DNA from: Streptomyces reniochalinae
GTDB taxonomy: Bacteria; Actinomycetota; Actinomycetes; Streptomycetales; Streptomycetaceae
NCBI RefSeq assembly: GCF_003323735.1
Contig: NZ_QOIM01000038.1
Location: forward strand, 372,001 to 436,000
Reading direction: 5' to 3'
DNA: 64,000 nt
The notes beneath the pieces are model-generated. The model was not told the origin of the DNA. It saw nothing but the letters and a program-made list of their open reading frames with translations, and did not search any database. A program made the position numbers and the translations under genes. Shown one piece after another: positions 1 to 64,000 of this stretch. The first letter of the stretch is position 1; the number at the start of each line of letters is the position of its first letter.

Positions 1-576
1 CTCCCGCCACGGGTCGCCGATGTTGTGGTAGCCGCGCTCCTCCCAGAAGCCGCGGCGGTCCGCCGTCATGTACTCGATGCCGCGGACCCACTTGGGCCCC
101 TTCCACGCGTACAGGTGAGGAACGACCAGCCGTACGGGGAAGCCGTGCTCGGCGGTCAGCAGTTCGCCGGCCCTGTGCGTGGCGAAGAGCGCCTGGTCGG
201 ACGCGAAGTCGGACAGCCGCAGGTTGGAGCTGAAGCCGTACTCGGCCCACACCATCACATGGGTGACGTCGGGCGCGGGAGGAGCCAGGTCGAGGACGGT
301 CCGGGCGCGGACCCCGCCCCACTCGGCGCCGAGCATGCTGAACTTCGCGACACAGTGCAGGTCGGCGACGACCGTCTCGTACGGCAGCGAGGTGAACTGC
401 TCGTGGTCCCAGCAGTACTTGTCGCTGTCAGCGGTGGCCCCGAAGACCCGGAACTCCCAGCGTTCGGGCTTGAACTTCGGTACGGGCCCGTAGTGGGTGA
501 CGGGCCACCCGCGCTGGAGCCGCTGGCCGGGCGGAAGCTCCTGTTGCTCCCCTTCACGGCTTGCCGGCTGACCCAT
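1..576 (-). CDS. Sulfite oxidase-like molybdopterin-dependent oxidoreductase (3' end outside window)
   Basis: Reading from an ATG at 576 toward the window edge gives 192 residues with no stop, so the C-terminus is missing. The protein has the fold signature of the sulfite oxidase / YedY-type molybdopterin domain: an early RWEFRVFG strand, then DLHCVAKFS, whose Cys is the expected molybdenum ligand. After these come SNLRLSDF and FPVRLVVPHLYAWKGPKWV, the cofactor-binding part typical of the family. No signal peptide is visible, so it looks cytoplasmic, as in many actinobacterial copies. Its substrate cannot be told from sequence. The ATG was chosen because homology begins within about 30 residues of it. 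Confidence 0.85.
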   Translation of the reverse strand, partial: MGQPASREGEQQELPPGQRLQRGWPVTHYGPVPKFKPERWEFRVFGATADSDKYCWDHEQFTSLPYETVVADLHCVAKFSMLGAEWGGVRARTVLDLAPPAPDVTHVMVWAEYGFSSNLRLSDFASDQALFATHRAGELLTAEHGFPVRLVVPHLYAWKGPKWVRGIEYMTADRRGFWEERGYHNIGDPWRE

Positions 577-671
577 GTCTCCATGGTGACAGACCCGAAG
601 CCGTGGTCTCGACCACCCCGAGGCGGCGCGCGACCTGCGTCGGCCCGCCTTCGGGGCAGGGGGCGGGCAAA

Positions 672-690
672 TACGGTAAGCCTGCACTTA
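672..690. promoter_or_regulatory. Candidate iron box (DmdR/IdeR operator) upstream of bfr
   Basis: TACGGTAAGCCTGCACTTA agrees with the IdeR/DmdR consensus TWAGGTWAGSCTWACCTWA at 15 of 19 positions by hand count. It lies about 100 bp upstream of the bacterioferritin start. In actinobacteria such sites control iron-storage genes. Confidence 0.5.
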
Positions 691-788
691 CTGGATCGAT
701 CCGGTGAGCGGTGACAGGATGCGCGATTGCGCGCCGCGTGCGCGACCGGCCCGCTTCACGCGTCACTCCCAGGAAGGAGCCCGCCACC

Positions 789-1277
789 ATGCAGGGCGAC
801 CCCGAGGTCATCGAGTTCCTGAACGAGCAGCTGACCGCCGAGCTGACGGCGATCAACCAGTACTTCCTGCACGCCAAGATGCAGGAGCACAACGGCTGGA
901 CGAAGCTGGCGGAGTACACCCGCTCCGAGTCCTTCGACGAGATGCGGCACGCGGAGCGGCTGACCGACCGCATCCTCTTCCTGGAGGGCCTGCCGAACTA
1001 CCAGCGCCTCTTCCACGTGCGGGTGGGCCAGACGGTCACCGAGATGTTCAGGGCCGACCGGCAGATCGAGGCGGAGGCGATCGACAGGCTGCGGCGCGGC
1101 GTCGAGGTGATGCGCGCCAAGGGAGACATCACCTCGGCCAACATCTTCGAGGACATCCTCGCGGACGAGGAGCACCACGTCGACTACCTCGACACGCAGC
1201 TGGAGCTGGTCGAGAAGCTCGGCGAGCCCCTCTACATCGCCCAGCAGATCGAGCAGAAGGCCCCGGACGAGACCTGA
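789..1277 (+). CDS. bfr: Bacterioferritin
   Basis: This 162-residue, four-helix ferritin-like protein oxidises Fe(II) and stores it as a 24-mer shell in the cytoplasm. The ferroxidase ligands are visible: Glu in QLTAELTAINQYF, Glu and His in FDEMRHAERL, and Glu and His in EDILADEEHHVDYL. The Met of FDEMRH is at the position of the heme-binding Met of true bacterioferritins, so heme binding is expected. The ATG at 789 follows a good AGGAAGGA ribosome-binding site; longer in-frame versions add a basic stretch not seen in the family. It is convergent with the bacterioferritin-associated ferredoxin gene, and a candidate iron box lies upstream. Confidence 0.96.
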   Translation: MQGDPEVIEFLNEQLTAELTAINQYFLHAKMQEHNGWTKLAEYTRSESFDEMRHAERLTDRILFLEGLPNYQRLFHVRVGQTVTEMFRADRQIEAEAIDRLRRGVEVMRAKGDITSANIFEDILADEEHHVDYLDTQLELVEKLGEPLYIAQQIEQKAPDET

Positions 1278-1325
1278 GCCGACGGGCGGCGGCGAGGCGG
1301 AGGCGTAGGGGCCGTATCGGCCGGG

Positions 1326-1637
1326 TCAGGCCGCCGTTCGCAGCGGCTGTGCGGGGGCCGGCTCGGCGGGGAATCCGGCGGGTTCCTGCTCGCTTTGGCG
1401 GGGCGCGGCCTGCGGCGCCGTGGAGACCTGTGCCGTCAGGACGGGCTCGCCGCGCTCCAGCGCGGCCCTGCGGGGGCAGGCCCCGCGGCCGAGGATGCCC
1501 TGGATCCGGCGGACGCAGGAGCCGCAGTCCGTGCCGGCCTTGCTCTCGGAAGCGATCTGGCGCGGGGTGCAGGCGCCGGCCGCCGCGTGCTCACGCACCT
1601 GCTCCTCGGTGATGCCGAAGCACGAGCAGACGTACAC
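1326..1637 (-). CDS. bfd: Bacterioferritin-associated ferredoxin, [2Fe-2S]
   Basis: The GTG start at 1637 sits behind a strong GGAGGTGA site. The first about 60 residues form the Bfd/Fer2_BFD domain with the four cluster cysteines arranged as VCSCFGI near the N-terminus and TDCGSCVRRI around residue 40. Bfd docks on bacterioferritin and passes electrons to reduce and release stored iron. At 103 residues it is longer than the usual 60-75; the extra C-terminal 40 residues are Pro/Ala/Glu-rich and probably disordered. It lies tail-to-tail with bfr, and the matching iron box just upstream suggests induction under iron starvation. Confidence 0.93.
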   Translation of the reverse strand: MYVCSCFGITEEQVREHAAAGACTPRQIASESKAGTDCGSCVRRIQGILGRGACPRRAALERGEPVLTAQVSTAPQAAPRQSEQEPAGFPAEPAPAQPLRTAA

Positions 1638-1672
1638 GCGGTCACCTCCGCTTCCGGTCAGGTCAAGCTTGC

Positions 1673-1691
1673 TGAGGTAAACCTAACCTTA
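1673..1691 (-). promoter_or_regulatory. Candidate iron box (DmdR/IdeR operator) of bfd
   Basis: TGAGGTAAACCTAACCTTA agrees with the IdeR/DmdR consensus TWAGGTWAGSCTWACCTWA at 17 of 19 positions. It lies about 36 bp upstream of the bfd GTG, where it would cover the promoter. Confidence 0.72.
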
Positions 1692-1720
1692 CCCATCGAA
1701 CGGTGTCCACACACGCGCCT

Positions 1721-1753
1721 GGGGCCCGCGTCACACGCGATGACGCGGGCCCC
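1721..1753. terminator. Hairpin terminator downstream of the DAHP synthase gene
   Basis: A perfect 13-bp inverted repeat, GGGGCCCGCGTCA / TGACGCGGGCCCC with a 7-nt loop, begins 30 nt beyond the stop of the DAHP synthase gene. It lacks a clear U-tract, as is common in Streptomyces. It separates that gene from the bfd promoter. Confidence 0.6.
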
Positions 1754-1782
1754 GGGCACGTTCCGGCACGCTCAGCGGCCGC

Positions 1783-3132
1783 TCACTGGTCGCGGTACAT
1801 CTCCGCCACCAGGAACGCCAGGTCGAGCGACTGGCTGCGGTTCAGCCTGGGGTCGCAGGCCGTCTCGTAGCGCTGGTGGAGGTCGTCGACGAAGATCTCG
1901 TCGCCGCCGCCCACGCACTCGGTGACGTCGTCACCGGTCAGCTCCATGTGGATGCCGCCGGGGTGGGTGCCCAGGCCCTTGTGGACCTCGAAGAAGCCCT
2001 TGACCTCGTCCAGCACGTCGTCGAAGCGGCGGGTCTTGTGGCCGCTGGCCGCCTCGAAGGTGTTGCCGTGCATCGGGTCGCAGACCCAGGCGACCCGGGC
2101 ACCCGAGGCGGTGACCTTCTCCACCAGCTCGGGCAGCCGGTCCCGGATCTTGTCGGCCCCCATCCGGGTGATGAAGGTCAGCCGGCCCGGCTCGCGGTCC
2201 GGGTCGAGCCGCTCGATGAGCGCGAGCGCCTCCTCCGACGTGGTCGTCGGGCCCAGCTTCACGCCGATCGGGTTGCGCACCCGGGAGGCGAACTCGACGT
2301 GCGCGCCGTCCAGCTGCCGGGTGCGCTCGCCGATCCAGACCATGTGCCCCGAGGTGTCGTACAGGTCGCCGCTGCGCGAGTCGACACGGGTGAGCGCCGA
2401 CTCGTAGTCGAGCAGCAGCGCCTCGTGCGAGGAGAAGAACTCGACGGTGCGCAGCTCCTCCGGGTCGGTGCCGCAGGCCCGCATGAACTTCAGCGCCTGG
2501 TCGATCTCCCGCGCCAGCGCCTCGTAGCGCTGGCCCGAGGGGGAGGTCTTGACGAAGTCCTGGTTCCAGGCGTGCACCTGGCGCAGGTCGGCGTAGCCGC
2601 CGGTGGTGAAGGCCCGCACCAGGTTCAGCGTCGCGGAGGAGGCGTGGTACATCCGCTTGAGCCGCTCCGGGTCGGGCCTGCGGGCCTCCTCGGTGAACTC
2701 GAAGCCGTTGACCGAGTCGCCGCGGTAGGTGGGCAGCGTGACCCCGTCGCGGGTCTCGGTCGGCTTGGAGCGGGGCTTGCTGTACTGGCCCGCGATCCGT
2801 CCAACCTTCACCACGGGCACGGCGCCGGCGTAGGTGAGGACGGCTCCCATCTGGAGGAGCGTCTTGAGCTTGTTGCGGATGTGCTCGGCGCTGACCTGGT
2901 CGAACGCCTCGGCGCAGTCGCCACCCTGGAGCAGGAACGCCTCACCGCGCGCGACCGCACCCAGCCGCTCCCGCAGCTGGTCGCACTCGCCGGCGAAGAC
3001 GAGCGGCGGATAGGACTCGAGCTCGGCGAGGACGTCGCGCAGAGCCTGGTGGTCCGGCCAGTCGGGCTGCTGTGCTGCGGGCAGGTCTCGCCAGGTGCGG
3101 GCACCGGCGTCGGGGTTGGCGTTCACAGTCAC
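1783..3132 (-). CDS. aroG: 3-deoxy-D-arabino-heptulosonate 7-phosphate (DAHP) synthase, class II
   Basis: This enzyme condenses phosphoenolpyruvate and erythrose 4-phosphate in the first step of the shikimate pathway. It is of class II (plant/actinobacterial AroG type): LLQGGDCAEAF with the metal-binding Cys, RIAGQYSKPRS, VKLGPTTT, WVCDPMHGNT and GGIHMELTGDDVTEC are all present in order. The GTG at 3132 gives 449 residues, the family's normal length. It is supported by a TAATCT -10 box ending 7 nt before it, which implies a leaderless mRNA; the longer reading frame adds 22 unconserved residues. It lies head-to-head with the trp leader and anthranilate synthase, so two control points of aromatic biosynthesis share one intergenic region. 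Confidence 0.95.
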   Translation of the reverse strand: MTVNANPDAGARTWRDLPAAQQPDWPDHQALRDVLAELESYPPLVFAGECDQLRERLGAVARGEAFLLQGGDCAEAFDQVSAEHIRNKLKTLLQMGAVLTYAGAVPVVKVGRIAGQYSKPRSKPTETRDGVTLPTYRGDSVNGFEFTEEARRPDPERLKRMYHASSATLNLVRAFTTGGYADLRQVHAWNQDFVKTSPSGQRYEALAREIDQALKFMRACGTDPEELRTVEFFSSHEALLLDYESALTRVDSRSGDLYDTSGHMVWIGERTRQLDGAHVEFASRVRNPIGVKLGPTTTSEEALALIERLDPDREPGRLTFITRMGADKIRDRLPELVEKVTASGARVAWVCDPMHGNTFEAASGHKTRRFDDVLDEVKGFFEVHKGLGTHPGGIHMELTGDDVTECVGGGDEIFVDDLHQRYETACDPRLNRSQSLDLAFLVAEMYRDQ

Positions 3133-3139
3133 GGACCCA

Positions 3140-3145
3140 AGATTA
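3140..3145 (-). promoter_or_regulatory. -10 box of the DAHP synthase gene (leaderless start)
   Basis: TAATCT on the minus strand is followed by exactly 7 nt and then the GTG at 3132, with no ribosome-binding site between. A CGGACA motif 15 nt further up could be the -35. Confidence 0.5.
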
Positions 3146-3377
3146 CGGGGTTCCGCGAGCTGTCCGTCCCGCTGCCCGCCATACGAGACCGGGATCATGG
3201 CAGGTGGATCCCGGCGCCGGGGCCCGGCGGCAGGCCGGCGCGGGAGAGGACGCCGAGCGCGCGGTGGCGCCGCGCACGGTCAAGCACATGGACCGGGTGC
3301 CGGACGCGCGAGAGGGTTCGTCGTCGGGGCCGTGCCGGTGGACTTCGGGGGATGGCCGGCCGGGGTCCGCGGTGGGC

Positions 3378-3383
3378 TAGGGT
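3378..3383 (+). promoter_or_regulatory. -10 box of the trp leader transcript
   Basis: TAGGGT is followed by 7 nt and the ATG of the leader peptide at 3391. There is no Shine-Dalgarno sequence, so the leader mRNA is probably leaderless. No convincing -35 was seen. Confidence 0.5.
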
Positions 3384-3390
3384 GTCCCTC

Positions 3391-3465
3391 ATGCACGCGC
3401 ACTCGACCATGAACTGGTGGTGGCCCGCCCGCACGGCGGCCCGCCAGGACGCGCGTATCCACTGA
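3391..3465 (+). CDS. trpL: trp operon leader peptide (attenuator peptide)
   Basis: A 24-codon ORF encodes MHAHSTMNWWWPARTAARQD and four more residues, with three consecutive Trp codons at 3415-3423. It ends 25 nt before a perfect hairpin followed by five T residues, which lies just ahead of the anthranilate synthase gene. This is the layout of ribosome-mediated attenuation: stalling at the Trp codons when charged tRNA-Trp is scarce favours an antiterminator. Trp-rich leaders of this kind are known at Streptomyces trpE. It starts directly downstream of a -10 box and has no ribosome-binding site. Confidence 0.88.
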   Translation: MHAHSTMNWWWPARTAARQDARIH

Positions 3466-3490
3466 GCGACTCGCTACTCAGTACCGCGAC

Positions 3491-3515
3491 AGGCCGCCCG
3501 AGGGGCGGCCTTTTT
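3491..3515 (+). terminator. trp attenuator terminator
   Basis: A perfect 9-bp stem AGGCCGCCC / GGGCGGCCT with a 3-nt loop is followed by a T-run. It lies between the leader peptide stop (3465) and the anthranilate synthase ATG (3561). Confidence 0.85.
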
Positions 3516-3560
3516 CCGTAGCTGCGGCCGTTCCCTCCCTCACCACGAGAAGGAACCGCC

Positions 3561-5579
3561 ATGGACCGCACCGACCCGCCCTCGCCCGCCGCCCTCGTCG
3601 AGCGTCTGACCCGGCCCGACGCACCGCCGTTCGCCCTGCTGCGCCGTCGCACCCCGGGCCGCGAGGCGGACGTCGTCGAGGTGCTGACGGGCACCGTGCG
3701 CGAGGTCGACCGGCTCGCCGACATCCCCGTGAGCGCGGGCGGCGAGGCGGGAGCGCTGGCGCTCGTCCCCTTCCGGCAGATCCGCGAACGCGGTTTCGAC
3801 GTACGGGACGACGGCACACCCCTGTCCGTGCTGCTGCCCGAGGAGCGGTACGCGCTGCCGTACGAGGAGGTGCTCGCCGCGCTGCCCAGCCACCACGTGA
3901 CGGTCGAGCCCGGCGCGTTCGACGTGGACGACGACGCCTACGAGCAGATCGTGCGCCGGGTGGTCGACGAGGAGATCGGCTCGGGCGAAGGCGCCAACTT
4001 CGTCATCAGGCGCGACTACGAGGCCCGCGTTCTTGGCTTCACATGCGCTGACGCGCTCGCGCTCTTCGCCCGGCTGCTGCGGGGCGAACAGGGCGCCTAC
4101 TGGACGTTCGTCGTGCACACGGGCACGGGGGCACCTCCCGCCCGGGCGGAGCGAAGCGGAGTGCGAGGGCGTGGGCGCTTCCTGATCGGTGCGAGCCCCG
4201 AGGTGCACGTGCGGATGCGGGGCGGGACGGTCGTGATGAACCCCATCAGCGGCACCTACCGCTACCCCGCGCAGGGGCCCGACACGGCCGGGCTGCTGGA
4301 GTTCCTGGCCGACCGCAAGGAGAGCGAGGAGCTGTCCATGGTGGTCGACGAGGAGCTGAAGATGATGTGCACCGTCGGTGACGAGGGCGGCGTGGTCGTC
4401 GGCCCGCGGCTGAAGGAGATGGCGCACCTGGCGCACACCGAGTTCGAGCTGCGGGGCCGCAGCACCCTGGACGTCCGCGAGGTGCTGCGCGAGACGATGT
4501 TCGCGGCGACGGTGACCGGCTCCCCCGTCCAGAACGCCTGCCGGGTCATCGAACGGCACGAGAGCACCGGGCGCGGCTACTACGCGGGCGCCCTCGCCCT
4601 GATCGGGCACGACTCGGCCGGCGCCCAGACGCTGGACTCCCCCATCCTCATCCGCACCGTCGACATCGACGCGCGCACCGGAGCGCTGCGCGTCCCCGTC
4701 GGCGCCACCCTCGTGCGTGCGTCGCAGCCGGCGGGCGAGGTCGCCGAGACCCACGCCAAGGCGGCCGCCGTCCTGACCGCGCTGGGCCTGCGGCAAGCAC
4801 CGGTGCACGCCGCGCGGCGCCCCCGCGCCCGGCTCGCCGACGACCCCCGCGTGCAGGCGGCCCTGGAGGGCAGGCGCGCGGGGCTGGCCCCGTTCTGGCT
4901 GCGGATGCGAACGGACCGCCCTGGCCACGGCGGCGCGAGCGCGGCGCCCGTCCGGGGGCGCACGTCCGACGTGCTCGTCGTCGACGGCGAGGACACCTTC
5001 ACCTCGATGCTGGCCCACCTGCTGCGCTCCACGGGATCCACCGTGCGGGTGCGCCGCTTCGACGAGCCGGGGCTGCGCGCGGCGGCGCTGGAACACACGG
5101 GGCCCGTGGTGCTGGGCCCGGGGCCCGGCGACCCGCGTGACGCGGCGGATGCGAAGATGCGGCTGCTGCGCGGACTGGCCGCCGACCTCGTCGCCGGCGC
5201 GCGCCAGCCACTGCTCGGCGTCTGCCTGGGACACGAACTGCTCGCCGCCGAACTCGGCCTCGACCTCGTCCGCAAACAACGCCCCCACCAGGGCGCCCAG
5301 GAGACGATCGACCTGTTCGGACAACCCGAGACCGTCGGCTTCTACAACTCCTACACCGCCCGCTGCGACGACGAGACCGCCACGGAACTCGCCCTGCACG
5401 GCATCGAGCTGAGCCGCGACCCGGCGAGCGGCGAGATCCACGCCCTGCGCGGGCCCGGATTCGCCGGGGTCCAGTTCCACCCCGAGTCGGTGCTCACGCT
5501 GGACGGCGTCACGGTGGTCGCCCGACTGCTGGCAGCGGTGAGCGAGGGGGCGGGGAAGAAGGTACGTCCCGGCGGATGA
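3561..5579 (+). CDS. trpEG: Anthranilate synthase, fused TrpE-TrpG
   Basis: This single 672-residue protein makes anthranilate from chorismate and glutamine, the first committed step to tryptophan. The N-terminal chorismate-binding half carries MNPISGTYRYP, EELSMVVDEELKMM, TVTGSPVQNACRVIE and GRGYYAGALALIG. The C-terminal half (from about residue 475) is a class I glutamine amidotransferase with LLGVCLGHELLAAELG (nucleophile Cys) and GVQFHPESV (catalytic His). Transcription is governed by the attenuator directly upstream. Around residues 189-208 there is an extra segment, GTGAPPARAERSGVRGRGRF, between WTFVVHT and LIGASPEVHV. It is encoded by a palindromic repeat element and is absent from the family pattern I know. 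The ATG at 3561 follows AGAAGGA. Confidence 0.95.
   Translation: MDRTDPPSPAALVERLTRPDAPPFALLRRRTPGREADVVEVLTGTVREVDRLADIPVSAGGEAGALALVPFRQIRERGFDVRDDGTPLSVLLPEERYALPYEEVLAALPSHHVTVEPGAFDVDDDAYEQIVRRVVDEEIGSGEGANFVIRRDYEARVLGFTCADALALFARLLRGEQGAYWTFVVHTGTGAPPARAERSGVRGRGRFLIGASPEVHVRMRGGTVVMNPISGTYRYPAQGPDTAGLLEFLADRKESEELSMVVDEELKMMCTVGDEGGVVVGPRLKEMAHLAHTEFELRGRSTLDVREVLRETMFAATVTGSPVQNACRVIERHESTGRGYYAGALALIGHDSAGAQTLDSPILIRTVDIDARTGALRVPVGATLVRASQPAGEVAETHAKAAAVLTALGLRQAPVHAARRPRARLADDPRVQAALEGRRAGLAPFWLRMRTDRPGHGGASAAPVRGRTSDVLVVDGEDTFTSMLAHLLRSTGSTVRVRRFDEPGLRAAALEHTGPVVLGPGPGDPRDAADAKMRLLRGLAADLVAGARQPLLGVCLGHELLAAELGLDLVRKQRPHQGAQETIDLFGQPETVGFYNSYTARCDDETATELALHGIELSRDPASGEIHALRGPGFAGVQFHPESVLTLDGVTVVARLLAAVSEGAGKKVRPGG
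4127..4176. repeat. Short palindromic (REP-like) element inserted in frame in trpEG
   Basis: The segment begins GGGGGCACCTCCCGCCCGGG and continues with GGAGCGAAGCGGAGTGCGAGG. This is the layout of a dispersed Streptomyces intergenic repeat, but here it lies inside a coding sequence without breaking the frame. Related copies in this window lie at 34652, 45167 and 50164. Confidence 0.6.
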
Positions 5580-5704
5580 GGGACGGCGCGACGGGGAGCG
5601 GTGACGGGGCAGCCGGGGCGCGGCAGGTCGCGGGCGGCGCGACCGGGCGCCCCGCAGGTCGCGGACGGACAAGCGGGGCCGGGCGCGCCACGGGCCGTGA
5701 GGCG

Positions 5705-6982
5705 TCAGCCCAGCACGTGCAGGGAGCCCCACAGGGCCAGGACCGACAGCGCCAGCGCCGGCGGCACCGTGAGCAGCCCGAGCCGGGTGAACTCGCGCAA
5801 CCCCACCCGGTGCGCGTGCTGGTGCAGCGTCTGCCGCCACAACAGGGTGGCCAGCGACCCCGCGTACGTCAGGTTCGGGCCGATGTTGACGCCGAGCAGC
5901 ACGGCCAGCACAGGTCCCGCGCCGCCCGGCGCGGTCAGCGGCAGCAGCACCAGCACGGCCGGAAGGTTGTTGATGAGGTTCGCCAGCACGGCCGCCAGCC
6001 CCGCCACGGCCGCCAGTTCGAGCAGCCCGGAGCCGTCCGGCACCAGGCGGCCGAGCCAGTCGGCGAGCCCGTTGTCGACCACCGCGCGCACCACCACGGC
6101 CAGCGCCACCACGAACGCCAGGAACGGCACACCGGCCGCCACCGCCAGACCGCGGGGCGAGGTGTGCCCGCGGTGCAGCGCCCTGGCCCCGAGAACCAGG
6201 GCTCCCGCGGCCGCCGCCCAGGCGGGTTCGGTACCGAGGACCGAGGTGACGACGAACCCCGCCAGCGTGCAGACGACGGTGACGAGCGGGAAGAGCGGAA
6301 CCCGGGGCGTCTCCAGGGAGCCCGGCGCCTCGCGGTCCTCCTCACGGCCCTGGAGGTCAGCGGCGAAGAACCGCCGGAAGACCACGTACTCGACCGCGAC
6401 GGCCACCAGCCACGGCAGCAGCATCAGCCCAGCGAACCGGGTGAACGTCAGCCCCGTCGCGGCCAGTGCCAGCAGATTCGTCAGATTCGAGACCGGCAGC
6501 AGGAGCGACGCGCTGTTCGACAGATGGGTGCAGGCGTAGACGTGCGGTTTGGCGCGCACGCCCAGCCGGGCGGCGGTCGCGAACACGACGGGGGTCAGCA
6601 GCACCACCGTCGTGTCCAGGCTCAGCACCGCCGTGGTGAGGGACGCCGCTGCGAAGACCGCCGCCAGCAGCCGCCCGGGGCGCGCCTCGGCGGGGGCGCG
6701 GGAGGCCCTGCGCGCCATCCACATCCCGCAGGCGTGGAAGAGGCCCTCGTCGGCGCAGAGTTTCGACAGGACGAGGACCGCCGCCAAGAAGGCGATGACC
6801 GGGCCCAGGCGGACGGCCTCCTCCCGCGCGTGACCGAGGGAGACCGCACCCGTCGCGATCACCACCGCGGCGGCGGGGACCGCGACGACGGCCTCGGGCC
6901 ACCGGGGCGGGCGGACGACGGCCCAGACGAGGGTGGCCAGCAAGAGCAGCACGGAGAGGGCTTCGGCCGGCAGTCCGTGCAT
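5705..6982 (-). CDS. ArsB/SLC13-type (ion transporter superfamily) membrane permease
   Basis: This 425-residue integral membrane protein has about 11-12 hydrophobic segments and the two inverted-repeat signatures of the ion transporter superfamily. CTHLSNSASLLLPVSNLTNL falls in the first half, and ANLINNLPAVLVLLPL followed by LLGVNIGPNLTYAGSLATLL in the second. These match the ArsB/NhaD/SLC13 group. The substrate could be arsenite, sodium or a dicarboxylate. No arsR, arsC or other arsenic gene is nearby, so an arsenic role is not supported by context. It is convergent with trpEG, with about 125 bp between the stops. Confidence 0.8.
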   Translation of the reverse strand: MHGLPAEALSVLLLLATLVWAVVRPPRWPEAVVAVPAAAVVIATGAVSLGHAREEAVRLGPVIAFLAAVLVLSKLCADEGLFHACGMWMARRASRAPAEARPGRLLAAVFAAASLTTAVLSLDTTVVLLTPVVFATAARLGVRAKPHVYACTHLSNSASLLLPVSNLTNLLALAATGLTFTRFAGLMLLPWLVAVAVEYVVFRRFFAADLQGREEDREAPGSLETPRVPLFPLVTVVCTLAGFVVTSVLGTEPAWAAAAGALVLGARALHRGHTSPRGLAVAAGVPFLAFVVALAVVVRAVVDNGLADWLGRLVPDGSGLLELAAVAGLAAVLANLINNLPAVLVLLPLTAPGGAGPVLAVLLGVNIGPNLTYAGSLATLLWRQTLHQHAHRVGLREFTRLGLLTVPPALALSVLALWGSLHVLG

Positions 6983-7042
6983 GAGGCCCTGCCCCGCCCT
7001 TCCCGTGCCCGTTTCCGTTCCCGTCCCTGTTCCTGCGGGGGT

Positions 7043-7074
7043 CCCCCTCCTGGGCGGCTCCGCCCGGGAGGGGG
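7043..7074. terminator. GC-rich hairpin between pfkA and the permease gene
   Basis: A 14-bp stem (CCCCCTCCTGGGCG pairing with CGCCCGGGAGGGGG, one G-U) with a 4-nt loop lies about 100 nt downstream of pfkA and 60 nt upstream of the permease start. It could terminate pfkA. Its composition also resembles the dispersed palindromic repeats of this genome. Confidence 0.45.
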
Positions 7075-7172
7075 GGTACGGATCCCCGCTGACCGCGTCA
7101 GGCGGGCTCCTGGCCGCGACGTCCCGCGAAGGGAGGGGCCGCGCCCCGCGGGGAGTAGTGTTCCACGGGCTC

Positions 7173-8201
7173 TCACCCGAAGAAGACGCCTGCCTCCTCG
7201 TACAGCGCCGGGTCCACCGTCTTCAGCTTCTCCGTGGCCTTCGCCAGCGGGACACGGACGACGTCCGTACCGCGCAGGGCGACCATGCTGCCCCACGCCT
7301 CGTCGCGCACGGCGTCGATGGCGTGCAGGCCGAAGCGGGTGGCGAGCCAGCGGTCGAAGGCGGTCGGCGTACCGCCGCGCTGGACGTGGCCGAGGACCGT
7401 GGTGCGGGCCTCCTTGCCGGTGCGCGACTCGATCTCCTTGGCCAGCCACTCGCCGACACCCGAGAGCCGCACATGGCCGAACGAGTCGGTCGTCTCGTCC
7501 TTGAGCACCATCTGGCCGTCCTTGGGCATCGCCCCTTCGGCGACCACGACGATGGGCGCGTAACTCGCCTGGAAACGGGAGGTGACCCAGCCGCACACCT
7601 CCTCGACGTCGAAGCGCTGCTCGGGAATGAGGATGCAGTTGGCGCCGCCCGCCAGCCCCGAGTGCAGGGCGATCCAGCCCGCGTGCCGGCCCATCACCTC
7701 CACCACCAGCACCCGCATGTGGGACTCGGCCGTGGTGTGCAGCCGGTCGATGGCCTCGGTCGCGACGGTGACGGCCGTGTTGAAACCGAAGGTGTAGTCC
7801 GTCGCCGAGAGGTCGTTGTCGATCGTCTTGGGAACGCCGACGCAGCGGATGCCGTACTCGTCGGTGAGCCGGGCCGCGACGCCGAGCGTGTCCTCGCCGC
7901 CGATGGCGACGAGCGCGTCGACCTCGTACTTGGCGAGGTTGTCCTTGATACGGCGGACCCCGTCCTCCTCCTTGAACGGGTTCGTGCGCGAGGAGCCGAG
8001 GATCGTGCCGCCACGGGGCAGCATGCCGCGCACCGCGGGGATGTCGAGCCGCACCGTCTCACCGTCGAGGGGACCGCGCCAGCCGTCGCGGAAACCGGTG
8101 AAGTCATAGCCGTAAGCCTGGACTCCCTTACGGACCACGGCCCGCATGACCGCGTTGAGTCCGGGGCAGTCGCCGCCGCCCGTGAGCACTCCGACCCGCA
8201 T
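7173..8201 (-). CDS. pfkA: 6-phosphofructokinase (PfkA family; ATP or PPi donor uncertain)
   Basis: The enzyme phosphorylates fructose 6-phosphate at the committed step of glycolysis. The ATG at 8201 behind GGGAGA gives 342 residues. Visible motifs are MRVGVLTGGGDCPGLNAVMR, GGTILGSSRTNP, ALVAIGGEDTLGVA, GVPKTIDND (the catalytic Asp loop), VEVMGRHAGWIALHSG and VLGHVQRGGTPTAFDR. At the two positions that usually sort phosphoryl donors (E. coli residues 104 and 124) this protein has Asp (GGED) and Lys (PKTID). That is the pattern of PPi-dependent enzymes, although Streptomyces paralogs with GGEGT are ATP-dependent. It lies next to the MacRS-like genes and close to glucokinase. Confidence 0.93.
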   Translation of the reverse strand: MRVGVLTGGGDCPGLNAVMRAVVRKGVQAYGYDFTGFRDGWRGPLDGETVRLDIPAVRGMLPRGGTILGSSRTNPFKEEDGVRRIKDNLAKYEVDALVAIGGEDTLGVAARLTDEYGIRCVGVPKTIDNDLSATDYTFGFNTAVTVATEAIDRLHTTAESHMRVLVVEVMGRHAGWIALHSGLAGGANCILIPEQRFDVEEVCGWVTSRFQASYAPIVVVAEGAMPKDGQMVLKDETTDSFGHVRLSGVGEWLAKEIESRTGKEARTTVLGHVQRGGTPTAFDRWLATRFGLHAIDAVRDEAWGSMVALRGTDVVRVPLAKATEKLKTVDPALYEEAGVFFG

Positions 8202-8235
8202 GGGATCTCCCTTCTCCGCGTGGACGCCTGGAGAC

Positions 8236-8263
8236 GCGCTGCGCACACATCTGTACGCAGCGC
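8236..8263. promoter_or_regulatory. Inverted repeat in the pfkA upstream region
   Basis: GCGCTGCG and CGCAGCGC form an 8-bp perfect inverted repeat spaced by 12 nt, 35-62 bp before the pfkA start. It may be an operator or a 5' leader hairpin. I cannot name a regulator. Confidence 0.35.
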
Positions 8264-8401
8264 GCAACACCCGCCACGCTAGCGGTGATCCACGTCACAT
8301 GGGATGCGGCGAGACGCCGTTTTCGCCTGGATTCGCGGGGCGCGCGGACGGCAACCACCCGTACGAAGGACAGCCGTGCGCGCCCGGCCACCCGGCCGCT
8401 C

Positions 8402-8441
<40 letters not shown>

Positions 8442-8461
8442 GAGGGGAAGGGGAAGGCTCG

Positions 8462-9169
8462 CTAGTCGTCCAGGCCGCGCTCGATGGCGTACCGCACCAG
8501 TTCGACCCGGTTGTGCAGTTGCAGCTTGCCCAGGGTGTTCTGCACATGGTTCTGCACCGTGCGGTGCGAGATGACGAGCCGTTCGGCGATCTGCTTGTAG
8601 CTGAGCCCCTTGGCGACCAGACGCAGCACCTCGGTCTCCCGCTCGGTCAGCTTCGGCACGTCGGGCCCGTCCTGCGCCGCCGGGGCCGGATCCGCCGCCA
8701 GCCTGCGGTACTCGCCCAGCACCAGACCGGCCAGCCCCGGCGTGAAGACCGGATCGCCCAGCGCCGTACGGCGCACCGCCTCCAGCAGCTCCTGCGGCCC
8801 GGCGGACTTGACCAGATAGCCCGTCGCGCCCGACTTGACGGCCTCCAGCACGTCCGCGTGCTCGCCGCTCGCCGAGAGCACCAGCACCCGCGGCGCGGAG
8901 TCAGGGCCGACCAGCTGCCTGCACACCTCGACACCCGGCTTGTCCGGCAGGTTCAGATCCAGCACCAGGACGTCGGGGCCGGTGGCCCGGGCACGCCGGA
9001 TCGCCTGCTCGGCGTCGCCTGCCGTGGCGACGATCTCGAACCCGGCCTCACCCAGGTCCCGCGCCACCGCGTCCCGCCACATCGGATGGTCGTCGACGAC
9101 CATCACCTTGACCGGATCCGCCGCCCGCGCACCGCCGGGCACCTCTCCTGACAGGTCCTCAGTTGCCAT
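8462..9169 (-). CDS. macR: LuxR/NarL-family response regulator (MacR-like)
   Basis: The 235-residue protein has an N-terminal receiver domain: acidic pair in VMVVDDHPMW, phosphoacceptor Asp in VLVLDLNLPD, conserved Lys in GYLVKSAG. A C-terminal NarL-type helix-turn-helix follows: LTERETEVLRLVAKGLSYKQ, then HRTVQNHVQNTLGKLQ. It overlaps the preceding sensor kinase gene by 11 nt, so the two are one operon and a cognate pair. By its place beside pfkA it corresponds, from memory, to S. coelicolor MacR of the MacRS system, which influences aerial mycelium formation and actinorhodin production. That assignment rests on synteny. Confidence 0.88.
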   Translation of the reverse strand: MATEDLSGEVPGGARAADPVKVMVVDDHPMWRDAVARDLGEAGFEIVATAGDAEQAIRRARATGPDVLVLDLNLPDKPGVEVCRQLVGPDSAPRVLVLSASGEHADVLEAVKSGATGYLVKSAGPQELLEAVRRTALGDPVFTPGLAGLVLGEYRRLAADPAPAAQDGPDVPKLTERETEVLRLVAKGLSYKQIAERLVISHRTVQNHVQNTLGKLQLHNRVELVRYAIERGLDD

Positions 9170-10748
9170 GCTTGGGAACCCTCATCTCCACTTCCGTGCC
9201 CTGTCCCGGCACCGACACCAGCTCGGCCACGCCGCCCAGCTCGCGCAGCCTGCCACGGATGGAGAGCGCGACCCCCATCCGGCCCTCGGCCTCCGCGTCC
9301 GCCAGCCGCCCGGCCGGGATGCCGGGGCCGTCGTCCCGCACCGTCACGATCACCGCGTCCGGCTCGTCCTCCAGCAGGATCCACGCCTGCGCCGGGCGCC
9401 CTGACCCGTCCCCCGCGTGCCGGCGCACATTGTCCAGCGCCGCGCCGACGGCCGCCGCGAGTTCGGCCGCCGACCGGGCCGGCAGCAGCACCGGAGCGCC
9501 CGGCTCGGCGAAGGTGACGCGCGAGGCCGCGTACGCCGTGAGCAGCGCCCGCACGTCGCAAGGGGCGCTCGCCGCCTCGTCGTCGTCCGGGCCGGTTTCC
9601 GCACGCTCCCGCCGGCGCGCCGCGCCCCGGGCGCGGCGCCCACCGGCCCACGCGCGACGCCCCCGCGCAGCCCCCTCACCGGATACGGCACCGCCGGGGG
9701 CTCCCCCGCCGGACTCGGCGTCGCCCGCCCCGGCACCGCCAGGTACGGCGCCCCGGGGCTCAGCGTCACCGGATACGGCACCGCCCGGGAGGACCCCACC
9801 GGACTCGGCCCCGCCGCGGGCCGCGTCATCGAGAGCGGCGTCGCCGGGGGCCGTGCCACCCGCGGTGGTGGGGGATGCCGTGACGGCCGTGGCCGCGGCG
9901 CCGGCGGCGTCCCCGTCCGCCGCCACGGGCGCACCCGCCACGCCCGGGCCGAGAACAGCGCCATCGGGCCCAGGGCCCGCGTCAGGGCCGAGAATCGCAC
10001 CGTCGGGCCCAGGACCCGCGTCGGGTTTCGGGCGCGAGGGGCGTGGTGCCACGCCGCTGGAGACCAGGGCCCGCAGGGCCACCTCCTGTTCGCCCGCCAT
10101 CCGGCCGAGCTCCGCCGCGTCGCCGCCCAGCGCCGTGCCGCGGCGCTGGACCATGGCCAGTACCTGGAGCACGCTGTCGTGGATGTCGCGGGCCAGCCGC
10201 TCGCGTTCGCGCGTGGCCGCCTCGATCTGCAGGGCCCGCGCCAGGGTGCGCTCGCTCGCGCGGGCCACCTCGATGACGTAGCCGATGGCCACGCTCGCCA
10301 CGCAGACGAGCAGGACGTTGTGGAAGGTGGTGCGCGTCATCGTGCCGCGCTCGATGATGTTGGCAGCCCCGACCAGCACCGAGACGCCCGCGGCCCAGCG
10401 CCAGCCGCCCTTGAGCGCGAAGGCGAGGACGGGGCCCGCGACCCAGATGGAGGGCAGCGTCGGGCCGACCCGGCCGTGCCCGTCGACGACCGGGGACAGC
10501 AGGATGCCGGCGACGCCCAGCAGGATGTCCGTGGCCAGGAAAGGCAGGGTGCACCGGTCGGCCGAGGCGACGTTGCGCAGCGTCGCGAAGGTCCAGCACG
10601 TCAGGGCGAGCAGGAACACCACTCCGGGCACGGGCGCGCTGTATTCGCGGTAGCTGGAGACGAAGACGCCGACGGCGTAGAGGACGGCCAGGATGCGGTA
10701 GCCGCTCAGCGCGCGCCACAGCGGCTGTTCCACGGACATCATCTTCAC
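9159..10748 (-). CDS. macS: Sensor histidine kinase (MacS-like) with expanded low-complexity linker
   Basis: The kinase has about five or six N-terminal membrane segments and a HisKA_3 dimerisation helix with the phosphoacceptor His in RLARDIHDSVLQVLAM (about residue 190). Its C-terminal HATPase domain shows the N box in ALDNVRRHAG and the G box in VRDDGPGIP. Between them lies an unusual stretch of roughly 160 residues made almost only of Gly, Ala, Pro, Asp and Ser, where related kinases have a short linker. The GTG at 10748 is preferred because it stands 7 nt from GGGGAGA; a GTG at 10754 and an ATG at 10742 are alternatives. It is co-transcribed with the response regulator downstream. Confidence 0.86.
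   Translation of the reverse strand: MKMMSVEQPLWRALSGYRILAVLYAVGVFVSSYREYSAPVPGVVFLLALTCWTFATLRNVASADRCTLPFLATDILLGVAGILLSPVVDGHGRVGPTLPSIWVAGPVLAFALKGGWRWAAGVSVLVGAANIIERGTMTRTTFHNVLLVCVASVAIGYVIEVARASERTLARALQIEAATRERERLARDIHDSVLQVLAMVQRRGTALGGDAAELGRMAGEQEVALRALVSSGVAPRPSRPKPDAGPGPDGAILGPDAGPGPDGAVLGPGVAGAPVAADGDAAGAAATAVTASPTTAGGTAPGDAALDDAARGGAESGGVLPGGAVSGDAEPRGAVPGGAGAGDAESGGGAPGGAVSGEGAARGRRAWAGGRRARGAARRRERAETGPDDDEAASAPCDVRALLTAYAASRVTFAEPGAPVLLPARSAAELAAAVGAALDNVRRHAGDGSGRPAQAWILLEDEPDAVIVTVRDDGPGIPAGRLADAEAEGRMGVALSIRGRLRELGGVAELVSVPGQGTEVEMRVPKHGN
9570..10050 (-). repeat. Degenerate tandem repeats coding the linker of the sensor kinase
   Basis: The segment encodes successive near-repeats such as DAGPGPDGAILGP / DAGPGPDGAVLGP (13-residue, 39-bp unit) and GGAVSGDAEP / GGAVSGEG-type units. 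It is an in-frame repeat expansion between the kinase's dimerisation helix and its ATPase domain. Confidence 0.7.
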
Positions 10749-10851
10749 GGCCACGTCTCCCCCTCCGCCGTTCCGGGCCCCGGGCGTCCGCTCTCGGGGC
10801 CTCTCGTGTCCCGCCCGGGTCCCGGCGGAGGCGCCCGGACGACGAAAGTCC

Positions 10852-11688
10852 CTAGGCGGCCCGGCCGTTGTTCTCGTGGCCCCCGTCGCCCCTGCTCGTC
10901 CTGGTGTCCCCGCCGCCGCTCGCGCGGTCGCCGGCGCCCTCGTCGCCGCCCCGCCCCGCGGCCTCCTTCTGCGCGGACTTCTCCGCCTCCTTCGCCGCCT
11001 TCGCGGCCTCGGCGAGCTGCCGCTTGGCCGCCGTGGCGTAGATGTCCACGTACTCCTGGCCCGACAGCTTCAAGATGGCGTACATGACCTCGTCGGTGAC
11101 GGCGCGCTGGATGAACCGGTCGTTGTCCATGCCCTGATAGCGGCTGAAGTCCAGCGGGGCGCCGATCCGGATGCCGGGGCGCATGAGTTTGGGTACGGAC
11201 TTGCCGGGCGGCTGGATCTTCTCGGTGTCGATCATCGCGACGGGGATCACGGGCGCGCCCGAGCGCAGCGCGACCCGGGCCAGGCCGCCGGGCTTGCCGC
11301 GGTAGAGGCGGCCGTCGGGCGAGCGGGTGCCCTCGGGATAGATGCCGAACAGCTCCCCGCGCTCCAGCACTTCGAGCCCGCTTTTGATGGCGGCCTCTCC
11401 CGCGCCGCGTACCCCGGAGCGGTCGACCGGCAGCTGTCCGACGCCCTTGAAGAAGGCGGCGGTCAGCTTGCCCTTGAGCCCTGGCGAGGTGAAGTACTCG
11501 GCCTTCGCGATGAAGGTGACCTTGCGGTCGAGGACGGCGGGCAGGAAGAAGGAGTCGGAGAAGGACAGGTGATTGCTCGCCAGAATGGCGGGCCCCTCGT
11601 CCGGCACGTTCTCCAGGCCCTCGACCCACGGCCGGAACGTGAGCTTCAGCGCGCTGCCCACAGACAGCTTCATCGCCCCGTAGAACAC
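10852..11688 (-). CDS. plsC: 1-acylglycerol-3-phosphate O-acyltransferase (PlsC family)
   Basis: It acylates lysophosphatidic acid, or a related acceptor, in phospholipid synthesis at the membrane. The PlsC motifs are in order: ILASNHLSFSDSFF (HX4D catalytic pair), FFKGVGQLPVDRSG, FGIYPEGTRSPDG and VIPVAMIDTE. The GTG at 11688 is preceded by an excellent AAGGAGGT; the longer frame has no homology. The final 40-50 residues are a highly charged tail (Lys/Glu, then Gly/Asp/Arg) that is probably disordered. It stands alone, divergent from a hydrolase gene. Confidence 0.9.
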   Translation of the reverse strand: MFYGAMKLSVGSALKLTFRPWVEGLENVPDEGPAILASNHLSFSDSFFLPAVLDRKVTFIAKAEYFTSPGLKGKLTAAFFKGVGQLPVDRSGVRGAGEAAIKSGLEVLERGELFGIYPEGTRSPDGRLYRGKPGGLARVALRSGAPVIPVAMIDTEKIQPPGKSVPKLMRPGIRIGAPLDFSRYQGMDNDRFIQRAVTDEVMYAILKLSGQEYVDIYATAAKRQLAEAAKAAKEAEKSAQKEAAGRGGDEGAGDRASGGGDTRTSRGDGGHENNGRAA

Positions 11689-11896
11689 CGCGACCTCCTT
11701 CGTGGGACCCTTCGAGCCTATCCCGCCGCCGTTCCCCCACGCGCGCTCGCCTCGTCGCCCCGCCCTGCCTGGTTGCGTCCCCGTGGCCGGGTACCGGCAC
11801 GGGCCGGGGCGCGTGGGAGCCTCGGACACTGCCGCACTGACCGGCGACGAATTAGGGTGGCAGCACGCCTTCCCGCTGAGCCCCTGGAGGCCCACC

Positions 11897-12694
11897 GTGC
11901 CGCCCATCCTCCCCGGAGCCGAGCCGTACCGCCGCGACGGATCAGCGACCGGCGTGCTGCTCTGTCACGGCTTCACCGGGTCGCCGCAGTCCCTGCGCCC
12001 CTGGGCCGAGGACCTGGCGCGGCACGGCCTGACCGTCTCGCTGCCGCTGCTGCCGGGGCACGGCACCCGCTGGGAGGACATGGCGATGACCGGCTGGGAG
12101 GACTGGTACGCCACCGTCGACCGCGAGCTGCGGCTGCTGCGCGAGCGCTGCGAGACGGTGTTCGTCTGCGGCCTGTCCATGGGCGGTGCCCTCGCGCTGC
12201 GGCTGGCCGCGCTGCACGGGGACGCGGTGCGCGGCGTCGCCGTCGTCAACCCTTCGGTGACCTTCCCCCGGCTCCAGGGGTACGCCGTCCCGGCCGGGCG
12301 GTTCCTCGTCAGGTCCGTGCGCGGCATCACCGACGACATCGCCAAGGACGGCCGTCACGAACTGGGCTACGACCGGGTGCCGACGCGGGCCGCGTACGCC
12401 CTGCGCGCCTACCACCGCGTCGTGCGCCGGGACCTGCCCGGGGTGACGCAGCCGCTGCTGCTCCTGCACAGCCGCACCGACCACGTGGTGCCGCCCTCGG
12501 ACTCGGCGCTCGTCCTCGGCCGCGTCTCCTCCACCGACGTGACCGAGACGGTGCTGGAGCACAGCTTCCACGTCGCCACGCTCGACCACGACGCGACACG
12601 GATCTTCGCCGACACGCGCGGGTTCATCGACCGGCTCACCGCGGGGACACCGGCCACGGCGACGCGAGGGGCGGGGGCACGTGACGGGGCGTGA
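11897..12694 (+). CDS. Alpha/beta-hydrolase (carboxylesterase / monoacylglycerol lipase-like)
   Basis: The protein has 265 residues from a GTG at 11897, six nucleotides after CTGGAGG. The oxyanion region HGFTGSPQSL, nucleophile elbow FVCGLSMGG, acidic residue in LHSRTDHVVPP and His in EHSFHVATLDHD complete a serine-hydrolase triad. The overall pattern, including LPGHGTRWEDM, is like the Est30-type carboxylesterase group. The natural substrate is unknown; a neighbouring PlsC gene hints at acylglycerols. It overlaps the next gene by 14 nt, so they are probably co-translated. Confidence 0.85.
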   Translation: MPPILPGAEPYRRDGSATGVLLCHGFTGSPQSLRPWAEDLARHGLTVSLPLLPGHGTRWEDMAMTGWEDWYATVDRELRLLRERCETVFVCGLSMGGALALRLAALHGDAVRGVAVVNPSVTFPRLQGYAVPAGRFLVRSVRGITDDIAKDGRHELGYDRVPTRAAYALRAYHRVVRRDLPGVTQPLLLLHSRTDHVVPPSDSALVLGRVSSTDVTETVLEHSFHVATLDHDATRIFADTRGFIDRLTAGTPATATRGAGARDGA

Positions 12695-13277
12695 ACCGGA
12701 GGAGGGCGAGCCCCGCGAGGACGGCTCGCCGCTCCCTCCCGAGGAGGAGGCCGCGTGGGCGGCGATCGTCGCCGCGTACGGAGAGGAGCCCACAGACCCT
12801 GAGCCCGGTCCGCGAGCCGGCCTGGAGCCGGACCCGCCCGGCGGCCCGGGCGGCGACGAGAGCGACACCCTCACCGCGTCACGGCCCGCGCAGGACAAGG
12901 AGCCGCCGGATCCGAGCGCGCCTCAGGAGCCGCCGGGGCCGCAGGTGCGCAGCTTCACCGTCTACGCCGCGGGGACAGGTCCTGCCGGGCCCCGCGACTG
13001 GGAGACGGCCGAGGAGGAGGGCGAGGGCCACTTCGAGCCGCCCGAGCCGCCGCCGCTGCCCGAGACGGACGTGGCGACGAAGTTCGCGTGGCTGGCCGCC
13101 GTCGGCGGGCCGCTGCTGCTGCTCGGCGCGATCCTGCTCCAGGCCGACCTCACCTGGTGGATCGTGACGCTCGGCGTCGGCGGCTTCCTCGGCGGCTTCG
13201 CCACCTTGCTGACCCGGCTGCGCGACGGGCGCGATGACGACGACTGGGACGACCCGGGCCGCGGCGCCGTCGTGTGA
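12681..13277 (+). CDS. Actinobacterial membrane protein of unknown function
   Basis: The 198-residue product has a long acidic, Pro/Glu/Asp-rich N-terminal region (about 1-130) without obvious fold. Two membrane segments follow at about 133-153 (FAWLAAVGGPLLLLGAILLQ) and 158-180 (WWIVTLGVGGFLGGFATLLT), then an Asp-rich end. The GTG start lies inside the hydrolase gene, suggesting translational coupling. I do not recognise a domain. Confidence 0.7.
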   Translation: MTGREPEEGEPREDGSPLPPEEEAAWAAIVAAYGEEPTDPEPGPRAGLEPDPPGGPGGDESDTLTASRPAQDKEPPDPSAPQEPPGPQVRSFTVYAAGTGPAGPRDWETAEEEGEGHFEPPEPPPLPETDVATKFAWLAAVGGPLLLLGAILLQADLTWWIVTLGVGGFLGGFATLLTRLRDGRDDDDWDDPGRGAVV

Positions 13278-13313
13278 GGGGGCCACCGGGCCCTGCCGGC
13301 GTGCCCGTGCCGG

Positions 13314-14156
13314 TCAGCTCCTGGGACGTACCCGCAGTGCCGCCAGCACCGGCAGGTGGTCGGTGGCGGCCACCAGGTCACCGTCCGTCACCCCGGGGAG
13401 CCCGCGGGGCACGCCCGCGGCGAGGACCTCGACGCCCTCGGTGGCGAACACGGCGTCGATGCGCTGGACCGGCTCGCGGGGCGTCGAGGTGTACTCCGCG
13501 CCCCACGGCGCCGACGCCCACGCGTCCCGCAGCTCCACCCCGGGCCGCCCCTCGGAGGGCGCCTGGCCGAGCAGCCGGAAGGTGCGGCCGCCCGCCCGCT
13601 CGTTGACGTCGCCCGCGGCCACGACTCCGCTCGTGCCCTCGGCGAGTACGGCGGCCCGCTCCCGCAGCGCGCCGGCCTGCCGGCGCCGCTCGGCGGCCTG
13701 GAGGCCGAGGTGGAAGCTGACGACGCCGATCCTGACCGGGGGAAGGCCGCCGGGCGCGGGCCCGAAGCGGAGCCGCGCGAGGGCCAGGCCCCGCTGGTGC
13801 AGCCCCGGGGTGCGGGGCAGCAGCACGTCCTCGGTGTGCTCGACGTGGGCCCGCAGCGAGGCGAGGATCATGGGCCCCGCGGCCGTCGCACCGCCCGTGA
13901 CGTACGTCAGGCCGGTGCGGCGTGCCAGCCGGGCGGCGTGCTTGCGCCAGCGGAAGAAGCGCGGGGCTTCCTGGACGCAGACGATGTCGGGGGCGCAGGC
14001 CCGCACGACCCGGACGAGCGCCTCCGTGTCGTCCCGCAGGGAGCGGACGTTGTAGCTGAGCAGCCGGACGACTGTCGTGCCGTCCGGCTCGGTCCGCGAC
14101 GCCGGCAGCTCGCCCGCGCGCACCGGTACGGGCGCGCCGCCTCTCTCCGCCCCCAT
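13314..14156 (-). CDS. Endonuclease/exonuclease/phosphatase family protein
   Basis: EEP-superfamily metal-dependent hydrolase of about 280 residues. LSYNVRSLRDD carries the metal-binding Asn, DIVCVQEAP the catalytic Glu, VVAAGDVNERAGG the Asp-x-Asn motif, and VAATDHLPVLAAL the terminal Asp-His pair. Members cleave phosphodiesters in DNA, sphingomyelin or phosphoinositides, and no signal peptide is seen here. The ATG at 14156 is 17 nt beyond the glucokinase stop, so the two may be one operon. The longer frame upstream only shadows the glucokinase gene. Confidence 0.85.
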   Translation of the reverse strand: MGAERGGAPVPVRAGELPASRTEPDGTTVVRLLSYNVRSLRDDTEALVRVVRACAPDIVCVQEAPRFFRWRKHAARLARRTGLTYVTGGATAAGPMILASLRAHVEHTEDVLLPRTPGLHQRGLALARLRFGPAPGGLPPVRIGVVSFHLGLQAAERRRQAGALRERAAVLAEGTSGVVAAGDVNERAGGRTFRLLGQAPSEGRPGVELRDAWASAPWGAEYTSTPREPVQRIDAVFATEGVEVLAAGVPRGLPGVTDGDLVAATDHLPVLAALRVRPRS

Positions 14157-14173
14157 CCGCGTCCCCGCTCCGC

Positions 14174-15115
14174 TCAGCCCTGGCGGGCCAGGTCCGCGAC
14201 GCCGACGAGGCCCGCCTTGTTGCCCAGTTGGGCGGCCAGCACCTCGGCGTGCGGGCGCCAGCGGCTGCCGACCAGCCAGCGGCGGTAGGACTTGCGGATC
14301 GGGTCGAGGACGAGCTCGCCCTCGTCGGAGACGCCGCCGCCGACGATGAAGGCGCCGGGGTCGAAGAGGGAGGCGAGGTCGGCGAGGCCCGCGCCCGCCC
14401 AACGGGCGAGCTCGCGGAAGGAGTCGACGGCCACCGGGTCGCCCCGCCGGGCCGCTTCGCTGATGTGCCGGCCCTGGATGCCCTCCGTGGTGCCGTCACC
14501 GAGGCTCAGCAGGGTCTCGGCGCGCTCGGGGGTGGCGGTGGCGCGCTGCTGGGCGTAGCGCAACAGCGCGCGCCCCGAGGCGTACTGCTCCCAGCAGCCC
14601 TGGTTGCCGCAGCCGCACAGGAGTCCGTCGGGGACCATCCTGATGTGACCGAACTCGCTGGCCACGCCGTACCGGCCGCGGTGCAGCCTGCCGCCGATGA
14701 TGGTGCCGCCGCCCAGGCCCGTACCGATGGTGATGCAGACGACGTCCTCGTGTCCCGTGCCGACGCCGAACTTGTACTCCCCCCAGGCCGCGGCGTTGGC
14801 GTCGTTCTCGATCACGACGGGCAGGTCGATGCGCTGTTCGACCTTGTCCTTGAGCGGCTCGTGCCGCCAGCTGAGGTTGGGGGTGAACAGCACGGTGGCG
14901 CGCTTGTCGTCCACGTATCCGGGGGCGCCGATGCCGACGGCCTCCACCTGATACTCGGCGCTGGCCTGGCGTACGGCGTCCGCGATGGCGTCGATCACGG
15001 CTTCCGGGGTGTCGGGCGTGGGCACCTTGCTGGTTTCGAGGATCGTGCCTTCCTCGTCGACAACGCCGGCCGCGATCTTCGTGCCGCCGATGTCGACCCC
15101 GATTGTGAGTCCCAT
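14174..15115 (-). CDS. glkA: Glucokinase, ROK family
   Basis: It phosphorylates glucose with ATP and, in Streptomyces, GlkA also mediates glucose repression. The 313-residue protein has the N-terminal phosphate loop IGVDIGGTKIAAG, sugar-binding ENDANAAAWGE, the second phosphate motif TIGTGLGGGTIIGG and SEFGHIRMVPDG. The ROK zinc site CGCGNQGCWEQYASG is intact. No N-terminal helix-turn-helix is present, so it is an enzyme rather than a ROK repressor. The ATG at 15115 follows GAGGGA. Confidence 0.95.
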   Translation of the reverse strand: MGLTIGVDIGGTKIAAGVVDEEGTILETSKVPTPDTPEAVIDAIADAVRQASAEYQVEAVGIGAPGYVDDKRATVLFTPNLSWRHEPLKDKVEQRIDLPVVIENDANAAAWGEYKFGVGTGHEDVVCITIGTGLGGGTIIGGRLHRGRYGVASEFGHIRMVPDGLLCGCGNQGCWEQYASGRALLRYAQQRATATPERAETLLSLGDGTTEGIQGRHISEAARRGDPVAVDSFRELARWAGAGLADLASLFDPGAFIVGGGVSDEGELVLDPIRKSYRRWLVGSRWRPHAEVLAAQLGNKAGLVGVADLARQG

Positions 15116-15213
15116 GTGTCCCTCGGTCGTCCGGTCTGATCCCCGCCGCCGTAAACCGTACCGGAGGGCCCCGACGCGCAGGGCACCGTCACACCGTCAG
15201 GGCTGTGGCGGGT

Positions 15214-15897
15214 TCAGCCGTCGTCGCCGGACCGCCCCGAGCCCCCCGGCTCCTCACCGCCGGCCTCGTCCCGGCCCCGCTCCCCGTGCCGCCCTCGGGT
15301 CTCGTCCCGGCGGCCGCCGGTGCCGCCGCCGTCCCCTTCGCCGTCGCTGCCGCCGTCGCCGGAGGCGCCGTCACCGTCCTTGTCGAGGGGGACGCGCTGC
15401 TCGTCGACGACGCGGCCGTCCAGGTCGGCGGCGTGCGAGAGGTCGGCCGCCTCCTCCACGTCGATCCGGTCGACGCGCTCGGCCCCCGCCGCCGGGTCGG
15501 CCGCGTTCGCGTCCCTGGGCGTGGACCAGCGGCGCTCCGACTCCTCGACGACGGAGCGGTAGGCGGCCAGCAGTTCGCCGCCCGCCGCGGTGAGGTGGTC
15601 GAAGAACTCAGGGTTCCGTTCGACGACCGGCTCCAGGGTCGACCTGGCCTGCGCGAACAGCTGCCGTGCCACGCCCTGTGCCGCGGCGGACCCGGCGGCG
15701 CCGACGAAGGGCTTGCCGATCTCGGCGACCTTCTCGGTCACCGCGTCGGCCAGCCGGCGCAGCTCCTCGGCGGGGCTGGTGGGCGGCGGGCCGTACCGGG
15801 CGCGGCGGCGCGCCTTCTCGGCGGTCAGGTCCTCCTCGCACGCGGTCGCCCAGGCGTCGGGATCCGGGGCGTCGCGGCGCTCGGCGTCATCGCTCAT
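15214..15897 (-). CDS. DUF5304-type hypothetical protein
   Basis: The 227-residue acidic protein has its conserved part in the first 130 residues: DPDAWATACEEDLTAEKARR, a helical segment with EELRRLADAVTEKVAEIGKP, and ARSTLEPVVERNPEFFDHLT. The last 70 residues are Gly/Asp/Arg-rich and repetitive. The ATG at 15897 has AGGAG upstream. It follows the ArsA-like ATPase by about 100 bp in the same direction, and Streptomyces genomes generally keep these two together. No function is known to me. Confidence 0.75.
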   Translation of the reverse strand: MSDDAERRDAPDPDAWATACEEDLTAEKARRRARYGPPPTSPAEELRRLADAVTEKVAEIGKPFVGAAGSAAAQGVARQLFAQARSTLEPVVERNPEFFDHLTAAGGELLAAYRSVVEESERRWSTPRDANAADPAAGAERVDRIDVEEAADLSHAADLDGRVVDEQRVPLDKDGDGASGDGGSDGEGDGGGTGGRRDETRGRHGERGRDEAGGEEPGGSGRSGDDG

Positions 15898-15998
15898 GGC
15901 GGGCTCCTGTGGGCGAAGGGGGGTCGCTGGGGCGGTGCAGGTTCGACGGTACCCGAACGGGGGGCCGATCCGAGGCGCGGAACGGGCCAGGGAAAGGT

Positions 15999-17363
15999 TC
16001 AGGGCCGGGGGACCGCGTCGGGGTCCTTGGGCCACAGCTGCGGGTCGGGGGTGAAGCGGACGCCGAGTACGCCGCCCTTGAGGCCCGCGCCTGTCACCCG
16101 GCAGCGCCGCAGCGCGGAGGGGAGGGCGAGGACGCGGCGGTAGGGGCCGACTCCGACGGTCAACTCGTCGCCGCGCCGCACGAGTTCGAGCTCGTCGCGG
16201 CCCGCTCCCGGCAGCGGGAGGTGCCACACCAGCTTGCCGTCCTCGGCGACCCTGTCCTCGACCCAACCGTAGGCGACGTCGGTGCCCGGCGCGGTGTCCG
16301 CTCCGGCCGGCGGCTGAAGGCCCTCGCCCCCGCCGGACGCCTCGGGCGCGACGGCGGTACGGGCGGCGTCGGCAAGGGCCGTCAGGTCCTCGACCCCGCG
16401 CGGGTCGCGGCCCAGGTGGGGCAGCTCGCACAGCGGGACGGAATCGGCCGCGCAGGTGCCGCGCAGCTCCCGCAGGGCGGCCTGCTGCTGTCCGGCCAGT
16501 GCGGCCAGCCACCTGTCTGAGGATCCGGTGGGCAGCAGCCGGTTGGCGACGACGGATTCCAGCGCGAGCCCGTGCAGCCGCAGCCCGGCGCCCGCGGTGC
16601 GCAGGGACTCGGCCGCCAGCGGTCCTGGCTCGGTGACCAGCCGGACGACCGTCGTGGGCGCTTCGACGATCTCCTGGAGGGCTGCGAGCCGTTCCGACCA
16701 GCGGGTGGCGGTCTCGTACAGCCACTGCGCGGGCATGGGGGCGCCGGCCAGCTGGGCGAGTACGGGGCGCAGCGCGCGGGCCGTCTGGCGTTCGGCGGGG
16801 ACGAGGCGGCGCAGGTAGCGGCGGAGTTGCTCGGGCAGCGCGAGGAGGTTGAGACCTTCGGGCGTGGGCGGCAGGTCGGCGACGACGATGTCCCAGCCGT
16901 TCTCGGCCGAGGCGGGGAGCGCTTCGGTGCGGTGCGCCGCGTGCAGGGCGCGCAGCAGTGCGAAGGCGTTGGCGCCGGGGAGTTCGGTCAGCTCGTCCTC
17001 GTCGAGGGGGACGGCGCCGAGCAGGTCGAGCACGGTCTTGCCGCGCTGCTGGAGGTCGACGGCCTGCCTGCGGAACTCCTCGCCGGAGTCGACCCGCCCC
17101 AGCCACAGTCCGGGCACCCCGGTGACGGCCTCGAAGGCGCCGGGGCCCGGCGCGGGGGCGGCGCCTTCGCCGGACTGGGCCGCGTCGTCGGCGCCGTCGC
17201 CGGGGCTCAGCAGCGCGGCGAGGCGCCGGGCGGGCTCGGGGCTCAGCAGCAGGGTGCGGTGTCCTTGCGCTGCGGCCGCGCAGGCGGTGGCGGCGGCGAC
17301 CGTAGAGCGTCCCGTTCCGCCCGCGCCGGTGACCAGGAGGGTCTGCGGGCGCCGGCCGGTCAG
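15999..17363 (-). CDS. ArsA/GET3-like anion-transporting ATPase domain protein
   Basis: The roughly 454-residue P-loop protein begins with LLVTGAGGTGRSTVAAAT, a deviant Walker A of the ArsA/MinD (SIMIBI) type. DIVVADLPPTPEGLNLLALP follows, corresponding to the ArsA switch region, and the C-terminus has a small beta-rich ArsA-like domain ending near VLGVRFTPD. No ATG or GTG exists near the homology start. The best start is a CTG at 17363 that overlaps the stop of the upstream SRPBCC gene in CTGA, with GAGGA seven nt upstream. ArsA relatives without arsenic genes nearby are often membrane-protein chaperones or of unknown role, so an arsenic function is not implied. Confidence 0.78.
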   Translation of the reverse strand: MTGRRPQTLLVTGAGGTGRSTVAAATACAAAAQGHRTLLLSPEPARRLAALLSPGDGADDAAQSGEGAAPAPGPGAFEAVTGVPGLWLGRVDSGEEFRRQAVDLQQRGKTVLDLLGAVPLDEDELTELPGANAFALLRALHAAHRTEALPASAENGWDIVVADLPPTPEGLNLLALPEQLRRYLRRLVPAERQTARALRPVLAQLAGAPMPAQWLYETATRWSERLAALQEIVEAPTTVVRLVTEPGPLAAESLRTAGAGLRLHGLALESVVANRLLPTGSSDRWLAALAGQQQAALRELRGTCAADSVPLCELPHLGRDPRGVEDLTALADAARTAVAPEASGGGEGLQPPAGADTAPGTDVAYGWVEDRVAEDGKLVWHLPLPGAGRDELELVRRGDELTVGVGPYRRVLALPSALRRCRVTGAGLKGGVLGVRFTPDPQLWPKDPDAVPRP

Positions 17364-17836
17364 TTGCCGTCCTCGTCCGTGGCGGGCGCCTGGGCACCGC
17401 CCGACTCGACGCGCTTCTTGAGGCCGTCGAGGGCGCGGTCGATGATGACCTTCTCGGCCTTGCGCTTGATCATCCCGAGCATGGGGATCTTGACGTCGAC
17501 GGTGAGCTGGTAGGTGACCTCCGTCTGCGCGCCGCCGGCGAGGGGGGCGAGGCGGTAGACGCCGTCGAGCGAGCGGAGCATCTGGGACTTCACCAGGGAC
17601 CAGCGCACCTCGCGCTCGCCGATCCACTCGTAGGCGAGGGTGTGCTCGTCCTTGATGGCTCCGGCGTCCAGCAGCAGGCGGACCTGTTCGGCGCGGCCCC
17701 GCTCGTCCCGGCCGAGGACCTCGGCCTCCTTCACCTCGCCTGTCCACTCCGGATAGCGGGGGAAGTCGGAGATCACGTCCATCACGGCCTCGGGTGCCGC
17801 GTCGACGGTGATGCTCGAGCTGGTGTGTTCCGCCAT
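17360..17836 (-). CDS. SRPBCC (polyketide cyclase/START-like) protein
   Basis: The protein has about 158 residues, with an N-terminal SSITVDAAPEAVMDVISDFP followed by YPEWTGEVKEAEVLG, typical of the SRPBCC hydrophobic-cavity fold. The ATG at 17836 lies nine nt from GGAGG; an ATG six nt earlier is too close. It is translationally coupled to the ArsA-like ATPase, so the two probably act together. Ligand unknown; no polyketide genes are near. Confidence 0.82.
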   Translation of the reverse strand: MAEHTSSSITVDAAPEAVMDVISDFPRYPEWTGEVKEAEVLGRDERGRAEQVRLLLDAGAIKDEHTLAYEWIGEREVRWSLVKSQMLRSLDGVYRLAPLAGGAQTEVTYQLTVDVKIPMLGMIKRKAEKVIIDRALDGLKKRVESGGAQAPATDEDGN

Positions 17837-18050
17837 CGCCATGGCCCTCCGATGTACCCGTGTCCGAAATGCCCGCCGTGGCGCGGAAAGACCGCGCGAA
17901 TGCCCGTCGTGGCGCGGGGAGTCTCTGCGGTGGAAGGCTACCGCGCGTCCGGCGGCCCCGACGCCGGGCGGGGCGTGGCCCTGCTCACCGCCGCGCCCCT
18001 CACGCCTGCCACACCCGTCACCACTCCGGCACCCGTGGGAAGCCGGTCGC

Positions 18051-18812
18051 TCACCACTCCAGCACCCACGGGGTGCCGGTCGCGTTGAAGTGGCCCACGT
18101 TGACGCACTCGGTCGCGCCGACGCGCATGCGCTGGACCAGCGGCTGGTGGACGTGTCCGAACAGGTGGTAGCGCGGGCGCACCGTGTGCAGGGCCTCCAG
18201 CAGCTGCGCGCTGCCGCGCTCGAAGCGGCGCGCGACGGTGTCGTAGCACAGGTCGGGCACCTCGGGCGGGATGTGGGTGCACAGCACGTCCACCTCGCCC
18301 AGCGCGGCGATCTTCGCCGCGTAGGTCTCGTCGTCGATCTCGTAGGGCGTGTTCATGGGCGTGCGCAGCCCGCCGCCGACGAAGCCGAAGCGCCACCCGC
18401 CGATGACGGCCGTCTCCCCGTCCAGGACGTGCACGCCGGCGCGCGCGTACTCCGGCCACAGCGGCGGCATGTCGACGTTGCCGTAGGTCGCGTACGTGGG
18501 GGTGGGGAAGGCCGCGAAGAGTTCGGCGTACTGCTTGCGTACGGCCGCCTCCATGGCCGCCTCGCGGTCCAGTCCGTCCCACAGCTCGCGGGAGTAGGCG
18601 CGGGCCTCGGCGAAGCGGCGGGCGGTGCGCAGGGCGACGATGCGGTCCGCGCTCTCGACGCCGAACAGGTCGGCGAAGATGCCGCGCGAGTGGTCGGCGT
18701 AGTCGAGGAAGAGGATCAGGTCTCCCAGGCAGACCAGCGCGTCCGCGCCCTCGCCCGCCTTCGCGAGGTCCTCGCTGTTGCCGTGTACGTCGCTGACTAC
18801 GTGGACTCGCAT
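18051..18812 (-). CDS. Metallophosphoesterase
   Basis: A calcineurin-like phosphoesterase of about 253 residues. The metal-binding motifs are MRVHVVSDVHGN, DALVCLGDLILF, ATYGNVDMPP (GNxD/GNHD-type), VLCTHIPPE and YHLFGHVHQP. It hydrolyses phosphate esters or diesters, with substrate unknown. The ATG at 18812 is preceded at 7 nt by a TAGGGT -10 box (18820-18825), so the transcript is probably leaderless. The longer frame runs through the promoter region of the neighbouring ligase gene. Confidence 0.88.
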   Translation of the reverse strand: MRVHVVSDVHGNSEDLAKAGEGADALVCLGDLILFLDYADHSRGIFADLFGVESADRIVALRTARRFAEARAYSRELWDGLDREAAMEAAVRKQYAELFAAFPTPTYATYGNVDMPPLWPEYARAGVHVLDGETAVIGGWRFGFVGGGLRTPMNTPYEIDDETYAAKIAALGEVDVLCTHIPPEVPDLCYDTVARRFERGSAQLLEALHTVRPRYHLFGHVHQPLVQRMRVGATECVNVGHFNATGTPWVLEW

Positions 18813-18977
18813 GCGCCCCACCCTAGAGCGCTCCCCGCGGGGGCGGGGAGGGGTCGGCCGGGCCGCCGGCGCGCGGCCCCGCGGGGAGGGAGCAGACCGG
18901 TGCTGGCCGAAAAGCACCGTACGCCCGCTCTTACCGCTCTCTTCCCTCGCGGCTTCCGTGTCCCCGAACGCCTCGAC

Positions 18978-18983
18978 TAGGCT
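18978..18983 (+). promoter_or_regulatory. -10 box upstream of the acyl-CoA ligase gene
   Basis: TAGGCT stands about 195 nt before the TTG start at 19179, which would give a 5' untranslated region near 190 nt. The roughly 365-bp gap between the metallophosphoesterase and ligase genes holds nothing else that I recognise. Confidence 0.35.
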
Positions 18984-19178
18984 GCATATCGGCCAACTCC
19001 ACCTGTGACGCACAAGACATCTACGCGTCACCCTCTACCCCCACGCCCGTACCGATGGGTAACGTCCGGGCCGTCATTCTTCCGGGATCGCAGGACCGTC
19101 CCGCGGACCGGGAGCCGAGCCAACGGAGGCCGACCCCGCGGCCCTCCCCTCTTGGCGCGCCGACGAGGAGCAGCAGTC

Positions 19179-20990
19179 TTGCGCGAGTACAGCCTTCCGG
19201 CCCTCTACGAAGTCCCCGCAGAGGGAAACCTGACGGACCTCATCCGCCGGAACGCGGCTCAGCATCCCGACCTGACCGTCATCGGACGCAAGCGCGAGGG
19301 CCGCTGGGAGGACCTGAGCGCCGCCGGCTTCCTCGCCGAGGTCCACGAGGCCGCCAAGGGGCTGATCGCCGCGGGCGTCGAGCCGGGCGACCGCGTCGGC
19401 CTGATGTCGCGCACCCGCTACGAGTGGACGCTGCTGGACTTCGCCATCTGGAGCGCGGGCGGCGTCACCGTCCCGGTGTACGAGACCAGTTCCCCCGAGC
19501 AGATCTCCTGGATCCTCGGCGACTCCGGCGCCGTCGCCTGCCTCGTGGAGACCGACGCGCACACCGCAGCCGTCGAGTCCGTCCGCGACCGGCTGCCCGC
19601 GCTGCGCGAGGTCTGGCAGATCGAGCCCGCCGCCGAGGGAGGCGAGGCCGCCGTCGCCCGACTCGCCGCCCTCGGCGCCCAGGTCACCGACGAGACGGTG
19701 GAGGAGCGCAGCTCCGTCGCCGACGCCGACTCGCCGGCCACCATCGTCTACACCTCCGGCACCACAGGCCGCCCCAAGGGCTGCGTGCTCACCCACCGCA
19801 GCTTCTTCGCCGAGTGCGGCAACGTCGTCGAGAGGCTGCGCCCGATGTTCCAGCCGGGCGAGGGCTCGGTGCTGCTGTTCCTGCCCGTCGCCCACGTCTT
19901 CGGCCGCCTCGTACAGGTCGCGGCCGTGATGGCGCCCATCAAACTCGGCCACGTGTCCGACCTGAAGACCCTCACCGACGAACTCGGCGCCTTCCGGCCC
20001 ACGATGGTGCTGGGGGTGCCCCGCGTCTTCGAGAAGGTCTTCAACTCCGCCAGGGCCCAGGCCGTCGCGGGGGGCAAGGGCAAGATCTTCGACAAGGCCG
20101 CCGAGGTCGCCGGCGCCTACAGCCGCGCCCTGGACGACCCGGAGGGGCCCTCCCTCAAACTCAGGTTCCAGCACAAGGTCTTCGACAAGCTGGTCTACAG
20201 CAAGCTGCGGGCCGTCCTCGGCGGCCGGGCCACTCACGCCATCTCCGGCGGCGCCCCGCTGGGCGAGCGGCTCGGCCACTTCTTCCGCGGCGTCGGCTTC
20301 ACCGTGCTGGAGGGCTACGGGCTGACCGAGTCCTGCGCCGCGACGGCCTTCAACCCCTACGACCGGCCCAAGATCGGCACCGTGGGCCAGCCGCTGCCCG
20401 GCTCCGTCATCCGGATCGCGGACGACGGCGAGGTCCTGCTGCACGGCGAGCACCTGTTCACAGGATATTGGAACAACCCGCAGGCCAGTGAGGAGTCGCT
20501 GGCCGACGGCTGGTTCCACACCGGCGACCTCGGCACCCTCGACGTCGACGGCTACCTGGCCATCACAGGGCGCAAGAAGGAGATCCTGGTGACGGCGGGC
20601 GGCAAGAACGTCGCGCCGGCCGTCATCGAGGACCGCATCCGCGGCCACGCGCTCGTCGCCGAGTGCATGGTCGTCGGCGACGGGCGTCCCTTCGTCGGCG
20701 CGCTGCTGACCGTGGACGAGGAGTTCCTGCCCCGCTGGGCCGCCGAGCACGGCAAGCAGCAGCTCGGCCACGAAGAGCTGCTCGCCGACCCCGATCTCCT
20801 CGCCGCGTTGCAGACCGCCATCGACGAGGGCAACAGCGCCGTCTCCAAGGCCGAGTCGGTCCGCAAGTTCCGCGTGCTGCGCGAGCAGTTCACCGAGGAG
20901 TCCGGCCACGTCACCCCCTCCCTCAAGCTCAAGCGGGGCGTGGTGGCCAAGGACTTCGCCGACGAGATAGAGGCCATCTACGCCGGGTAG
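19179..20990 (+). CDS. Long-chain fatty acid-CoA ligase (AMP-binding)
   Basis: It activates fatty acids to acyl-CoA by way of an acyl-adenylate. The 603-residue adenylating enzyme has ATIVYTSGTTGRPKGCVLTH (phosphate loop), LEGYGLTESCAA, WFHTGDLGTLDVDGYLAITG and KKEILVTAGGKNVAP. The overall pattern is FadD15/AMP-binding type, similar to long-chain ligases. Homology begins at REYSLPALYEVP, and the only suitable codon is a TTG at 19179, eight nt after GAGGAG; the longer frame is not conserved. It may supply acyl-CoA for the PimB-type glycolipid pathway encoded next door, but this is only an inference from position. Confidence 0.93.
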   Translation: MREYSLPALYEVPAEGNLTDLIRRNAAQHPDLTVIGRKREGRWEDLSAAGFLAEVHEAAKGLIAAGVEPGDRVGLMSRTRYEWTLLDFAIWSAGGVTVPVYETSSPEQISWILGDSGAVACLVETDAHTAAVESVRDRLPALREVWQIEPAAEGGEAAVARLAALGAQVTDETVEERSSVADADSPATIVYTSGTTGRPKGCVLTHRSFFAECGNVVERLRPMFQPGEGSVLLFLPVAHVFGRLVQVAAVMAPIKLGHVSDLKTLTDELGAFRPTMVLGVPRVFEKVFNSARAQAVAGGKGKIFDKAAEVAGAYSRALDDPEGPSLKLRFQHKVFDKLVYSKLRAVLGGRATHAISGGAPLGERLGHFFRGVGFTVLEGYGLTESCAATAFNPYDRPKIGTVGQPLPGSVIRIADDGEVLLHGEHLFTGYWNNPQASEESLADGWFHTGDLGTLDVDGYLAITGRKKEILVTAGGKNVAPAVIEDRIRGHALVAECMVVGDGRPFVGALLTVDEEFLPRWAAEHGKQQLGHEELLADPDLLAALQTAIDEGNSAVSKAESVRKFRVLREQFTEESGHVTPSLKLKRGVVAKDFADEIEAIYAG

Positions 20991-21025
20991 GGCGCCGCCT
21001 GCCCGTCCGCCGGGACGGTGCCGCT

Positions 21026-21046
21026 CCGGCCCGGTACCCGGGCCGG
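21026..21046. terminator. Possible bidirectional terminator between convergent genes
   Basis: CCGGCCCGG / CCGGGCCGG with a 3-nt loop lies 36 nt past the ligase stop and 49 nt past the glycosyltransferase stop. There is no U-tract. Confidence 0.35.
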
Positions 21047-21094
21047 GCGTACGCGGCCGTCGGGTGCGGCTCGGGGTCGGCCGCCGGCGCGGGC

Positions 21095-22237
21095 TCACAG
21101 CAGGGCGCGTAGCTTGTCCGCCAGCAGGTCCCAGCGCCAGCGCTCCTCCACCCACCGGCGGCCGCGGGCGCCCATGCGGGCCCGCAGCTCCGCGTCGCGC
21201 AGCAGTTCGACGAGGCGGTCGGCGGCCTCCTGCGGCGCGCCGCCGCGCACCACCCAGCCGGTCTCGCCGTCGAGCACCGCGTCGGGCGCCCCGCCCGAGT
21301 CCCCCGCGACGACGGGGAGGCCGGTGGCGGACGCCTCCAGGTAGACGATGCCGAGGCCCTCGACGTCGAGCCCGCCGCGCCGGGTGCGGCAGGGCATGGC
21401 GAAGACGTCACCCGCCCCGTAGTGCGCGGGCAGCTCCTCCCACGCCACGGGCCCGGTGAAGCGCACCGCGTCGGTCAGGCCGTGGAAGGCGGCGCGCTTC
21501 TCCAGGCCGGCGCGGTGGGGGCCGCCGCCCACGATGAGCAGCACGGCCTCGGGCACGGCGGACAGCACCCGGGGCATGGCGTCGATCAGCGTGTCCTGGC
21601 CCTTGCGCGGCACCAGCCGCGAGACGCACACGATGACGGGCCGGTCGGTCAGCCCCAGCCGGGCGCGGACCGCGTCGCCGCCGGAGCCGGGGTGGAAGGT
21701 CTTCTCGTCGACGCCGGGCGGCAGTTGCACCATCCGGGCGGCCGCCTGGCGGGTGAGGGCCGCGGCGATCCGGCTGCGCGTGTACTCGCCGAGGTAGGTG
21801 AGGGTGTCGGTACCCTCGCCGATGCGCCGCAGCAGGGTGCGGGCCGCGGGCAGCTGGGCCCAGCCGGCCTCGTGCCCGTGTGTGGTCGCCACGATGCGTT
21901 CGGCCCCGGCGCCGCGCAGCGCGGGCGCCATCAGGCCGAGCGGTGCGGCGGCGCCGAACCACACGGAGCGGCATCCGTGCTCCCGCAGCAGCGAGACGGC
22001 ACGCTTGGTGACGCGCGGAGTGGGCAGCAGCATCGTCGTGCGGTCGCGCACGACCGTGAACGGCTGCTCCGCGTCGAACGCCGCGGTGGCCTCCACACCT
22101 TCCCGGCTCCGCTTCCAGGTCGAGGCGTACACCACGACCTGGGACGGGTCCAGGCGCAGCGCCATGCTGTGCAGGAAGGCCTGGATGCCGCCCGGACGGG
22201 GCGGGAAGTCGTTGGTGACGATGAGGGTCTTGTGCAT
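21095..22237 (-). CDS. pimB: GT4 glycosyltransferase, PimB-like alpha-mannosyltransferase
   Basis: This 380-residue GT-B fold enzyme resembles mycobacterial PimB (Rv2188c) along its whole length: LIVTNDFPPRPGGIQAFLHS, VWFGAAAPLGLMAPALR, ATTHGHEAGW, VCVSRLVPRKGQDTLIDAMP, DVFAMPCRTRRGGLDVEGLG and YLEASATGLPVVAGDSGGAP. PimB adds the second mannose to phosphatidylinositol mannoside using GDP-mannose at the inner membrane face. A TACTGT -10 box lies 8 nt before the ATG, so the mRNA may be leaderless. It is divergent from a polytopic GT87-type gene. Confidence 0.88.
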   Translation of the reverse strand: MHKTLIVTNDFPPRPGGIQAFLHSMALRLDPSQVVVYASTWKRSREGVEATAAFDAEQPFTVVRDRTTMLLPTPRVTKRAVSLLREHGCRSVWFGAAAPLGLMAPALRGAGAERIVATTHGHEAGWAQLPAARTLLRRIGEGTDTLTYLGEYTRSRIAAALTRQAAARMVQLPPGVDEKTFHPGSGGDAVRARLGLTDRPVIVCVSRLVPRKGQDTLIDAMPRVLSAVPEAVLLIVGGGPHRAGLEKRAAFHGLTDAVRFTGPVAWEELPAHYGAGDVFAMPCRTRRGGLDVEGLGIVYLEASATGLPVVAGDSGGAPDAVLDGETGWVVRGGAPQEAADRLVELLRDAELRARMGARGRRWVEERWRWDLLADKLRALL

Positions 22238-22305
22238 CGCCGCCGACAGTACCGCGCGCGGGCGCGCGGGCTGGTGGCGCGGGCGCGGGCGGGCACAGCG
22301 AGGGA

Positions 22306-23784
22306 ATGGGCGGGATGCGCGGCGGGACGAGGAGGGCGAGGACGCCGAGGACGCCGGGAAAACAGTGGCGTGGCGTGGTGGCGCCCTCGGTGGCCTGGGT
22401 GGCCACCCGGGCGGTGCTGCTGGCCTTCGTGTTCAAGGTCTTCACGGTGCCCGGCGGCATGGACATCACCTCGGACGTCTCGGTGATCTACCACGGCTGG
22501 TTCGAGCGGTTGAGCGCCGGAGCGTTCCCGTCGCAGGACGTGACCTGGCAGTACCCGCCGGCCGCCGCCCTCGTCATCCTCTCCCCCGGGCTGCTGGCCG
22601 GCCTGCTGGGCTACGCCTCCGCCTTCTTCGTGCTGGCCTGCGTCGCCGACGCGGCGGTCCTCGCGCTGCTGCTGTACGGCGTGCGGCGCCGCAACCCGCG
22701 CGACGCCCGCGCCGACGCGGCCGGGCCGCGCCACCGGGCCGGCGTGTGGGCGTGGGTGGCCGGGGTGCCGCTGCTGGGCCCGACCGCGTACGCGCGCTAC
22801 GACCTGATGGTGACCGCTCTCGCCGTGGCCGCGCTGCTGGCCGCCGCCCGCCACCCCCGGATGTGCGGGGTGCTGGCCGGGCTCGGCGCGATGGTGAAGG
22901 TGTGGCCCGTCCTGCTGCTGCTCGGCACCCGGCGCGGCCGTACCACCCGCACCGTCTGGCTCACCGCACTGGCGACGGTGCTGGCGGTGGCCGCCGGGTT
23001 CGCCGCCGCCATGCCCGGCTCCCTGGACTTCCTGGCCGGGCAGCGCGGCCGCGGCACCGAGGTGGAGTCGGTCGGCTCGCTGGCGCTGCACGCGGCCCGG
23101 TACTTCTTCGACTGGGACGGCCAGGTGCTGCTGCGGTACGGCTCGATGGAGTTCGTCGGGCCCGGGGTGTGGCTGGTGACCGACGCGGCCATGGTGGTGA
23201 CCGGGGCGTGTTTCGGCTGGCTGCTGCTGTGGCGGCTGCGGGCGCGGACCTGGGCGCCGGACACCATGGCGCAGGCGTCGCTGGCCGCCGTGCTGGTCTT
23301 CGTCGTCACCAGCCGGGTGCTCTCTCCTCAGTACCTGATCTGGCTGGTCGGGCTGGCCGCCGTCTGCCTCACCCTGCACACCGGCCGCCAGGCGCTGCCC
23401 GCCTGGCTGGTGCTGGCGGCGACGGGGCTGACCCAGCTGGAGTTCCCCGTCTGGTTCACCGACGTGGTCGGCGGCGAAGGACCTGGCCTGCTGGCGCTGG
23501 CGGTCCGCAACGCCCTGCTGGTGGCCGCCGCCGTGCTCGCCTGCGCACGGCTGTGGCGTACGACGGTGGCCGGGACGCGGAGGGGCCGGGACGACGGGGA
23601 GAGCCGGGGCGGCGAGGAAGGCCAGGACGACGGGGACGCGGACGGCGCGGAGCGGCACGGACCCGACGGCGCCCGGGGCGGCGCCCTGCCGGGGATGCGG
23701 GGCCCCGGCGGGGCCCGGCCGCTCAGCCCGGGGACCGCTCCGGGCCCAGCTGCGCCGTCACATACGCCCGCCACCGGTCGGTGA
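22306..23784 (+). CDS. Polytopic membrane protein, GT87/DUF2029-like (GT-C mannosyltransferase type)
   Basis: The 492-residue protein has about ten to twelve membrane segments. Early after the first segment comes ITSDVSVIYHGWFERLSAGA, and then TWQYPPAAALVILSPGLLAG. This is the acidic-loop plus YPP pattern of GT87 polyprenol-phosphate-mannose-dependent enzymes, in which an acidic residue of the first external loop is catalytic. The last 75 residues are a disordered Gly/Asp/Arg-rich tail that overlaps the convergent peptidase gene. Its place next to a PimB-like gene fits cell-envelope mannosylation. The ATG at 22306 or 22315 could be used. Confidence 0.75.
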   Translation: MGGMRGGTRRARTPRTPGKQWRGVVAPSVAWVATRAVLLAFVFKVFTVPGGMDITSDVSVIYHGWFERLSAGAFPSQDVTWQYPPAAALVILSPGLLAGLLGYASAFFVLACVADAAVLALLLYGVRRRNPRDARADAAGPRHRAGVWAWVAGVPLLGPTAYARYDLMVTALAVAALLAAARHPRMCGVLAGLGAMVKVWPVLLLLGTRRGRTTRTVWLTALATVLAVAAGFAAAMPGSLDFLAGQRGRGTEVESVGSLALHAARYFFDWDGQVLLRYGSMEFVGPGVWLVTDAAMVVTGACFGWLLLWRLRARTWAPDTMAQASLAAVLVFVVTSRVLSPQYLIWLVGLAAVCLTLHTGRQALPAWLVLAATGLTQLEFPVWFTDVVGGEGPGLLALAVRNALLVAAAVLACARLWRTTVAGTRRGRDDGESRGGEEGQDDGDADGAERHGPDGARGGALPGMRGPGGARPLSPGTAPGPAAPSHTPATGR

Positions 23785-25006
23785 ACCTCTCCCGGCTCAC
23801 CCCCAGCACGGAGCGCAGCGCCGCGTCCACTCCCGCGCTCTCACCGCCGTCCTCACGGCCCGCCCGCTCGTAGAGCGCGACGAGCGCGTCCGCGCCCCAC
23901 TCCTCGGCGATCATGCGGCAGGCCAGCCAGCCGCCCTCGTAGGCGCGGGCGAGGCGGGTGGGGTCGTTGTCGAAGCGGAAGTCCCCGTCGGTGGGCAGCG
24001 ACCGCAGCGGCGCGGCCCCGCCACGGCCCGCGTCCCAATCGTCCACCGCGCGGGCGAGTTCGGGCGCCGCCCGGCGGGGCGTGAGCTTCGCGGTGCGGTA
24101 GCCCGACCAGTCGGCGATCCCCTCGGAGAGCCACATCGGCGTCGCGGCGGTCGTCTGCCGCCGGGTCGCCACATGGGTGGTCTCGTGCGTGAGGACCACC
24201 TGCCTGCCCTGCTCGCTGAGTTCGGCGAAGGCTTGCGGGTTGACGACGATGCGGTCGGCGGGCGCCTCCTCCTCTCCGGCCCCGTCCGGTGTCTCTCCCG
24301 TGGTGACGGCCGCGATCCCCTCGTAGGAGGAGGCTGGAGACCTCAGCAGGCGGCCCATCGCCTCGGAGGAGGACGGCGCCTGGAGCACCGTGCGGCGGGT
24401 CCACCCGTGCGGCCACGTCCGCGCGACGGCGGGTACCGCACGGTCGGCGGCGTCCGCGAGGGCGCGCAGCGCCGACCGCTTCCTGCCCACGCCCAGCACG
24501 AGAGAGCGCTCGCCACGCACGACGGTCACCGTGCCCTGCTCCCACAGCTGGGTGGCGCTGCCGGACGCCTCCCGGGCCAGGCGCCAGTCGCCGTCCCGCC
24601 GCACGAAGCGCAGCCGCTCGGTGTCGGTGGTGGCGACCCGGTCGTACCCGGCCAGGCGGTAGCGCAGCCGGGCCTCCACCGCGGCCTCGTCGCCGTCGCG
24701 GCTGACGTGCGCCACCTGGTAGCCCCACTCCCCCAGCGGGAGCCTGCGCAGGTTGGCGTAGACCCGCCGCTGTGCGGCACGGTAGCGGTCGGCGTGCGGG
24801 TCGAGCGTGGCCAGATAGGCGGCCCTGTCGCCGTCGCGCACGGCGGCCGCCTGCTCTTCCAGGACGGCCTGGAAGGGGCGGGTGCTGCCGCCCTCGTCCC
24901 CCGCGTCGCCGGCGGCCGGAGCGCAGGCGCCGAGCACGCACAGCAGGACGGGCACGAGCGCCCGGCGGGCTGCGCGCCCGCCGGGGGCACCGTGTGGCCT
25001 GTTCAC
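23723..25006 (-). CDS. Putative lipoprotein metallopeptidase (HExxH, gluzincin-like)
   Basis: The 427-residue protein has an N-terminal RRALVPVLLCVLGACAP: a signal peptide ending in an LGAC lipobox, so it is probably lipid-anchored outside the cell. Residues about 40-180 resemble an NTF2/SnoaL-like or lipoprotein domain (EEQAAAVRDGDRAAYLATLD). The C-terminal half has QVVLTHETTHVATR, a zinc HExxH, and LSEGIADWSGY with a downstream Glu as third ligand, as in M1/M61-like peptidases. The GTG at 25006 stands 7 nt after a TACCCT -10 box. The 3' end overlaps the convergent membrane-protein gene by 62 nt. Confidence 0.78.
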   Translation of the reverse strand: MNRPHGAPGGRAARRALVPVLLCVLGACAPAAGDAGDEGGSTRPFQAVLEEQAAAVRDGDRAAYLATLDPHADRYRAAQRRVYANLRRLPLGEWGYQVAHVSRDGDEAAVEARLRYRLAGYDRVATTDTERLRFVRRDGDWRLAREASGSATQLWEQGTVTVVRGERSLVLGVGRKRSALRALADAADRAVPAVARTWPHGWTRRTVLQAPSSSEAMGRLLRSPASSYEGIAAVTTGETPDGAGEEEAPADRIVVNPQAFAELSEQGRQVVLTHETTHVATRRQTTAATPMWLSEGIADWSGYRTAKLTPRRAAPELARAVDDWDAGRGGAAPLRSLPTDGDFRFDNDPTRLARAYEGGWLACRMIAEEWGADALVALYERAGREDGGESAGVDAALRSVLGVSRERFTDRWRAYVTAQLGPERSPG

Positions 25007-25067
25007 CCCATCGAGGGTACGGGCGGCGGGCCGCGGGCCCCCGCGGCCGGCGGGCCGGTGGTCCGGG

Positions 25068-25145
25068 AGAGCGGGTGCCGACAGGCGGGTGGGTCGGTGC
25101 GCCGGCAGAGCGGGTGCCGGCAGGCCGGTGGGCCGGTGCGCCGGT
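25068..25145. repeat. Two-copy 39-bp direct repeat
   Basis: Two near-identical 39-bp units beginning AGAGCGGGTGCCG (25068 and 25107) lie between the NlpC/P60 stop and the peptidase promoter. They are non-coding as far as can be seen. Confidence 0.75.
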
Positions 25146-25155
25146 GAGGGGCCGG

Positions 25156-26214
25156 TCAGGGCCTGGTGACGGACGAGATCGGCATCATGCCCACCGGGTC
25201 GTAGCGCACCGGGGCGCCGGGGTGAGGGGCGTGCACGACCTGCCCGTTGCCCATGTACATCGCCACATGGCTGGCGTCGTCCCGGTAGACGATCAGATCG
25301 CCGGGGCGTGCCGCGCCGAGCGGGACCTGGCGGCCCGCCGAGCGCTGCGCCTGTGAGGTGCGCGGGATCGAGGTGCCCGCCTGCGCGTACGCCCACTGCG
25401 TCAGCCCCGAGCAGTCGAAAGCGCCGGGCCCTGCCGCGCCCCACGCGTACGGGCGGCCGACGGCGGACCGCGCGGCGGCGGCCGCGGCGGCGGCACGGCC
25501 CGAGGAGGCCTTGGCCCCGCCGGAACCCACCTTCGGGCCGCCGTCGGCGCCGCGCCCGCCCCGGGAGGCGCGCTCCCGCTCGGCGCGCTCCTCGGCGGTG
25601 AGCCGGCCCAGGAGCCGCTTGGCGGCCGAGAGCTTCTTGCGCACGCTCTTCTTCTGCCGGCTGAGCGCGTCCTGCAACCCGTCGAGCTGCTCGACCTTCC
25701 CTGCGGCCTCGGTGCGCCGCTGTTCGAGGCTCCGCTGGGCCGATTTCAGCTGGCGCAGCTTGAGCATCTGGCGGCTGCCGATGCGGTCGAGGGTGGCGGC
25801 CTTGTCCAGATAGCCCTCGGGGTCGGAGGTGAGCATCAGCGTCAGCGCCGGGTCGATGCCTCCTGAGCGGTACTGGGCGCCCGCGAGGCCGCCGAGCGTG
25901 TCGCGCAGCCGGTTGACCTCCGACTGGCCGCGTGCGACGGCGTCCTGTGCGTCGGAGACCTGTTCGCGCAGCTTGCCAGCGCGCTCCGCCACCCCGTTGT
26001 ACTTCTCCGTGGCGACCTCCGCCTGCTCGTAGAGGCCGTCGATACGGGCGTTGACGCTCTCGGCGGTCGGTTTGTCACCGCCGGGTTCCGCGCCCGCGGG
26101 CGCGGGCGTGAGCGCGGCCGCCGCACCCGCGGCAGCGGCGGACAGCACGGTGACCCGCGCGGTCCAGCCCTGCGCGGGCGGCGAGGTACGTCGGGGAGAC
26201 CGGTGGGATGCCAC
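25156..26214 (-). CDS. Secreted NlpC/P60 peptidoglycan hydrolase (copy 1)
   Basis: The protein has 352 residues from a GTG at 26214. A basic N-terminus and hydrophobic core, VTVLSAAAAGAAAALTPAPA, followed by GAE form a signal peptide. Residues about 55-200 are a coiled coil of the kind that precedes NlpC/P60 domains in actinobacteria. The C-terminal catalytic domain has Cys in GAFDCSGLTQWAY, His in DDASHVAMYMGNG, and HAPHPGAPV. It cleaves peptide stems of peptidoglycan (D,L-endopeptidase). It is a tandem paralog of the next gene upstream; each has its own promoter. Confidence 0.92.
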   Translation of the reverse strand: MASHRSPRRTSPPAQGWTARVTVLSAAAAGAAAALTPAPAGAEPGGDKPTAESVNARIDGLYEQAEVATEKYNGVAERAGKLREQVSDAQDAVARGQSEVNRLRDTLGGLAGAQYRSGGIDPALTLMLTSDPEGYLDKAATLDRIGSRQMLKLRQLKSAQRSLEQRRTEAAGKVEQLDGLQDALSRQKKSVRKKLSAAKRLLGRLTAEERAERERASRGGRGADGGPKVGSGGAKASSGRAAAAAAAARSAVGRPYAWGAAGPGAFDCSGLTQWAYAQAGTSIPRTSQAQRSAGRQVPLGAARPGDLIVYRDDASHVAMYMGNGQVVHAPHPGAPVRYDPVGMMPISSVTRP

Positions 26215-26255
26215 TGGGGGACGCGTTCCTTCCGCTAGGCGACGTGCGCCCGCAG

Positions 26256-26283
26256 AATGTAGCCGTGCCCTCACGGACGGCAA
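26256..26283 (-). promoter_or_regulatory. Candidate promoter of NlpC/P60 copy 1
   Basis: TTGCCG (-35, 26278-26283) and TACATT (-10, 26256-26261) are separated by 16 nt on the minus strand, about 42 nt before the GTG. It lies between the two paralogs, so copy 1 need not depend on copy 2. Confidence 0.45.
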
Positions 26284-26506
26284 AGGACCGCTCACGGCGG
26301 GTAAGTCCTGGCGTGCGGTGCGGTGTTCGGCGATCACGCAGGTCACCGGGCGGGTCCCCGGGTCATCGGCCGCCGGAGGCTTTCACCCGGACGAAGGACG
26401 TTTAGCGGTCATCACACTGGCTGTTGATCGTGGGGCGGCCGGTGCCGTCCCCCGCTCGTGCCCCCGCGTTCGGGCGGCCCCGTCACCCGCGTGCGGGCCG
26501 GCGCCC

Positions 26507-27538
26507 TCAGCCCACCCGGACGCCGTACTGGAAGGGCATGTTGCCCATCGCCTCGAAGCGCACCGAGGCGCCCGGCTTCGGCGCGTGCAGCACCTGCCCG
26601 TTGCCGGCGTAGAGCCCGATGTGGTGCAGGTCGCCGTAGAAGAGGACCAGGTCGCCCGGCTTGAGCGCGCTCTGGCTGGCGATCCGGGTGCCGGCGCTCG
26701 CCTGCGCCTGGGAGGTCCGCGGCAGCGAGACACCCGCCTGCTGGTACGCCCAGGACGTCAGCCCGGAGCAGTCGAACGAACTCGGCCCGGTGGCGCCCCA
26801 CACGTAGGGGCTGCCTATCTTCGTCTTGGCGGCGGCCAGCGCGGCGGCGGCACGGCCCGAACCGGGCTTCACGTCGCCCAGGTCGGCACGGCCGCTGGAG
26901 GCGCGGTCCGCGCGCTTCTGCTTCGCGGCGAGCTTCGCCTTCTCCTTGGCGGTCAGCGAGTTGAGGAGTGTCTGGGCCTCGGAGAGCTTGCCCTGGATCT
27001 CCTTCTTCTTCTTGCCGAGCGCGGTGCGCGTGCTGGAGAGGTCCTTCAGCTTCCCTGAGGCCTCCTTGCGCTGCTGCGCGAGGCTCCGCTGCTTGGTCTG
27101 GATCTTCTTGAGCGCGGTCGTCTGCTTGGTGCTCAACTGGTCCATGGCCGAGGCCCTGTCCAGGTAGTTGTCCGGGTCGGACGAGAGGAAGAGTTGCAGC
27201 GACGGGTCGATACCGCCCGTGCGGTACTGCGCGGTGGCGACGGAACCGAGCTGGTCACGCATCTTGTTGAGCTGGCCCTGGCCACGCGCGACGCTGTCTT
27301 GGAGGTTCTCGACCTCAGTGGAGAGCTTGGACTGCTTCTCCTTGGCGCCGTTGTACTTCTCGGTGGCGGCCTCAGCGTCCTCGTAGAGCTTGTCGACCTT
27401 CTCCTTGACGCTCTTCTTGGAGGTCTGCGGGTCGGCGTGTGCCGCCTGGGAGGTGAGGGCGACGGCCGCGGCGGCGGTCATCGTGAGGACACTGACGCGA
27501 GCGCGGTTCGGCTGCTTGGGACGACGGTGGGACGCCAC
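26507..27538 (-). CDS. Secreted NlpC/P60 peptidoglycan hydrolase (copy 2)
   Basis: The protein has 343 residues from a GTG at 27538 behind AAGGAG. The signal peptide runs through SVLTMTAAAAVALTSQAAHA, with cleavage expected after AHA. A long coiled coil (about 45-215) with KYNGAKEKQSKLSTEVENLQ precedes the catalytic domain: SFDCSGLTSWAYQQ (nucleophile Cys), DLHHIGLYAGNG (His) and HAPKPGASV. Both copies begin with the residues ASHR after the start and share domain order, which indicates tandem duplication. This copy is more Lys-rich in the coil, so the two may act on different partners or sites. Confidence 0.92.
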   Translation of the reverse strand: MASHRRPKQPNRARVSVLTMTAAAAVALTSQAAHADPQTSKKSVKEKVDKLYEDAEAATEKYNGAKEKQSKLSTEVENLQDSVARGQGQLNKMRDQLGSVATAQYRTGGIDPSLQLFLSSDPDNYLDRASAMDQLSTKQTTALKKIQTKQRSLAQQRKEASGKLKDLSSTRTALGKKKKEIQGKLSEAQTLLNSLTAKEKAKLAAKQKRADRASSGRADLGDVKPGSGRAAAALAAAKTKIGSPYVWGATGPSSFDCSGLTSWAYQQAGVSLPRTSQAQASAGTRIASQSALKPGDLVLFYGDLHHIGLYAGNGQVLHAPKPGASVRFEAMGNMPFQYGVRVG

Positions 27539-27706
27539 TGGGGCGAGCTCCTTCTTCCTCTCAGCCGCCTGCCGGTCGGTCAGTTCCGGCTCCGCGTCGC
27601 CGGACCGCGCCACCCGACAGGGGCGCCAGTCTCAACTCGACGGAACGAGGCGGTCCTCCGCCGTCACCCCGGATAGGTGATCACCCGAGCGGAGGTTCGA
27701 GGCCAG

Positions 27707-27735
27707 AGATTAGCCACGCGTAGTGATCGGAGCAA
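27707..27735 (-). promoter_or_regulatory. Candidate promoter of NlpC/P60 copy 2, with long leader
   Basis: TTGCTC (-35) and TAATCT (-10) with a 17-nt spacer would start a transcript near 27700 and leave about 160 nt of 5' leader. The leader contains a GGTGATCACC palindrome (27676-27685) and CCTCCGC / GCGGAGG arms that can pair around it. No named riboswitch fits. The rest of the gap up to 27857 shows nothing further. Confidence 0.4.
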
Positions 27736-27856
27736 ATCCCTCCAGAAAAAAGATGTCTCGCGGCCGCATTCTTTACCCGGAACCCACTCAGGGCGAGCGC
27801 GGCCTCACGCTTCGCACACGTGACACGGCGACGGGCCGGCTGAAGATCACACGCGG

Positions 27857-27996
27857 ACGCCCCACGCGCGCACGGGGGTTCGAGGAGGGCGGACCTGACG
27901 CCCCACGCGCGCACGGGGGTTCGAGGAGGGCGGACCTGACGCCCTACGTGCGCACGGGGGTTCGAGGAGGGCGGACCTGGCGCCCTACGTGCGCGC
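27857..27996. repeat. 41-bp tandem repeat (about 3.3 copies) at the 3' end of the NYN gene
   Basis: Units containing CACGGGGGTTCGAGGAGGG start at 27871, 27912 and 27953, exactly 41 bp apart and nearly identical. A partial copy runs into the last codons and stop of the NYN-domain gene. The repeat unit therefore seems to have grown out of that gene's 3' end. There are no unique spacers, so this is not a CRISPR array. Confidence 0.85.
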
Positions 27997-29418
27997 GAGG
28001 CGCTTGAGGAGAAGAGCAGCCGCGACGGGCCTGGCCCCCGCGGCCGCACAACCGTCCGCCACCTCGCGGTCGCTGGAGACCACCACGACAGGGCGGCCAG
28101 GCGGCTCGGCCCGCACCAGACGGCGGATCAGCTCGTCCGCCGTCTGGCCCGGCTTGGAGAAGAGCACCCGCACCCCGCGCGGCGGCGCCAGCAGCACCGG
28201 TGCCGCCAGCTCGGCGCCGTCGAACACGCAGGTGACCTCCGCGTTCGACTGGGCCGCCAGCCCGGCCAGGCCGCCCAGCAGCCGCAGCCGCTGCTTGTCC
28301 AGCGGCATCGCGGGATAGCCGGTCTTGGTGACGTTGTAGCCGTCCACCACCAGATGCGCCTGAGGCAGCGCCAGCAACTGGTCGAGCAGCGCGGGATCCG
28401 TCGCCGACAACGCCCTGGCCGCGACATCCTTGGGCGACATCCGGCCCGGCTCCACCGCCTCGACGGTGTCGGCAGGACGCGACTCGGACGGCGGCAGCGC
28501 CAACTCCCTGCGCAGCCCCTGCGCCGCGTCCAGCACCGTGTCCAACAGCAGCCGCACCCGCATGTCCTCGACGCTGCGGCCCTCACGCGCCGCACGGCGC
28601 TGCGCCTCCAGCGCCGACTCGCTCTCCGCCAGCCTCGACTTCAGACGCCGCACCTCGCTGTCGGAGGCCGCCTTGTCGGCGCCCGCGGCCGACCGCGCCG
28701 CCTCCAGCTCGGACCGCACCTTGCGCAGCGCGGCCTCACCGCGGCGCACGTCCGCCTGGGCGCTGCGGAGCCTGCGCTGGGCGCCGTCGAGCTCCTTGCG
28801 CAGCGCCTCCACGTCACGCCGCGCGCGCTCCGCCTCGTCGCGGGCCGCGCTCCTGGCGTGGGTCAGCTCCTCGCGCAGCCTGGCCAGCTCGCGCTGCGCC
28901 TCCTCGCCGGCCCGCTCGGCCTGCGCCCGCTGGGCCTCCTCACCCGCCGCGGCGACGAGCTTCGCCCATCCCGCGGGCCGCAGGACGTAGCCGACGGCGG
29001 CCACGTCGACCGGGTCGGCGGCAGGGGGCGGGGTGCCCTCGTCCAGCGCGCCCGCCAGCTCGGGCAGCTGCTCGCGCAGCCGGGCGGCGATCCGCTGCCG
29101 GAAGACGGCGTCCGACTCCAGGGCCGCCGCCATGGCGTTGCCGCCGAACTTGACGCGGCGCTGCGGGGTGAAGCGTGCGTACTGGCGCAGCGGGGGAGGC
29201 AGTTCCGCGACGGTCAGCCCGCCCAGCGCGTCGCCGGTGAACGCGACGACGCGCCGGCGCACCCTCTCCGGCAGGGGCCGCTCCAGGCCCTCGGGGTCCG
29301 GGTCATGTCCGCCGGAGCCGCCCCGCGCCTGAGGGCCCGTGTCCTGACCGGCCGGTCCCGGGGGCGCGTCGGCAGCCTCCTCCGGCCGCCGAGGCTCGCC
29401 GCCCGTCCGTTCCTCCAC
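27985..29418 (-). CDS. Coiled-coil protein with C-terminal NYN (YacP/Rae1-like) nuclease domain
   Basis: The protein has 477 residues from a GTG at 29418. Residues about 50-165 form a conserved actinobacterial helical region (YARFTPQRRVKFGGNAMAAA). Residues about 165-295 are a long coiled coil rich in Glu, Arg and Ala. The last 150 residues are a NYN/PIN-like RNase domain: LVVDGYNVTKTGYP with the first catalytic Asp, VTCVFDGAE, ADELIRRLV and VVVVSSDREVADG. Bacillus Rae1 (YacP), which has only this last domain, cleaves mRNA in the ribosomal A site. The large N-terminal extension is an actinobacterial feature. Its gene ends inside a tandem repeat. Confidence 0.85.
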   Translation of the reverse strand: MEERTGGEPRRPEEAADAPPGPAGQDTGPQARGGSGGHDPDPEGLERPLPERVRRRVVAFTGDALGGLTVAELPPPLRQYARFTPQRRVKFGGNAMAAALESDAVFRQRIAARLREQLPELAGALDEGTPPPAADPVDVAAVGYVLRPAGWAKLVAAAGEEAQRAQAERAGEEAQRELARLREELTHARSAARDEAERARRDVEALRKELDGAQRRLRSAQADVRRGEAALRKVRSELEAARSAAGADKAASDSEVRRLKSRLAESESALEAQRRAAREGRSVEDMRVRLLLDTVLDAAQGLRRELALPPSESRPADTVEAVEPGRMSPKDVAARALSATDPALLDQLLALPQAHLVVDGYNVTKTGYPAMPLDKQRLRLLGGLAGLAAQSNAEVTCVFDGAELAAPVLLAPPRGVRVLFSKPGQTADELIRRLVRAEPPGRPVVVVSSDREVADGCAAAGARPVAAALLLKRLART

Positions 29419-29473
29419 CGGTCACACCTGCCGTCTCAAGCCCTGATTCGTCGAGCCCTGTCCTGTCCGAGCC

Positions 29474-29713
29474 CTACACCTGAGCGCTGGGCCGGTCCAC
29501 CAGTTCGATCTGGTCCACGGCGTTGCACCATCGGCAGCGCACGGACTCGATGGTCTCACTGAGCACCTCGCGCTCCTCCACCTTCGGCGCTCCGGCCAGG
29601 TCCAGATGGACGTACTCCACCACCTTGCTGGACCGGGTCACATCGAACCGGGTCAGGTTGCCGCACAGCGTGCAGCGCCAGCGGGTCTCGTCCGTGGGCG
29701 TGGGGACCGCCAT
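29474..29713 (-). CDS. Small zinc-ribbon protein, unknown function
   Basis: The 79-residue protein has two CxxC pairs, RCTLCGN near residue 15 and VRCRWCNAV near residue 60, which would form one zinc ribbon around a central beta segment (VVEYVHLDL). The ATG at 29713 has GAGGA upstream. It precedes the NYN gene by about 55 bp in the same direction, so the two may be co-transcribed. Its size and ribbon suggest nucleic-acid or protein binding, but this is not shown. Confidence 0.72.
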   Translation of the reverse strand: MAVPTPTDETRWRCTLCGNLTRFDVTRSSKVVEYVHLDLAGAPKVEEREVLSETIESVRCRWCNAVDQIELVDRPSAQV

Positions 29714-29921
29714 CGTCGTGAGTCCTCGATTCCTGAGGTCGGTGTTTCCTTGGGGTCGGACCGGTCGGTGTGCGCGCTTCCGCCTTCCGTGCGCTCTCGT
29801 GGACACGCCGCGGACCTACGGGAGGGCGTCACGTGCCGTCAACCCTACGGCCTGGATCCGTCCGCGTGCCCGTGCGTGTGTCGAGGAGCATGCCCAGCCA
29901 GCGAGCCGTCATGATCCCGGC

Positions 29922-30656
29922 ATGGACGGCACCGACCGCGCCGCCGCCGCGCCCCGGGGCCGCGGCGGGGGGCCGCGCCCCCTCATGACGTACGCCCTGA
30001 TCTGCTGCTGCGGCCTGCTCTTCCTGATCGGCCCTGCCTCCGGGCTCGTCCCCTCCTACGGCACGGGGCGGGCACTCGCGCAGGCGCAGTCCGACTACTT
30101 CGACCGGTGGGGCGTGGTGCCCCGCGCGCTGCTGAGCGGCGCCACGCGCCCGCTGCTGACGCCTGCGACCGCGCTGTTCCTGCACGGGAACTGGCTCCAC
30201 CTGCTGGGAAACCTGCTGTTCCTGTTCGTCTTCGGCAACGCGGTCGAGCAGCGCATGGGCCCGGTGCGCTTCGCCCTCCTCTACCTGAGCGCCGGCTACG
30301 TGGCCATGCTCTGCTACGCGGCGGCGCACCCCGCCTCCGGCCAGTCGCTGGTCGGCGCCTCCGGAGCGGTCTCCGCCGTGCTGGGCGCCTTTTTGTACCT
30401 GTATCCGCGCACCAGGGTCACCAGCGTCTTCCCCTTCCTCTTCTTCCTCCCGCTGCGCTTCCCCGCCTGGGTGGTCCTCCTGTTCTGGCTCACCCTCCAG
30501 TGGCTGGCCACGCGGCAGGACGGAGGCGGTCCCGGCGTCGCCTACCTCGTACATGTGGTCGGTTTCACGCTGGGCTTCCTCCTCGTATGGCTGAGCTACC
30601 GCCGGGCTACAGTGACCGGGCCAACCCCGGCGTGCGAGGGAGAGACCAAGCCGTGA
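29922..30656 (+). CDS. Rhomboid-family intramembrane serine protease
   Basis: The 244-residue protein has six or seven membrane segments and the rhomboid signatures in order: HGNWLHLLGNLLFLFVFG, the nucleophile Ser in LVGASGAVSAVLGAFL, and the catalytic His in LVHVVGFTLGF. It cleaves membrane proteins within the bilayer; its substrates are unknown. The ATG at 29922 has no ribosome-binding site, but CATGAT stands 6 nt before it, so it may be leaderless. Its stop overlaps the start of the next gene (GTGA). Confidence 0.9.
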   Translation: MDGTDRAAAAPRGRGGGPRPLMTYALICCCGLLFLIGPASGLVPSYGTGRALAQAQSDYFDRWGVVPRALLSGATRPLLTPATALFLHGNWLHLLGNLLFLFVFGNAVEQRMGPVRFALLYLSAGYVAMLCYAAAHPASGQSLVGASGAVSAVLGAFLYLYPRTRVTSVFPFLFFLPLRFPAWVVLLFWLTLQWLATRQDGGGPGVAYLVHVVGFTLGFLLVWLSYRRATVTGPTPACEGETKP

Positions 30657-30934
30657 TCACATCGATCGTCCTCATCCGGACGAGCACCGAGCGCATCCCC
30701 GAGATCGCCGAGCAGATCGCCGCCATCGACGGCGTCAGCGAGGTCTACTCCGTGACCGGTGCCCACGACCTGATCGCCATGGTCCGCGTCGCCGAGCACG
30801 ACGACCTCGCCGACATCATCCCCGGCCGCATCAGCAAGGTCCCCGGCGTGCGGTCCACCGAGACCCACATCGCCTTCCGCACCTACTCCCAACACGACCT
30901 GGAGACGGCCTTCGCCATCGGCCTGGACTCCTGA
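30653..30934 (+). CDS. Single-domain Lrp/AsnC (RAM) ligand-binding protein
   Basis: The 93-residue protein consists only of the RAM (regulation of amino-acid metabolism) domain: SIVLIRTSTERIPEIAEQIA, VYSVTGAHDLIAMVRV, STETHIAFRTYSQHD. The helix-turn-helix of full Lrp/AsnC regulators is absent. Such stand-alone RAM proteins form oligomers that bind amino acids and may modulate partners. The GTG overlaps the rhomboid stop by 4 nt, so the two genes are translationally coupled. Confidence 0.9.
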   Translation: MITSIVLIRTSTERIPEIAEQIAAIDGVSEVYSVTGAHDLIAMVRVAEHDDLADIIPGRISKVPGVRSTETHIAFRTYSQHDLETAFAIGLDS

Positions 30935-31018
30935 GGCGACCCCCTGAAGAGGGCGAGCGTCGGTCCGGGCGGCGCCTCACGCCCGGCGAGTGCAGACGCT
31001 GGTGAAACCTCTCCCGTG

Positions 31019-31474
31019 ATGTCGCGGGGGCGGCGGGTGCGGTGGGGGTCGGTGCCGCGGTGGGGGCGGTGGGTGGCGGCCGGGTACGTGGTGGGGTTCC
31101 TCGAAGGGGGCTGCGCCCACCTGCTCGACCTGTTGCGGGGCGGTATCCACGTGTACGCCCCGATCGCTGCCGTGCCGTGGCAGGTGTTCTTCGTGGGGCT
31201 CGTGGTGCTGGATCCGCTCGTGGTCGTCCTCGTCGCGGGGAGGCGCGCCGCCGGGGTGTGGCTGGCGGGGGCGGTAATGGCCGCGGACGTGGTGGCCAAC
31301 TGGGCCGTGGACTGGCAGTGGGTGCGCGAGGACCCGGGCTGGGCGCTGCGGCCTGTGGGGCTGTTGCCGATCACGCTGTTCGGGGTGTTCGTGCTGGCGA
31401 CGTGCGCGCCCTTGGCGCGGGCCGTGGAATCGGGTGGTCGCGTGCGTGCGGGCGTCGGTAGCGTGCCGGGATGA
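31019..31474 (+). CDS. Small integral membrane protein, unknown function
   Basis: The 151-residue product has four predicted membrane segments (around VAAGYVVGFLEGGCAHLLDL, VFFVGLVVLDPLVVVLVAG, AGAVMAADVVANWAV and LLPITLFGVFVLATCA). A GTG three nt before the ATG is an alternative start. Its stop overlaps the next start in ATGA. Confidence 0.65.
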   Translation: MSRGRRVRWGSVPRWGRWVAAGYVVGFLEGGCAHLLDLLRGGIHVYAPIAAVPWQVFFVGLVVLDPLVVVLVAGRRAAGVWLAGAVMAADVVANWAVDWQWVREDPGWALRPVGLLPITLFGVFVLATCAPLARAVESGGRVRAGVGSVPG

Positions 31475-31839
31475 GTACGCGTCAGGGGACGGCGGAGAAG
31501 GCGGCGACCACGCTGTGGCGGCCCACGGGCCCGAAGGAGCTGGAGCTGGTACGGGAGGCGGGATGGCGGGCGTGGCCGCCGCGGCTGCCGGAGCAGCCGC
31601 TCTTCTATCCCGTGCTGAACGAGGACTACGCGATCCGCATCGCCCGCGACTGGAACGTCCGGCACGACGGGGCGGGCTACGTGACGCGGTTCGCCGTCGA
31701 GTCGGCTTTCCTCACCCGGTATCCCGTGCGGCAGGCGGGTGGCGAGACGATCCTGGAGCTGTGGGTGCCCGCCGAGGAGCTGGCCGAGTTCAACGCCCAC
31801 CTCGTGGGGCCGATCGAGGTCGTGCACGAGTTCCCCTGA
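31471..31839 (+). CDS. Conserved protein of the 'ADP-ribosylation/crystallin J1' label
   Basis: The 122-residue protein has the pattern LWRPTGPKELELV, GWRAWPPRLPEQPLFYPVLN, YAIRIARDWNVRHDGAGYVT and ELWVPAEELAEFNAHLVGPI. In Streptomyces it usually carries the label ADP-ribosylation/crystallin J1, with no demonstrated enzyme activity known to me. It is coupled (ATGA) to the membrane protein upstream. The 240 bp that follow, up to 32080, contain nothing I can identify. Confidence 0.78.
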   Translation: MSTRQGTAEKAATTLWRPTGPKELELVREAGWRAWPPRLPEQPLFYPVLNEDYAIRIARDWNVRHDGAGYVTRFAVESAFLTRYPVRQAGGETILELWVPAEELAEFNAHLVGPIEVVHEFP

Positions 31840-32080
31840 CGGGTGGTTCCACTGACGGTCCGGTGTCCGCTCCCTCATGTGGCGCGAACGCGTACTGGCC
31901 CTCGGTCCCCGGACCGTGCCTGCCGCTCCCGTGACCGAACGGGCGCTCGCCGACATACCGCGGGCCCGCATCCGGCAAGGCCAGGCGGCAGGAGGACGTC
32001 TTCGTCCGGGAACACGAGACCGGCCCCCGCACGTCGGCCGCGGCCGGCCTCGACGGCTGTCCGCGCCGGGTGCTGGGCGG

Positions 32081-33010
32081 TCAGGGCCTTCCACCGGGGC
32101 CCTGCGGGGCTCGCGGGTCCCGGCCCGCCTCGTCGCCCTCCCCCATGTCCCGCAGGAACGCCGCACCCGCCGGGGTGAGCCGGGTGGCGCTCCACACCAG
32201 GCGCTCCTCGCGCCGGGGGCCGTCGCGGACAGGCAGGACGCGCAGTCCGGAGAGCTGGGAGACGAAGGCCGAGGGGAGCATGGCGACGGCCATGCCGTTG
32301 CGGACGAGGGCGGCGAGGAACTCCCAGTGGGAGGCTTCGAAGGCCACGTCGCGGTGGAGCCCTGCGGCGGCGAAGGTCTCCTCGGTCTGGGCGCGGGCGT
32401 GGCTGCCGGCGGCGAAGTCGACGAAGGTCTCCTCGGCGAGGCGGGCCAGCTCCAGCGGTCCCGCCGCGCCCTCCTCCTCCAGCGGATGCCCCGGGGCGAC
32501 CACGACGACGTGCCGGTCCCGCACCAGGGTGCGGGACCGTACGCCCTTCGCCTGGAAGGACGGGGTCACTCCGAGGAAAGCGAGGTCGAGGGTGCCGCGC
32601 CTGACCTGTTCCGCCAGCAGTTCGCTGCGGCTCGATGTCAGGCTGACGCGCACCTGCGGGTAGCGGTGGTGGTAGTCGCGCAGCAGCCGGGGCAGGTCGA
32701 CGGAGGCGATGGTGCTGATGGCGCCGAGCGCGAGGGTGCCGCGGATCTCGCCGGTGGCCGCGGCGACCTCGGCGGCGGCACGGTCGGCCGCCTCCAGCGA
32801 CTGCCGCGCCGCGGGCAGGAACGCCTCGCCGGCGTGGGTGAGCCGCACGCTCCTGCTCGTGCGCTCGAACAGCCGCGCGCCCAACTCCTTCTCCAGCTTG
32901 GCGATCTGGTGGCTGAGCGCGGACTGGACGACGTGGCAGCGTTCGGCGGCCCGGGTGAAGCCACCGGTGTCGGCGACGGCGGCGACGTAGCGCAGCTGCT
33001 GGAGTTCCAT
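32081..33010 (-). CDS. LysR-family transcriptional regulator
   Basis: The 309-residue protein has an N-terminal winged helix: MELQQLRYVAAVADTGGFTR, then HVVQSALSHQIAKLEKELGA. A periplasmic-binding-like effector domain follows (TLALGAISTIASVDLPRLLR, LDLAFLGVTPSF). A TAGGCT -10 box lies 7 nt before the ATG at 33010, so the mRNA is probably leaderless and its promoter sits in the divergent intergenic region shared with an MFS exporter. That layout strongly suggests it controls the exporter. The intergenic stretch has CGAAC / GTTCG arms near 33024-33055 that could be its site. Confidence 0.92.
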   Translation of the reverse strand: MELQQLRYVAAVADTGGFTRAAERCHVVQSALSHQIAKLEKELGARLFERTSRSVRLTHAGEAFLPAARQSLEAADRAAAEVAAATGEIRGTLALGAISTIASVDLPRLLRDYHHRYPQVRVSLTSSRSELLAEQVRRGTLDLAFLGVTPSFQAKGVRSRTLVRDRHVVVVAPGHPLEEEGAAGPLELARLAEETFVDFAAGSHARAQTEETFAAAGLHRDVAFEASHWEFLAALVRNGMAVAMLPSAFVSQLSGLRVLPVRDGPRREERLVWSATRLTPAGAAFLRDMGEGDEAGRDPRAPQGPGGRP

Positions 33011-33104
33011 GCGCGCGAGCCTACGAACATCCATCTCGTTTCGCGATCGTTCGCATGACAAGGATGTGTTGGACTCATCGACCGGGGCGCCGCAGCCTGA
33101 GGAC

Positions 33105-34358
33105 ATGACCGACACCGCACCACGGGCCGGGTCCCGCACGGCACCCGCGGCCTCACCCGGGGACCCCCGCGAGCAGACTCCTCCGACGCCCCGCCGCGGC
33201 CTGCTGCTCCTGATGGCCGTCGCCACCGGACTCTCCTGCGCGGGCAACTACTTCGCCCAGCCGCTCCTCGACCTCATCACCCGCGACCTGCACGTCAGCG
33301 CCGCCCTGGCGGGGTTCGTGGTGACCGCCTCGCAGGCCGGTTACGCGCTCGGCCTGCTGCTGATCGTCCCGCTCGGCGACGTGCTCGACCGGCGCCGCCT
33401 CGCCGTCGGGCTGCTGGCGGCGACCGCGGCCTTCCTCGCCTTGACGTCCGCGGCGCCCACGGGACCGCTGCTGCTCGCGGGCACCGTCGCCGTCGCGCTG
33501 ACGGCGGTGGGCGCCCAGGTCGTGGTCGGGTACGCGGCCGCCCTCGTGCCGGACGAGGCGCGCGGCCGTGCGGTGGCCACCGTGATGTCCGGGGTGCTGC
33601 TGGGCGGGCTGCTGGCCCGCACCGTCTCGGGCGTACTGGCCGAACTGGGCGGCTGGCGCACCGTCTACTGGGTCAGCGCGATACCGGTGGCCGTGATGGC
33701 CCTCCTCCTCCACCGTCACCTGCCGCGCGTACGGTCCTGCGCCCGGCTGTCGTATCCGGCGCTGCTGCGCTCCTCGCTCTCCCTGCTGCGCGAGGAGCCG
33801 CTGCTGCGCTGGCGGTCGGCGATCGGCGCCCTGTCCCTGGCGGCCTACAGCGTGCAGCTGACCGCGCTGACGTTCCTGCTGGCCGGGCCGCCCTTCGGCT
33901 GGTCGGAGTCGCGGATCGGGCTGTTCGGCCTCCTCGGTGTCGTCGGCGTGGTGACGATGACCTTCGCGGGGCGGCTGAACGACCGGGGGCTCGTGCAGTA
34001 CGTGACCGGGTGCGGCATCGCGACGCTGGGCGGCGGCTGGCTGCTGCTCCTGGCCGGCGCGGGGTCACTGCCGTGGCTTGCGGTGGGCATCGTCGCGCTC
34101 AACGTCGGACAGCAGGCCGTCCTCAACAGCAGCCAGACGGTGCTCTACGCGCTGCGCCCCGAGGCCCGCAACCGCCTCAACTCCGTCTTCATGACCAGCT
34201 TCTTCATCGGCGGCGCCACGGGTTCGGCGCTGACCGCCCTGGTGTGGGCGCGCGCCGGCTGGAGCGGGGTGTGCCTGCAGGGCGCGGGCCTCGCGGCGGC
34301 CGCGCTGGCGGTGTGGGGCCTGGAGCGGCTCAGCACCGCGCGCGCCCGCTCACGCTGA
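33105..34358 (+). CDS. MFS transporter (YnfM/drug-exporter type)
   Basis: The 417-residue protein has twelve membrane segments. SCAGNYFAQPLLDLITRDLH in the first segment and PLGDVLDRRRLAVGL (the loop 2-3 motif of MFS proteins) place it in the YnfM/arabinose-efflux-like group of exporters. PDEARGRAVATVMSGVLLGG follows in segment 5. The substrate is unknown. Transcribed away from the LysR gene, with about 95 bp between starts. Confidence 0.9.
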   Translation: MTDTAPRAGSRTAPAASPGDPREQTPPTPRRGLLLLMAVATGLSCAGNYFAQPLLDLITRDLHVSAALAGFVVTASQAGYALGLLLIVPLGDVLDRRRLAVGLLAATAAFLALTSAAPTGPLLLAGTVAVALTAVGAQVVVGYAAALVPDEARGRAVATVMSGVLLGGLLARTVSGVLAELGGWRTVYWVSAIPVAVMALLLHRHLPRVRSCARLSYPALLRSSLSLLREEPLLRWRSAIGALSLAAYSVQLTALTFLLAGPPFGWSESRIGLFGLLGVVGVVTMTFAGRLNDRGLVQYVTGCGIATLGGGWLLLLAGAGSLPWLAVGIVALNVGQQAVLNSSQTVLYALRPEARNRLNSVFMTSFFIGGATGSALTALVWARAGWSGVCLQGAGLAAAALAVWGLERLSTARARSR

Positions 34359-34418
34359 CGTCACATCGACAGCTCTACTCATCGACAAATCCGCATTGCT
34401 GTCGAGGAGTTCGACACC

Positions 34419-34738
34419 ATGCGCATCGCAGTCCTCGGCGCGGCAGGCAACGCCGGCAGCCGGGTCGCCGCCGAGGCCCTCGCACGCGGCCACAAGGTCA
34501 GCGCCGTCGTCCGCGACCCGGCCCGCTCCCCCACCCTGCACCCGGGCGCCGCGCACCGGGCGCCGCCGGCCGGGCGCCGACACGTTGCCGGTCTACGAGG
34601 CGGACCGCTCCGCCATCTGCGCGGAGGACTTCGCCCTCGCCCTGCTGGACCGGGGGGGCGCCTCCCGGCCGAAAAGGGCCGAAGGCGGGGACCGAGCGGC
34701 CGAAGCACCACGGGGCCCGTTCCACGGTGACCTACTGA
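34419..34738 (+). pseudogene. Decayed NAD(P)-binding oxidoreductase (NmrA/SDR-like)
   Basis: The start is intact: after AGGAG, an ATG encodes MRIAVLGAAGNAGSRVAAEA and a normal Rossmann beginning as far as VVRDPAR. The middle is then missing. Fragments of the usual C-terminus occur in two other frames: EADRSAICAEDFALALLD around 34592-34650 and HHGARSTVTY ending at 34738. A full protein would have about 210 residues; about 100 codons are lost and the frame shifts twice. A palindromic repeat lies between the last two fragments. TCGACAGC / GCTGTCGA arms (34366-34405) precede the gene. Confidence 0.75.
34652..34690. repeat. Short palindromic (REP-like) element in the NAD(P)-binding pseudogene
   Basis: GGGGGGCGCCTCCCGGCC, then AAAAGGGCCGAAGGCGGGG, forms the same kind of G-run/C-run palindrome as the elements at 4127, 45167 and 50164. 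Here it accompanies a frameshift. Confidence 0.55.
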
Positions 34739-34833
34739 GCGGCGGCCCCCTGAGCCACGGCCTGCTGGACCGGTCCGCCGGGCGGCGGAAATGCGAGGGA
34801 GCGCGCGGCGAAGCGGGCGGGCGGCACGTCGTT

Positions 34834-36291
34834 TCAGCCCGCGGCGGGGTCCGGGGCCTCGGGGACACAACGCCCCTCCTGGGTGCGGTAGTTCCACCGC
34901 GCTCCGTTCCGCACCAGCTCCCGTACCGCGGCCGTGAACCGGTCCACGTGCTCGTCGGGCGTCCCGGCGCCGAAGCTGACCCGGACCGCGTTGAGCGTGG
35001 GGGCCTCTCCGGCCGAAGACGGGGAGCCCGGCGCGGCCTCGGGCGCCCCGCACTCGCCGGGAGCGTCGCCCTCCCTGCCGAGGAGGGTGCGCAGCAGCGG
35101 ATGCGCGCAGAACAGGCCGTCCCGCACACCGATGCCGTACTCGGCCGACAGCGCCGCCGCGAAGTGCGAGCTGTTCCACCCCTCCACGACGAACGAGACC
35201 ACGCCCACCTGGTCGGCGCCCTCGCCGAAGAGGGACAGGACACGCACCTGGGGGACGTCGGCGAGACCGGCACGCAGCCGGGCCAGCAGCTCCTCCTCGC
35301 GGGCGACCAGGCCGTCGAACCCCGCCTCCGTGAGGGCGCGGCAGGCGGCGGCGAGGGCGTAGGCGCCGATGACGTTGGGCGAACCGGCCTCGTGCCGGGC
35401 GGCGGTGGTGTGCCACTCGACCTCGACGCCGCCGTCCGCGCTGCGCGCCACCCGGCGGCTGGCACCGCCGCCCGCCAGATACGGCTCCGCCTGGACGAGC
35501 CAGTCCGCGCGGCCCGCCAGGACGCCCGCACCGAAGGGCGCGTACAGCTTGTGTCCCGACAGCGCCACCCAGTCGGCCTCCAGTTCGGCCAGGCTGACCG
35601 GCCGGTGCGGGGCGAGCTGCGCCGCGTCCAGCACGAGCCGCGCCCCGTGCCGGTGCGCCGCCCGCGCCAGCTCGCGGACCGGCCACACCTCTCCGGTGAC
35701 GTTCGATGCTCCGGTCACACACACCAGCTTCGGCCCGGCGGGTGCGCCGTGCAGCGCCGACTCCAGCGTGGCGACGGCGGCCTCGGGGGAACGCGGCGCG
35801 TCCAGGTACGTCACGTCGTGCGCGCGCCACGGCAGCAGAGAGGCGTGGTGCTCGGTCTCGAACACGAACACCTTCGTGCCCTGCGGCAGCGCCGCCGAGA
35901 GGAGGTTGAGGGAATCGGTGGTCGCCCGGGTGAACACCACCTGGTCGCCCTCGCGGCACCCGAGGAACTCCGCGACGGTCCGCCTGCTGTCCTCGAACAG
36001 TTCGGTCGACAGCTGCGAGAGGTGGCCCGCCCCGCGGTGCACGCTGCCGTAGTAGGGCGCGTACGCGGCGACGTCGTCCCAGACCCGCTGGAGTGCGGGG
36101 GCGCTCGCCGCGTAGTCGAGCGCCGCGTAGGTCACCTCCCCGCCGGTGACCAGGGGGACGCGGACGTCACGGCCGAGAACGGGAAGGGGTCCGCCCGCCC
36201 CCTCGGCGGAGGCCGGCGACGTCTCAGGCGCGGAGGCCGCCGCCCGCGTACAGGACGGATCAACCGGGGCAAAAGTGGCATTGAACGGCAT
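34834..36291 (-). CDS. Class V aminotransferase / cysteine desulfurase-like PLP enzyme
   Basis: The 485-residue fold-type I PLP enzyme has YAALDYAASAPALQRVWDDV, GDQVVFTRATTDSLNLLSAA, FETEHHASLLPW, VCVTGASNVTGEVWPV, LVLDAAQLAPH and the PLP Lys in DWVALSGHKLYAPFGAGVL. It resembles SufS/CsdA-like aminotransferases, but no SufS-type catalytic Cys loop is obvious: the region after RDGLFCAHPLLRTLLG is divergent. A SAM-IV riboswitch upstream points to a role in methionine, SAM or sulfur metabolism. The ATG at 36291 follows a GGAG; a mini-ORF lies between the riboswitch and this start. Confidence 0.83.
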   Translation of the reverse strand: MPFNATFAPVDPSCTRAAASAPETSPASAEGAGGPLPVLGRDVRVPLVTGGEVTYAALDYAASAPALQRVWDDVAAYAPYYGSVHRGAGHLSQLSTELFEDSRRTVAEFLGCREGDQVVFTRATTDSLNLLSAALPQGTKVFVFETEHHASLLPWRAHDVTYLDAPRSPEAAVATLESALHGAPAGPKLVCVTGASNVTGEVWPVRELARAAHRHGARLVLDAAQLAPHRPVSLAELEADWVALSGHKLYAPFGAGVLAGRADWLVQAEPYLAGGGASRRVARSADGGVEVEWHTTAARHEAGSPNVIGAYALAAACRALTEAGFDGLVAREEELLARLRAGLADVPQVRVLSLFGEGADQVGVVSFVVEGWNSSHFAAALSAEYGIGVRDGLFCAHPLLRTLLGREGDAPGECGAPEAAPGSPSSAGEAPTLNAVRVSFGAGTPDEHVDRFTAAVRELVRNGARWNYRTQEGRCVPEAPDPAAG

Positions 36292-36445
36292 GGGGAAGCT
36301 CCATGGGCAGGGGTGAACGACGAACGGCGACGACGGCGACGGCACCGCCTCGCTGTCGGACGCAGACGTCAGCGCCTTGCGTGCCCGGCGGGCAGACGGC
36401 ATCGCCGCGCGCCTGGCGGCGGACGGGAAAGGGGCCGAGCCGGCC

Positions 36446-36466
36446 CTAGCGCATTCGCTTGCTCAC
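36446..36466 (-). CDS. Six-codon mini-ORF behind the SAM-IV riboswitch (candidate leader peptide)
   Basis: GTG AGC AAG CGA ATG CGC TAG encodes MSKRMR. It has a strong GAGGGAG ribosome-binding site six nt upstream, much better than that of the aminotransferase. The riboswitch 3' flank contains a CCCTC that could pair with this GAGGG. It ends 155 nt before the aminotransferase start. Whether it is translated is unknown. Confidence 0.4.
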   Translation of the reverse strand: MSKRMR

Positions 36467-36504
36467 GAAAGACTCCCTCGCAGACCAGGACCCCTGGCGG
36501 AGAG

Positions 36505-36624
36505 GGATCCGCGCTTGCCGTGGACCTTGCTGTCCTACGGCCTGGTCATCACCCGGGGCACCCCGCCACGGACGGAGGGTTGCCGGACAGCGGGCCGGGG
36601 CCTTGGTCGCTGTCGCTCGTGACC
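36505..36624 (-). ncRNA. SAM-IV riboswitch
   Basis: On the minus strand the 120-nt segment starts GGTCACGAGCGACAGCG. It continues with GCTGTCCGGCAACCCTCC (the conserved SAM-binding core), GGGGTGCCCCGGGTGATGACC, which closes the P1 helix with the 5' GGTCA, and the 3' pseudoknot part CACGGCAAGCGCGGATCC. These agree in order and spacing with the actinobacterial SAM-IV class as I remember it (about 119 nt). A CATACT -10 box at 36633-36638 would start transcription just ahead of it. SAM binding is expected to lower expression of the downstream aminotransferase unit. Confidence 0.9.
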
Positions 36625-36632
36625 TGGGCTGG

Positions 36633-36638
36633 AGTATG
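36633..36638 (-). promoter_or_regulatory. -10 box of the SAM-IV riboswitch transcript
   Basis: CATACT lies 8 nt upstream of the first riboswitch base, so the transcript would begin almost at the P1 helix. No clear -35 is seen. Confidence 0.45.
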
Positions 36639-36726
36639 CCACACGGCGTGTCCGGGGCACACCCGTACGTCCACTATCCGGACGGCCGTGCTCGTCGGGC
36701 GAGGCCGGTGGGACCCGTGGGACCTC

Positions 36727-37581
36727 TCACCGGGGCAACCGCTCGCACAACAGCCGCACGAGCGCGCCGGTACGGAAGCGGTCGGGCCAGTACGCGGGAA
36801 CGCCCCGCTCGGACAGCGGCGCCGCGGTGACCGGACCGACGCAGGCGACCTGGGCGTGCCCGCGCAGCGCCCGGGTCAGCGCGTCCGCAGAGCCGGTCTC
36901 CTCGGCGCGGGCGAACAGCCCCGCCACCGCGGGGGCGCTGGTGAAGGTGACGGCGTCGACCTCGCCCGCGACCAGTGCCTCGATCAGCCGGTCCAGGGGC
37001 GCGAGGTCGAGCGGCGGTGCCGAGCGGTAGACGGGCACGGCAACGACGTCGGCCCCCGCGGCGCGCAGCGCGTCGAGGAACTCGCCGAGGGGTTCTCCGT
37101 GGAGTTGGACGGCCACCCGCAGCCCCGCCAGGTCTCCGCGTGCGAGCAGGTGTGCGCGTACTTCGGCGGAGGACTCGGAGGCGGGCGACCATGCCTCGCG
37201 GAGCCCGGCGGCGCGAATGGCCCCGCACGCCTTGGGGCCTCGGGCGAGCACCTCGCCCGAGGCCAGCGCGTCGCGCAACGCCTCCCCCGCGCCCCAGTCG
37301 TCCGCCGCCTGCATCCAGCCGCGGAAGCCGATGCCGGTGGTGGCGACGGTGACGTGCGGCGGGCGGTCGACCAGCTGCCGGGTGGCGTCGCGCAGTTCCG
37401 TGTCGTCGCCGAGGGGGACCATGCGCAGCGCGGGAGCGTAGAGGACGCGGGCGCCGCGCCGCTGGAGCAGCGCGCCGAGTTCCCCGGCCCGGCGCGCGGC
37501 CGTCACGGCGACGGTGTAACCGGTCAGCGGCAAGGCCACTCCGGTGCCCTGGGGCCCGTACGGGGGTCGGGGTTCCGGCAC
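36727..37581 (-). CDS. Uroporphyrinogen-III synthase (HemD) domain protein
   Basis: The protein has 284 residues from a GTG at 37581 with GAGGGAGA upstream. The two-lobed HemD fold is recognisable: LTGYTVAVTAARRAGELGAL, VTVATTGIGFRGWM, VAVQLHGEPLGEFLDALRAAG, VDAVTFTSAPAVAGLFARAE, VACVGPVTAAPL and RFRTGALVRLLCERLP. The end resembles the HemD lobe of NnaR-type nitrate regulators, which continue into a winged helix; here translation stops just after RTGALVRLL. It may therefore be a shortened relative of those regulators rather than the heme-pathway enzyme. No hem, nitrite or nitrate genes are near. Confidence 0.8.
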   Translation of the reverse strand: MPEPRPPYGPQGTGVALPLTGYTVAVTAARRAGELGALLQRRGARVLYAPALRMVPLGDDTELRDATRQLVDRPPHVTVATTGIGFRGWMQAADDWGAGEALRDALASGEVLARGPKACGAIRAAGLREAWSPASESSAEVRAHLLARGDLAGLRVAVQLHGEPLGEFLDALRAAGADVVAVPVYRSAPPLDLAPLDRLIEALVAGEVDAVTFTSAPAVAGLFARAEETGSADALTRALRGHAQVACVGPVTAAPLSERGVPAYWPDRFRTGALVRLLCERLPR

Positions 37582-37722
37582 AGCGTCTCCCTCGGGTGTG
37601 GACGGATCGTGCGGGGACGACCGGGGCGAGGGCTCGTCCTCGGTGCGCTCTCCGGCCCACGAGGCTACGTCCCGCCCGCGCGGCTGCCGCTGCCGGCCGC
37701 CTGCGGCGGGGAGAACCTCCAC

Positions 37723-38400
37723 TCACTCCCCCGCCGGCTGCCGCGTGAGCCCGTCCGCCTGCGTGGGCCCGTCCGCCGGGTTCCGGGTGAGCACGGCGGC
37801 CCGCTCCCGCAGCGCGGCCAGTCCGGCGGCGACGGCGGGCTGTTCGTCAGTGCCGCGCCGCACCACGGTCAGCACGCGCCGGAACGGCGGCGGACTTCCC
37901 TGCACCGGCACGCGCACGACCCGCGGGTGACCGGCGACCGACATCAGCCGTGGCACCAGGCACACCCCCAGACCGTGGCCGATCATCGCGAGGACGGCGG
38001 GCCACTCGTCGGAGTGGTGCAGACGGCGGGGGGTGAACCCGGCCGCGGCGCACAGCGCCTGGATGAGCCTGTCCTGGTCGTGGTGAGGGATGATCCAGTC
38101 CTCCGCCGCCGCTTCCGCCAGGTCGACGGGTCGCCGGCCGGCCAGCGGGTGCCCGAGGGGCACGACGAGGTCCAGGACGTCGTCGAGCAGCGGCCGTTGG
38201 GCGAAGCGCGGGTCGTCGACCGTGGGGCTGTCGGGGTGCGGGGTGAGCACGGCGATGTCCGCCTGGTCCGCGAGCAGCCGCTGGTAGCTCAGCTGGGTGT
38301 CCGACTCGTGGATGAGGACGCGGACGGGCGGCCGCGCCCGCCGCAGTTCGGCGGCCGTGGGGGCGAGGAGAGAGGCCATGGTGGTGGTGAACCCCGGGTC
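37723..38400 (-). pseudogene. LysR regulator lacking its DNA-binding N-terminus
   Basis: Only the effector-binding half remains, starting abruptly at DPGFTTTMASLLAPTAAELR. It continues through LIHESDTQLSYQRLLADQAD, LDLVVPLGHPLAGRRPVDLA and DWIIPHHDQDRLIQALCAAA to the normal end. About 90 residues with the winged helix are missing. Homology stops at 38400, where the 3' part of an EamA transporter gene begins on the other strand. An in-frame ATG at 38379 might still allow a 218-residue fragment without DNA binding. Confidence 0.85.
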
Positions 38401-38535
38401 GTCGGCGTGCTCCAGTCGCTGGAGCCGGTCGCCGCGGGCTTCGCCGGTCTGGTCCTGCTGGGCGAACGGCTGAGCGGCCTCCAGTGGCTGGCGGTCGGCT
38501 GCGCCACACTGGCGTCGGCCGGCGCGGTCGCCGGC
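38401..38535 (+). pseudogene. C-terminal remnant of an EamA/RhtA-type transporter
   Basis: The only surviving part encodes VGVLQSLEPVAAGFAGLVLL and ERLSGLQWLAVGCATLASAG, which are the last two membrane segments of a DMT/EamA permease. Roughly 250 upstream residues are missing. It abuts the truncated LysR gene exactly and stays in frame with the downstream VOC gene without a stop. Confidence 0.8.
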
Positions 38536-38649
38536 CACTGCTCCGGTGGGGCCGTACGGGGCGACATCCGCTCCGAGCGACGAGTTTCCGGTGCCCGGAC
38601 GGTCTGTACTGGGAGACGGTGTGAACCGAGCGACCGGGAGGCGACGACC

Positions 38650-39132
38650 ATGAGGCAGTCCCAGAAGATCAAGACGTTCCTCTGGTTCGACACCCAGGCC
38701 CAGGAGGCGGCCGAGTTCTACGTCTCCCTCTTCGACGACTCCCGCATCCTGGGCGTCACCCACTACGGCGAGACGGGCCCGGGCAAGCCGGGATCTGTGA
38801 TGACGGTCGACTTCGAGCTGGCAGGACGGGAGTACGTGGCGCTCAACGGCGGCCCCGAGTTCTCCTTCACCGAGGCGATCTCGCTCCAGGTGGACTGCGA
38901 CTCGCAGGAGGAGGTGGACACCCTGTGGGAGAAGCTGACGGCGGACGGCGGTCAGGAGGTCCAGTGCGGCTGGCTCAAGGACAAGTACGGCCTCTCGTGG
39001 CAGATCGTGCCGCGTCGCCTCTTCGAGCTGCTGGAGACGGCTGACAGCGCGCGGGCCGAGGCCGTCACCCGGGCCATGCTCGGCATGGTGAAGCTGGACG
39101 TGGCCACGCTGGAGGCGGCGGCGCGCAAGTGA
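38650..39132 (+). CDS. VOC-superfamily protein (PhnB-like / 3-demethylubiquinone methyltransferase-like)
   Basis: The 160-residue protein has KIKTFLWFDTQAQEAAEFYV, FDDSRILGVTHYGE, VMTVDFELAGREYVALNGGP and FTEAISLQVDCDSQEEVDTL, then GWLKDKYGLSWQIVPRRLFE. This is the PhnB-like glyoxalase/bleomycin-resistance fold. The enzymatic role is unknown, and members often lack the full metal triad. The ATG at 38650 begins the homology. Confidence 0.87.
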   Translation: MRQSQKIKTFLWFDTQAQEAAEFYVSLFDDSRILGVTHYGETGPGKPGSVMTVDFELAGREYVALNGGPEFSFTEAISLQVDCDSQEEVDTLWEKLTADGGQEVQCGWLKDKYGLSWQIVPRRLFELLETADSARAEAVTRAMLGMVKLDVATLEAAARK

Positions 39133-39220
39133 CGCCGCCCCCGTCTCAGCGCCGGCGGCACGGTTCTGGTCTCCTGCGGACCGTGGTCCGGTGAGAGGGT
39201 GCCACTGCCCGTAGCGTGCG

Positions 39221-39275
39221 GTCTGCGGGCCGGTTGTGGCTTGTGGCGCCGTTCCCCGCGCCCCCTTCGGGCGCG
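39221..39275. repeat. Dispersed Streptomyces intergenic repeat
   Basis: The stretch TGCGGGCCGGTTGTGGCTTG, then GCGCCGTTCCCCGCGCCCCC and TTCGGGCGCG, resembles an intergenic element I know from many Streptomyces genomes (GTTCCCCGCGCCCC core with pairing GGGGCGC). It lies in the 220-bp gap between the VOC gene and trpD, which are convergent. Confidence 0.55.
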
Positions 39276-39353
39276 TCCGGGAGATGCGGCCGCAGGAGGG
39301 GGGCAAGCGTGGCCGGGGCCGGGTGACGGGGGCCCGGCCCCGGCCACGCTCCC

Positions 39354-40421
39354 TCACCTCAGGTGGCTGGCCTCCACCCACCGTTCCAGCGCCGCGCGGG
39401 CCGCGCCGGAGTCGAGGGACTCGGCGGCGCGCCGCATACCGGCCGCGATCTGCTCGCTCAGCGGCGCCTCGGTGGGCGCGAGCGCCGTGAAAGCGGCGGC
39501 AGAGTTCAGCAGGACGGCGTCCCGCACGGGCCCCCGCTCGCCGTCCAGCAGCCGCCGTGCCACGTCCGCGTTGTAGGCGGCGTCGGCGCCCCTCAGCGCC
39601 TCGACGGGCACCAGTTCGAGGCCGACGTCGCGCGGGTCGAAGCTCTCCTCGCGCACCGCGCCGTCGCGGACGATCCACACGGTCGACGTCGCCGTGGTGG
39701 TCAGCTCGTCCAGCCCGTCGTCCCCGCGGAAGACCAGCGCGGAGGAGCCGCGGGCCGCCAGCACGCCCGCGATGATCGGCGCCATCCGCGCGTCGGCGAC
39801 GCCGGTGGCCTGGGCGCGTACCCGGGCCGGGTTGGTGAGCGGCCCCAGGAAGTTGAACGGGGTCGCGACGCCCAGCTCCTTGCGTGCCGTACCGACGTGC
39901 CGCAGCGAGGGGTGGAACCGCACCGCGAAGCAGAAGGTGATGCCGGCCTCGGCCGCCACCTCGGCGACCCGTTCGGGGCTCAGCTCCAGGTCCACTCCGA
40001 GCTTCTCCAGTACGTCGGAGGCTCCGCTGGCGCTGGAGGAGGCCCGGTTGCCGTGCTTGACGACCTTCACGCCCGCTCCGGCGACGACGATCGAGGACAT
40101 GGTCGAGATGTTGACCGTCTTGGCCCGGTCGCCTCCGGTGCCGACGATGTCCACGGAGGGGCCCGGCACCTCGATCGTCCGTGCGTGCGCGTACATGGCG
40201 CGCACCAGCCCGGAGATCTCCTCGACCGTCTCCCCCTTGGCCCGGAGCGCGACGGCGAACCCCGCGATCTGCGCGTCGGTGGCCTCGCCCCGCATGATCC
40301 GGTCCATCGCCCACGCGGTGGCGTCCTCGCTCAGGTCCTGGCCGGCGAGCAGTGCGCTGAGCACGTCGGGCCAGGTACGCGCCGCCACGGTGTCGCCTCC
40401 GGCGGGGGTAGCAGCGCTCAT
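39354..40421 (-). CDS. trpD: Anthranilate phosphoribosyltransferase
   Basis: It transfers phosphoribosyl from PRPP to anthranilate, the second step of tryptophan synthesis. The 355-residue protein has the N-terminal helical domain, [20 protein letters not shown] (PRPP loop), [20 protein letters not shown] (anthranilate/PRPP contacts) and [20 protein letters not shown]. The ATG at 40421 is preferred to a GTG at 40430, which would touch the ribosome-binding site. It stands alone, 36 kb from trpEG, and a hairpin separates it from qcrB. Confidence 0.95.
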
Positions 40422-40554
40422 GGGAACCACATCCTGGCTATAGACCGACGCAATGGTGCCGCCACCCTATCGAGCCCGACCGGGCGGCGTGGCCGCCTGT
40501 TCACCCCGTGGGCAGCGGGCCTGCACCCGTCAGGAGTGGGGCCTTGCGGCAAAG

Positions 40555-40595
40555 CCGGGAGGGGCCCACGGGACGTACCCGTGAACCCCTCCCGG
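40555..40595. terminator. Terminator of the ctaE-qcrCAB operon
   Basis: CCGGGAGGGG...CCACGGG / CCCGTG...CCCCTCCCGG arms (about 15 bp with a small internal mismatch) lie about 28 nt beyond the qcrB stop and before trpD in the same direction. Confidence 0.65.
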
Positions 40596-40622
40596 TGTGG
40601 CGGATTCAGCTGTGCTGCGCGG

Positions 40623-42272
40623 TCAGTGGTGACCGTGGCTGCTCTCGATCTCGCGGTACTCCTCCTGCGTGGGCTTGGGGATCTGCCCGGACTCGCCGAA
40701 GTAGCCCTTCGACAGCCGCGACCGCAGCTTCTGGCCACGGCTGACCTTGCGCCGCACACCGTTCTCGTCGGTGGCCGCACCCACCTCGACCGGCCGGTAC
40801 TGCTCGTGCGCCGTCAGCGTGTGCAGCTGCTCCTGGGACAGCGGCTCGTGGACCTCCACGAACTCACCGTGCGGCAACCGCTTGATCGTGCCGGTCTCCC
40901 GCCCGTGCAACACCTTCTCCCGGTCCTTGCGCTGGAGACCCATGCACACCCGCCGTGTGATCACGAACACCACCACAGGCGCGACGAAGAACGCCACCCG
41001 CACGAACCACGTGATCGCGTTGATCGACAGATTGAAGTGCGTCGCCCACAAGTCGTTGCCACCACCGACCAGCAGCACGAAGTACCACGCGATCCACGCC
41101 GCACCGAACGCCGTACGCGTCGGCGCGTTCCGCGGCCGGTCCGCGATGTGGTGCTCCCGCTTGTCCTTGGTCACCCACGACTCGATGAACGGGTAGAGGG
41201 CGATCGCCACCAGCACCAGCGGGAAGATCACCAGCGGGATGAACACGCCCAGGACCAGCGTGTGACCCCACAGATTGATCTCCCAGCCGGGCATCACCCG
41301 GATCAGGCCCTCGGAGAAGCCCATGTACCAGTCGGGTTGTGCGTTGGTGGAGACCTGGTCGGGCCGGTAGGGGCCCAGCGCCCAGATCGGGTTGATCGTG
41401 AACATCGCCGAGATGGCCGCGATCACACCGAAGACCAGGAAGAAGAAGCCACCCGCCTTGGCCATGTACACCGGCAGCAGCGGCATACCGACCACATTGG
41501 TGTTCTTCCGCCCGGCACCCGCGAACTGCGTGTGCTTGTGGTAGAAGACCAGAATCAGGTGCGCCACCAGCAGACCGAGCATGATGCCCGGCAACAGCAG
41601 AATGTGGATCGAATAGAACCGCGCGACGAAGTCGTCACCCGGGAACTCCCCGCCGAACAGGAACATCGACAGATACGTCCCCACGATCGGCACCGACAGG
41701 ATCGCGCCCTCCATGAAGCGCACACCCGTACCCGACAGCAGGTCATCCGGCAGCGAATAGCCCGTGAACCCGGTGAACATGCCCAGCACGAACAACAGGA
41801 ACCCGAAGACCCAGTTGACCTCACGCGGCTTGCGGAACGCCCCCGTGAAGAAGACGCGCATCATGTGCACGAACATCGCCGCGAGGAAGATCAACGCCGC
41901 CCAGTGGTGAATCTGCCGCACCAGCAGACCACCCCGCACATCGAAGCTGATGTCCAGCGTCGAGGCGTACGCCTCCGACATCTGGATACCGTGCATCGGC
42001 GTATAGGCACCGTGGTACTCCACCTCGTTCATCGACGGGTGGAAGAACAGCGTCAGATACACACCCGTCAGGATGATGATGATGAAGCTGTAGAGCGCGA
42101 CCTCACCCAGCATGAACGACCAGTGGTCGGGGAAGATCTTGCGCATGTTGGCCTTGGCCAGGCTGTAGATCCCCAGCCGCCCATCGGCCCAGTCGGCCAC
42201 CCGCTCCCCCGCGGGCGCCTTTTTCTTGCCCTCGGCAGCGGCGCTGCCCCGGGCCTCGGTTGCAGTACTCAT
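40623..42272 (-). CDS. qcrB: Cytochrome bc1 (bcc) complex, cytochrome b subunit
   Basis: The 549-residue membrane subunit binds two b-type hemes and holds the quinol oxidation site of complex III. The heme ligands fall in RQIHHWAALIFLAAMFVHMM and FYSIHILLLPGIMLGLLVAH. Like other actinobacterial QcrB proteins it has a C-terminal extension of about 120 residues beyond the b6-like core, ending in ESSHGHH. It is the last gene of the ctaE-qcrC-qcrA-qcrB operon and overlaps qcrA by 4 nt. It forms a supercomplex with the aa3 oxidase encoded next door. Confidence 0.97.
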   Translation of the reverse strand: MSTATEARGSAAAEGKKKAPAGERVADWADGRLGIYSLAKANMRKIFPDHWSFMLGEVALYSFIIIILTGVYLTLFFHPSMNEVEYHGAYTPMHGIQMSEAYASTLDISFDVRGGLLVRQIHHWAALIFLAAMFVHMMRVFFTGAFRKPREVNWVFGFLLFVLGMFTGFTGYSLPDDLLSGTGVRFMEGAILSVPIVGTYLSMFLFGGEFPGDDFVARFYSIHILLLPGIMLGLLVAHLILVFYHKHTQFAGAGRKNTNVVGMPLLPVYMAKAGGFFFLVFGVIAAISAMFTINPIWALGPYRPDQVSTNAQPDWYMGFSEGLIRVMPGWEINLWGHTLVLGVFIPLVIFPLVLVAIALYPFIESWVTKDKREHHIADRPRNAPTRTAFGAAWIAWYFVLLVGGGNDLWATHFNLSINAITWFVRVAFFVAPVVVFVITRRVCMGLQRKDREKVLHGRETGTIKRLPHGEFVEVHEPLSQEQLHTLTAHEQYRPVEVGAATDENGVRRKVSRGQKLRSRLSKGYFGESGQIPKPTQEEYREIESSHGHH

Positions 42273-43336
42273 CCGCGCTCCCAGAAGGCCGGACCGACGG
42301 GCTCATCGAAGTCGCCCTGCGCTTCGAGGTAGCCGTCCTTGTTGACGCTGATGTTCAGCTGCGGCAGCGGGTGGCCGGCGGGCCCGAAGAGCACGCGCGC
42401 ACCGTCGGCGAGGTCGAATGTCGACTGGTGGCACGGGCACAGGACGTGGTGGGTCTGCTGCTCGTAGAGGCTGACGGGGCAGCCGACGTGCGTGCAGATC
42501 TTCGAGAACGCGACGATGCCCTCGTGCGACCAGTCCAGCTCGCGCTTGTCCTTGATGTCGCCCGGCTCCAGGCGGACGATCATCAGGGCCGCCTTGGCGA
42601 TCTCGGTCTGGAAGTCCTCGTCGTGGTGCTCCAGGCCCTCGGGGCGGGCGAAGGTGAGCGAACCGACGGCGATGTCCTCGGGGCGCAGCGGCTGGTTCGT
42701 GTTCTCGTTGACGAGCAGCTTGCCCTTCTTCCAGGCCGTGTGCCGCAGCTTGTCCTCGGGCAGCGGGCCCAGGTCGCGCAGCAGGACGACGCCGGAGAGC
42801 GGCACCAGGGCGACCGCGCCGAACATCGTGTTGCGGATCAGCTTGCGGCGGCCGAGCGCGGACTCCTTGGCACCCTGCTTGAAGTCCGAGATGACCTTCT
42901 CGCGGACCTCGGGCTCCGCCGTGATGGCGTGCCGCTCGTCGACCATCTCCTCGTCGGACATCAGCGTGCGGGCCCAGTGGACCGCGCCCGCGCCGATGCA
43001 GAAGAGGGCAACGCCGAGCGTCAGGCCCAGCGCGAGGTTGAGCGCGCCGATGTGGCCGAGCGGCCAGACATAGATGATCTTGTCGATCGGGAAGGCCACG
43101 AAGGAGGCGATGAAGCCGATCGTGGCCAGCATCGAGAGCGTGAAGATGAAGGCGACGGTGCGCTCGGAGCGCTTGGCCGCCTGCTCGTCGACGTCCTGGA
43201 TGCGGTGCTCGTGGGGCGGCAGCCCCGGGTCGGCGAACGGGTCGTCCTTGCGGGCCACCTCGCCGTGTGCCGGTCCCTGCTCTTTCGGCAGGTTCTCGTC
43301 TGACACGTTCTCGTCCGGTCCAGTCTCGCTACTCAT
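42269..43336 (-). CDS. qcrA: Rieske iron-sulfur subunit of the cytochrome bcc complex
   Basis: The 355-residue protein has the cluster motifs CTHVGCP and CPCHQSTFDL in the C-terminal Rieske domain. About three N-terminal membrane segments are present (ERTVAFIFTLSMLATIGFIA, NLALGLTLGVALFCIGAGAV, TMFGAVALVPLSGVVLL), which is the actinobacterial arrangement. It takes an electron from menaquinol and passes it to the di-heme QcrC. It overlaps both neighbours by 4 nt. Confidence 0.97.
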   Translation of the reverse strand: MSSETGPDENVSDENLPKEQGPAHGEVARKDDPFADPGLPPHEHRIQDVDEQAAKRSERTVAFIFTLSMLATIGFIASFVAFPIDKIIYVWPLGHIGALNLALGLTLGVALFCIGAGAVHWARTLMSDEEMVDERHAITAEPEVREKVISDFKQGAKESALGRRKLIRNTMFGAVALVPLSGVVLLRDLGPLPEDKLRHTAWKKGKLLVNENTNQPLRPEDIAVGSLTFARPEGLEHHDEDFQTEIAKAALMIVRLEPGDIKDKRELDWSHEGIVAFSKICTHVGCPVSLYEQQTHHVLCPCHQSTFDLADGARVLFGPAGHPLPQLNISVNKDGYLEAQGDFDEPVGPAFWERG

Positions 43337-44148
43337 GACTTCTTGGCCTTTGCGGTCCGAGCGGCGACCCAGGTAGCGACGGCCACCATCGCGCCGAGGC
43401 CGAAGATCCAGGCGAACAGGCCCTCACTGACGGGGCCGAAGCCGCCGAGCGAGAACCCACCGGGGCTCTCGGACTTGTCGCTGTTGACCTCCTTCACGTA
43501 GGCGACGATGTCCCGCTTGTCCTTCTCGGGAAGCGCACCGTCGGTGAAGGAGGGCATGTTCTGCGGCCCGGTCTGCATGGCCTCGTAGATGTGCTTGGGG
43601 TCGACGTCTGCGAGGTCGGGCGCGAACTTGCCGTGCGTGAGGGCGCCGCCCTTACCGGTGAAGTTGTGGCACTGCGCGCAGTTGGTGCGGAAGAGCTCGC
43701 CGCCGTTGGCGACATCGGCACCAGCCGGGTCGTACGCCTTCTTGTCGGGCTGGCTCGGGCCCGAGCCGAGCGAGGCGACGTACGCGGCGAGCTGGTTGGT
43801 CTCGTCCTGGCTGTAGATCTTCTTCTTCTTGGGCACCTGAGCGCCGGGCTGCTGAGCAGGCATGCGCCCCGTGCCGACCTGGAAGTCCACCGCCGCGGCC
43901 CCGACACCGACCAGGCTGGGACCGTCGCTGGTCCCCTGGCCGCCGGTTCCGTGGCAGCTGGAGCACCCGGTGGCGTAGAGCTTCTTGCCCTCCTCGATGG
44001 CGAGGGACTTACTCGACTCCTGCTTCTCGGCCTTGGCCTCACCCGCGGGAGCGAACGCGGTGTACAGCCCCCCGGTGGCCGCCAGCGCGAAGAGTAGAAC
44101 GACAAGCGCCGCCAGCGGATGGCGCCGTCGTGCGGAGAGCTTTTTCAC
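43333..44148 (-). CDS. qcrC: Di-heme cytochrome c subunit of the bcc complex
   Basis: The 271-residue protein has an N-terminal membrane anchor (HPLAALVVLLFALAATGGLY) and two heme-c sites, GCSSCHGTG and NCAQCHNFTG. A C-terminal membrane segment follows (LFAWIFGLGAMVAVATWVAA). Actinobacteria lack soluble cytochrome c, and this di-heme subunit carries electrons directly to the aa3 oxidase. GTG start at 44148. It begins 120 bp after ctaE in the same operon. Confidence 0.97.
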   Translation of the reverse strand: MKKLSARRRHPLAALVVLLFALAATGGLYTAFAPAGEAKAEKQESSKSLAIEEGKKLYATGCSSCHGTGGQGTSDGPSLVGVGAAAVDFQVGTGRMPAQQPGAQVPKKKKIYSQDETNQLAAYVASLGSGPSQPDKKAYDPAGADVANGGELFRTNCAQCHNFTGKGGALTHGKFAPDLADVDPKHIYEAMQTGPQNMPSFTDGALPEKDKRDIVAYVKEVNSDKSESPGGFSLGGFGPVSEGLFAWIFGLGAMVAVATWVAARTAKAKKS

Positions 44149-44267
44149 GGATTACCCCGGTGTCAGGATCTTCTCGTCGATGCGGTGTCTGTCCGTACTG
44201 CGTCTGGTCCGTTATGGCCGTGGTCCGCCTGGGCGGTACGGCGCGCGGCGTCGCCGCGCCCGCACGG

Positions 44268-44885
44268 TCACCGGATCAGGTAGATCGTGGCGAAGAGGCC
44301 GATCCAGACGACATCGACGAAGTGCCAGTAGTAGGACACGACGATGGCGGCCGTGGCCTGGTGGTGTGTGAACCGCCTGGCCGCGTAGGTGCGTCCCAGG
44401 ACGAACAGGAAGGCGATGAGGCCGCCTGTCACGTGCATCCCGTGGAAGCCGGTAGTCAGGTAGAACACCGATCCGTACGGACTCGAGGAGAGCGAGGTGC
44501 CCTCCTTGACCAGCTCCGTGTACTCGAAGACCTGGCCGCCGATAAAGATCGCACCCATGACGAAGGTGACGATGAACCACGCGCGGAGCTTCTTGACGTC
44601 ACCCCGCTCGGCGGCGAAGACGCCGAGCTGACAGGTGAGTGAGGAGAGCACCAGGATCGTGGTGTTCGTCGCCGAGAACGGAAGGTTCAGCTCTGAGGCG
44701 TGTTCCTTCCAGTAGTCGGCGCCGGTCACCGATCGGAGGGTGAAGTACATCGCGAAGAGGGCCGCGAAGAACATCAGCTCGGAACTCAGCCAAATGATGG
44801 TTCCGACGCTGGTGAGGTTCGGCCGGTTGACCGACGGGTGCGCGTGCCCGGTTTCTACTGCTGTTGCTGTCGCCACGACCGACAT
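44268..44885 (-). CDS. ctaE: Cytochrome c oxidase subunit III
   Basis: The protein has 205 residues and five membrane segments: [76 protein letters not shown] and [20 protein letters not shown]. It begins the operon ctaE-qcrC-qcrA-qcrB. The ATG at 44885 gives the usual N-terminus. However, a -10 box overlaps that ATG and would start transcription next to an in-frame GTG at 44876, so the real start may be three codons later. Confidence 0.95.
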
Positions 44886-44896
44886 TATGTCGGTCG
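44876..44896. promoter_or_regulatory. Palindrome over the ctaE start, with overlapping -10 box
   Basis: CGACCGACAT-T-ATGTCGGTCG is a perfect 10-bp palindrome around one base, and it includes the annotated ATG. On the minus strand CATAAT (44884-44889) has a GTGAGG 17 nt upstream (44907-44912) and lies 7 nt before GTG 44876. It looks like a promoter-overlapping operator for the ctaE-qcr operon; the regulator is unknown. Confidence 0.45.
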
Positions 44897-45098
44897 CTTA
44901 TCCCGGCCTCACTTCGGGGGTCCCGTTCGGGGTGTCGGCGCCGCTCGCGCCCGCCGTGCCCAGCGGCGACGGAGGCCCGCACGCCCCGTACAGCCCAGTA
45001 TCGGCGTGCGACGACCGGTGTTGACGGTGCGTCGGAGGGAGTAGCATCCCAGCCCAGCGGTTCACCCGATAAGGACGAATCACGGACGCGGAGGAACG

Positions 45099-45545
45099 AT
45101 GCAGCCGACCGCCACGGTGCTGGTCTACAGCGACGACGCCACCACCCGCGAGCAGGTGCGGCTCGCTGGGGGCACCTCCCTGGCGCGCGGCGCCAAGGGG
45201 GAGGGCCGCAGGCCGGCCTCCGACGTGCAGGAGATCCGCTACCTGGAGTGCGCCACGCTGCCCGCCGTCCTGGAGGCGCTGGAGGAGCGCCACGTGGACG
45301 TGTGCGTGCTGGACGGGGAGACGGCCCCCGCGGGCGGCATGGGCGTGTGCCGCCAGATCAAGGACGAGATCTACGACTGCCCGCCCGTGCTGCTGCTGAT
45401 CGGGCGGCCGCAGGACGCCTGGCTGGCGACCTGGAGCAGGGCCGAGGCCACCGTCTCGCACCCGGTGGACCCGGTCGCGCTGGCCGAGTCGCTGGCCGGT
45501 CTGCTGCGCGAGCAGGCGGCCGAAGGCCGCCTCGCCCGCGCCTGA
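45099..45545 (+). CDS. Atypical response-regulator receiver protein
   Basis: This 148-residue single-domain protein begins VLVYSDDATTREQVRLA. It has an Asp in HVDVCVLDGETAPAGGMGVC at the phosphoacceptor position, but His (VSHPVDP) where receivers have the conserved Lys. It ends without an output domain. It sits between the ctaE-qcr and ctaCDF operons, as I recall for other Streptomyces, so a link to respiration is plausible but unproven. Residues 23-36 (AGGTSLARGAKGEG) are an insertion encoded by a palindromic repeat. A GGAGG ribosome-binding site precedes the ATG. Confidence 0.8.
   Translation: MQPTATVLVYSDDATTREQVRLAGGTSLARGAKGEGRRPASDVQEIRYLECATLPAVLEALEERHVDVCVLDGETAPAGGMGVCRQIKDEIYDCPPVLLLIGRPQDAWLATWSRAEATVSHPVDPVALAESLAGLLREQAAEGRLARA
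45167..45204. repeat. Short palindromic (REP-like) element inserted in frame in the receiver gene
   Basis: TGGGGGCACCTCCC, then TGGCGCGCGGCGCCA, then AGGGGGAGG: a 38-bp palindromic element with an inner perfect hairpin. It shares GGGGGCACCTCCC with the trpEG element and GGGGGAGG with the ctaC element, and it adds about 14 residues in frame. Confidence 0.68.
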
Positions 45546-45628
45546 GCCCTCACCTCACCGCCGCGCCCGCCCGTCCCCCGTTCGGGGGAGGGGCGGGCGC
45601 GGCGTCGTTCGGCGGCGGATGTGGGGTT

Positions 45629-46930
45629 TCACACCTGCGGGCGCAGCCGCGCGGCGTCCGCCTGGCCGCTGCCGACGTGCCCCTCGCTGTTGACGGCGCT
45701 GCCGGCGCGCCACTTCTTCCAGTCCATGTTCCAGTCCCCGAAGCCGTTGCCGAAGGGGGCCATGGTCTCGCCCGAGGTGTTGACGTGCTGGACGATGTCG
45801 CCCTCGTTGACGAGGTCGAAGAACCACTTGGCGTTCGAGCTGCTCATGCCGGTGCAGCCGTGGCTGGTGTTGGAGACGCCCTGGGAGCCCACCGACCAGG
45901 GGGCGCCGTGCACGTACTCGCCGCTGTTGGTCAGCCGCGTGGCCCAGTGGACGCCGAGGTCGTAGAAGTCGCCGGCGCCGATGCTGGCGCTGGTCATCCG
46001 CACGTACGGCTCCTTGGTGAGGATCACCTTGATGCCGTTGCGGGTCTCGTAGCCCGACTTCCCCGTGGTGATGGGCACCGAACGGATGGTCTTGCCGTTC
46101 TTCTTGACCGTCATCTTCAGCGAGGAGGCGTCCGCGACCGCGACTATTCGGTCCCCGGTCTTCATCCGGACGGGTTTGGCCTTGCCGCCGTAGAGCCCCT
46201 TGCGCACCTTCAGCCCATTGAGTGAGGAGCGGAGCGTGATGCTGGCGTGCGCGGGCCAGTAGGAGCGCGGCCGGTAGTGGAGCTCCTTGCTGTTCACCCA
46301 GTGCCAGGAGCCCTCCACGTGGGGCTTGGAGTCCACCCTCAGGGCCCGCTCGACCATCTCCCGCTGCCCGGGTTTCTTCACGGGGCGGCTGAGCTCGGCC
46401 GTGAGGGGCATGCCGACGCCGTAGGTGCCGTTGTCGGGGCCGAGTTTCACGTGGAGGCGCTTGGCTGCGGCTGCCTTGGTCCCGAAGCGCAGAGAGCGCC
46501 TTCCCGGGGCGCCGTCCTGGTTCTCCGTGCTGACCTGAAGGGTGTAGTGGGCGCCGGCGGCCAGAGAGCTGGTGCTGTGCCAGCTCTTCTGGTCGGCGGA
46601 CAGTTCGCCGGGGACCACGCGCCCCGAGGCGTCGGTGGCGAAGACGTCGGTGAGGGTGTCGCCCTTCTGGGCGGTGACCTTCAGCGGCTTGTCGGGGTCG
46701 ACGTCGGTGCTGTCGGCTGCGGCGCTGACGGACACGGCGTCGGTGGCGTCGTAGGGGGCGGAGGAGAGCGTGCCGTCGCTGCCGTCCCCGGTGCCGCAGG
46801 CGGCGAGCCCGACGGAGAGGGGCGCCAGCAGCAGGGCGCAGCTGCGCACCATGCGGCGCTTGTGCTTGCGGGTCAGGGTTCTGGGGGCGAGCGCCCCTCC
46901 GGATATCGCGGTGTGCGGCCTGTGACTCAT
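45629..46930 (-). CDS. Lipoprotein L,D-transpeptidase (YkuD) with Ig-like domains
   Basis: The protein has 433 residues from an ATG at 46930. A signal peptide ends in the lipobox LSVGLAACGTG, so it is anchored outside the membrane. Residues about 60-270 form Ig-like/LdtMt2-type domains (LKVTAQKGDTLTDVFATDAS, PLTAELSRPVKKPGQREMVE). The YkuD domain follows, with the active site HGCTGMSSSNAKWFFDLV. L,D-transpeptidases make 3-3 crosslinks in peptidoglycan and can attach lipoproteins. It lies downstream of ctaF but beyond a strong terminator. Confidence 0.92.
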   Translation of the reverse strand: MSHRPHTAISGGALAPRTLTRKHKRRMVRSCALLLAPLSVGLAACGTGDGSDGTLSSAPYDATDAVSVSAAADSTDVDPDKPLKVTAQKGDTLTDVFATDASGRVVPGELSADQKSWHSTSSLAAGAHYTLQVSTENQDGAPGRRSLRFGTKAAAAKRLHVKLGPDNGTYGVGMPLTAELSRPVKKPGQREMVERALRVDSKPHVEGSWHWVNSKELHYRPRSYWPAHASITLRSSLNGLKVRKGLYGGKAKPVRMKTGDRIVAVADASSLKMTVKKNGKTIRSVPITTGKSGYETRNGIKVILTKEPYVRMTSASIGAGDFYDLGVHWATRLTNSGEYVHGAPWSVGSQGVSNTSHGCTGMSSSNAKWFFDLVNEGDIVQHVNTSGETMAPFGNGFGDWNMDWKKWRAGSAVNSEGHVGSGQADAARLRPQV

Positions 46931-46985
46931 AGGCCCAAAATATGAATAATCGTCACTTCGGGCGCGCGGAGTGCGTACAAACGGG

Positions 46986-47013
46986 TCGGCCCCCCGGCGT
47001 GTCGGGGGGCCGA
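46986..47013. terminator. Terminator of the ctaCDF operon
   Basis: TCGGCCCCCCG / CGGGGGGCCGA is a perfect 11-bp stem with a 6-nt loop. It lies 79 nt beyond the ctaF stop and upstream of the L,D-transpeptidase start. Confidence 0.7.
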
Positions 47014-47091
47014 TCCTTGTTCTTCGTTCGTCGCCGTGCTGCGCGGCCGCGGTTCCTGCCGTTTGCCGCCGTGCCGCACGGCCGCGGGTTC

Positions 47092-47490
47092 CTACTGGGT
47101 GCGGTTCTGCCCGTGGTAGTACTCGAACACCCAGCCGAACAGGCCGATCAGCAGCAGCGGTACCGAGAAGTACACCAGCCACCAGCCGACGGCCACGCCC
47201 AGGAAGGCGAAGGCCCCGCCGAGGCCGAGCGCGAGCGGCTGCCAGCTCCACGGGCTGAAGAAGCCCAGCTCACCGGCGTCGTCCGCGACATCGGCTTCCT
47301 GACGGTCCTGCGCCCCGGTGTCCACCCGGCGCGCGGTGAAGGCCAGGTAGTAGCCGATCATGATCGACAGGCCGAAGGCCAGGAAGAGGCCGACCGTGCC
47401 GACCGGCTCCTTCGACCAGACGCCGTAGGTGATGGCGACCGCCAGCAGGAAGACCGACAGCCACAGGAACATCTTGCCCTGGATCTTCAC
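47092..47490 (-). CDS. ctaF: Cytochrome c oxidase subunit IV (actinobacterial CtaF)
   Basis: The 132-residue protein has four membrane segments ([72 protein letters not shown]). It is the small subunit IV typical of actinobacterial aa3 oxidases. The GTG at 47490 follows AAGGAGG and overlaps the ctaD stop in GTGA. It is the last gene of ctaC-ctaD-ctaF. Confidence 0.94.
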
Positions 47491-49217
47491 TTCCCGGCCT
47501 CCTTGCTGCCGGCGAGTGCCTTCTCGTCCCGGTCCACGTTCTCCAGCTCGTCGAGCGCGGCGATCTCCGGGTGGTGCAGGTCGAACGCCGGGGCCTCGGA
47601 GCGGATGCGGGGCAGGGTGAGGAAGTTGTGCCGCGGCGGCGGGCAGCTGGTCGCCCATTCGAGCGAGCGGCCGTAGCCCCACGGGTCGTCGACCTCGATC
47701 TTCTTGCCGTACTTGTGCGTCTTCCACACGTTGTAGAAGAACGGCAGCATCGACATGCCCAGCAGGAACGAGCTGATCGTGGAGATGGTGTTCAGCGCGG
47801 TGAAGCCGTCGGCCGCCAGATAGTCGGCGTACCGGCGCGGCATGCCCTCGGCGCCCAGCCAGTGCTGGACGAGGAAGGTGCCGTGGAAGCCGACGAACAG
47901 CGTCCAGAACGTGATCTTGCCGAGCCGCTCGTCCAGCATCTTGCCGGTGAACTTCGGCCACCAGAAGTGGAAGCCGGCGAACATCGCGAAGACCACGGTG
48001 CCGAAGACGACGTAGTGGAAGTGCGCGACGACGAAGTACGAGTCCGAGACGTGGAAGTCCATCGGCGGCGAGGCGAGGATGACGCCGGTGAGGCCACCGA
48101 AGAGGAAGGTGATCAGGAAGCCGATCGTCCACAGCATCGGTGTCTCGAAGGACAGGGAGCCCTTCCACATCGTGCCGACCCAGTTGAAGAACTTCACGCC
48201 TGTCGGCACCGCGATCAGGAAGGTCATGAACGAGAAGAACGGCAACAACACGCCGCCCGTGACGTACATGTGGTGGGCCCAGACCGTCACGGACAGACCC
48301 GCGATGGCGATGGTGGCGCCGATCAGACCGACGTAGCCGAACATGGGCTTGCGGCTGAAGACCGGGATGACCTCGGAGACGATGCCGAAGAACGGCAGCG
48401 CGATGATGTACACCTCGGGATGGCCGAAGAACCAGAACAGGTGTTGCCACAACAAGGCTCCGCCGTTGGCCGCGTCGAAGACGTGCGCCCCGAATTTCCG
48501 GTCCGCCTCCAAGGCGAACAGCGCGGCGGCCAGCACCGGGAAGGCGAGCAGCACCAGCACACCGGTGAGCAGCACGTTCCAGGTGAAGATCGGCATGCGG
48601 AACATCGTCATGCCGGGTGCGCGCATGCAGATGATCGTGGTGATGAAGTTGACCGAGCCGAGGATCGTACCGAAGCCGGACAGCGCCAGGCCCATGATCC
48701 ACATGTCGGCGCCGACGCCCGGCGAGCGGACCGCGTCCGAGAGCGGGGAGTAGGCGAACCACCCGAAGTCGGCGGCGCCCTGCGGGGTGAGGAAACCGCC
48801 CACGGCGATGAGCGAGCCGAAGAGGTAGAGCCAGTAGGCGAACATGTTCAGCCGCGGGAAGGCCACATCGGGCGAGCCGATCTGGAGCGGCATGATCCAG
48901 TTCGCGAAGCCGCTGAACAGCGGCGTGGCGAACATCAGCAGCATGACGGTGCCATGCATGGTGAACGCCTGGTTGAACTGCTCGTTCGACATGATCTGCG
49001 TGCCCGGACGGGCGAGTTCGGCACGCATGAACAACGCCATGACGCCGCCGATGATGAAGAAGACGAACGACGTGATCAGGTAGAGGCTGCCGATCGTCTT
49101 GTGGTCCGTGGTCGTCAGCCACGAGACCACCACGTTGCCGGGTCGCTTACGGCGCGTCGGCGATGCCGCCTCGGCCGTCGCGGCGGCGGCACCCTGGGGT
49201 TCGTTGAGGATGCTCAC
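47487..49217 (-). CDS. ctaD: Cytochrome c oxidase subunit I (aa3)
   Basis: The 576-residue, twelve-helix catalytic subunit of the terminal oxidase reduces oxygen to water and pumps protons. Its heme a / a3-CuB ligands are visible: [17 protein letters not shown] (heme a His), [20 protein letters not shown] (CuB His and the His-Tyr pair), [10 protein letters not shown] (two CuB His) and [11 protein letters not shown] (heme a3 and a His). It is coupled by 4-nt overlaps to both ctaC and ctaF. Confidence 0.98.
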
Positions 49218-50224
49218 GGGTTATTCGTCTCCGCATTCTTGGCGCCGCCCGTGGTGGCGGTGCCCGCCGGGATGTAGCCGGTCTGGCCCTTCTTCGCCAG
49301 GTCCTCCAGGTGCTTCTGGTAGCGCTCCGGGGAGACGATCTTCACGTTGAAGAGCATCCGGGAGTGGTCGACGCCGCACAGCTCGGCGCACTTGCCCCGG
49401 TAGGTGCCCTCCTTGCTGGGGGTCACCTCGAAGCGGTTGACATGGCCCGGGATGACGTCCTGCTTCATGAGGAAGGGCAGGACCCAGAAGTCGTGGATGA
49501 CGTCGCGGGAGGTCAGGATGAACTGGACCTTCTCGCCCTTGGGCAGCCACAGCGTCGGGCCCGGGTTGCCGTTCTGCGGGTTCCGCTCGCCCGGCGTGCC
49601 CGCCTCGTAGACCCCCTCGGCGCCCTTGGGGAAGCCCTTGGTCATCCGGTCCGGGATGGCGCTGAGCTCCTTGTGGAGGCTGTCCTTGGTGTTGACGTCC
49701 GTCTTCGGATCGCCGTCCACGTCCTCGACGTAGTTGAAGCCCCAGCTCCACTGGTACCCCACGACGTTGACGACGTGGGTGGGCTTCTTCGAGGTCGCCA
49801 TGAGCTTGGTCTCATCCCGGGCGGTGAAGTAGAACAGCACCGCGACGATGATGATGGGGACCACGGTGTACAGCGCCTCGATGGGCATGTTGTACCGGGT
49901 CTGAGCGGGGATTTCGACCTTGGTCCTGGAGCGCCGGTGGAAGATGACGCTCCAGATGATCAGACCCCACACCAGCACGCCCACGGCAAGCGCGGCCGCC
50001 CAGGAGCCCTGCCACAGGGAGAGGACGCGCGGGGCCTCGTCCGTGACGGGGGTGGGCATTCCGAGGCGGGGGAAGTCCTTTGATGTGCAACCGGTCGCGG
50101 TCGCCAGGACCAGGCCCGCGGCCAGCGCCTGCGGTAGCGTCCGCCGCATCGGGCGCCGCGATGTGGGGGTACCACCCGCGGCCGTCCTGCGGCCGTGGGG
50201 GAGGTCGGAGCCGTTGGGACTCAC
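49214..50224 (-). CDS. ctaC: Cytochrome c oxidase subunit II, lipoprotein
   Basis: The protein accepts electrons from QcrC at its CuA centre. A lipobox LATATGCTS marks a lipoprotein. Two membrane segments follow, and the CuA motif [12 protein letters not shown] (Cys, Cys, His, Met) is near the C-terminus, with [18 protein letters not shown] before it. The GTG at 50224 gives the N-terminus SPNGSD found in Streptomyces; an ATG at 50149 also exists. Residues about 7-21 ([15 protein letters not shown]) are extra relative to the S. coelicolor protein as I recall it, and are encoded by a palindromic repeat. It starts the ctaC-ctaD-ctaF operon. Confidence 0.95.
50164..50204. repeat. Short palindromic (REP-like) element in the 5' coding part of ctaC
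   Basis: TGGGGGTACCACCCGCGGCC, then GTCCTGCGGCCGTGGGGGAGG: 41 bp in plus-strand reading, with GCGGCC / GGCCGT-type inner arms. It is the same family as the element at 45167 and adds about 14-15 residues between SPNGSD and RRPMRRTL of the ctaC product. Confidence 0.62.
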
Positions 50225-50305
50225 GTAGCGCCTTCCCGAGAGTCTCGCCCGCGTCGCGGTCGGGCGCGGCCCTCTTACGTGGTCGGGCGCCGGCCCAGCG
50301 CGGGC

Positions 50306-50336
50306 AGGGTTTGGATGTTTATGCGGACCAAACCCT
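50306..50336. promoter_or_regulatory. 31-bp inverted repeat at the ctaC promoter
   Basis: AGGGTTTGG and CCAAACCCT form a perfect 9-bp inverted repeat with a 13-nt AT-richer centre, 82-112 bp before the ctaC GTG. On the minus strand the centre reads TCCGCATAAACAT, which could hold the -10. It is a strong operator candidate. The remaining 50337-50587 of the divergent gap shows nothing I recognise. Confidence 0.5.
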
Positions 50337-50587
50337 AGCCGACGCCATTTGGGGTCGCGCGGGGAGGGGGCGTAACGCGCCGCGCACCCCCCCGATGGGG
50401 TGGGAGAGCGCCTGAGCGCGCCGGAACTGACGCACCGACGCCTGCCGGCCCAGGGGCCGCGCGGTGCGGCGGTCCGGCGGTGCGGCGCCGCACCGCGACG
50501 GGCGGAACGGTCCCCGGTGACGGGCGGAACGGCTCCCGGAGCCGCGGAGCGTCCGCTCGCCGTCCGGGCTCCGCGGGGCCTCGGCGG

Positions 50588-50593
50588 TAGCGT
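50588..50593 (+). promoter_or_regulatory. -10 box of the cysteine desulfurase gene (leaderless start)
   Basis: TAGCGT is followed by 6 nt and the GTG at 50600. No ribosome-binding site is present. Confidence 0.42.
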
Positions 50594-50599
50594 ACGCGG

Positions 50600-52039
50600 G
50601 TGCCCTATTTCGATGCCGCTTCCTCGCTCCCGCTCCACCCCGTCGCGCGGCAGGCGCTGCTGGCGTCGCTGGACGAGGGCTGGGCCGACCCCGCGCGGCT
50701 GCACCGTGAGGGGCGTCGGGCCCGGATGCTGCTGGACGCGGCACGGCAGAGCGCCGCGGAGACCGTCGGATGCCGCCCCGACGAGCTCCACTTCACCCCT
50801 TCGGGTACACACGCGCTGCATTCGGGGATCGCGGGCGCGCTCACCGGGCGGCGCCGGACGGGCCGCAGGCTGGTCGTCTCCGCGGTCGAACACTCCGCCG
50901 TCCTGCACGCGGCCGAGGCGCACGAGAGGGGCGGGGGCACCGTCCACCGCGTCGATGTCGACCGCACCGGACGGGTCGACGTACAGGAGTGGGGAGAGGC
51001 GCTCGGTGCGGACTGCGCGCTGGCCTGCCTGCAATCGGCCAACCACGAGGTGGGGACCGTACAGCCGGTGGCCGAGGCGGCCTCCGTGTGCGCGCGGACG
51101 GGGGTGCCGCTGCTGGTGGACGCCGCGCAGTCGCTGCCGTGGGAACCGGTGCCCGGCGACTGGTCGCTGCTGACGGGGAGTGCGCACAAGTGGGGCGGGC
51201 CTCCCGGCGTCGGCCTGCTGGTCGTGCGCAAGGGTGTGCGGTTCGCGCCGGCCGGCCCCGCCGACGAGCGCGAAGCCGGCTGCGCGCCCGGCTTCGAGAA
51301 CATCCCCGCCGTCGTCGCCGCTGCGGCCTCGCTGCGGGCCGTACGCGCCGAAGCGGAGGCCGAGGCCGCCAGGCTGCGCTCGCTCGTGGACCGGATCAGG
51401 GCACGCGTGCCCGCGCTGGTGCCCGACGTGGAGGTGGTCGGCGATCCGCTGCGGCGGCTGCCGCACCTGGTGACCTTCTCCTGCCTGTACGTGGACGGCG
51501 AGGCGCTGCTGCACGCGCTCGACACCGCCGGGTTCTCCGTCTCCTCCGGCTCCTCCTGCACCTCCTCCACCCTGACCCCGAGCCACGTCCTGCGGGCCAT
51601 GGGCGTGCTGTCCGAGGGCAACGTGCGGGTCTCACTGCCCGCGGGGACGAGCGACGAGGAGGTCGAACGGTTCCTCGACGCGCTGCCCGGCGTCGTGGAA
51701 GGGGTACGGGCACAGGTGGGGGCAGGGTCCGGGACGATCGCCTCGGGAGACGACGCCGCGCAGGAGTCCGCGGGGGCCTCCGTCGACACCTCCGCGGACG
51801 GCTCCGTGGACGCCTCGGCGGACGACGAGGTCACCCTCGACGCGCGGGGCAAGCTGTGCCCCCTTCCGGTGATCGAGCTCGCGAAGGCCATCGGCGAGGT
51901 ACCCGCGGGCGGCGTCGTGCGGGTGCTCGCCGACGACGAGGCCGCGCGGCTCGACATCCCGGCCTGGTGCGAGATGACGGGCCACACGTTCGAGGGCGCC
52001 GCGGGGGTCGTTTTCCGGGTGCGGCGGGCCGGGGGCTGA
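50600..52039 (+). CDS. Cysteine desulfurase (IscS/NifS-like) fused to a TusA sulfurtransferase domain
   Basis: Residues 1-370 are a class V PLP enzyme: MPYFDAASSLPLHPVARQAL, HFTPSGTHALHSGI, VVSAVEHSAVLHAAEAHE, LLVDAAQSLPWEPVP, PLP Lys in TGSAHKWGGPPGVG, and catalytic Cys in VSSGSSCTSSTLTPSHVL. After an acidic Ser/Asp/Ala linker, residues about 398-479 are TusA-like, with CPxP in ARGKLCPLPVIELAKAI. Such a fusion can pass the desulfurase persulfide directly to the TusA Cys for tRNA thiolation, molybdopterin or Fe-S use. ErpA and the Fe-S enzyme NadA are encoded within 4 kb. The GTG at 50600 follows a -10 box at 6 nt. Confidence 0.93.
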   Translation: MPYFDAASSLPLHPVARQALLASLDEGWADPARLHREGRRARMLLDAARQSAAETVGCRPDELHFTPSGTHALHSGIAGALTGRRRTGRRLVVSAVEHSAVLHAAEAHERGGGTVHRVDVDRTGRVDVQEWGEALGADCALACLQSANHEVGTVQPVAEAASVCARTGVPLLVDAAQSLPWEPVPGDWSLLTGSAHKWGGPPGVGLLVVRKGVRFAPAGPADEREAGCAPGFENIPAVVAAAASLRAVRAEAEAEAARLRSLVDRIRARVPALVPDVEVVGDPLRRLPHLVTFSCLYVDGEALLHALDTAGFSVSSGSSCTSSTLTPSHVLRAMGVLSEGNVRVSLPAGTSDEEVERFLDALPGVVEGVRAQVGAGSGTIASGDDAAQESAGASVDTSADGSVDASADDEVTLDARGKLCPLPVIELAKAIGEVPAGGVVRVLADDEAARLDIPAWCEMTGHTFEGAAGVVFRVRRAGG

Positions 52040-52121
52040 CGCCGGGGACCCGCGCCGCTGCCCCGCCCCTTCCGGTCTCCACGGGGGACGACCCCACTCC
52101 CCCGGTTGCCGCTTCGCTCTC

Positions 52122-52165
52122 CTCGGGCGCCGGACGGGCCGCAAGCGGTCCGTCCGGCGCCCGAG
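52122..52165. terminator. Bidirectional terminator between convergent genes
   Basis: CTCGGGCGCCGGACGG / CCGTCCGGCGCCCGAG is a perfect 16-bp stem with a 12-nt loop, between the desulfurase stop (52039) and the adenosine kinase stop (52184). Confidence 0.78.
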
Positions 52166-52183
52166 AGCCGGGGCCGGCGGGCC

Positions 52184-53158
52184 TCAGCTCAGGTGGGCCT
52201 CCACCTCGGTGGCGGCGTCGTGGCCGTAGGCCTTGGTGAACCGCTCCATGAAGTGGACGCGCCGCAGCTCGTACTCCTGGGTGCCGACCGTCTCGACGAC
52301 CAGCGTGGCCAGCATGCAGCCGACCTGCGCGGCACGCTCCAGCCCCACGCCCCAGCTGAGCCCGGACAGGAAACCGGCGCGGAAGGCGTCGCCGACGCCC
52401 GTGGGGTCGGCCTTCTCGCGCTCCTCGGCGACGCCGACGACGATGGGCTCCTCGCCCGCACGGTCGATGCGGGCGCCGCGCTTGCCGAGCGTGGTGACGC
52501 GCGTGCCGACCTTCTGGAGAACCTCCTCGTCACTCCATCCGGTCTTGGTCTCGATGAGTTCCTTCTCGTACTCGTTCGAGAAGAGGTAGGTGGCGCCCTC
52601 GGTCAGCTGCCTGATGCCCTCGCCGTCCATGCGGGCGATCTGCTGGGAGTAGTCGGCGGCGAAGGGGATGCCGCGGGTACGGCACTCCTCGGTGTGGCGG
52701 ATCATGCCCTCGGGGTCGTCGGCCCCGATGAGGACGAGGTCGAGGCGGCCCGCACGGTCGGCGACGTGCTGGAGCTCGATGTGCCGGGCCTCGCTCATGG
52801 CACCGGTGTAGAACGAGCCGATCTGGTTGTTGTCCGCGTCCGTGGTGCAGACGAACCGTGCCGTGTGCGCGACCTCGGAGATGCGGACGGAGTCGGTGTC
52901 CACGCCGTGGCGTTCGAGCCAGACGCGGTACTCGTCGAAGTCCTCCCCCGCCGCGCCGACAAGGACTGGGCGGGCCCCCAGCTGGCCCATGCCGAACGCG
53001 ATGTTGGCGCCGACACCGCCCCGGCGGATCTCCAGGCGGTCGACGAGGAAGGAGAGCGAGACCGTGTGCAACTGGTCGGCGACCAGTTGGTCGGAGAAGC
53101 GCCCCGGGAAGGTCATCAGGTGGTCGTTTGCGATGGAGCCGCAGACTGCGATACGCAC
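52184..53158 (-). CDS. adoK: Adenosine kinase (PfkB family, mycobacterial AdoK type)
   Basis: The 324-residue PfkB-fold protein is close to M. tuberculosis AdoK (Rv2202c) as I remember it. It begins IAVCGSIANDHLMTFPGRFS, then GGVGANIAFGMGQLGARPVL, HTARFVCTTDADNNQIGSFY, GAMSEARHIEL and the catalytic DPTGVGDAFRAGFLSGLSWG. It phosphorylates adenosine to AMP, removing a product of the SAM cycle, and such proteins are often annotated only as carbohydrate kinases. The GTG at 53158 begins the homology; AGGAG lies 11 nt upstream. In mycobacteria the gene also sits beside ctaC. Confidence 0.87.
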   Translation of the reverse strand: MRIAVCGSIANDHLMTFPGRFSDQLVADQLHTVSLSFLVDRLEIRRGGVGANIAFGMGQLGARPVLVGAAGEDFDEYRVWLERHGVDTDSVRISEVAHTARFVCTTDADNNQIGSFYTGAMSEARHIELQHVADRAGRLDLVLIGADDPEGMIRHTEECRTRGIPFAADYSQQIARMDGEGIRQLTEGATYLFSNEYEKELIETKTGWSDEEVLQKVGTRVTTLGKRGARIDRAGEEPIVVGVAEEREKADPTGVGDAFRAGFLSGLSWGVGLERAAQVGCMLATLVVETVGTQEYELRRVHFMERFTKAYGHDAATEVEAHLS

Positions 53159-53496
53159 GACGAATTCTGCTCCTGAGAGACATCGGGTACCCCCGTACGC
53201 CCAGCGCACGAGGGAAAGGCGCCAGTAACGCTACCCGCTAGGGTCGCCGAGTCGAACAGGACACAATCACCTCATAGCACGGCTTTCCCGGCAGACCGGC
53301 CGACTCGACGGCGCGCACGGCACGACCGCGCGCCCGCCCCACCGCCACCCGGGCGGCACCGCCCAGGATCCGCGATCATCGGCAGTACGGCACGGTGGTG
53401 GAACCGTCCACTCATCCATCCCGTCCCACTCATGTCCCCCGCATGAGGGGACCGCCTGATAGGAAGCTCAGGAACGCGGAGCCAAAGGAGTTTTCG

Positions 53497-54912
53497 GTGA
53501 GTACAGACCAGTCCCCCCAGAAAGAGGACCGGCCGACACCCCGGAGCAGGCGACGGCAGCTGGCGGTCGTCTCCGTGGCAGCCGCTGTCCTGGTGGCCGG
53601 CGGGGGCGGTGCGTACTGGGCATCCACCGCCTCATCCGACAACGCGGACGGCTCGGACAGCGCCGCGCCCGCCGGGAGCCCCCCGAAACTGGCGCTGGAC
53701 GGCACCGCCGCCTCCGCGCACGACGACGAGGGCATCGCCCCCGGCGAGCCGATGGGCCCGCGCGGCTACCGCGCCGACGGCGAGCTGCCCGGCGGCCCCG
53801 ACTCCGCCGCCGTCCGCCGGACGGGCCACGAGGTGCACAAGGACCAGGTGACGAAGCTGGCCGAGGCGCTGGAGATCAAGGGCGGCGTCGAGGCCGACGA
53901 CGGCCGCTGGCGGGCGGGCGGCAAGCAGCAGGGCAAGGGCCCCAGGCTGACCGTCGACCGCGGCGAGGACGGCGGCGCGTGGACGTACCAGAACGGCGAC
54001 ACCGTGCCGCTGGACGCCGACGCCTCCCCCGAGGCCGACCCCGCGCCCGACGGGAAGCCGCTCTCCCCCAAGGAGGCCGAGGAGGCCGTGAAGCCGGCGC
54101 TGCGCGCCCTCGGGCTCCAGGACGCCGGACTGAAGGCCGGTTCACCCGTGGGCGGCACCCGCACGGTGACCGCCTCCCCGAAGGTGGACGGCCTGCCGAC
54201 GCACGGCTGGGACAGCACCTTCGTGGTGGACGACGACGGTGCCGTCACCCGCGCCCAGGGCAGCTGGAACACGACCCGGAAGGGCGAGACCTACCCCGTC
54301 ATGAGCGCCACCGCGACGCTCGACCAGCTGAACAAGGCAAGCCAGTCGCGGGGCGGCCACGGCGCCGGGGCCGGGAAGAAGGACGAGCCGACCGCCGTGG
54401 GCGACGCCACCTTCGGCCTGTCGCTGGAGCGCTCGCACGGCGAGCCGCTGCTCGTTCCGGCCTGGATCTACGAGGTGAAGCGGCCCGGCGGCGGCGACAT
54501 GGAGGTCACCCACCCGGCGCTCGACCCCAAGTACCTCAAGCCCGCCAAGACCTCGTCGGGGCACCAGCCCTCGCAGCCGGGCAAGGACCCCTCGAAGCCG
54601 GGCAAGGACGAGGGCGAGGGCGACCTGGGCACGGGCGCGGGCAAGGGATCGGCGCAGGCCGTCGAGTCGTACTCGGCCGACGGGCGCACCCTGAAGCTGC
54701 GCTTCTGGGGCGGGGTGTGCGACACCTACAAGGCGACGGCCGACGAGTCCGCGTCCTCGGTGAAGGTCAAGATCGACGCCAAGCCGAAGAAGAAGGACCG
54801 GGTCTGCGTGAAGATCGCCAAGCGGCAGACGGCCGAGGTGGAGCTCGACAAGAAGCTGGGCGACCGCAAGGTCGTCGACGCGCGGGACGGCGAGAAGCTG
54901 CCGCGCAAGTGA
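53497..54912 (+). CDS. Membrane-anchored extracellular protein of unknown function
   Basis: The protein has 471 residues from a GTG at 53497, seven nt after AAGGAG. A short basic N-terminus (PRSRRRQ) is followed by one hydrophobic segment, LAVVSVAAAVLVAGGGGAYW (about 25-45); the rest is outside the membrane. The exterior part is charged and low in complexity at first. It then has a repeated beta-rich pattern (TVTASPKVDGLPTHGWDSTF, FVVDDDGAVTRAQGSW) and a Pro/Gly/Lys linker (QPSQPGKDPSKPGKDEGEG). The end contains two Cys (GGVCDTY, DRVCVKIA) that could pair. No domain is recognised. The 338-bp gap before it (53159-53496) holds only the two divergent promoters, with no clear motif. Confidence 0.78.
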   Translation: MSTDQSPQKEDRPTPRSRRRQLAVVSVAAAVLVAGGGGAYWASTASSDNADGSDSAAPAGSPPKLALDGTAASAHDDEGIAPGEPMGPRGYRADGELPGGPDSAAVRRTGHEVHKDQVTKLAEALEIKGGVEADDGRWRAGGKQQGKGPRLTVDRGEDGGAWTYQNGDTVPLDADASPEADPAPDGKPLSPKEAEEAVKPALRALGLQDAGLKAGSPVGGTRTVTASPKVDGLPTHGWDSTFVVDDDGAVTRAQGSWNTTRKGETYPVMSATATLDQLNKASQSRGGHGAGAGKKDEPTAVGDATFGLSLERSHGEPLLVPAWIYEVKRPGGGDMEVTHPALDPKYLKPAKTSSGHQPSQPGKDPSKPGKDEGEGDLGTGAGKGSAQAVESYSADGRTLKLRFWGGVCDTYKATADESASSVKVKIDAKPKKKDRVCVKIAKRQTAEVELDKKLGDRKVVDARDGEKLPRK

Positions 54913-54936
54913 GCGGCGGCGGCCGCCCGTGAACCG

Positions 54937-54980
54937 ACAAGGGCGGCGGACTCCTGGTGGGGGGAGTCCGCCGCCCTTGT
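54937..54980. terminator. Strong bidirectional terminator
   Basis: ACAAGGGCGGCGGACTCC / GGAGTCCGCCGCCCTTGT is a perfect 18-bp inverted repeat with an 8-nt loop. It lies between the convergent secreted-protein and erpA genes, with short T or A runs at its ends. Confidence 0.88.
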
Positions 54981-55020
54981 CATGTCCGGTGCGGCCGCAC
55001 GAGCGATACGGCCGACGGGA

Positions 55021-55374
55021 TCAGTTGAACGAGTCGCCGCAGGCGCAGGAGCCCGTGGCGTTCGGGTTGTCGATGGTGAAGCCCTGCTTCTCGATGGTGT
55101 CCACGAAGTCGATGGAGGCGCCGCCGAGGTAGGGGGCGCTCATCCGGTCGGTCACGACCTTGACGCCGTCGAAGTCCTTGACCACGTCGCCGTCGAGCGA
55201 GCGCTCGTCGAAGAAGAGCTGGTACCGCAGGCCCGAGCAGCCACCCGGCTGGACGGCGACGCGCAACGCCAAGTCGTCGCGGCCCTCCTGCTCCAGCAGG
55301 CTCTTGACCTTCGCGGCGGCGGCGTCGGACAGGATGATGCCCTCGCTTACAGCGGTCTCGTCCGAAACGGACAT
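55021..55374 (-). CDS. erpA: A-type iron-sulfur carrier (ErpA/IscA)
   Basis: The 117-residue protein has the three A-type cysteines: GGCSGLRYQLFFDE near residue 46 and GSCACGDSF at the C-terminus (CxC). These carriers deliver [4Fe-4S] or [2Fe-2S] clusters to apo-enzymes. The ATG at 55374 follows GGGAGAGAAG. NadA, a [4Fe-4S] enzyme, is transcribed divergently from the same gap. Confidence 0.95.
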   Translation of the reverse strand: MSVSDETAVSEGIILSDAAAAKVKSLLEQEGRDDLALRVAVQPGGCSGLRYQLFFDERSLDGDVVKDFDGVKVVTDRMSAPYLGGASIDFVDTIEKQGFTIDNPNATGSCACGDSFN

Positions 55375-55523
55375 CTGCTTCTCTCCCGGGTTGTACGGAC
55401 TGCTCTCTTACCGTCGGCTCAACCGACGGCATCCCGGATTCATTCCAGGAGTGGTCACTTCATGCTCGCACACCGCCGAAGCGATCGGGAATGCGTCACA
55501 TCGACGCGATCGGCATCGTCAAA

Positions 55524-55556
55524 GTGACGTGAAGCGGCTATGATAGATAACGTCAC
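55524..55556. promoter_or_regulatory. Inverted repeat overlapping the nadA promoter
   Basis: GTGACGT and ACGTCAC form a perfect 7-bp inverted repeat spaced by 19 nt. TGACGT could serve as -35 and TAACGT as -10 with a 17-nt spacer, so a protein bound here would block nadA. The site lies about 75 bp before the nadA GTG. Candidates are the NAD-metabolism repressors (NrtR, NiaR, NadQ types), but none of their motifs is a clear match. Confidence 0.42.
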
Positions 55557-55630
55557 ATAGACGAGAAGCCTGTCCGTCCCGGCTTCCCCGTGGCACCAGA
55601 CGACACTGAACGACAGAAAGGGCAGGTCCT

Positions 55631-56818
55631 GTGAGTGCCGCCCAGCCGCTGGACGTACAGCCGACCCCGCTCGCGCTGCTGCTGCTCGGCCGCGAGGCCG
55701 ACCCCACGAGCGAGCGCGGAGTCGAGTGCCCCGGCGGCCTCCCCGCCCCCTCGGACCCCGACCTCGTCGCACGAGCCCGCGCCGCCAAGGAGAAACTCGG
55801 CGACCGGGTCTTCGTCCTCGGCCACCACTACCAGCGCGACGAGGTCATCGCGTTCGCCGACGTGACCGGCGACTCCTTCAAACTCGCCCGGGACGCGGCA
55901 GCCCGCCCCGAGGCCGAGTACATCGTCTTCTGCGGCGTGCACTTCATGGCCGAGTCCGCCGACATCCTCACCCACGCCACCCAGCAGGTCGTCCTGCCCG
56001 ACCTGGCCGCCGGCTGCTCCATGGCCGACATGGCCAGCGCCGAGCAGGTCGCCGAGTGCTGGGACGTCCTGACCGACGCCGGCGTCGCCGAGACGACCGT
56101 GCCCGTCTCCTACATGAACTCCTCCGCCGACATCAAAGCCTTCACCGGCCGGCACGGCGGCACCATCTGCACCTCCTCCAACGCCAAGCGCGCCCTGGAG
56201 TGGGCCCTCCAGAAGGGCGAGAAGGTCCTCTTCCTCCCCGACCAGCACCTGGGCCGCAACACCGCCGTCCGCGACCTGGGCATGTCGCTCGACGACTGCG
56301 TCGTCTACAACCCGCACAAACCGAACGGCGGCCTGAGCGCCGAGCAGATCCGCGACGCGACGATGATCCTGTGGCGCGGCCACTGCTCCGTGCACGGCCG
56401 CTTCTCGCTCGACTCCGTCGACGAGGTCCGCGCGCGCATACCGGGCGTCAACGTCCTGGTGCACCCCGAGTGCAAGCACGAGGTCGTCGCCGCGGCCGAC
56501 CAGGTGGGCTCCACCGAGCACATCATCCGGGCCCTGGAGGACGCGCCCCCCGGCTCCAAGTGGGCCATCGGCACGGAGCTCAACCTCGTCCGCCGGCTGG
56601 CCAACCGCTTCGCCGCCGAGTCCGAGGGCGGCAAGGAGATCGTCTTCCTCGACCGCACCGTCTGCTTCTGCTCCACGATGAACCGCATCGACCTCCCCCA
56701 CCTCGTCTGGGCGCTCGAATCGCTGGCCGACGGCACCGTCGTCAACCGCATCGAGGTCGACGCCGAGACCCAGAAGTACGCCCAACTCGCCCTGGAGCGG
56801 ATGCTCGCCCTGCCGTAA
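55631..56818 (+). CDS. nadA: Quinolinate synthase A
   Basis: It condenses iminoaspartate with dihydroxyacetone phosphate to quinolinate for de novo NAD. The 395-residue protein has FVLGHHYQRDEVIAFADVTG, VFCGVHFMAESADIL, DLAAGCSMADMA (cluster Cys), VSYMNSSADIKAFTG, CTSSNA, FLPDQHLGRNTA, VHPECKHEVV (cluster Cys) and LDRTVCFCSTMNRIDL (cluster Cys). No nadB or nadC follows, which is unusual for the pathway. The GTG start is at 55631. Confidence 0.96.
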   Translation: MSAAQPLDVQPTPLALLLLGREADPTSERGVECPGGLPAPSDPDLVARARAAKEKLGDRVFVLGHHYQRDEVIAFADVTGDSFKLARDAAARPEAEYIVFCGVHFMAESADILTHATQQVVLPDLAAGCSMADMASAEQVAECWDVLTDAGVAETTVPVSYMNSSADIKAFTGRHGGTICTSSNAKRALEWALQKGEKVLFLPDQHLGRNTAVRDLGMSLDDCVVYNPHKPNGGLSAEQIRDATMILWRGHCSVHGRFSLDSVDEVRARIPGVNVLVHPECKHEVVAAADQVGSTEHIIRALEDAPPGSKWAIGTELNLVRRLANRFAAESEGGKEIVFLDRTVCFCSTMNRIDLPHLVWALESLADGTVVNRIEVDAETQKYAQLALERMLALP

Positions 56819-56828
56819 TCTGCGGCGG

Positions 56829-57722
56829 ATGCTGCTGCGACCCGTCAGGGACACCGAAGAAGACGCCGAAACCGTGCGGAAACTCGCCGAAGCGGCCTTC
56901 GGGGCGTCGCACGCGCTCAAAGGCGAAGCCCCTGAGGAGTCGGTGCCCGACGACCGGGCGGCCGCGCGCGCGGCCCGCGGCCGCGAGAAGATCCGGCACC
57001 TGGCCCGGCACGACCCCGCCGGCAACTGGATCGCCGAAGACGAGAGCGGGCAGGCAGTCGGCGCCGCCCAGTCCTCCGTCCGCGAAGGCACCTGGGGGCT
57101 CGGCCTCCTCGTCGTCGCGCCCGGCGCCCAGGGAAAGGGCGTCGGGCGCGCGCTGCTCCAGCGCACGCTGGAGTACGGGCGCGGGTGTCTGCGCGGCATC
57201 ATCTGCTGCTCGCGGCACCCGGCCGCCGCGCGGGTGTACCGGCAGGCCGGGTTCGAGCTGCACCCGACCATCCGGATGCGCGGCGTCGTCGACCGCGACC
57301 GGCTCGGCCCCGTCGACGGCCCCGCGGTCGAGGGGACGCCACGCGACCAGGACCTGCTCGACTCCGTCGACCGGCGCCTGCGCGGCGGCGCCCACGGCCC
57401 CGACCACGCCTACCTGATGCGCCATCACCGGCTCGTCGTCGCGGACGACCTCGCCGGAAGCGGCTACTGCTACATCAACGCCGAGGGCAAGGTCGCCCTG
57501 CTGGCGGCGACGTCGCGGCGGCTGGCGTCGCGCGTCCTGCGGGCGGCCCTCCTCGGGGGCGAGGAGGGCCGGGTGGTGGAGGTGCACGATGTGACCGCTG
57601 AACAGCAGTGGGCTGTTGATGTGGGCCTTGCGGCGGGGTTGGAGTTGCGGTCCGAGGGGTTCGTCTGCTTTCGCGGCATGCGGCCGCCCACCCCTTACAT
57701 CCCTTCCGGGGCCTTCCTGTAA
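56829..57722 (+). CDS. GNAT-family N-acetyltransferase
   Basis: The 297-residue protein has a GNAT domain in the first 150 residues: RPVRDTEEDAETVRKLAEAA, then the acetyl-CoA-binding motif LLVVAPGAQGKGVGRALLQR and HPAAARVYRQAGFELHPTIR. The C-terminal 140 residues (RHHRLVVADDLAGSGYCYIN, VHDVTAEQQWAVDVGLAAGL) look like a second, degenerate GNAT repeat. It starts 10 nt after nadA and is probably co-transcribed with it. Its substrate is unknown. Confidence 0.85.
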   Translation: MLLRPVRDTEEDAETVRKLAEAAFGASHALKGEAPEESVPDDRAAARAARGREKIRHLARHDPAGNWIAEDESGQAVGAAQSSVREGTWGLGLLVVAPGAQGKGVGRALLQRTLEYGRGCLRGIICCSRHPAAARVYRQAGFELHPTIRMRGVVDRDRLGPVDGPAVEGTPRDQDLLDSVDRRLRGGAHGPDHAYLMRHHRLVVADDLAGSGYCYINAEGKVALLAATSRRLASRVLRAALLGGEEGRVVEVHDVTAEQQWAVDVGLAAGLELRSEGFVCFRGMRPPTPYIPSGAFL

Positions 57723-58216
57723 CCCCCACACCTGGGGCGGGCCCCCCAGAGCCTCCCCTTTCCAGTGGGGCCACCCACCCCCGAGGTGGCCGATCTCTGT
57801 TTGGGGGGCTCCTCCCCCAGACTCCGTCCGGGGGGACCCCCACCCCAGACCCCCGGCCCTTCGCCGGGGAGGCTTTGGGGCGGCGCTGCCCCCCAAAGGC
57901 TCCCCGCTAGGGGGCTCCGGCCCCCCTAGGAACCCCCGCCAAGGGGCTCCGCCCCCTGGACCCCCACATCAGACAGAACCGCAGTACGCATGCGCTGGGC
58001 CATCTCTCACTCAAGAGGGAGCCGGCTCTCCCCCAGGGGGCTCCTAGGGGGGGGCGGAGCCCCCCGTAGCGGGGGCAGTTGGGGGGCGGAGCCGCCCCAA
58101 CGCCCGGCCGGCGAGGCCAAGGGGGTCTGGGGGCGGAGCCCCCACCACGGCCGAGGGCACCTCAGAGAAAGAAGGGGAAGACCATGGGGGGCCAGGGGCG
58201 CAGCCCCGAGAGGGGG
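57723..58216. repeat. Cluster of palindromic repeats, non-coding
   Basis: About 500 bp between convergent genes contains at least five copies of a G-run/CTCCG/C-run palindrome in both orientations: GGGGCTCCGCCCCC near 57945, GGGGGCTCCGGCCCCCC near 57909, GGGGGGCGGAGCCCCCC near 58050, GGGGGCGGAGCCGCCCC near 58083 and GGGGGCGGAGCCCCC near 58129. Each can form a hairpin. Reading frames here change composition at once and are not credible genes. Confidence 0.8.
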
Positions 58217-58261
58217 GACCGGGGCCCGGCAGGACCCCCCACGGGTGGCCGGGCCCCGGTC
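58217..58261. terminator. Terminator of the RND transporter gene
   Basis: GACCGGGGCCCGG / CCGGGCCCCGGTC is a perfect 13-bp stem with a 19-nt loop, directly after the RND stop codon at 58264. Confidence 0.7.
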
Positions 58262-58263
58262 GC

Positions 58264-61200
58264 TCAGGAGGAGGCGGAGCTCTCCGCCATCTCAGGCTCC
58301 CGCACCTCGGGGGAGCCCTCTTCCACCGGCGCACCACGCCGCTTCGCGGCGCGCCGCTCCTTACGGAGTTCCACCATGGCGTACAGCGTGGGCACCAACA
58401 GCAGCGTCAGCAGCGTGGAGGTGATCAGCCCGCCGATCACGACGACCGCCAGCGGCTGCGAGATGAACCCGCCGTCGCCGGTGACGGCGAGCGCCATCGG
58501 CGTCAGCGCGCAGATGGTGGCCAGCGCCGTCATGAGGATGGGCCGCAGCCGGTGCCGGCCGCCTTCGATGACGGCGTCGATGACGCCGTACCCCTGCCGC
58601 CGGTACTGGTTGATCAGGTCGATCAGCACGATGGCGTTGGTGACCACGATCCCGATGAGCATCAGCATGCCGATCATGGCGGGGACGCCCATGGGGGTCC
58701 CGGTGGCGATCAGCAGGCCGAGCGCCCCGGTGGCGGCGAACGGGATGGAGACCAGCAGGATCAGCGGCTGGATCAGCGACCTGAAGGTCGCCACCAGCAG
58801 CATGAAAACGACCGCGATGGCCGCGAGCATGGCGAGGCCGAGCGAGGTGAAGGCCTCGTCCTGGTCCTGGGAGAGCCCGCCGATCTCGGCGGTGGCGCCC
58901 TCGGGCAGGTCGAGGGAGTCGATCTCGGTCTGCAACGCGGTGCTGACCGCGCCGGTGTTGTCCCCCGTCGGCTTGGCCGTGATCGTCGCGGCGCGGGCGC
59001 CGTCGATGCGGGTCATCTGGACGGGTCCGTCGACGGTCGCGACGTCGGCGACTTCGCCGAGGGTCGCCTTGCCGACCGGCAGCCTCTTCAGTTCTGCGAC
59101 GGTCTCGGCGGGCCGCGGTGAGCGCACGACGACGTCGCGTTCGGTGTCGTCGAGCACTGCGGTGCCGGACTTGGTGCCGCTGACGGCCTGCGCGACGGCC
59201 TGGCCGAGGGCGGCGTCCGAGAGACCGTACCGGGCCGCCTCGGGTTTGGCCCTGACCGAGATGCGGGGCACGGACTGGGAGAGGTCGGACTGGACGTCGG
59301 TGACGTCGTCGAGCTTCGCCACCTTGGCCCGCACCTGCTCGGAGGCCTTCTTGAGCACGTCCTGGTCGCCGGCCTTGACGACGACGCTGAGGTCCTGGCC
59401 GCCGAAGCCGTCGCCGGCGCTGACGGTGGTGTCGCCGATGCCGGAGCCGAGTTTGTCGAGTCCGTCGTTGACGGCGTTCTCGACCGCGGAGCTGTCGGCG
59501 GACTCCTCCAGCTTGATCTGGTAGGAGGCCTGGTTGGCGTCGGTGCCGCCGCCGAAGGCCGCCATGAGGCCCGCGGAGCCGACGGTGACCTGGTAGTCCT
59601 CGATGCCGTCGACGTCGGAGAGCATCTTCTCGACCTTCTTGGCCTGCTCGTCGGCGGCGCCGAGGCTGCTGCCCGGCGGGAGTTCCTGCTTGATGGCCAG
59701 CTGCTGGGTCTCGCCCTGGTCGAAGAAGTTGGTCTTGAGCAGGGGCGCCATGCCGAAGGTGGCGACGAGCACGACGACAGCGATCAGCAGGCTGGTGAGG
59801 CGCCGGCGGGTGGCGAAGCGGAGGATGGGCACGTACAGCTTCTGCAGCGGGCTGCCGGCCTCCTTCTCCTCGGACCTGCGGCGCTGTTCGGCGGGGTCGA
59901 GCCCGCGCAGGGACTTGGGCGCGCGCAGGAACCAGTAGGAGAGCACCGGCACGACCGTCAGCGACACCAGCAGCGAGGCGAGCAGCGCGACGGTGATGGT
60001 GAGGGAGAAGCCGCCGAAGAGGGCGCCGACCATGCCGCCGACGAACGCCATCGGCAGGAAGACGGCGACGGTCGTCAGCGTGGAGGAGGTGATCGCGCCG
60101 GAGACCTCCTTGACGGCGTCGAGGATGGCGGTGGTGCGGTCCTTGCCGTAGGCCAGGTGCCGCTTGATGTTCTCCAGGACGACGATGGAGTCGTCCACCA
60201 CCCGGCCGATGGCGATGGTCAGGGCGCCCAGCGTCAGCATGTTGAGCGACAGGTCCTGGGTCCACAGCACGATCAGCGTCAACACGACGGACAGCGGGAT
60301 GGAGACCGCGGTGACCAGGGTGGAGCGCAGCGACAGCAGGAAGACCAGGATGACGACGACGGCGAAGATCAGGCCGAGCAGGCCCTCGGTGGTCAGCGAG
60401 CTGATCGAGTCGGAGACCTGGGGTCCCTGGTCGGCGACGACGGTCAGCTCGGCGCCCTTGCCCAGGTCGGCTCTCAGCTGGGGCAGCTTGTCCTTGACGG
60501 CGTCGGAGATGTCCACGGCGCTGCCGTCGTTGTCCATGGTGACGGCGACGGAGAGGCTGCGCTCGCCGTTGGTGCGGGTCAGCGAGGTGGCTTTCTCGGG
60601 GCGCTCCTCGACGGTGGCGACATCGCCGAGCGTGACGGGTTTCTGGGCACCGCCCTTGCCGGGGACGGCCAGCTCCTCGATCTCCTTGAGGGAGGTGAAG
60701 CCGTCACCGACCTGGACGGTCTTGCTCTTGCCGCCCTCGTCGAAGGACCCGGCGGGCACCGAGGCGCCGCCCGCCTCCAGCGCCTTGGACAGGTCGGCGG
60801 GGGTCAGCTTGGCGGCGGCCAGCTTCCCGGTGTCGGGGGTGACGGCGACCTGGAGGTCCTGCACCCCGTCGACGGTGACCTGGCTGACGCCGTCGATGTC
60901 CCCCAGGACCGGCACCACCGAGGTGTCCAGCGCGTCGGCGAGCGCCTGCTGGTCCCTGCCCTCGGCGGAGGCGGCGAGCACCACGGTCGGGATGTCGTCG
61001 GTGCCGCCGGAGACGACCTGCGGGTCGACGCCGTCGGGCAGCTTGGCGCGGGCCCGGTTGACGGCCTGCTGCACGTCGGCGACGGTCTGTTCGGAGCCGT
61101 CGCCGTAGTCGAACTGGGCCATGACGACGGCGGAGCCCTCGCTGGCGGTGGAGGTGACGCCGGTGATGCCGTCGACGCCCTGGATGTTCTCCTCCAGGGG

Positions 61201-61398
61201 CTCGACGACCTGCTTCTCGACCACGTCGGGAGAAGCGCCCTGGTACGGCGCGATGACCGAGACCATGGGCAGGTCGATGGAGGGCAGCAGCTGCTGTTTG
61301 AGCTGCGGGACGGCGATGACGCCGAAGGCGACGGCGATGAGTGCCATCAGCCCTATCAGCCCACGCTGGACGAGGCTGAGGCGGGACAGCCAGGACAT
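58264..61398 (-). CDS. RND-superfamily (AcrB/HAE1-type) efflux transporter
   Basis: The 1044-residue protein has twelve membrane segments in two halves and two large external loops. SLVQRGLIGLMALIAVAFGV begins it. The proton-relay motif of segment 4 is GRVVDDSIVVLENIKRHLAY with both Asp residues, and the second half has MLMLIGIVVTNAIVLIDLIN. Length and layout are those of AcrB-like HAE pumps rather than the MmpL type usual in actinobacteria. No membrane-fusion or outer-membrane partner is encoded nearby, as expected for a Gram-positive host. The ATG at 61398 begins the homology. The two-component genes immediately upstream, in the same direction, may control it. Confidence 0.93.
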   Translation of the reverse strand: MSWLSRLSLVQRGLIGLMALIAVAFGVIAVPQLKQQLLPSIDLPMVSVIAPYQGASPDVVEKQVVEPLEENIQGVDGITGVTSTASEGSAVVMAQFDYGDGSEQTVADVQQAVNRARAKLPDGVDPQVVSGGTDDIPTVVLAASAEGRDQQALADALDTSVVPVLGDIDGVSQVTVDGVQDLQVAVTPDTGKLAAAKLTPADLSKALEAGGASVPAGSFDEGGKSKTVQVGDGFTSLKEIEELAVPGKGGAQKPVTLGDVATVEERPEKATSLTRTNGERSLSVAVTMDNDGSAVDISDAVKDKLPQLRADLGKGAELTVVADQGPQVSDSISSLTTEGLLGLIFAVVVILVFLLSLRSTLVTAVSIPLSVVLTLIVLWTQDLSLNMLTLGALTIAIGRVVDDSIVVLENIKRHLAYGKDRTTAILDAVKEVSGAITSSTLTTVAVFLPMAFVGGMVGALFGGFSLTITVALLASLLVSLTVVPVLSYWFLRAPKSLRGLDPAEQRRRSEEKEAGSPLQKLYVPILRFATRRRLTSLLIAVVVLVATFGMAPLLKTNFFDQGETQQLAIKQELPPGSSLGAADEQAKKVEKMLSDVDGIEDYQVTVGSAGLMAAFGGGTDANQASYQIKLEESADSSAVENAVNDGLDKLGSGIGDTTVSAGDGFGGQDLSVVVKAGDQDVLKKASEQVRAKVAKLDDVTDVQSDLSQSVPRISVRAKPEAARYGLSDAALGQAVAQAVSGTKSGTAVLDDTERDVVVRSPRPAETVAELKRLPVGKATLGEVADVATVDGPVQMTRIDGARAATITAKPTGDNTGAVSTALQTEIDSLDLPEGATAEIGGLSQDQDEAFTSLGLAMLAAIAVVFMLLVATFRSLIQPLILLVSIPFAATGALGLLIATGTPMGVPAMIGMLMLIGIVVTNAIVLIDLINQYRRQGYGVIDAVIEGGRHRLRPILMTALATICALTPMALAVTGDGGFISQPLAVVVIGGLITSTLLTLLLVPTLYAMVELRKERRAAKRRGAPVEEGSPEVREPEMAESSASS

Positions 61399-61618
61399 GG
61401 TTGCCGGGTCTCTCTCTCGGGAAAGGATGAAGCGGGTGCCGCCTTCGTGCGGGCAGACACCGGTGCCGCCTATACCTTCGCCCAGGATCGGCGCCGGTTT
61501 GTCCCCCGCAGGTCCCCTTCTGCCGAAGTCCTCGTACTCCGGCCGTAGTACGTCGCCGCCCTCGTTCTCCACCGAGGGGATACGCCGTCCCCTGCGGGTC
61601 CGCCGCGAAGCGGCGCCG

Positions 61619-62320
61619 TCACGCTCCCGGCTCTCCGCCGTAGGGGCGCACGAGTCCGCTCTCGTACGCGGCCACCACCAACTGCGCGCGGTCGCGGGCC
61701 CCGAGCTTGGCCATCGTGCGGTTGACGTGGGTCTTGATGGTGAGCGGGCTGACGTCGAGCCGGTCGGCGATCTCGTCGTTGGACAGGCCGGCCGCCACCC
61801 GGGCCAGCACTTCGCGTTCGCGTGCGGTCAGCGCCGCGAGCCGGGACGCCTCGCCGCCGGGTCCGGGGCGGTCACCGGCGCCGCGGCCGTCGCCCTGGGC
61901 GAGGAACCTCGCTATCAGCCCCTTGGTCGCCGCGGGGGACAGCAGCGCCTCCCCCTGCGCCGCCGTCCGGATCGCCGAGAGCAGTTCGCCCGGCTCCGCG
62001 CCCTTGCCCAGGAAACCGGAGGCGCCCGCGCGCAGCGCACCGACGACGTACTCGTCCACCTCGAACGTGGTGAGGATGACGACGTGGACGTCGGCCAGGC
62101 CCGGGTCGGCGCCGATGGCGCGCGTGGCGGCCAGACCGTCGGTGCCGGGCATCCGGATGTCCATCAGCACCACGTCGGCGCCCCGTTGCCGCACCAGCGC
62201 CACGGCCTCGTCGCCGTCGGCCGCCTCGCCCACGACCTCCATGTCGGCCTCGGAGTCGACCAGCACCCGGAACGCGCTGCGCAACAGCGCCTGGTCGTCG
62301 GCGAGTACGACACGGATCAT
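61619..62320 (-). CDS. LuxR/NarL-family response regulator
   Basis: The 233-residue protein has a receiver domain (VVLADDQALLRSAFRVLVDS, phosphoacceptor Asp in VVLMDIRMPGTDG, Lys in GFLGKGAEPGEL). A NarL-type helix-turn-helix follows (LTAREREVLARVAAGLSNDE, SPLTIKTHVNRTMAKLGARD). Its ATG overlaps the stop of the sensor kinase gene by 4 nt (ATGA), so they are a cognate pair. It is followed after about 220 bp by the RND pump gene in the same direction. Confidence 0.94.
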   Translation of the reverse strand: MIRVVLADDQALLRSAFRVLVDSEADMEVVGEAADGDEAVALVRQRGADVVLMDIRMPGTDGLAATRAIGADPGLADVHVVILTTFEVDEYVVGALRAGASGFLGKGAEPGELLSAIRTAAQGEALLSPAATKGLIARFLAQGDGRGAGDRPGPGGEASRLAALTAREREVLARVAAGLSNDEIADRLDVSPLTIKTHVNRTMAKLGARDRAQLVVAAYESGLVRPYGGEPGA

Positions 62321-63645
62321 GCCGGGGTCTCCTTGCGTGGCGCCGTCGTCTCCAGCGGCAACCGTACGTGGACGCGGAAGCCGCCACCTGGCAGCGGTCC
62401 CGTCTCGCACGCGCCGTGCAGCGCCGCCGCCCGCTCCCGCATGCCGACCAGGCCGTGCCCGCCGCTGCCGGTCTCGCCGCCGGCGGCGGGAACCGCGGTG
62501 CCGGACTCGTCCGGCACCGGCTCCACCGCGCCGCCTTCCGCGCTCTCGCCACCGCCCGCCCCGTCGTCGACGACGGTGATGTCCAGCGCCTCCACGTCGC
62601 GCCGGATGCGCACCTGTGCGAAGGCGCCGGTGCCCGCGTGCTTCTGCACGTTGGTGAGCGCCTCCTGGACGACCCGGTAGGCCGTCAGATCCACCGCGGA
62701 GGACAGCGGGGCGGCGCCGGGGGCGAGCGCGGGCGCGGCCACCGAGACAGAGAGCCCCGCGTGCCGGAAGCCGTCCACCAGCTCCTGGAGCACCTCCAAG
62801 CCCGGCGCCGGCTCGGTGGGGGCGGTACTCTCCCCCGACTGGCGCAGCAGCCCGACGGTGGTCTGGAGCTCGGCCAGCGCGTGCCGGCTGGCGTCCCTGA
62901 CGTGGGCGAGGGCCTGTTTGGCCTGGTCGGGGCGTTTGTCCATGACGTGCGAGGCCACTCCCGCCTGCACGTTGACCAGCGCGATGTGGTGCGCGACCAC
63001 GTCGTGCAGTTCCCTGGCGATCCGCATGCGCTCCTCCGCCACGCGGCGCCTGGCCTCCTCTTCGCGGGTGCGCTCGGCCCGCTCGGCACGCTCCCGGATC
63101 GCGTCGACGAAGGCGCGCCGGTTGCGGACCGCCTCACCGACGGCGGCGGCCAGCGCCGTCCAGGCGAGGACGCCGAGGTTCTCCTGCGCGTACCAGGGCC
63201 GGGCACCGAAGATCATGGCCACGGCGGTGAGCGCACCGACCGTGACCGCGCCGACCTGCCAGCTGGTGCGCCTGTCGGTGGTGTTGCTGACGGTGTAGAG
63301 CGCGATGACCGGGGCCACCACCAGCGAGGCCTGGCGGTCGGAGCTGGAGGCGGACCCGGGGCTGCCGGCGATCAGGGCGACGACCGAGACCAGGCTGGTC
63401 AGCAGCAGCACCGGCATCGGGGCGCGGCGGCGCAGCGCCAGTACCCCGCAGGAGAGCGTGGCCAGCAGCGCGGTCTGCGCCGTGACGTCACGCTCGGCGA
63501 AGCGGGGCTGTCCGTCGGGACCGTGCGGCTCGGTGGCGGCGCCGAGGAGGATGCAGACCAGAGCCCCCGCGGCGATGAGGGCGTCGACCGCGTAGGGGTG
63601 CGCCCGCAGGCGCTCGCGGATGTCGCGCAGTGTCACGGCAGGCAC
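62317..63645 (-). CDS. Sensor histidine kinase (HisKA_3/NarX-like)
   Basis: The 442-residue kinase starts at GTG 63645. Five or so N-terminal membrane segments (AVDALIAAGALVCILLGAA to VLAWTALAAAVGEAV) leave little extracellular sensor surface. The HisKA_3 box is RMRIARELHDVVAHHIALVN with phosphoacceptor His. The ATPase domain has AVDLTAYRVVQEALTNVQKH (N box), DITVVDDGAGGG and GGHGLVGMRERAAALHG. It is like the DesK-type kinases common in Streptomyces. A short Gly/Glu-rich loop interrupts the ATPase domain after DDGAGG. Confidence 0.93.
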   Translation of the reverse strand: MPAVTLRDIRERLRAHPYAVDALIAAGALVCILLGAATEPHGPDGQPRFAERDVTAQTALLATLSCGVLALRRRAPMPVLLLTSLVSVVALIAGSPGSASSSDRQASLVVAPVIALYTVSNTTDRRTSWQVGAVTVGALTAVAMIFGARPWYAQENLGVLAWTALAAAVGEAVRNRRAFVDAIRERAERAERTREEEARRRVAEERMRIARELHDVVAHHIALVNVQAGVASHVMDKRPDQAKQALAHVRDASRHALAELQTTVGLLRQSGESTAPTEPAPGLEVLQELVDGFRHAGLSVSVAAPALAPGAAPLSSAVDLTAYRVVQEALTNVQKHAGTGAFAQVRIRRDVEALDITVVDDGAGGGESAEGGAVEPVPDESGTAVPAAGGETGSGGHGLVGMRERAAALHGACETGPLPGGGFRVHVRLPLETTAPRKETPA

Positions 63646-63690
63646 CGTCAGGCCCGGCTCTCCTGGTCTGTTCTTGTGTGGGGGCGGTGG

Positions 63691-63969
63691 TCAGCCGGGG
63701 ATGAGTCCGTTGTCACCCAGCATGTCCCGCACCTCTTCGAGGGTGGCGTCCGGGGCGGGCAGGATCAGCTCGGAGGGCTCCAGCGCGTCGTCGGGCAGCG
63801 GGCTGCCCAGCCTGCGCACCGCGTCCAGCAGCGCGCCGAGAGTGCGGCGGAAGCCCGCCTCGTCGCCGTTCTCCATCTCCTCCAGGAGCTCGTCGTCCAG
63901 CTTGTTCAGCTCGACGAAGTGCCTGTCGTCCAGCTGCACCTGGCCTTCGCCCATGATCCGCACGATCAT
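63691..63969 (-). CDS. pspAA: PspA-associated protein PspAA
   Basis: The 92-residue protein is of the PspAA family found next to pspA in actinobacteria: MIVRIMGEGQVQLDDRHFVE, LNKLDDELLEEMENGDEAGF, GSPLPDDALEPSELILPAPD. It is thought to work with PspA (phage-shock / membrane-stress protein), whose gene would be expected just beyond the window edge. GGAGGAGAG precedes the ATG at 63969. It lies 45 bp upstream of the sensor kinase in the same direction, so the kinase may belong to a membrane-stress unit. Confidence 0.9.
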   Translation of the reverse strand: MIVRIMGEGQVQLDDRHFVELNKLDDELLEEMENGDEAGFRRTLGALLDAVRRLGSPLPDDALEPSELILPAPDATLEEVRDMLGDNGLIPG

Positions 63970-64000
63970 GTCGCTCTCCTCCTCGGGCTGCGGGGGATGC

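Follow-up and report, generated by a model that had tools for sequence, protein, structure and literature searches.

A predicted SAM-IV riboswitch of Streptomyces faces a conserved six-codon reading frame with an invariant CGA-AUG codon pair

Which reading frame does a riboswitch act on when a minimal open reading frame (ORF) stands between its aptamer and the enzyme gene behind it? The question is raised by a minus-strand leader of Streptomyces reniochalinae, in a stretch of 64,000 nt (positions 372,001 to 436,000 of contig NZ_QOIM01000038.1) that was analysed as a whole, is called the window here, and supplies the coordinates in Table 1. A preliminary description of the locus had proposed a SAM-IV riboswitch followed by a CCCTC able to pair with the ribosome-binding site of a hexapeptide ORF, with the aminotransferase starting about 155 nt farther on. 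Its statements on coordinates, ORF, ribosome-binding site and distance were correct on direct reading, the enzyme ATG at 36291 lying 154 nt past the mini-ORF and being preceded by GGAG at 36302..36299. The aptamer was confirmed as well, with a full-length match to both the sequence and the structure of RF00634 that exceeds the gathering score and is the only match to this family in the S. reniochalinae genome. Binding of SAM and switching of expression by the aptamer are predicted from this match. On the minus strand, the aptamer is followed by CCCUC, AGGGGUCCUGGUC, GAGGGAG, the mini-ORF and then the enzyme ATG. The best NCBIfam match of the enzyme was sufS (248 bits), which is below the cut-off of that family (475).

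Table 1. Parts of the SAM-IV leader and the flanking genes, in window coordinates
Feature	Position	Strand	Basis or remark
SAM-IV riboswitch aptamer (RF00634)	36506..36624	-	cmscan 104.9 bits, E 2.9e-18, model 1-116, full length; gathering score 38
GACCAGG, P1 3' strand, pairable with platform CCUGGUC (anti-P1)	36541..36547	-	
Helix A, 5' strand, GGAUCCCU	36503..36510	-	CCCU of GGAUCCCU doubles as part of the anti-SD
Helix A, 3' strand, AGGGGUCC	36488..36495	-	contiguous-pair count and partner swaps
CCUGGUC, anti-P1 / inner sequestor strand	36483..36489	-	
Anti-SD CCCTC (RNA CCCUC), pyrimidine-rich	36506..36502	-	overlaps the 3' end of the Rfam match by one base
Mini-ORF ribosome-binding site GAGGGAG	36479..36473	-	6 nt before GTG; read directly
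Mini-ORF GTGAGCAAGCGAATGCGCTAG = GTG AGC AAG CGA ATG CGC TAG (MSKRMR)	36466..36446	-	
Stop-codon hairpin GGGCCG-GCU-CGGCCC	36432..36446	-	starts at G of UAG
C-rich, G-poor stretch past the hairpin, possible Rho entry	36415..36431	-	
Class-V aminotransferase / SufS-like cysteine desulfurase-type enzyme, regulated gene (predicted)	34834..36291	-	PF00266 249 bits
HemD-domain gene	36727-37722		other flank of the leader region

Occurrence and conservation of the six-codon reading frame

With up to one mismatch, GTGAGCAAGCGNATGCG occurred once in the 7.7-Mb genome, at the mini-ORF, and the reversed control gave no match. Every one of the 97 Streptomyces loci examined in detail has the mini-ORF, which comes in 20 DNA versions. 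These loci (L001, 30 and six from two SAM-IV searches, and 60 picked from the better-scoring part of the SAM-IV list) were partly hand-picked, so an unpicked census was made and its exceptions were followed up. SAM-IV was found in 194 of the 199 sampled genomes of the genus. The pattern TGNNNNNGCGAATGNNNTAGGG was found in 180 of the 199 and in none of the five genomes without SAM-IV, and all reversed controls together gave one match. The census counts presence, nearness to SAM-IV being known for the matches listed, and one of the two matches in G027 was located elsewhere, away from SAM-IV. The exact pattern was missing from 14 genomes with SAM-IV, of which 10 have diverged ORFs, three have none, and G188 (locus L002) differs in the base after the stop codon. 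The census, together with L002 and the 10 diverged cases, gives the mini-ORF in about 191 of 194 SAM-IV genomes. Thus the comparison proposed in the preliminary description did not yield the refuting outcome that it had named, a conserved riboswitch without a conserved mini-ORF.

Beyond the genus, the mini-ORF was found at 17 loci in nine other genera of the family, and it was absent from the loci read from further genera and from part of one genus. The 80 listed records carrying the motif were mostly from Streptomyces, together with some from Actinacidiphila and Streptantibioticus, one titled Microtetraspora glauca, and unnamed actinobacteria. The labels Streptomyces, Streptomycetaceae and Mycobacteriaceae on the compared genomes are presumptive, that of Streptomyces being drawn from the named records with the motif.

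The hexapeptide MSKRMR, which had been put forward as the thing to look for in other genomes, turned out not to be the conserved unit. It is encoded by 87 of 124 ORFs, which specify 24 different peptides when counted past the first residue, and what is conserved instead is the CGA-AUG pair and the stop codon with its hairpin. In the 97 loci, codon 1 was always a start codon (GTG 95, ATG 1, TTG 1), codon 2 had seven versions, codon 3 was AAG in 82, CAG in 14 and CGG in one, and codon 6 had nine versions, while codon 4 was CGA, codon 5 ATG and the stop TAG in 97 of 97. A column tally of the same loci has a purine block at the position of the ribosome-binding site. The invariance of CGA-AUG is taken from these 97 loci, for which up to five substitutions and no indels were allowed, and not from the 124 ORFs, which were gathered with a pattern requiring a start codon, the frame and CGAATG. 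The ORF is 21 nt long in 122 of the 124 and 18 nt in two. At one locus of another genus (L163), UAG was lost and codon 6 became UGA, so that the changed stop was compensated.

CGA is a rare codon, accounting for 13 of 2089 Arg codons (0.6%) in the enzyme genes behind 113 loci, and among the 115 Arg codons found at position 6 in the 124-ORF set it is used in 70. Among 84,980 genomes, an ORF encoding MSKRMR with CGA at codon 4 gave at least 118 matches, and one with CGC, CGG or CGT at this codon gave none. The 24 peptide versions contain no codon run of the amino-acid attenuator type, and nearly all of them have one internal Met. Judged from this comparison of sequences, which establishes the conservation and the frame of the mini-ORF, the pattern is the signature of an ORF that needs to be translated, in which the peptide carries little weight and the codon pair carries much. 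The platform, as had been described, faces a conserved and apparently translated mini-ORF and not the enzyme, on which any effect must be indirect.

Expression platform, stop-codon hairpin and distance to the enzyme

Platform lengths ranged from 15 to 87 nt across loci, which made an RNAalifold consensus of the platform uninformative, and the helices were therefore examined one by one with partner swaps. In all 107 full-platform loci, helix A (GGAYCCCU/AGGGRUCC in most loci) forms 7-8 contiguous pairs; it also covaried (partner-swap z -5.3, with none of 200 swaps as stable). The anti-P1 pairing GACCAGG:CCUGGUC had 7-8 contiguous pairs in 87 of the 107; partner swaps gave no covariation for it (197 of 200 as good), and it appeared in the best fold with P1 blocked in only 26 of 114 loci. 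Between anti-SD and SD, the longest duplex averaged 5.61 pairs versus 4.23 in shuffles, and the covariation was weak (16 of 200 partner swaps as good). The CCCTC:GAGGG pairing of the preliminary description is predicted at this locus under a SAM-like constraint and shows little covariation across loci. Folding of the minus strand from 36446 to 36624, which had been suggested as a further check, gave a stability slightly better than that of shuffles (z -1.26), with 23 of 200 shuffles as good.

In constrained folds of 114 loci, holding P1 and the 3' pseudoknot strand lowered the mean openness of the SD from 0.24 to 0.12; the SD was more open without this constraint in 27 loci, and the reverse was seen in three. 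The start codon leaned the opposite way, being more open under the SAM-like constraint in 35 loci versus 8. When P1 alone was forced or blocked, the folds had no bias (4 versus 4 of 114). SAM riboswitches usually act in the OFF direction, and this behaviour, taken with the logic of the helices, favours an OFF response at high SAM here as well, as we infer. Fourteen of the 124 mini-ORF loci have 15-20 nt between the aptamer and the mini-ORF start (L018, L109, L112, L160, L161, L184, L189, L252, L256 and L258-L262). With so short a platform the 3' end of the aptamer itself must reach the SD, which implies a different switching geometry with the same mini-ORF.

A hairpin whose 5' arm begins inside the stop codon was found in 110 of 114 loci, versus 40 in shuffled downstream sequence, and the same test at offsets of 30-75 nt was positive in 14-27 loci. 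For 98 of the 114, the hairpin begins with the last base of the stop codon. Its arms covary (partner-swap z -4.3, with 0 of 200 swaps reaching the native stability), and the stem variants include GAGGCC/GGCCUC, GGCGC/GCGCC and GGGGC/GCCCC. Between 15 and 30 nt past the stop, the 114 loci have 52% C and 13% G. No intrinsic terminator was called at the locus studied, and the tail after the hairpin has three or fewer T in 9 nt in 81 of the 114 loci. The C-rich stretch suggests that premature termination here may depend on Rho. A premature transcription unit with a read drop among the most extreme has been reported in S. clavuligerus for a predicted SAM-IV leader, that of a class V aminotransferase gene (PMC8269248). 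A transcriptional outcome at the mini-ORF locus would be in keeping with that read drop.

From the mini-ORF to the first SD-preceded start of the enzyme there are 44-298 nt (median 109, n = 113). Enzyme starts were assigned by rule as the first SD-preceded in-frame ATG or GTG, and the rule gave none at L174. Read-through of the stop codon, fusing mini-ORF and enzyme, was considered and rejected, as the distances (154, 71, 100, 78 and 102, for example) are not a fixed multiple of three. At three loci of the same genus (L251, L253 and L257), comparison shows the platform and an SD directly before the enzyme start, the mini-ORF and the spacer being absent, and the same holds for several loci of sister genera (e.g., L171, L177 and L193). 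Since the enzyme start takes the place of the mini-ORF in such loci, mini-ORF translation and enzyme expression would share one direction, provided that the sense of the switch has been kept. Thus, translation of the mini-ORF probably promotes expression of the enzyme.

Leader ORFs with and without CGA-AUG behind other SAM-IV aptamers

In the loci compared, CGA-AUG is not private to Streptomyces. Sixty-one SAM-IV loci of other families, the better-scoring part of the SAM-IV list, were assigned by motif, with 33 before a class-V aminotransferase, 19 before metY and nine before neither. The aptamers of L121, L142, L144, L150 and L153 were placed with looser settings, and the aptamer ends of L150, L192 and L194 look mis-set, L150 being kept among the 61. 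A search that allowed any Arg codon ahead of ATG gave leader ORFs at six of these loci, from six families; every one precedes metY and uses CGA (MCIRRMCCR, MSCQRMPRR, MTCRMPF, MCCCRMN, MNHHRMRR and MCCCCRMTRR). A seventh family is represented by L245, in which MCCCRM.. precedes metY together with SAM-IV. CGAATG occurred within 200 nt of the aptamer seven times in the 61 loci, six times inside those ORFs and once over the start codon of L037. The mean for permuted hexamers in the same loci was 1.3, and one of them reached 11, so the CGAATG count does not decide the matter by itself. Base pairing between CGAAUG and a complement in the leader was considered and dropped; visual inspection of L141 and L132 gave a CGUUCG partner, which the Streptomyces leaders inspected did not have.

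The CCRM leader pattern TGYTGYCGAATG was found in 70 of 148 genomes, above its reversed control. Fifty matches were taken, of which 44 were readable (L211, L215, L217, L218, L225 and L226 were left out). Those that resemble leader ORFs are L201, L202, L204 and L230, and with SAM-IV L245; L207, L213, L223, L231 and L247 are ambiguous, and the other 34 are not leader-like. The excess over the reversed control is explained by leaders only in part. No NCBIfam family was obtained for those CCRM peptides that were compared. Among loci found without a SAM-IV search, L201, L202 and L204 have MCCRMCR before an OmpR-like winged-helix regulator and L230 has MLCCCRMR before a ROK-type regulator, the gene types being read from the translations. 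The metL leader of S. lividans ends in ..CMCRRMCAF and is a possible further R-M leader (PMC8079986); its CGN-CGN pattern was absent from 61 Streptomyces genomes.

Other ORFs behind SAM-IV lack the pair. After SAM-IV in L186 and L191, both of genus g107, CCTGGGGAGCAYGTGATGGCGTGA consists of an SD and GTG-ATG-GCG-TGA, without CGA-AUG, and the pair may thus be dispensable in some such leaders. In L040 and L047 of family f4, taken for Mycobacteriaceae, the SAM-IV leader ORFs as read by eye contain Cys, end in CCCR-stop and VCRC-stop, and have no CGA-AUG. A different ORF, of 29-56 aa, begins 14-38 nt after SAM-IV where Streptomyces has a second copy of it, and also after SAM-IV in certain other genera and families (L195-L199, L263, L267, L180, L181, L183, L187, L146, L157, L159 and L179), with a (V/I)DL.R-type motif and Cys near the end. 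Of five ORFs of this kind that were tested, two score above the cut-off of NCBIfam NF042934, 'putative leader peptide'. Like the mini-ORF, these are short ORFs close to SAM-IV, but they are longer, have another C-terminal motif, and lack CGAATG within 220 nt in 15 of 15 loci. SAM-IV is therefore followed by leader ORFs of at least two kinds.

Relation to known systems, a model and its alternatives

The layout of a riboswitch followed by an upstream ORF (uORF) is already known, and the invariant synonymous codon is the unusual part here. The preliminary description had known of no such layout, a view overtaken by the riboswitch-controlled uORFs published for Mycobacterium tuberculosis (PMC12810186, PMC11260477). 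There, the M-box leader of pe20 contains the uORF Rv1805A and is subject to Rho-dependent termination (PMC12810186). As in that leader, a riboswitch with a translational platform has a conserved uORF as its first target, the downstream genes of the M-box being affected via Rho, and the mini-ORF is, as in the M-box and B12 type, a conserved SD-preceded uORF between aptamer and gene. The ligand, the aptamer and the clade differ. The pe20 uORF peptide is conserved, with a homologue elsewhere in the genome, whereas the mini-ORF peptide varies, and the invariant rare codon pair and the stop-codon hairpin are features of the mini-ORF that the available part of the source does not mention for pe20 (PMC12810186). 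The B12 riboswitches of M. tuberculosis metE and ppe2 are similar in that riboswitch and translated uORF act jointly on the gene behind; at ppe2 this involves termination-reinitiation at an AUGA overlap (PMC11260477), whereas here the enzyme start is 44-298 nt past the mini-ORF.

Leader ORFs of another class also bear a resemblance, and two of the ORFs found here under SAM-IV, MCCCRMN and MCCCCRMTRR, are of the Cys leader type and have the same CGA-AUG as the mini-ORF. Canestrari in 2020 is said to have described cysteine leader ORFs of actinobacteria as very short and placed before sulfur genes. The mini-ORF is likewise a very short ORF before a sulfur gene, as are the actinobacterial cysteine leader ORFs (Seliverstov 2005, PMC1262725); unlike them, its common Streptomyces form has no Cys codons and no codon run. 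A reannotation of S. lividans places SAM-IV before a cysteine desulfurase gene, and the mini-ORF is not among the eight leader peptides named in its available part (PMC8079986). No description of the SAM-IV mini-ORF or of MSKRMR came up in search listings of the literature accessible without subscription.

The reading that we prefer, and to which we give an even chance, is that SAM-IV gates ribosome loading on the mini-ORF and that the mini-ORF gates the passage of RNA polymerase through the leader. At low SAM, the anti-P1 pairing would replace P1, helix A would hold the anti-SD, and the mini-ORF would be translated. The ribosome would be slowed at the rare CGA paired with AUG, often with a second CGA next, and would then terminate at UAG, where it would cover the 5' arm of the hairpin and the C-rich stretch. 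With the hairpin or the Rho site masked in this way, premature termination would be avoided and translation of the enzyme would begin at its own start. High SAM would leave the SD paired, no ribosome would load, and the hairpin and/or Rho would bring about an early stop. Slow decoding of CGA at the mini-ORF would fit the Salmonella his leader-peptide assay, in which this codon is read slowly (PMC4046918).

More tentatively, and with more doubt than confidence, CGA-AUG might be a general decoding brake of the leader ORFs of actinomycete sulfur metabolism, a slow pair whose AUG would also report methionine charging and which would park the ribosome on a leader element. The Streptomyces form would then be a minimal six-codon AND gate for SAM and translation, with a synonymous codon conserved rather than the peptide. 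A genus-wide riboswitch target of this kind would be a minimal ORF selected at the level of the codon and not of the peptide, and may offer a handle on slow decoding in regulation. Riboswitch-uORF relays, described in mycobacteria, are suggested to be common in Actinomycetes, and such relays could explain the loss of transcript behind riboswitches without a canonical terminator.

A plainer relay of the M. tuberculosis M-box type, in which any short ORF would suffice, the hairpin would be incidental and Rho would load on the C-rich leader whenever the uORF goes untranslated, deserves attention but is unlikely. It has the same layout in print (PMC12810186), it agrees with the C-rich, G-poor stretch past the stop and with a hairpin at which no terminator was called, and it could accommodate the two g107 loci with GTG-ATG-GCG-TGA in place of a CGA-AUG ORF. 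It leaves unexplained the invariance of CGA-AUG and the covarying hairpin anchored at the stop.

A double sensor of SAM and Met-tRNA is distinctly less probable in our view. A shortage of charged elongator Met-tRNA would hold the ribosome at AUG, CGA being in the P site, and so keep it on the hairpin, SAM gating the loading and methionine charging setting the dwell. ATG at codon 5 in all 97 loci is consistent with this, as are the metY leaders in which CGA and ATG are combined, in most cases with Cys codons (L032, L034, L037, L126, L132, L141 and L245). Classical attenuators have codon runs, however, and the mini-ORF offers one regulatory codon besides the start; the invariance of CGA would require a separate argument.

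It is quite improbable that the mini-ORF is inhibitory, SAM opening it and its translation lowering enzyme expression in the manner of the M. tuberculosis metE uORF (PMC11260477). Such a precedent exists, and the greater openness of the start codon in SAM-like folds points the same way; the main argument against it comes from the loci that have the enzyme in the place of the mini-ORF, where the enzyme would then be induced by SAM. Recognition of CGAAUG by a protein or an RNA, the reading frame being incidental, is very improbable. The six-base core is indeed common to otherwise different leaders, but codon 1 was only ever GTG, ATG or TTG in the 97 loci and no indel was needed, and six of the seven CGAATG near aptamers of other families lie in frame inside a short SD-preceded ORF. 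Action of the hexapeptide itself, as an arrest peptide or in trans, has hardly any credit left, for although R-M is kept in all versions seen, there are 24 of these with positions 2, 3 and 6 variable, and it is one rare synonymous codon that is under selection.

A minor observation concerns the commonest version of the mini-ORF, in which GCAAGCG (within 36450-36466 of the window) echoes GGCAAGCGCGG at the 3' end of the aptamer (36508-36518). The repeat is missing from versions such as MNQRMR and is probably due to chance.
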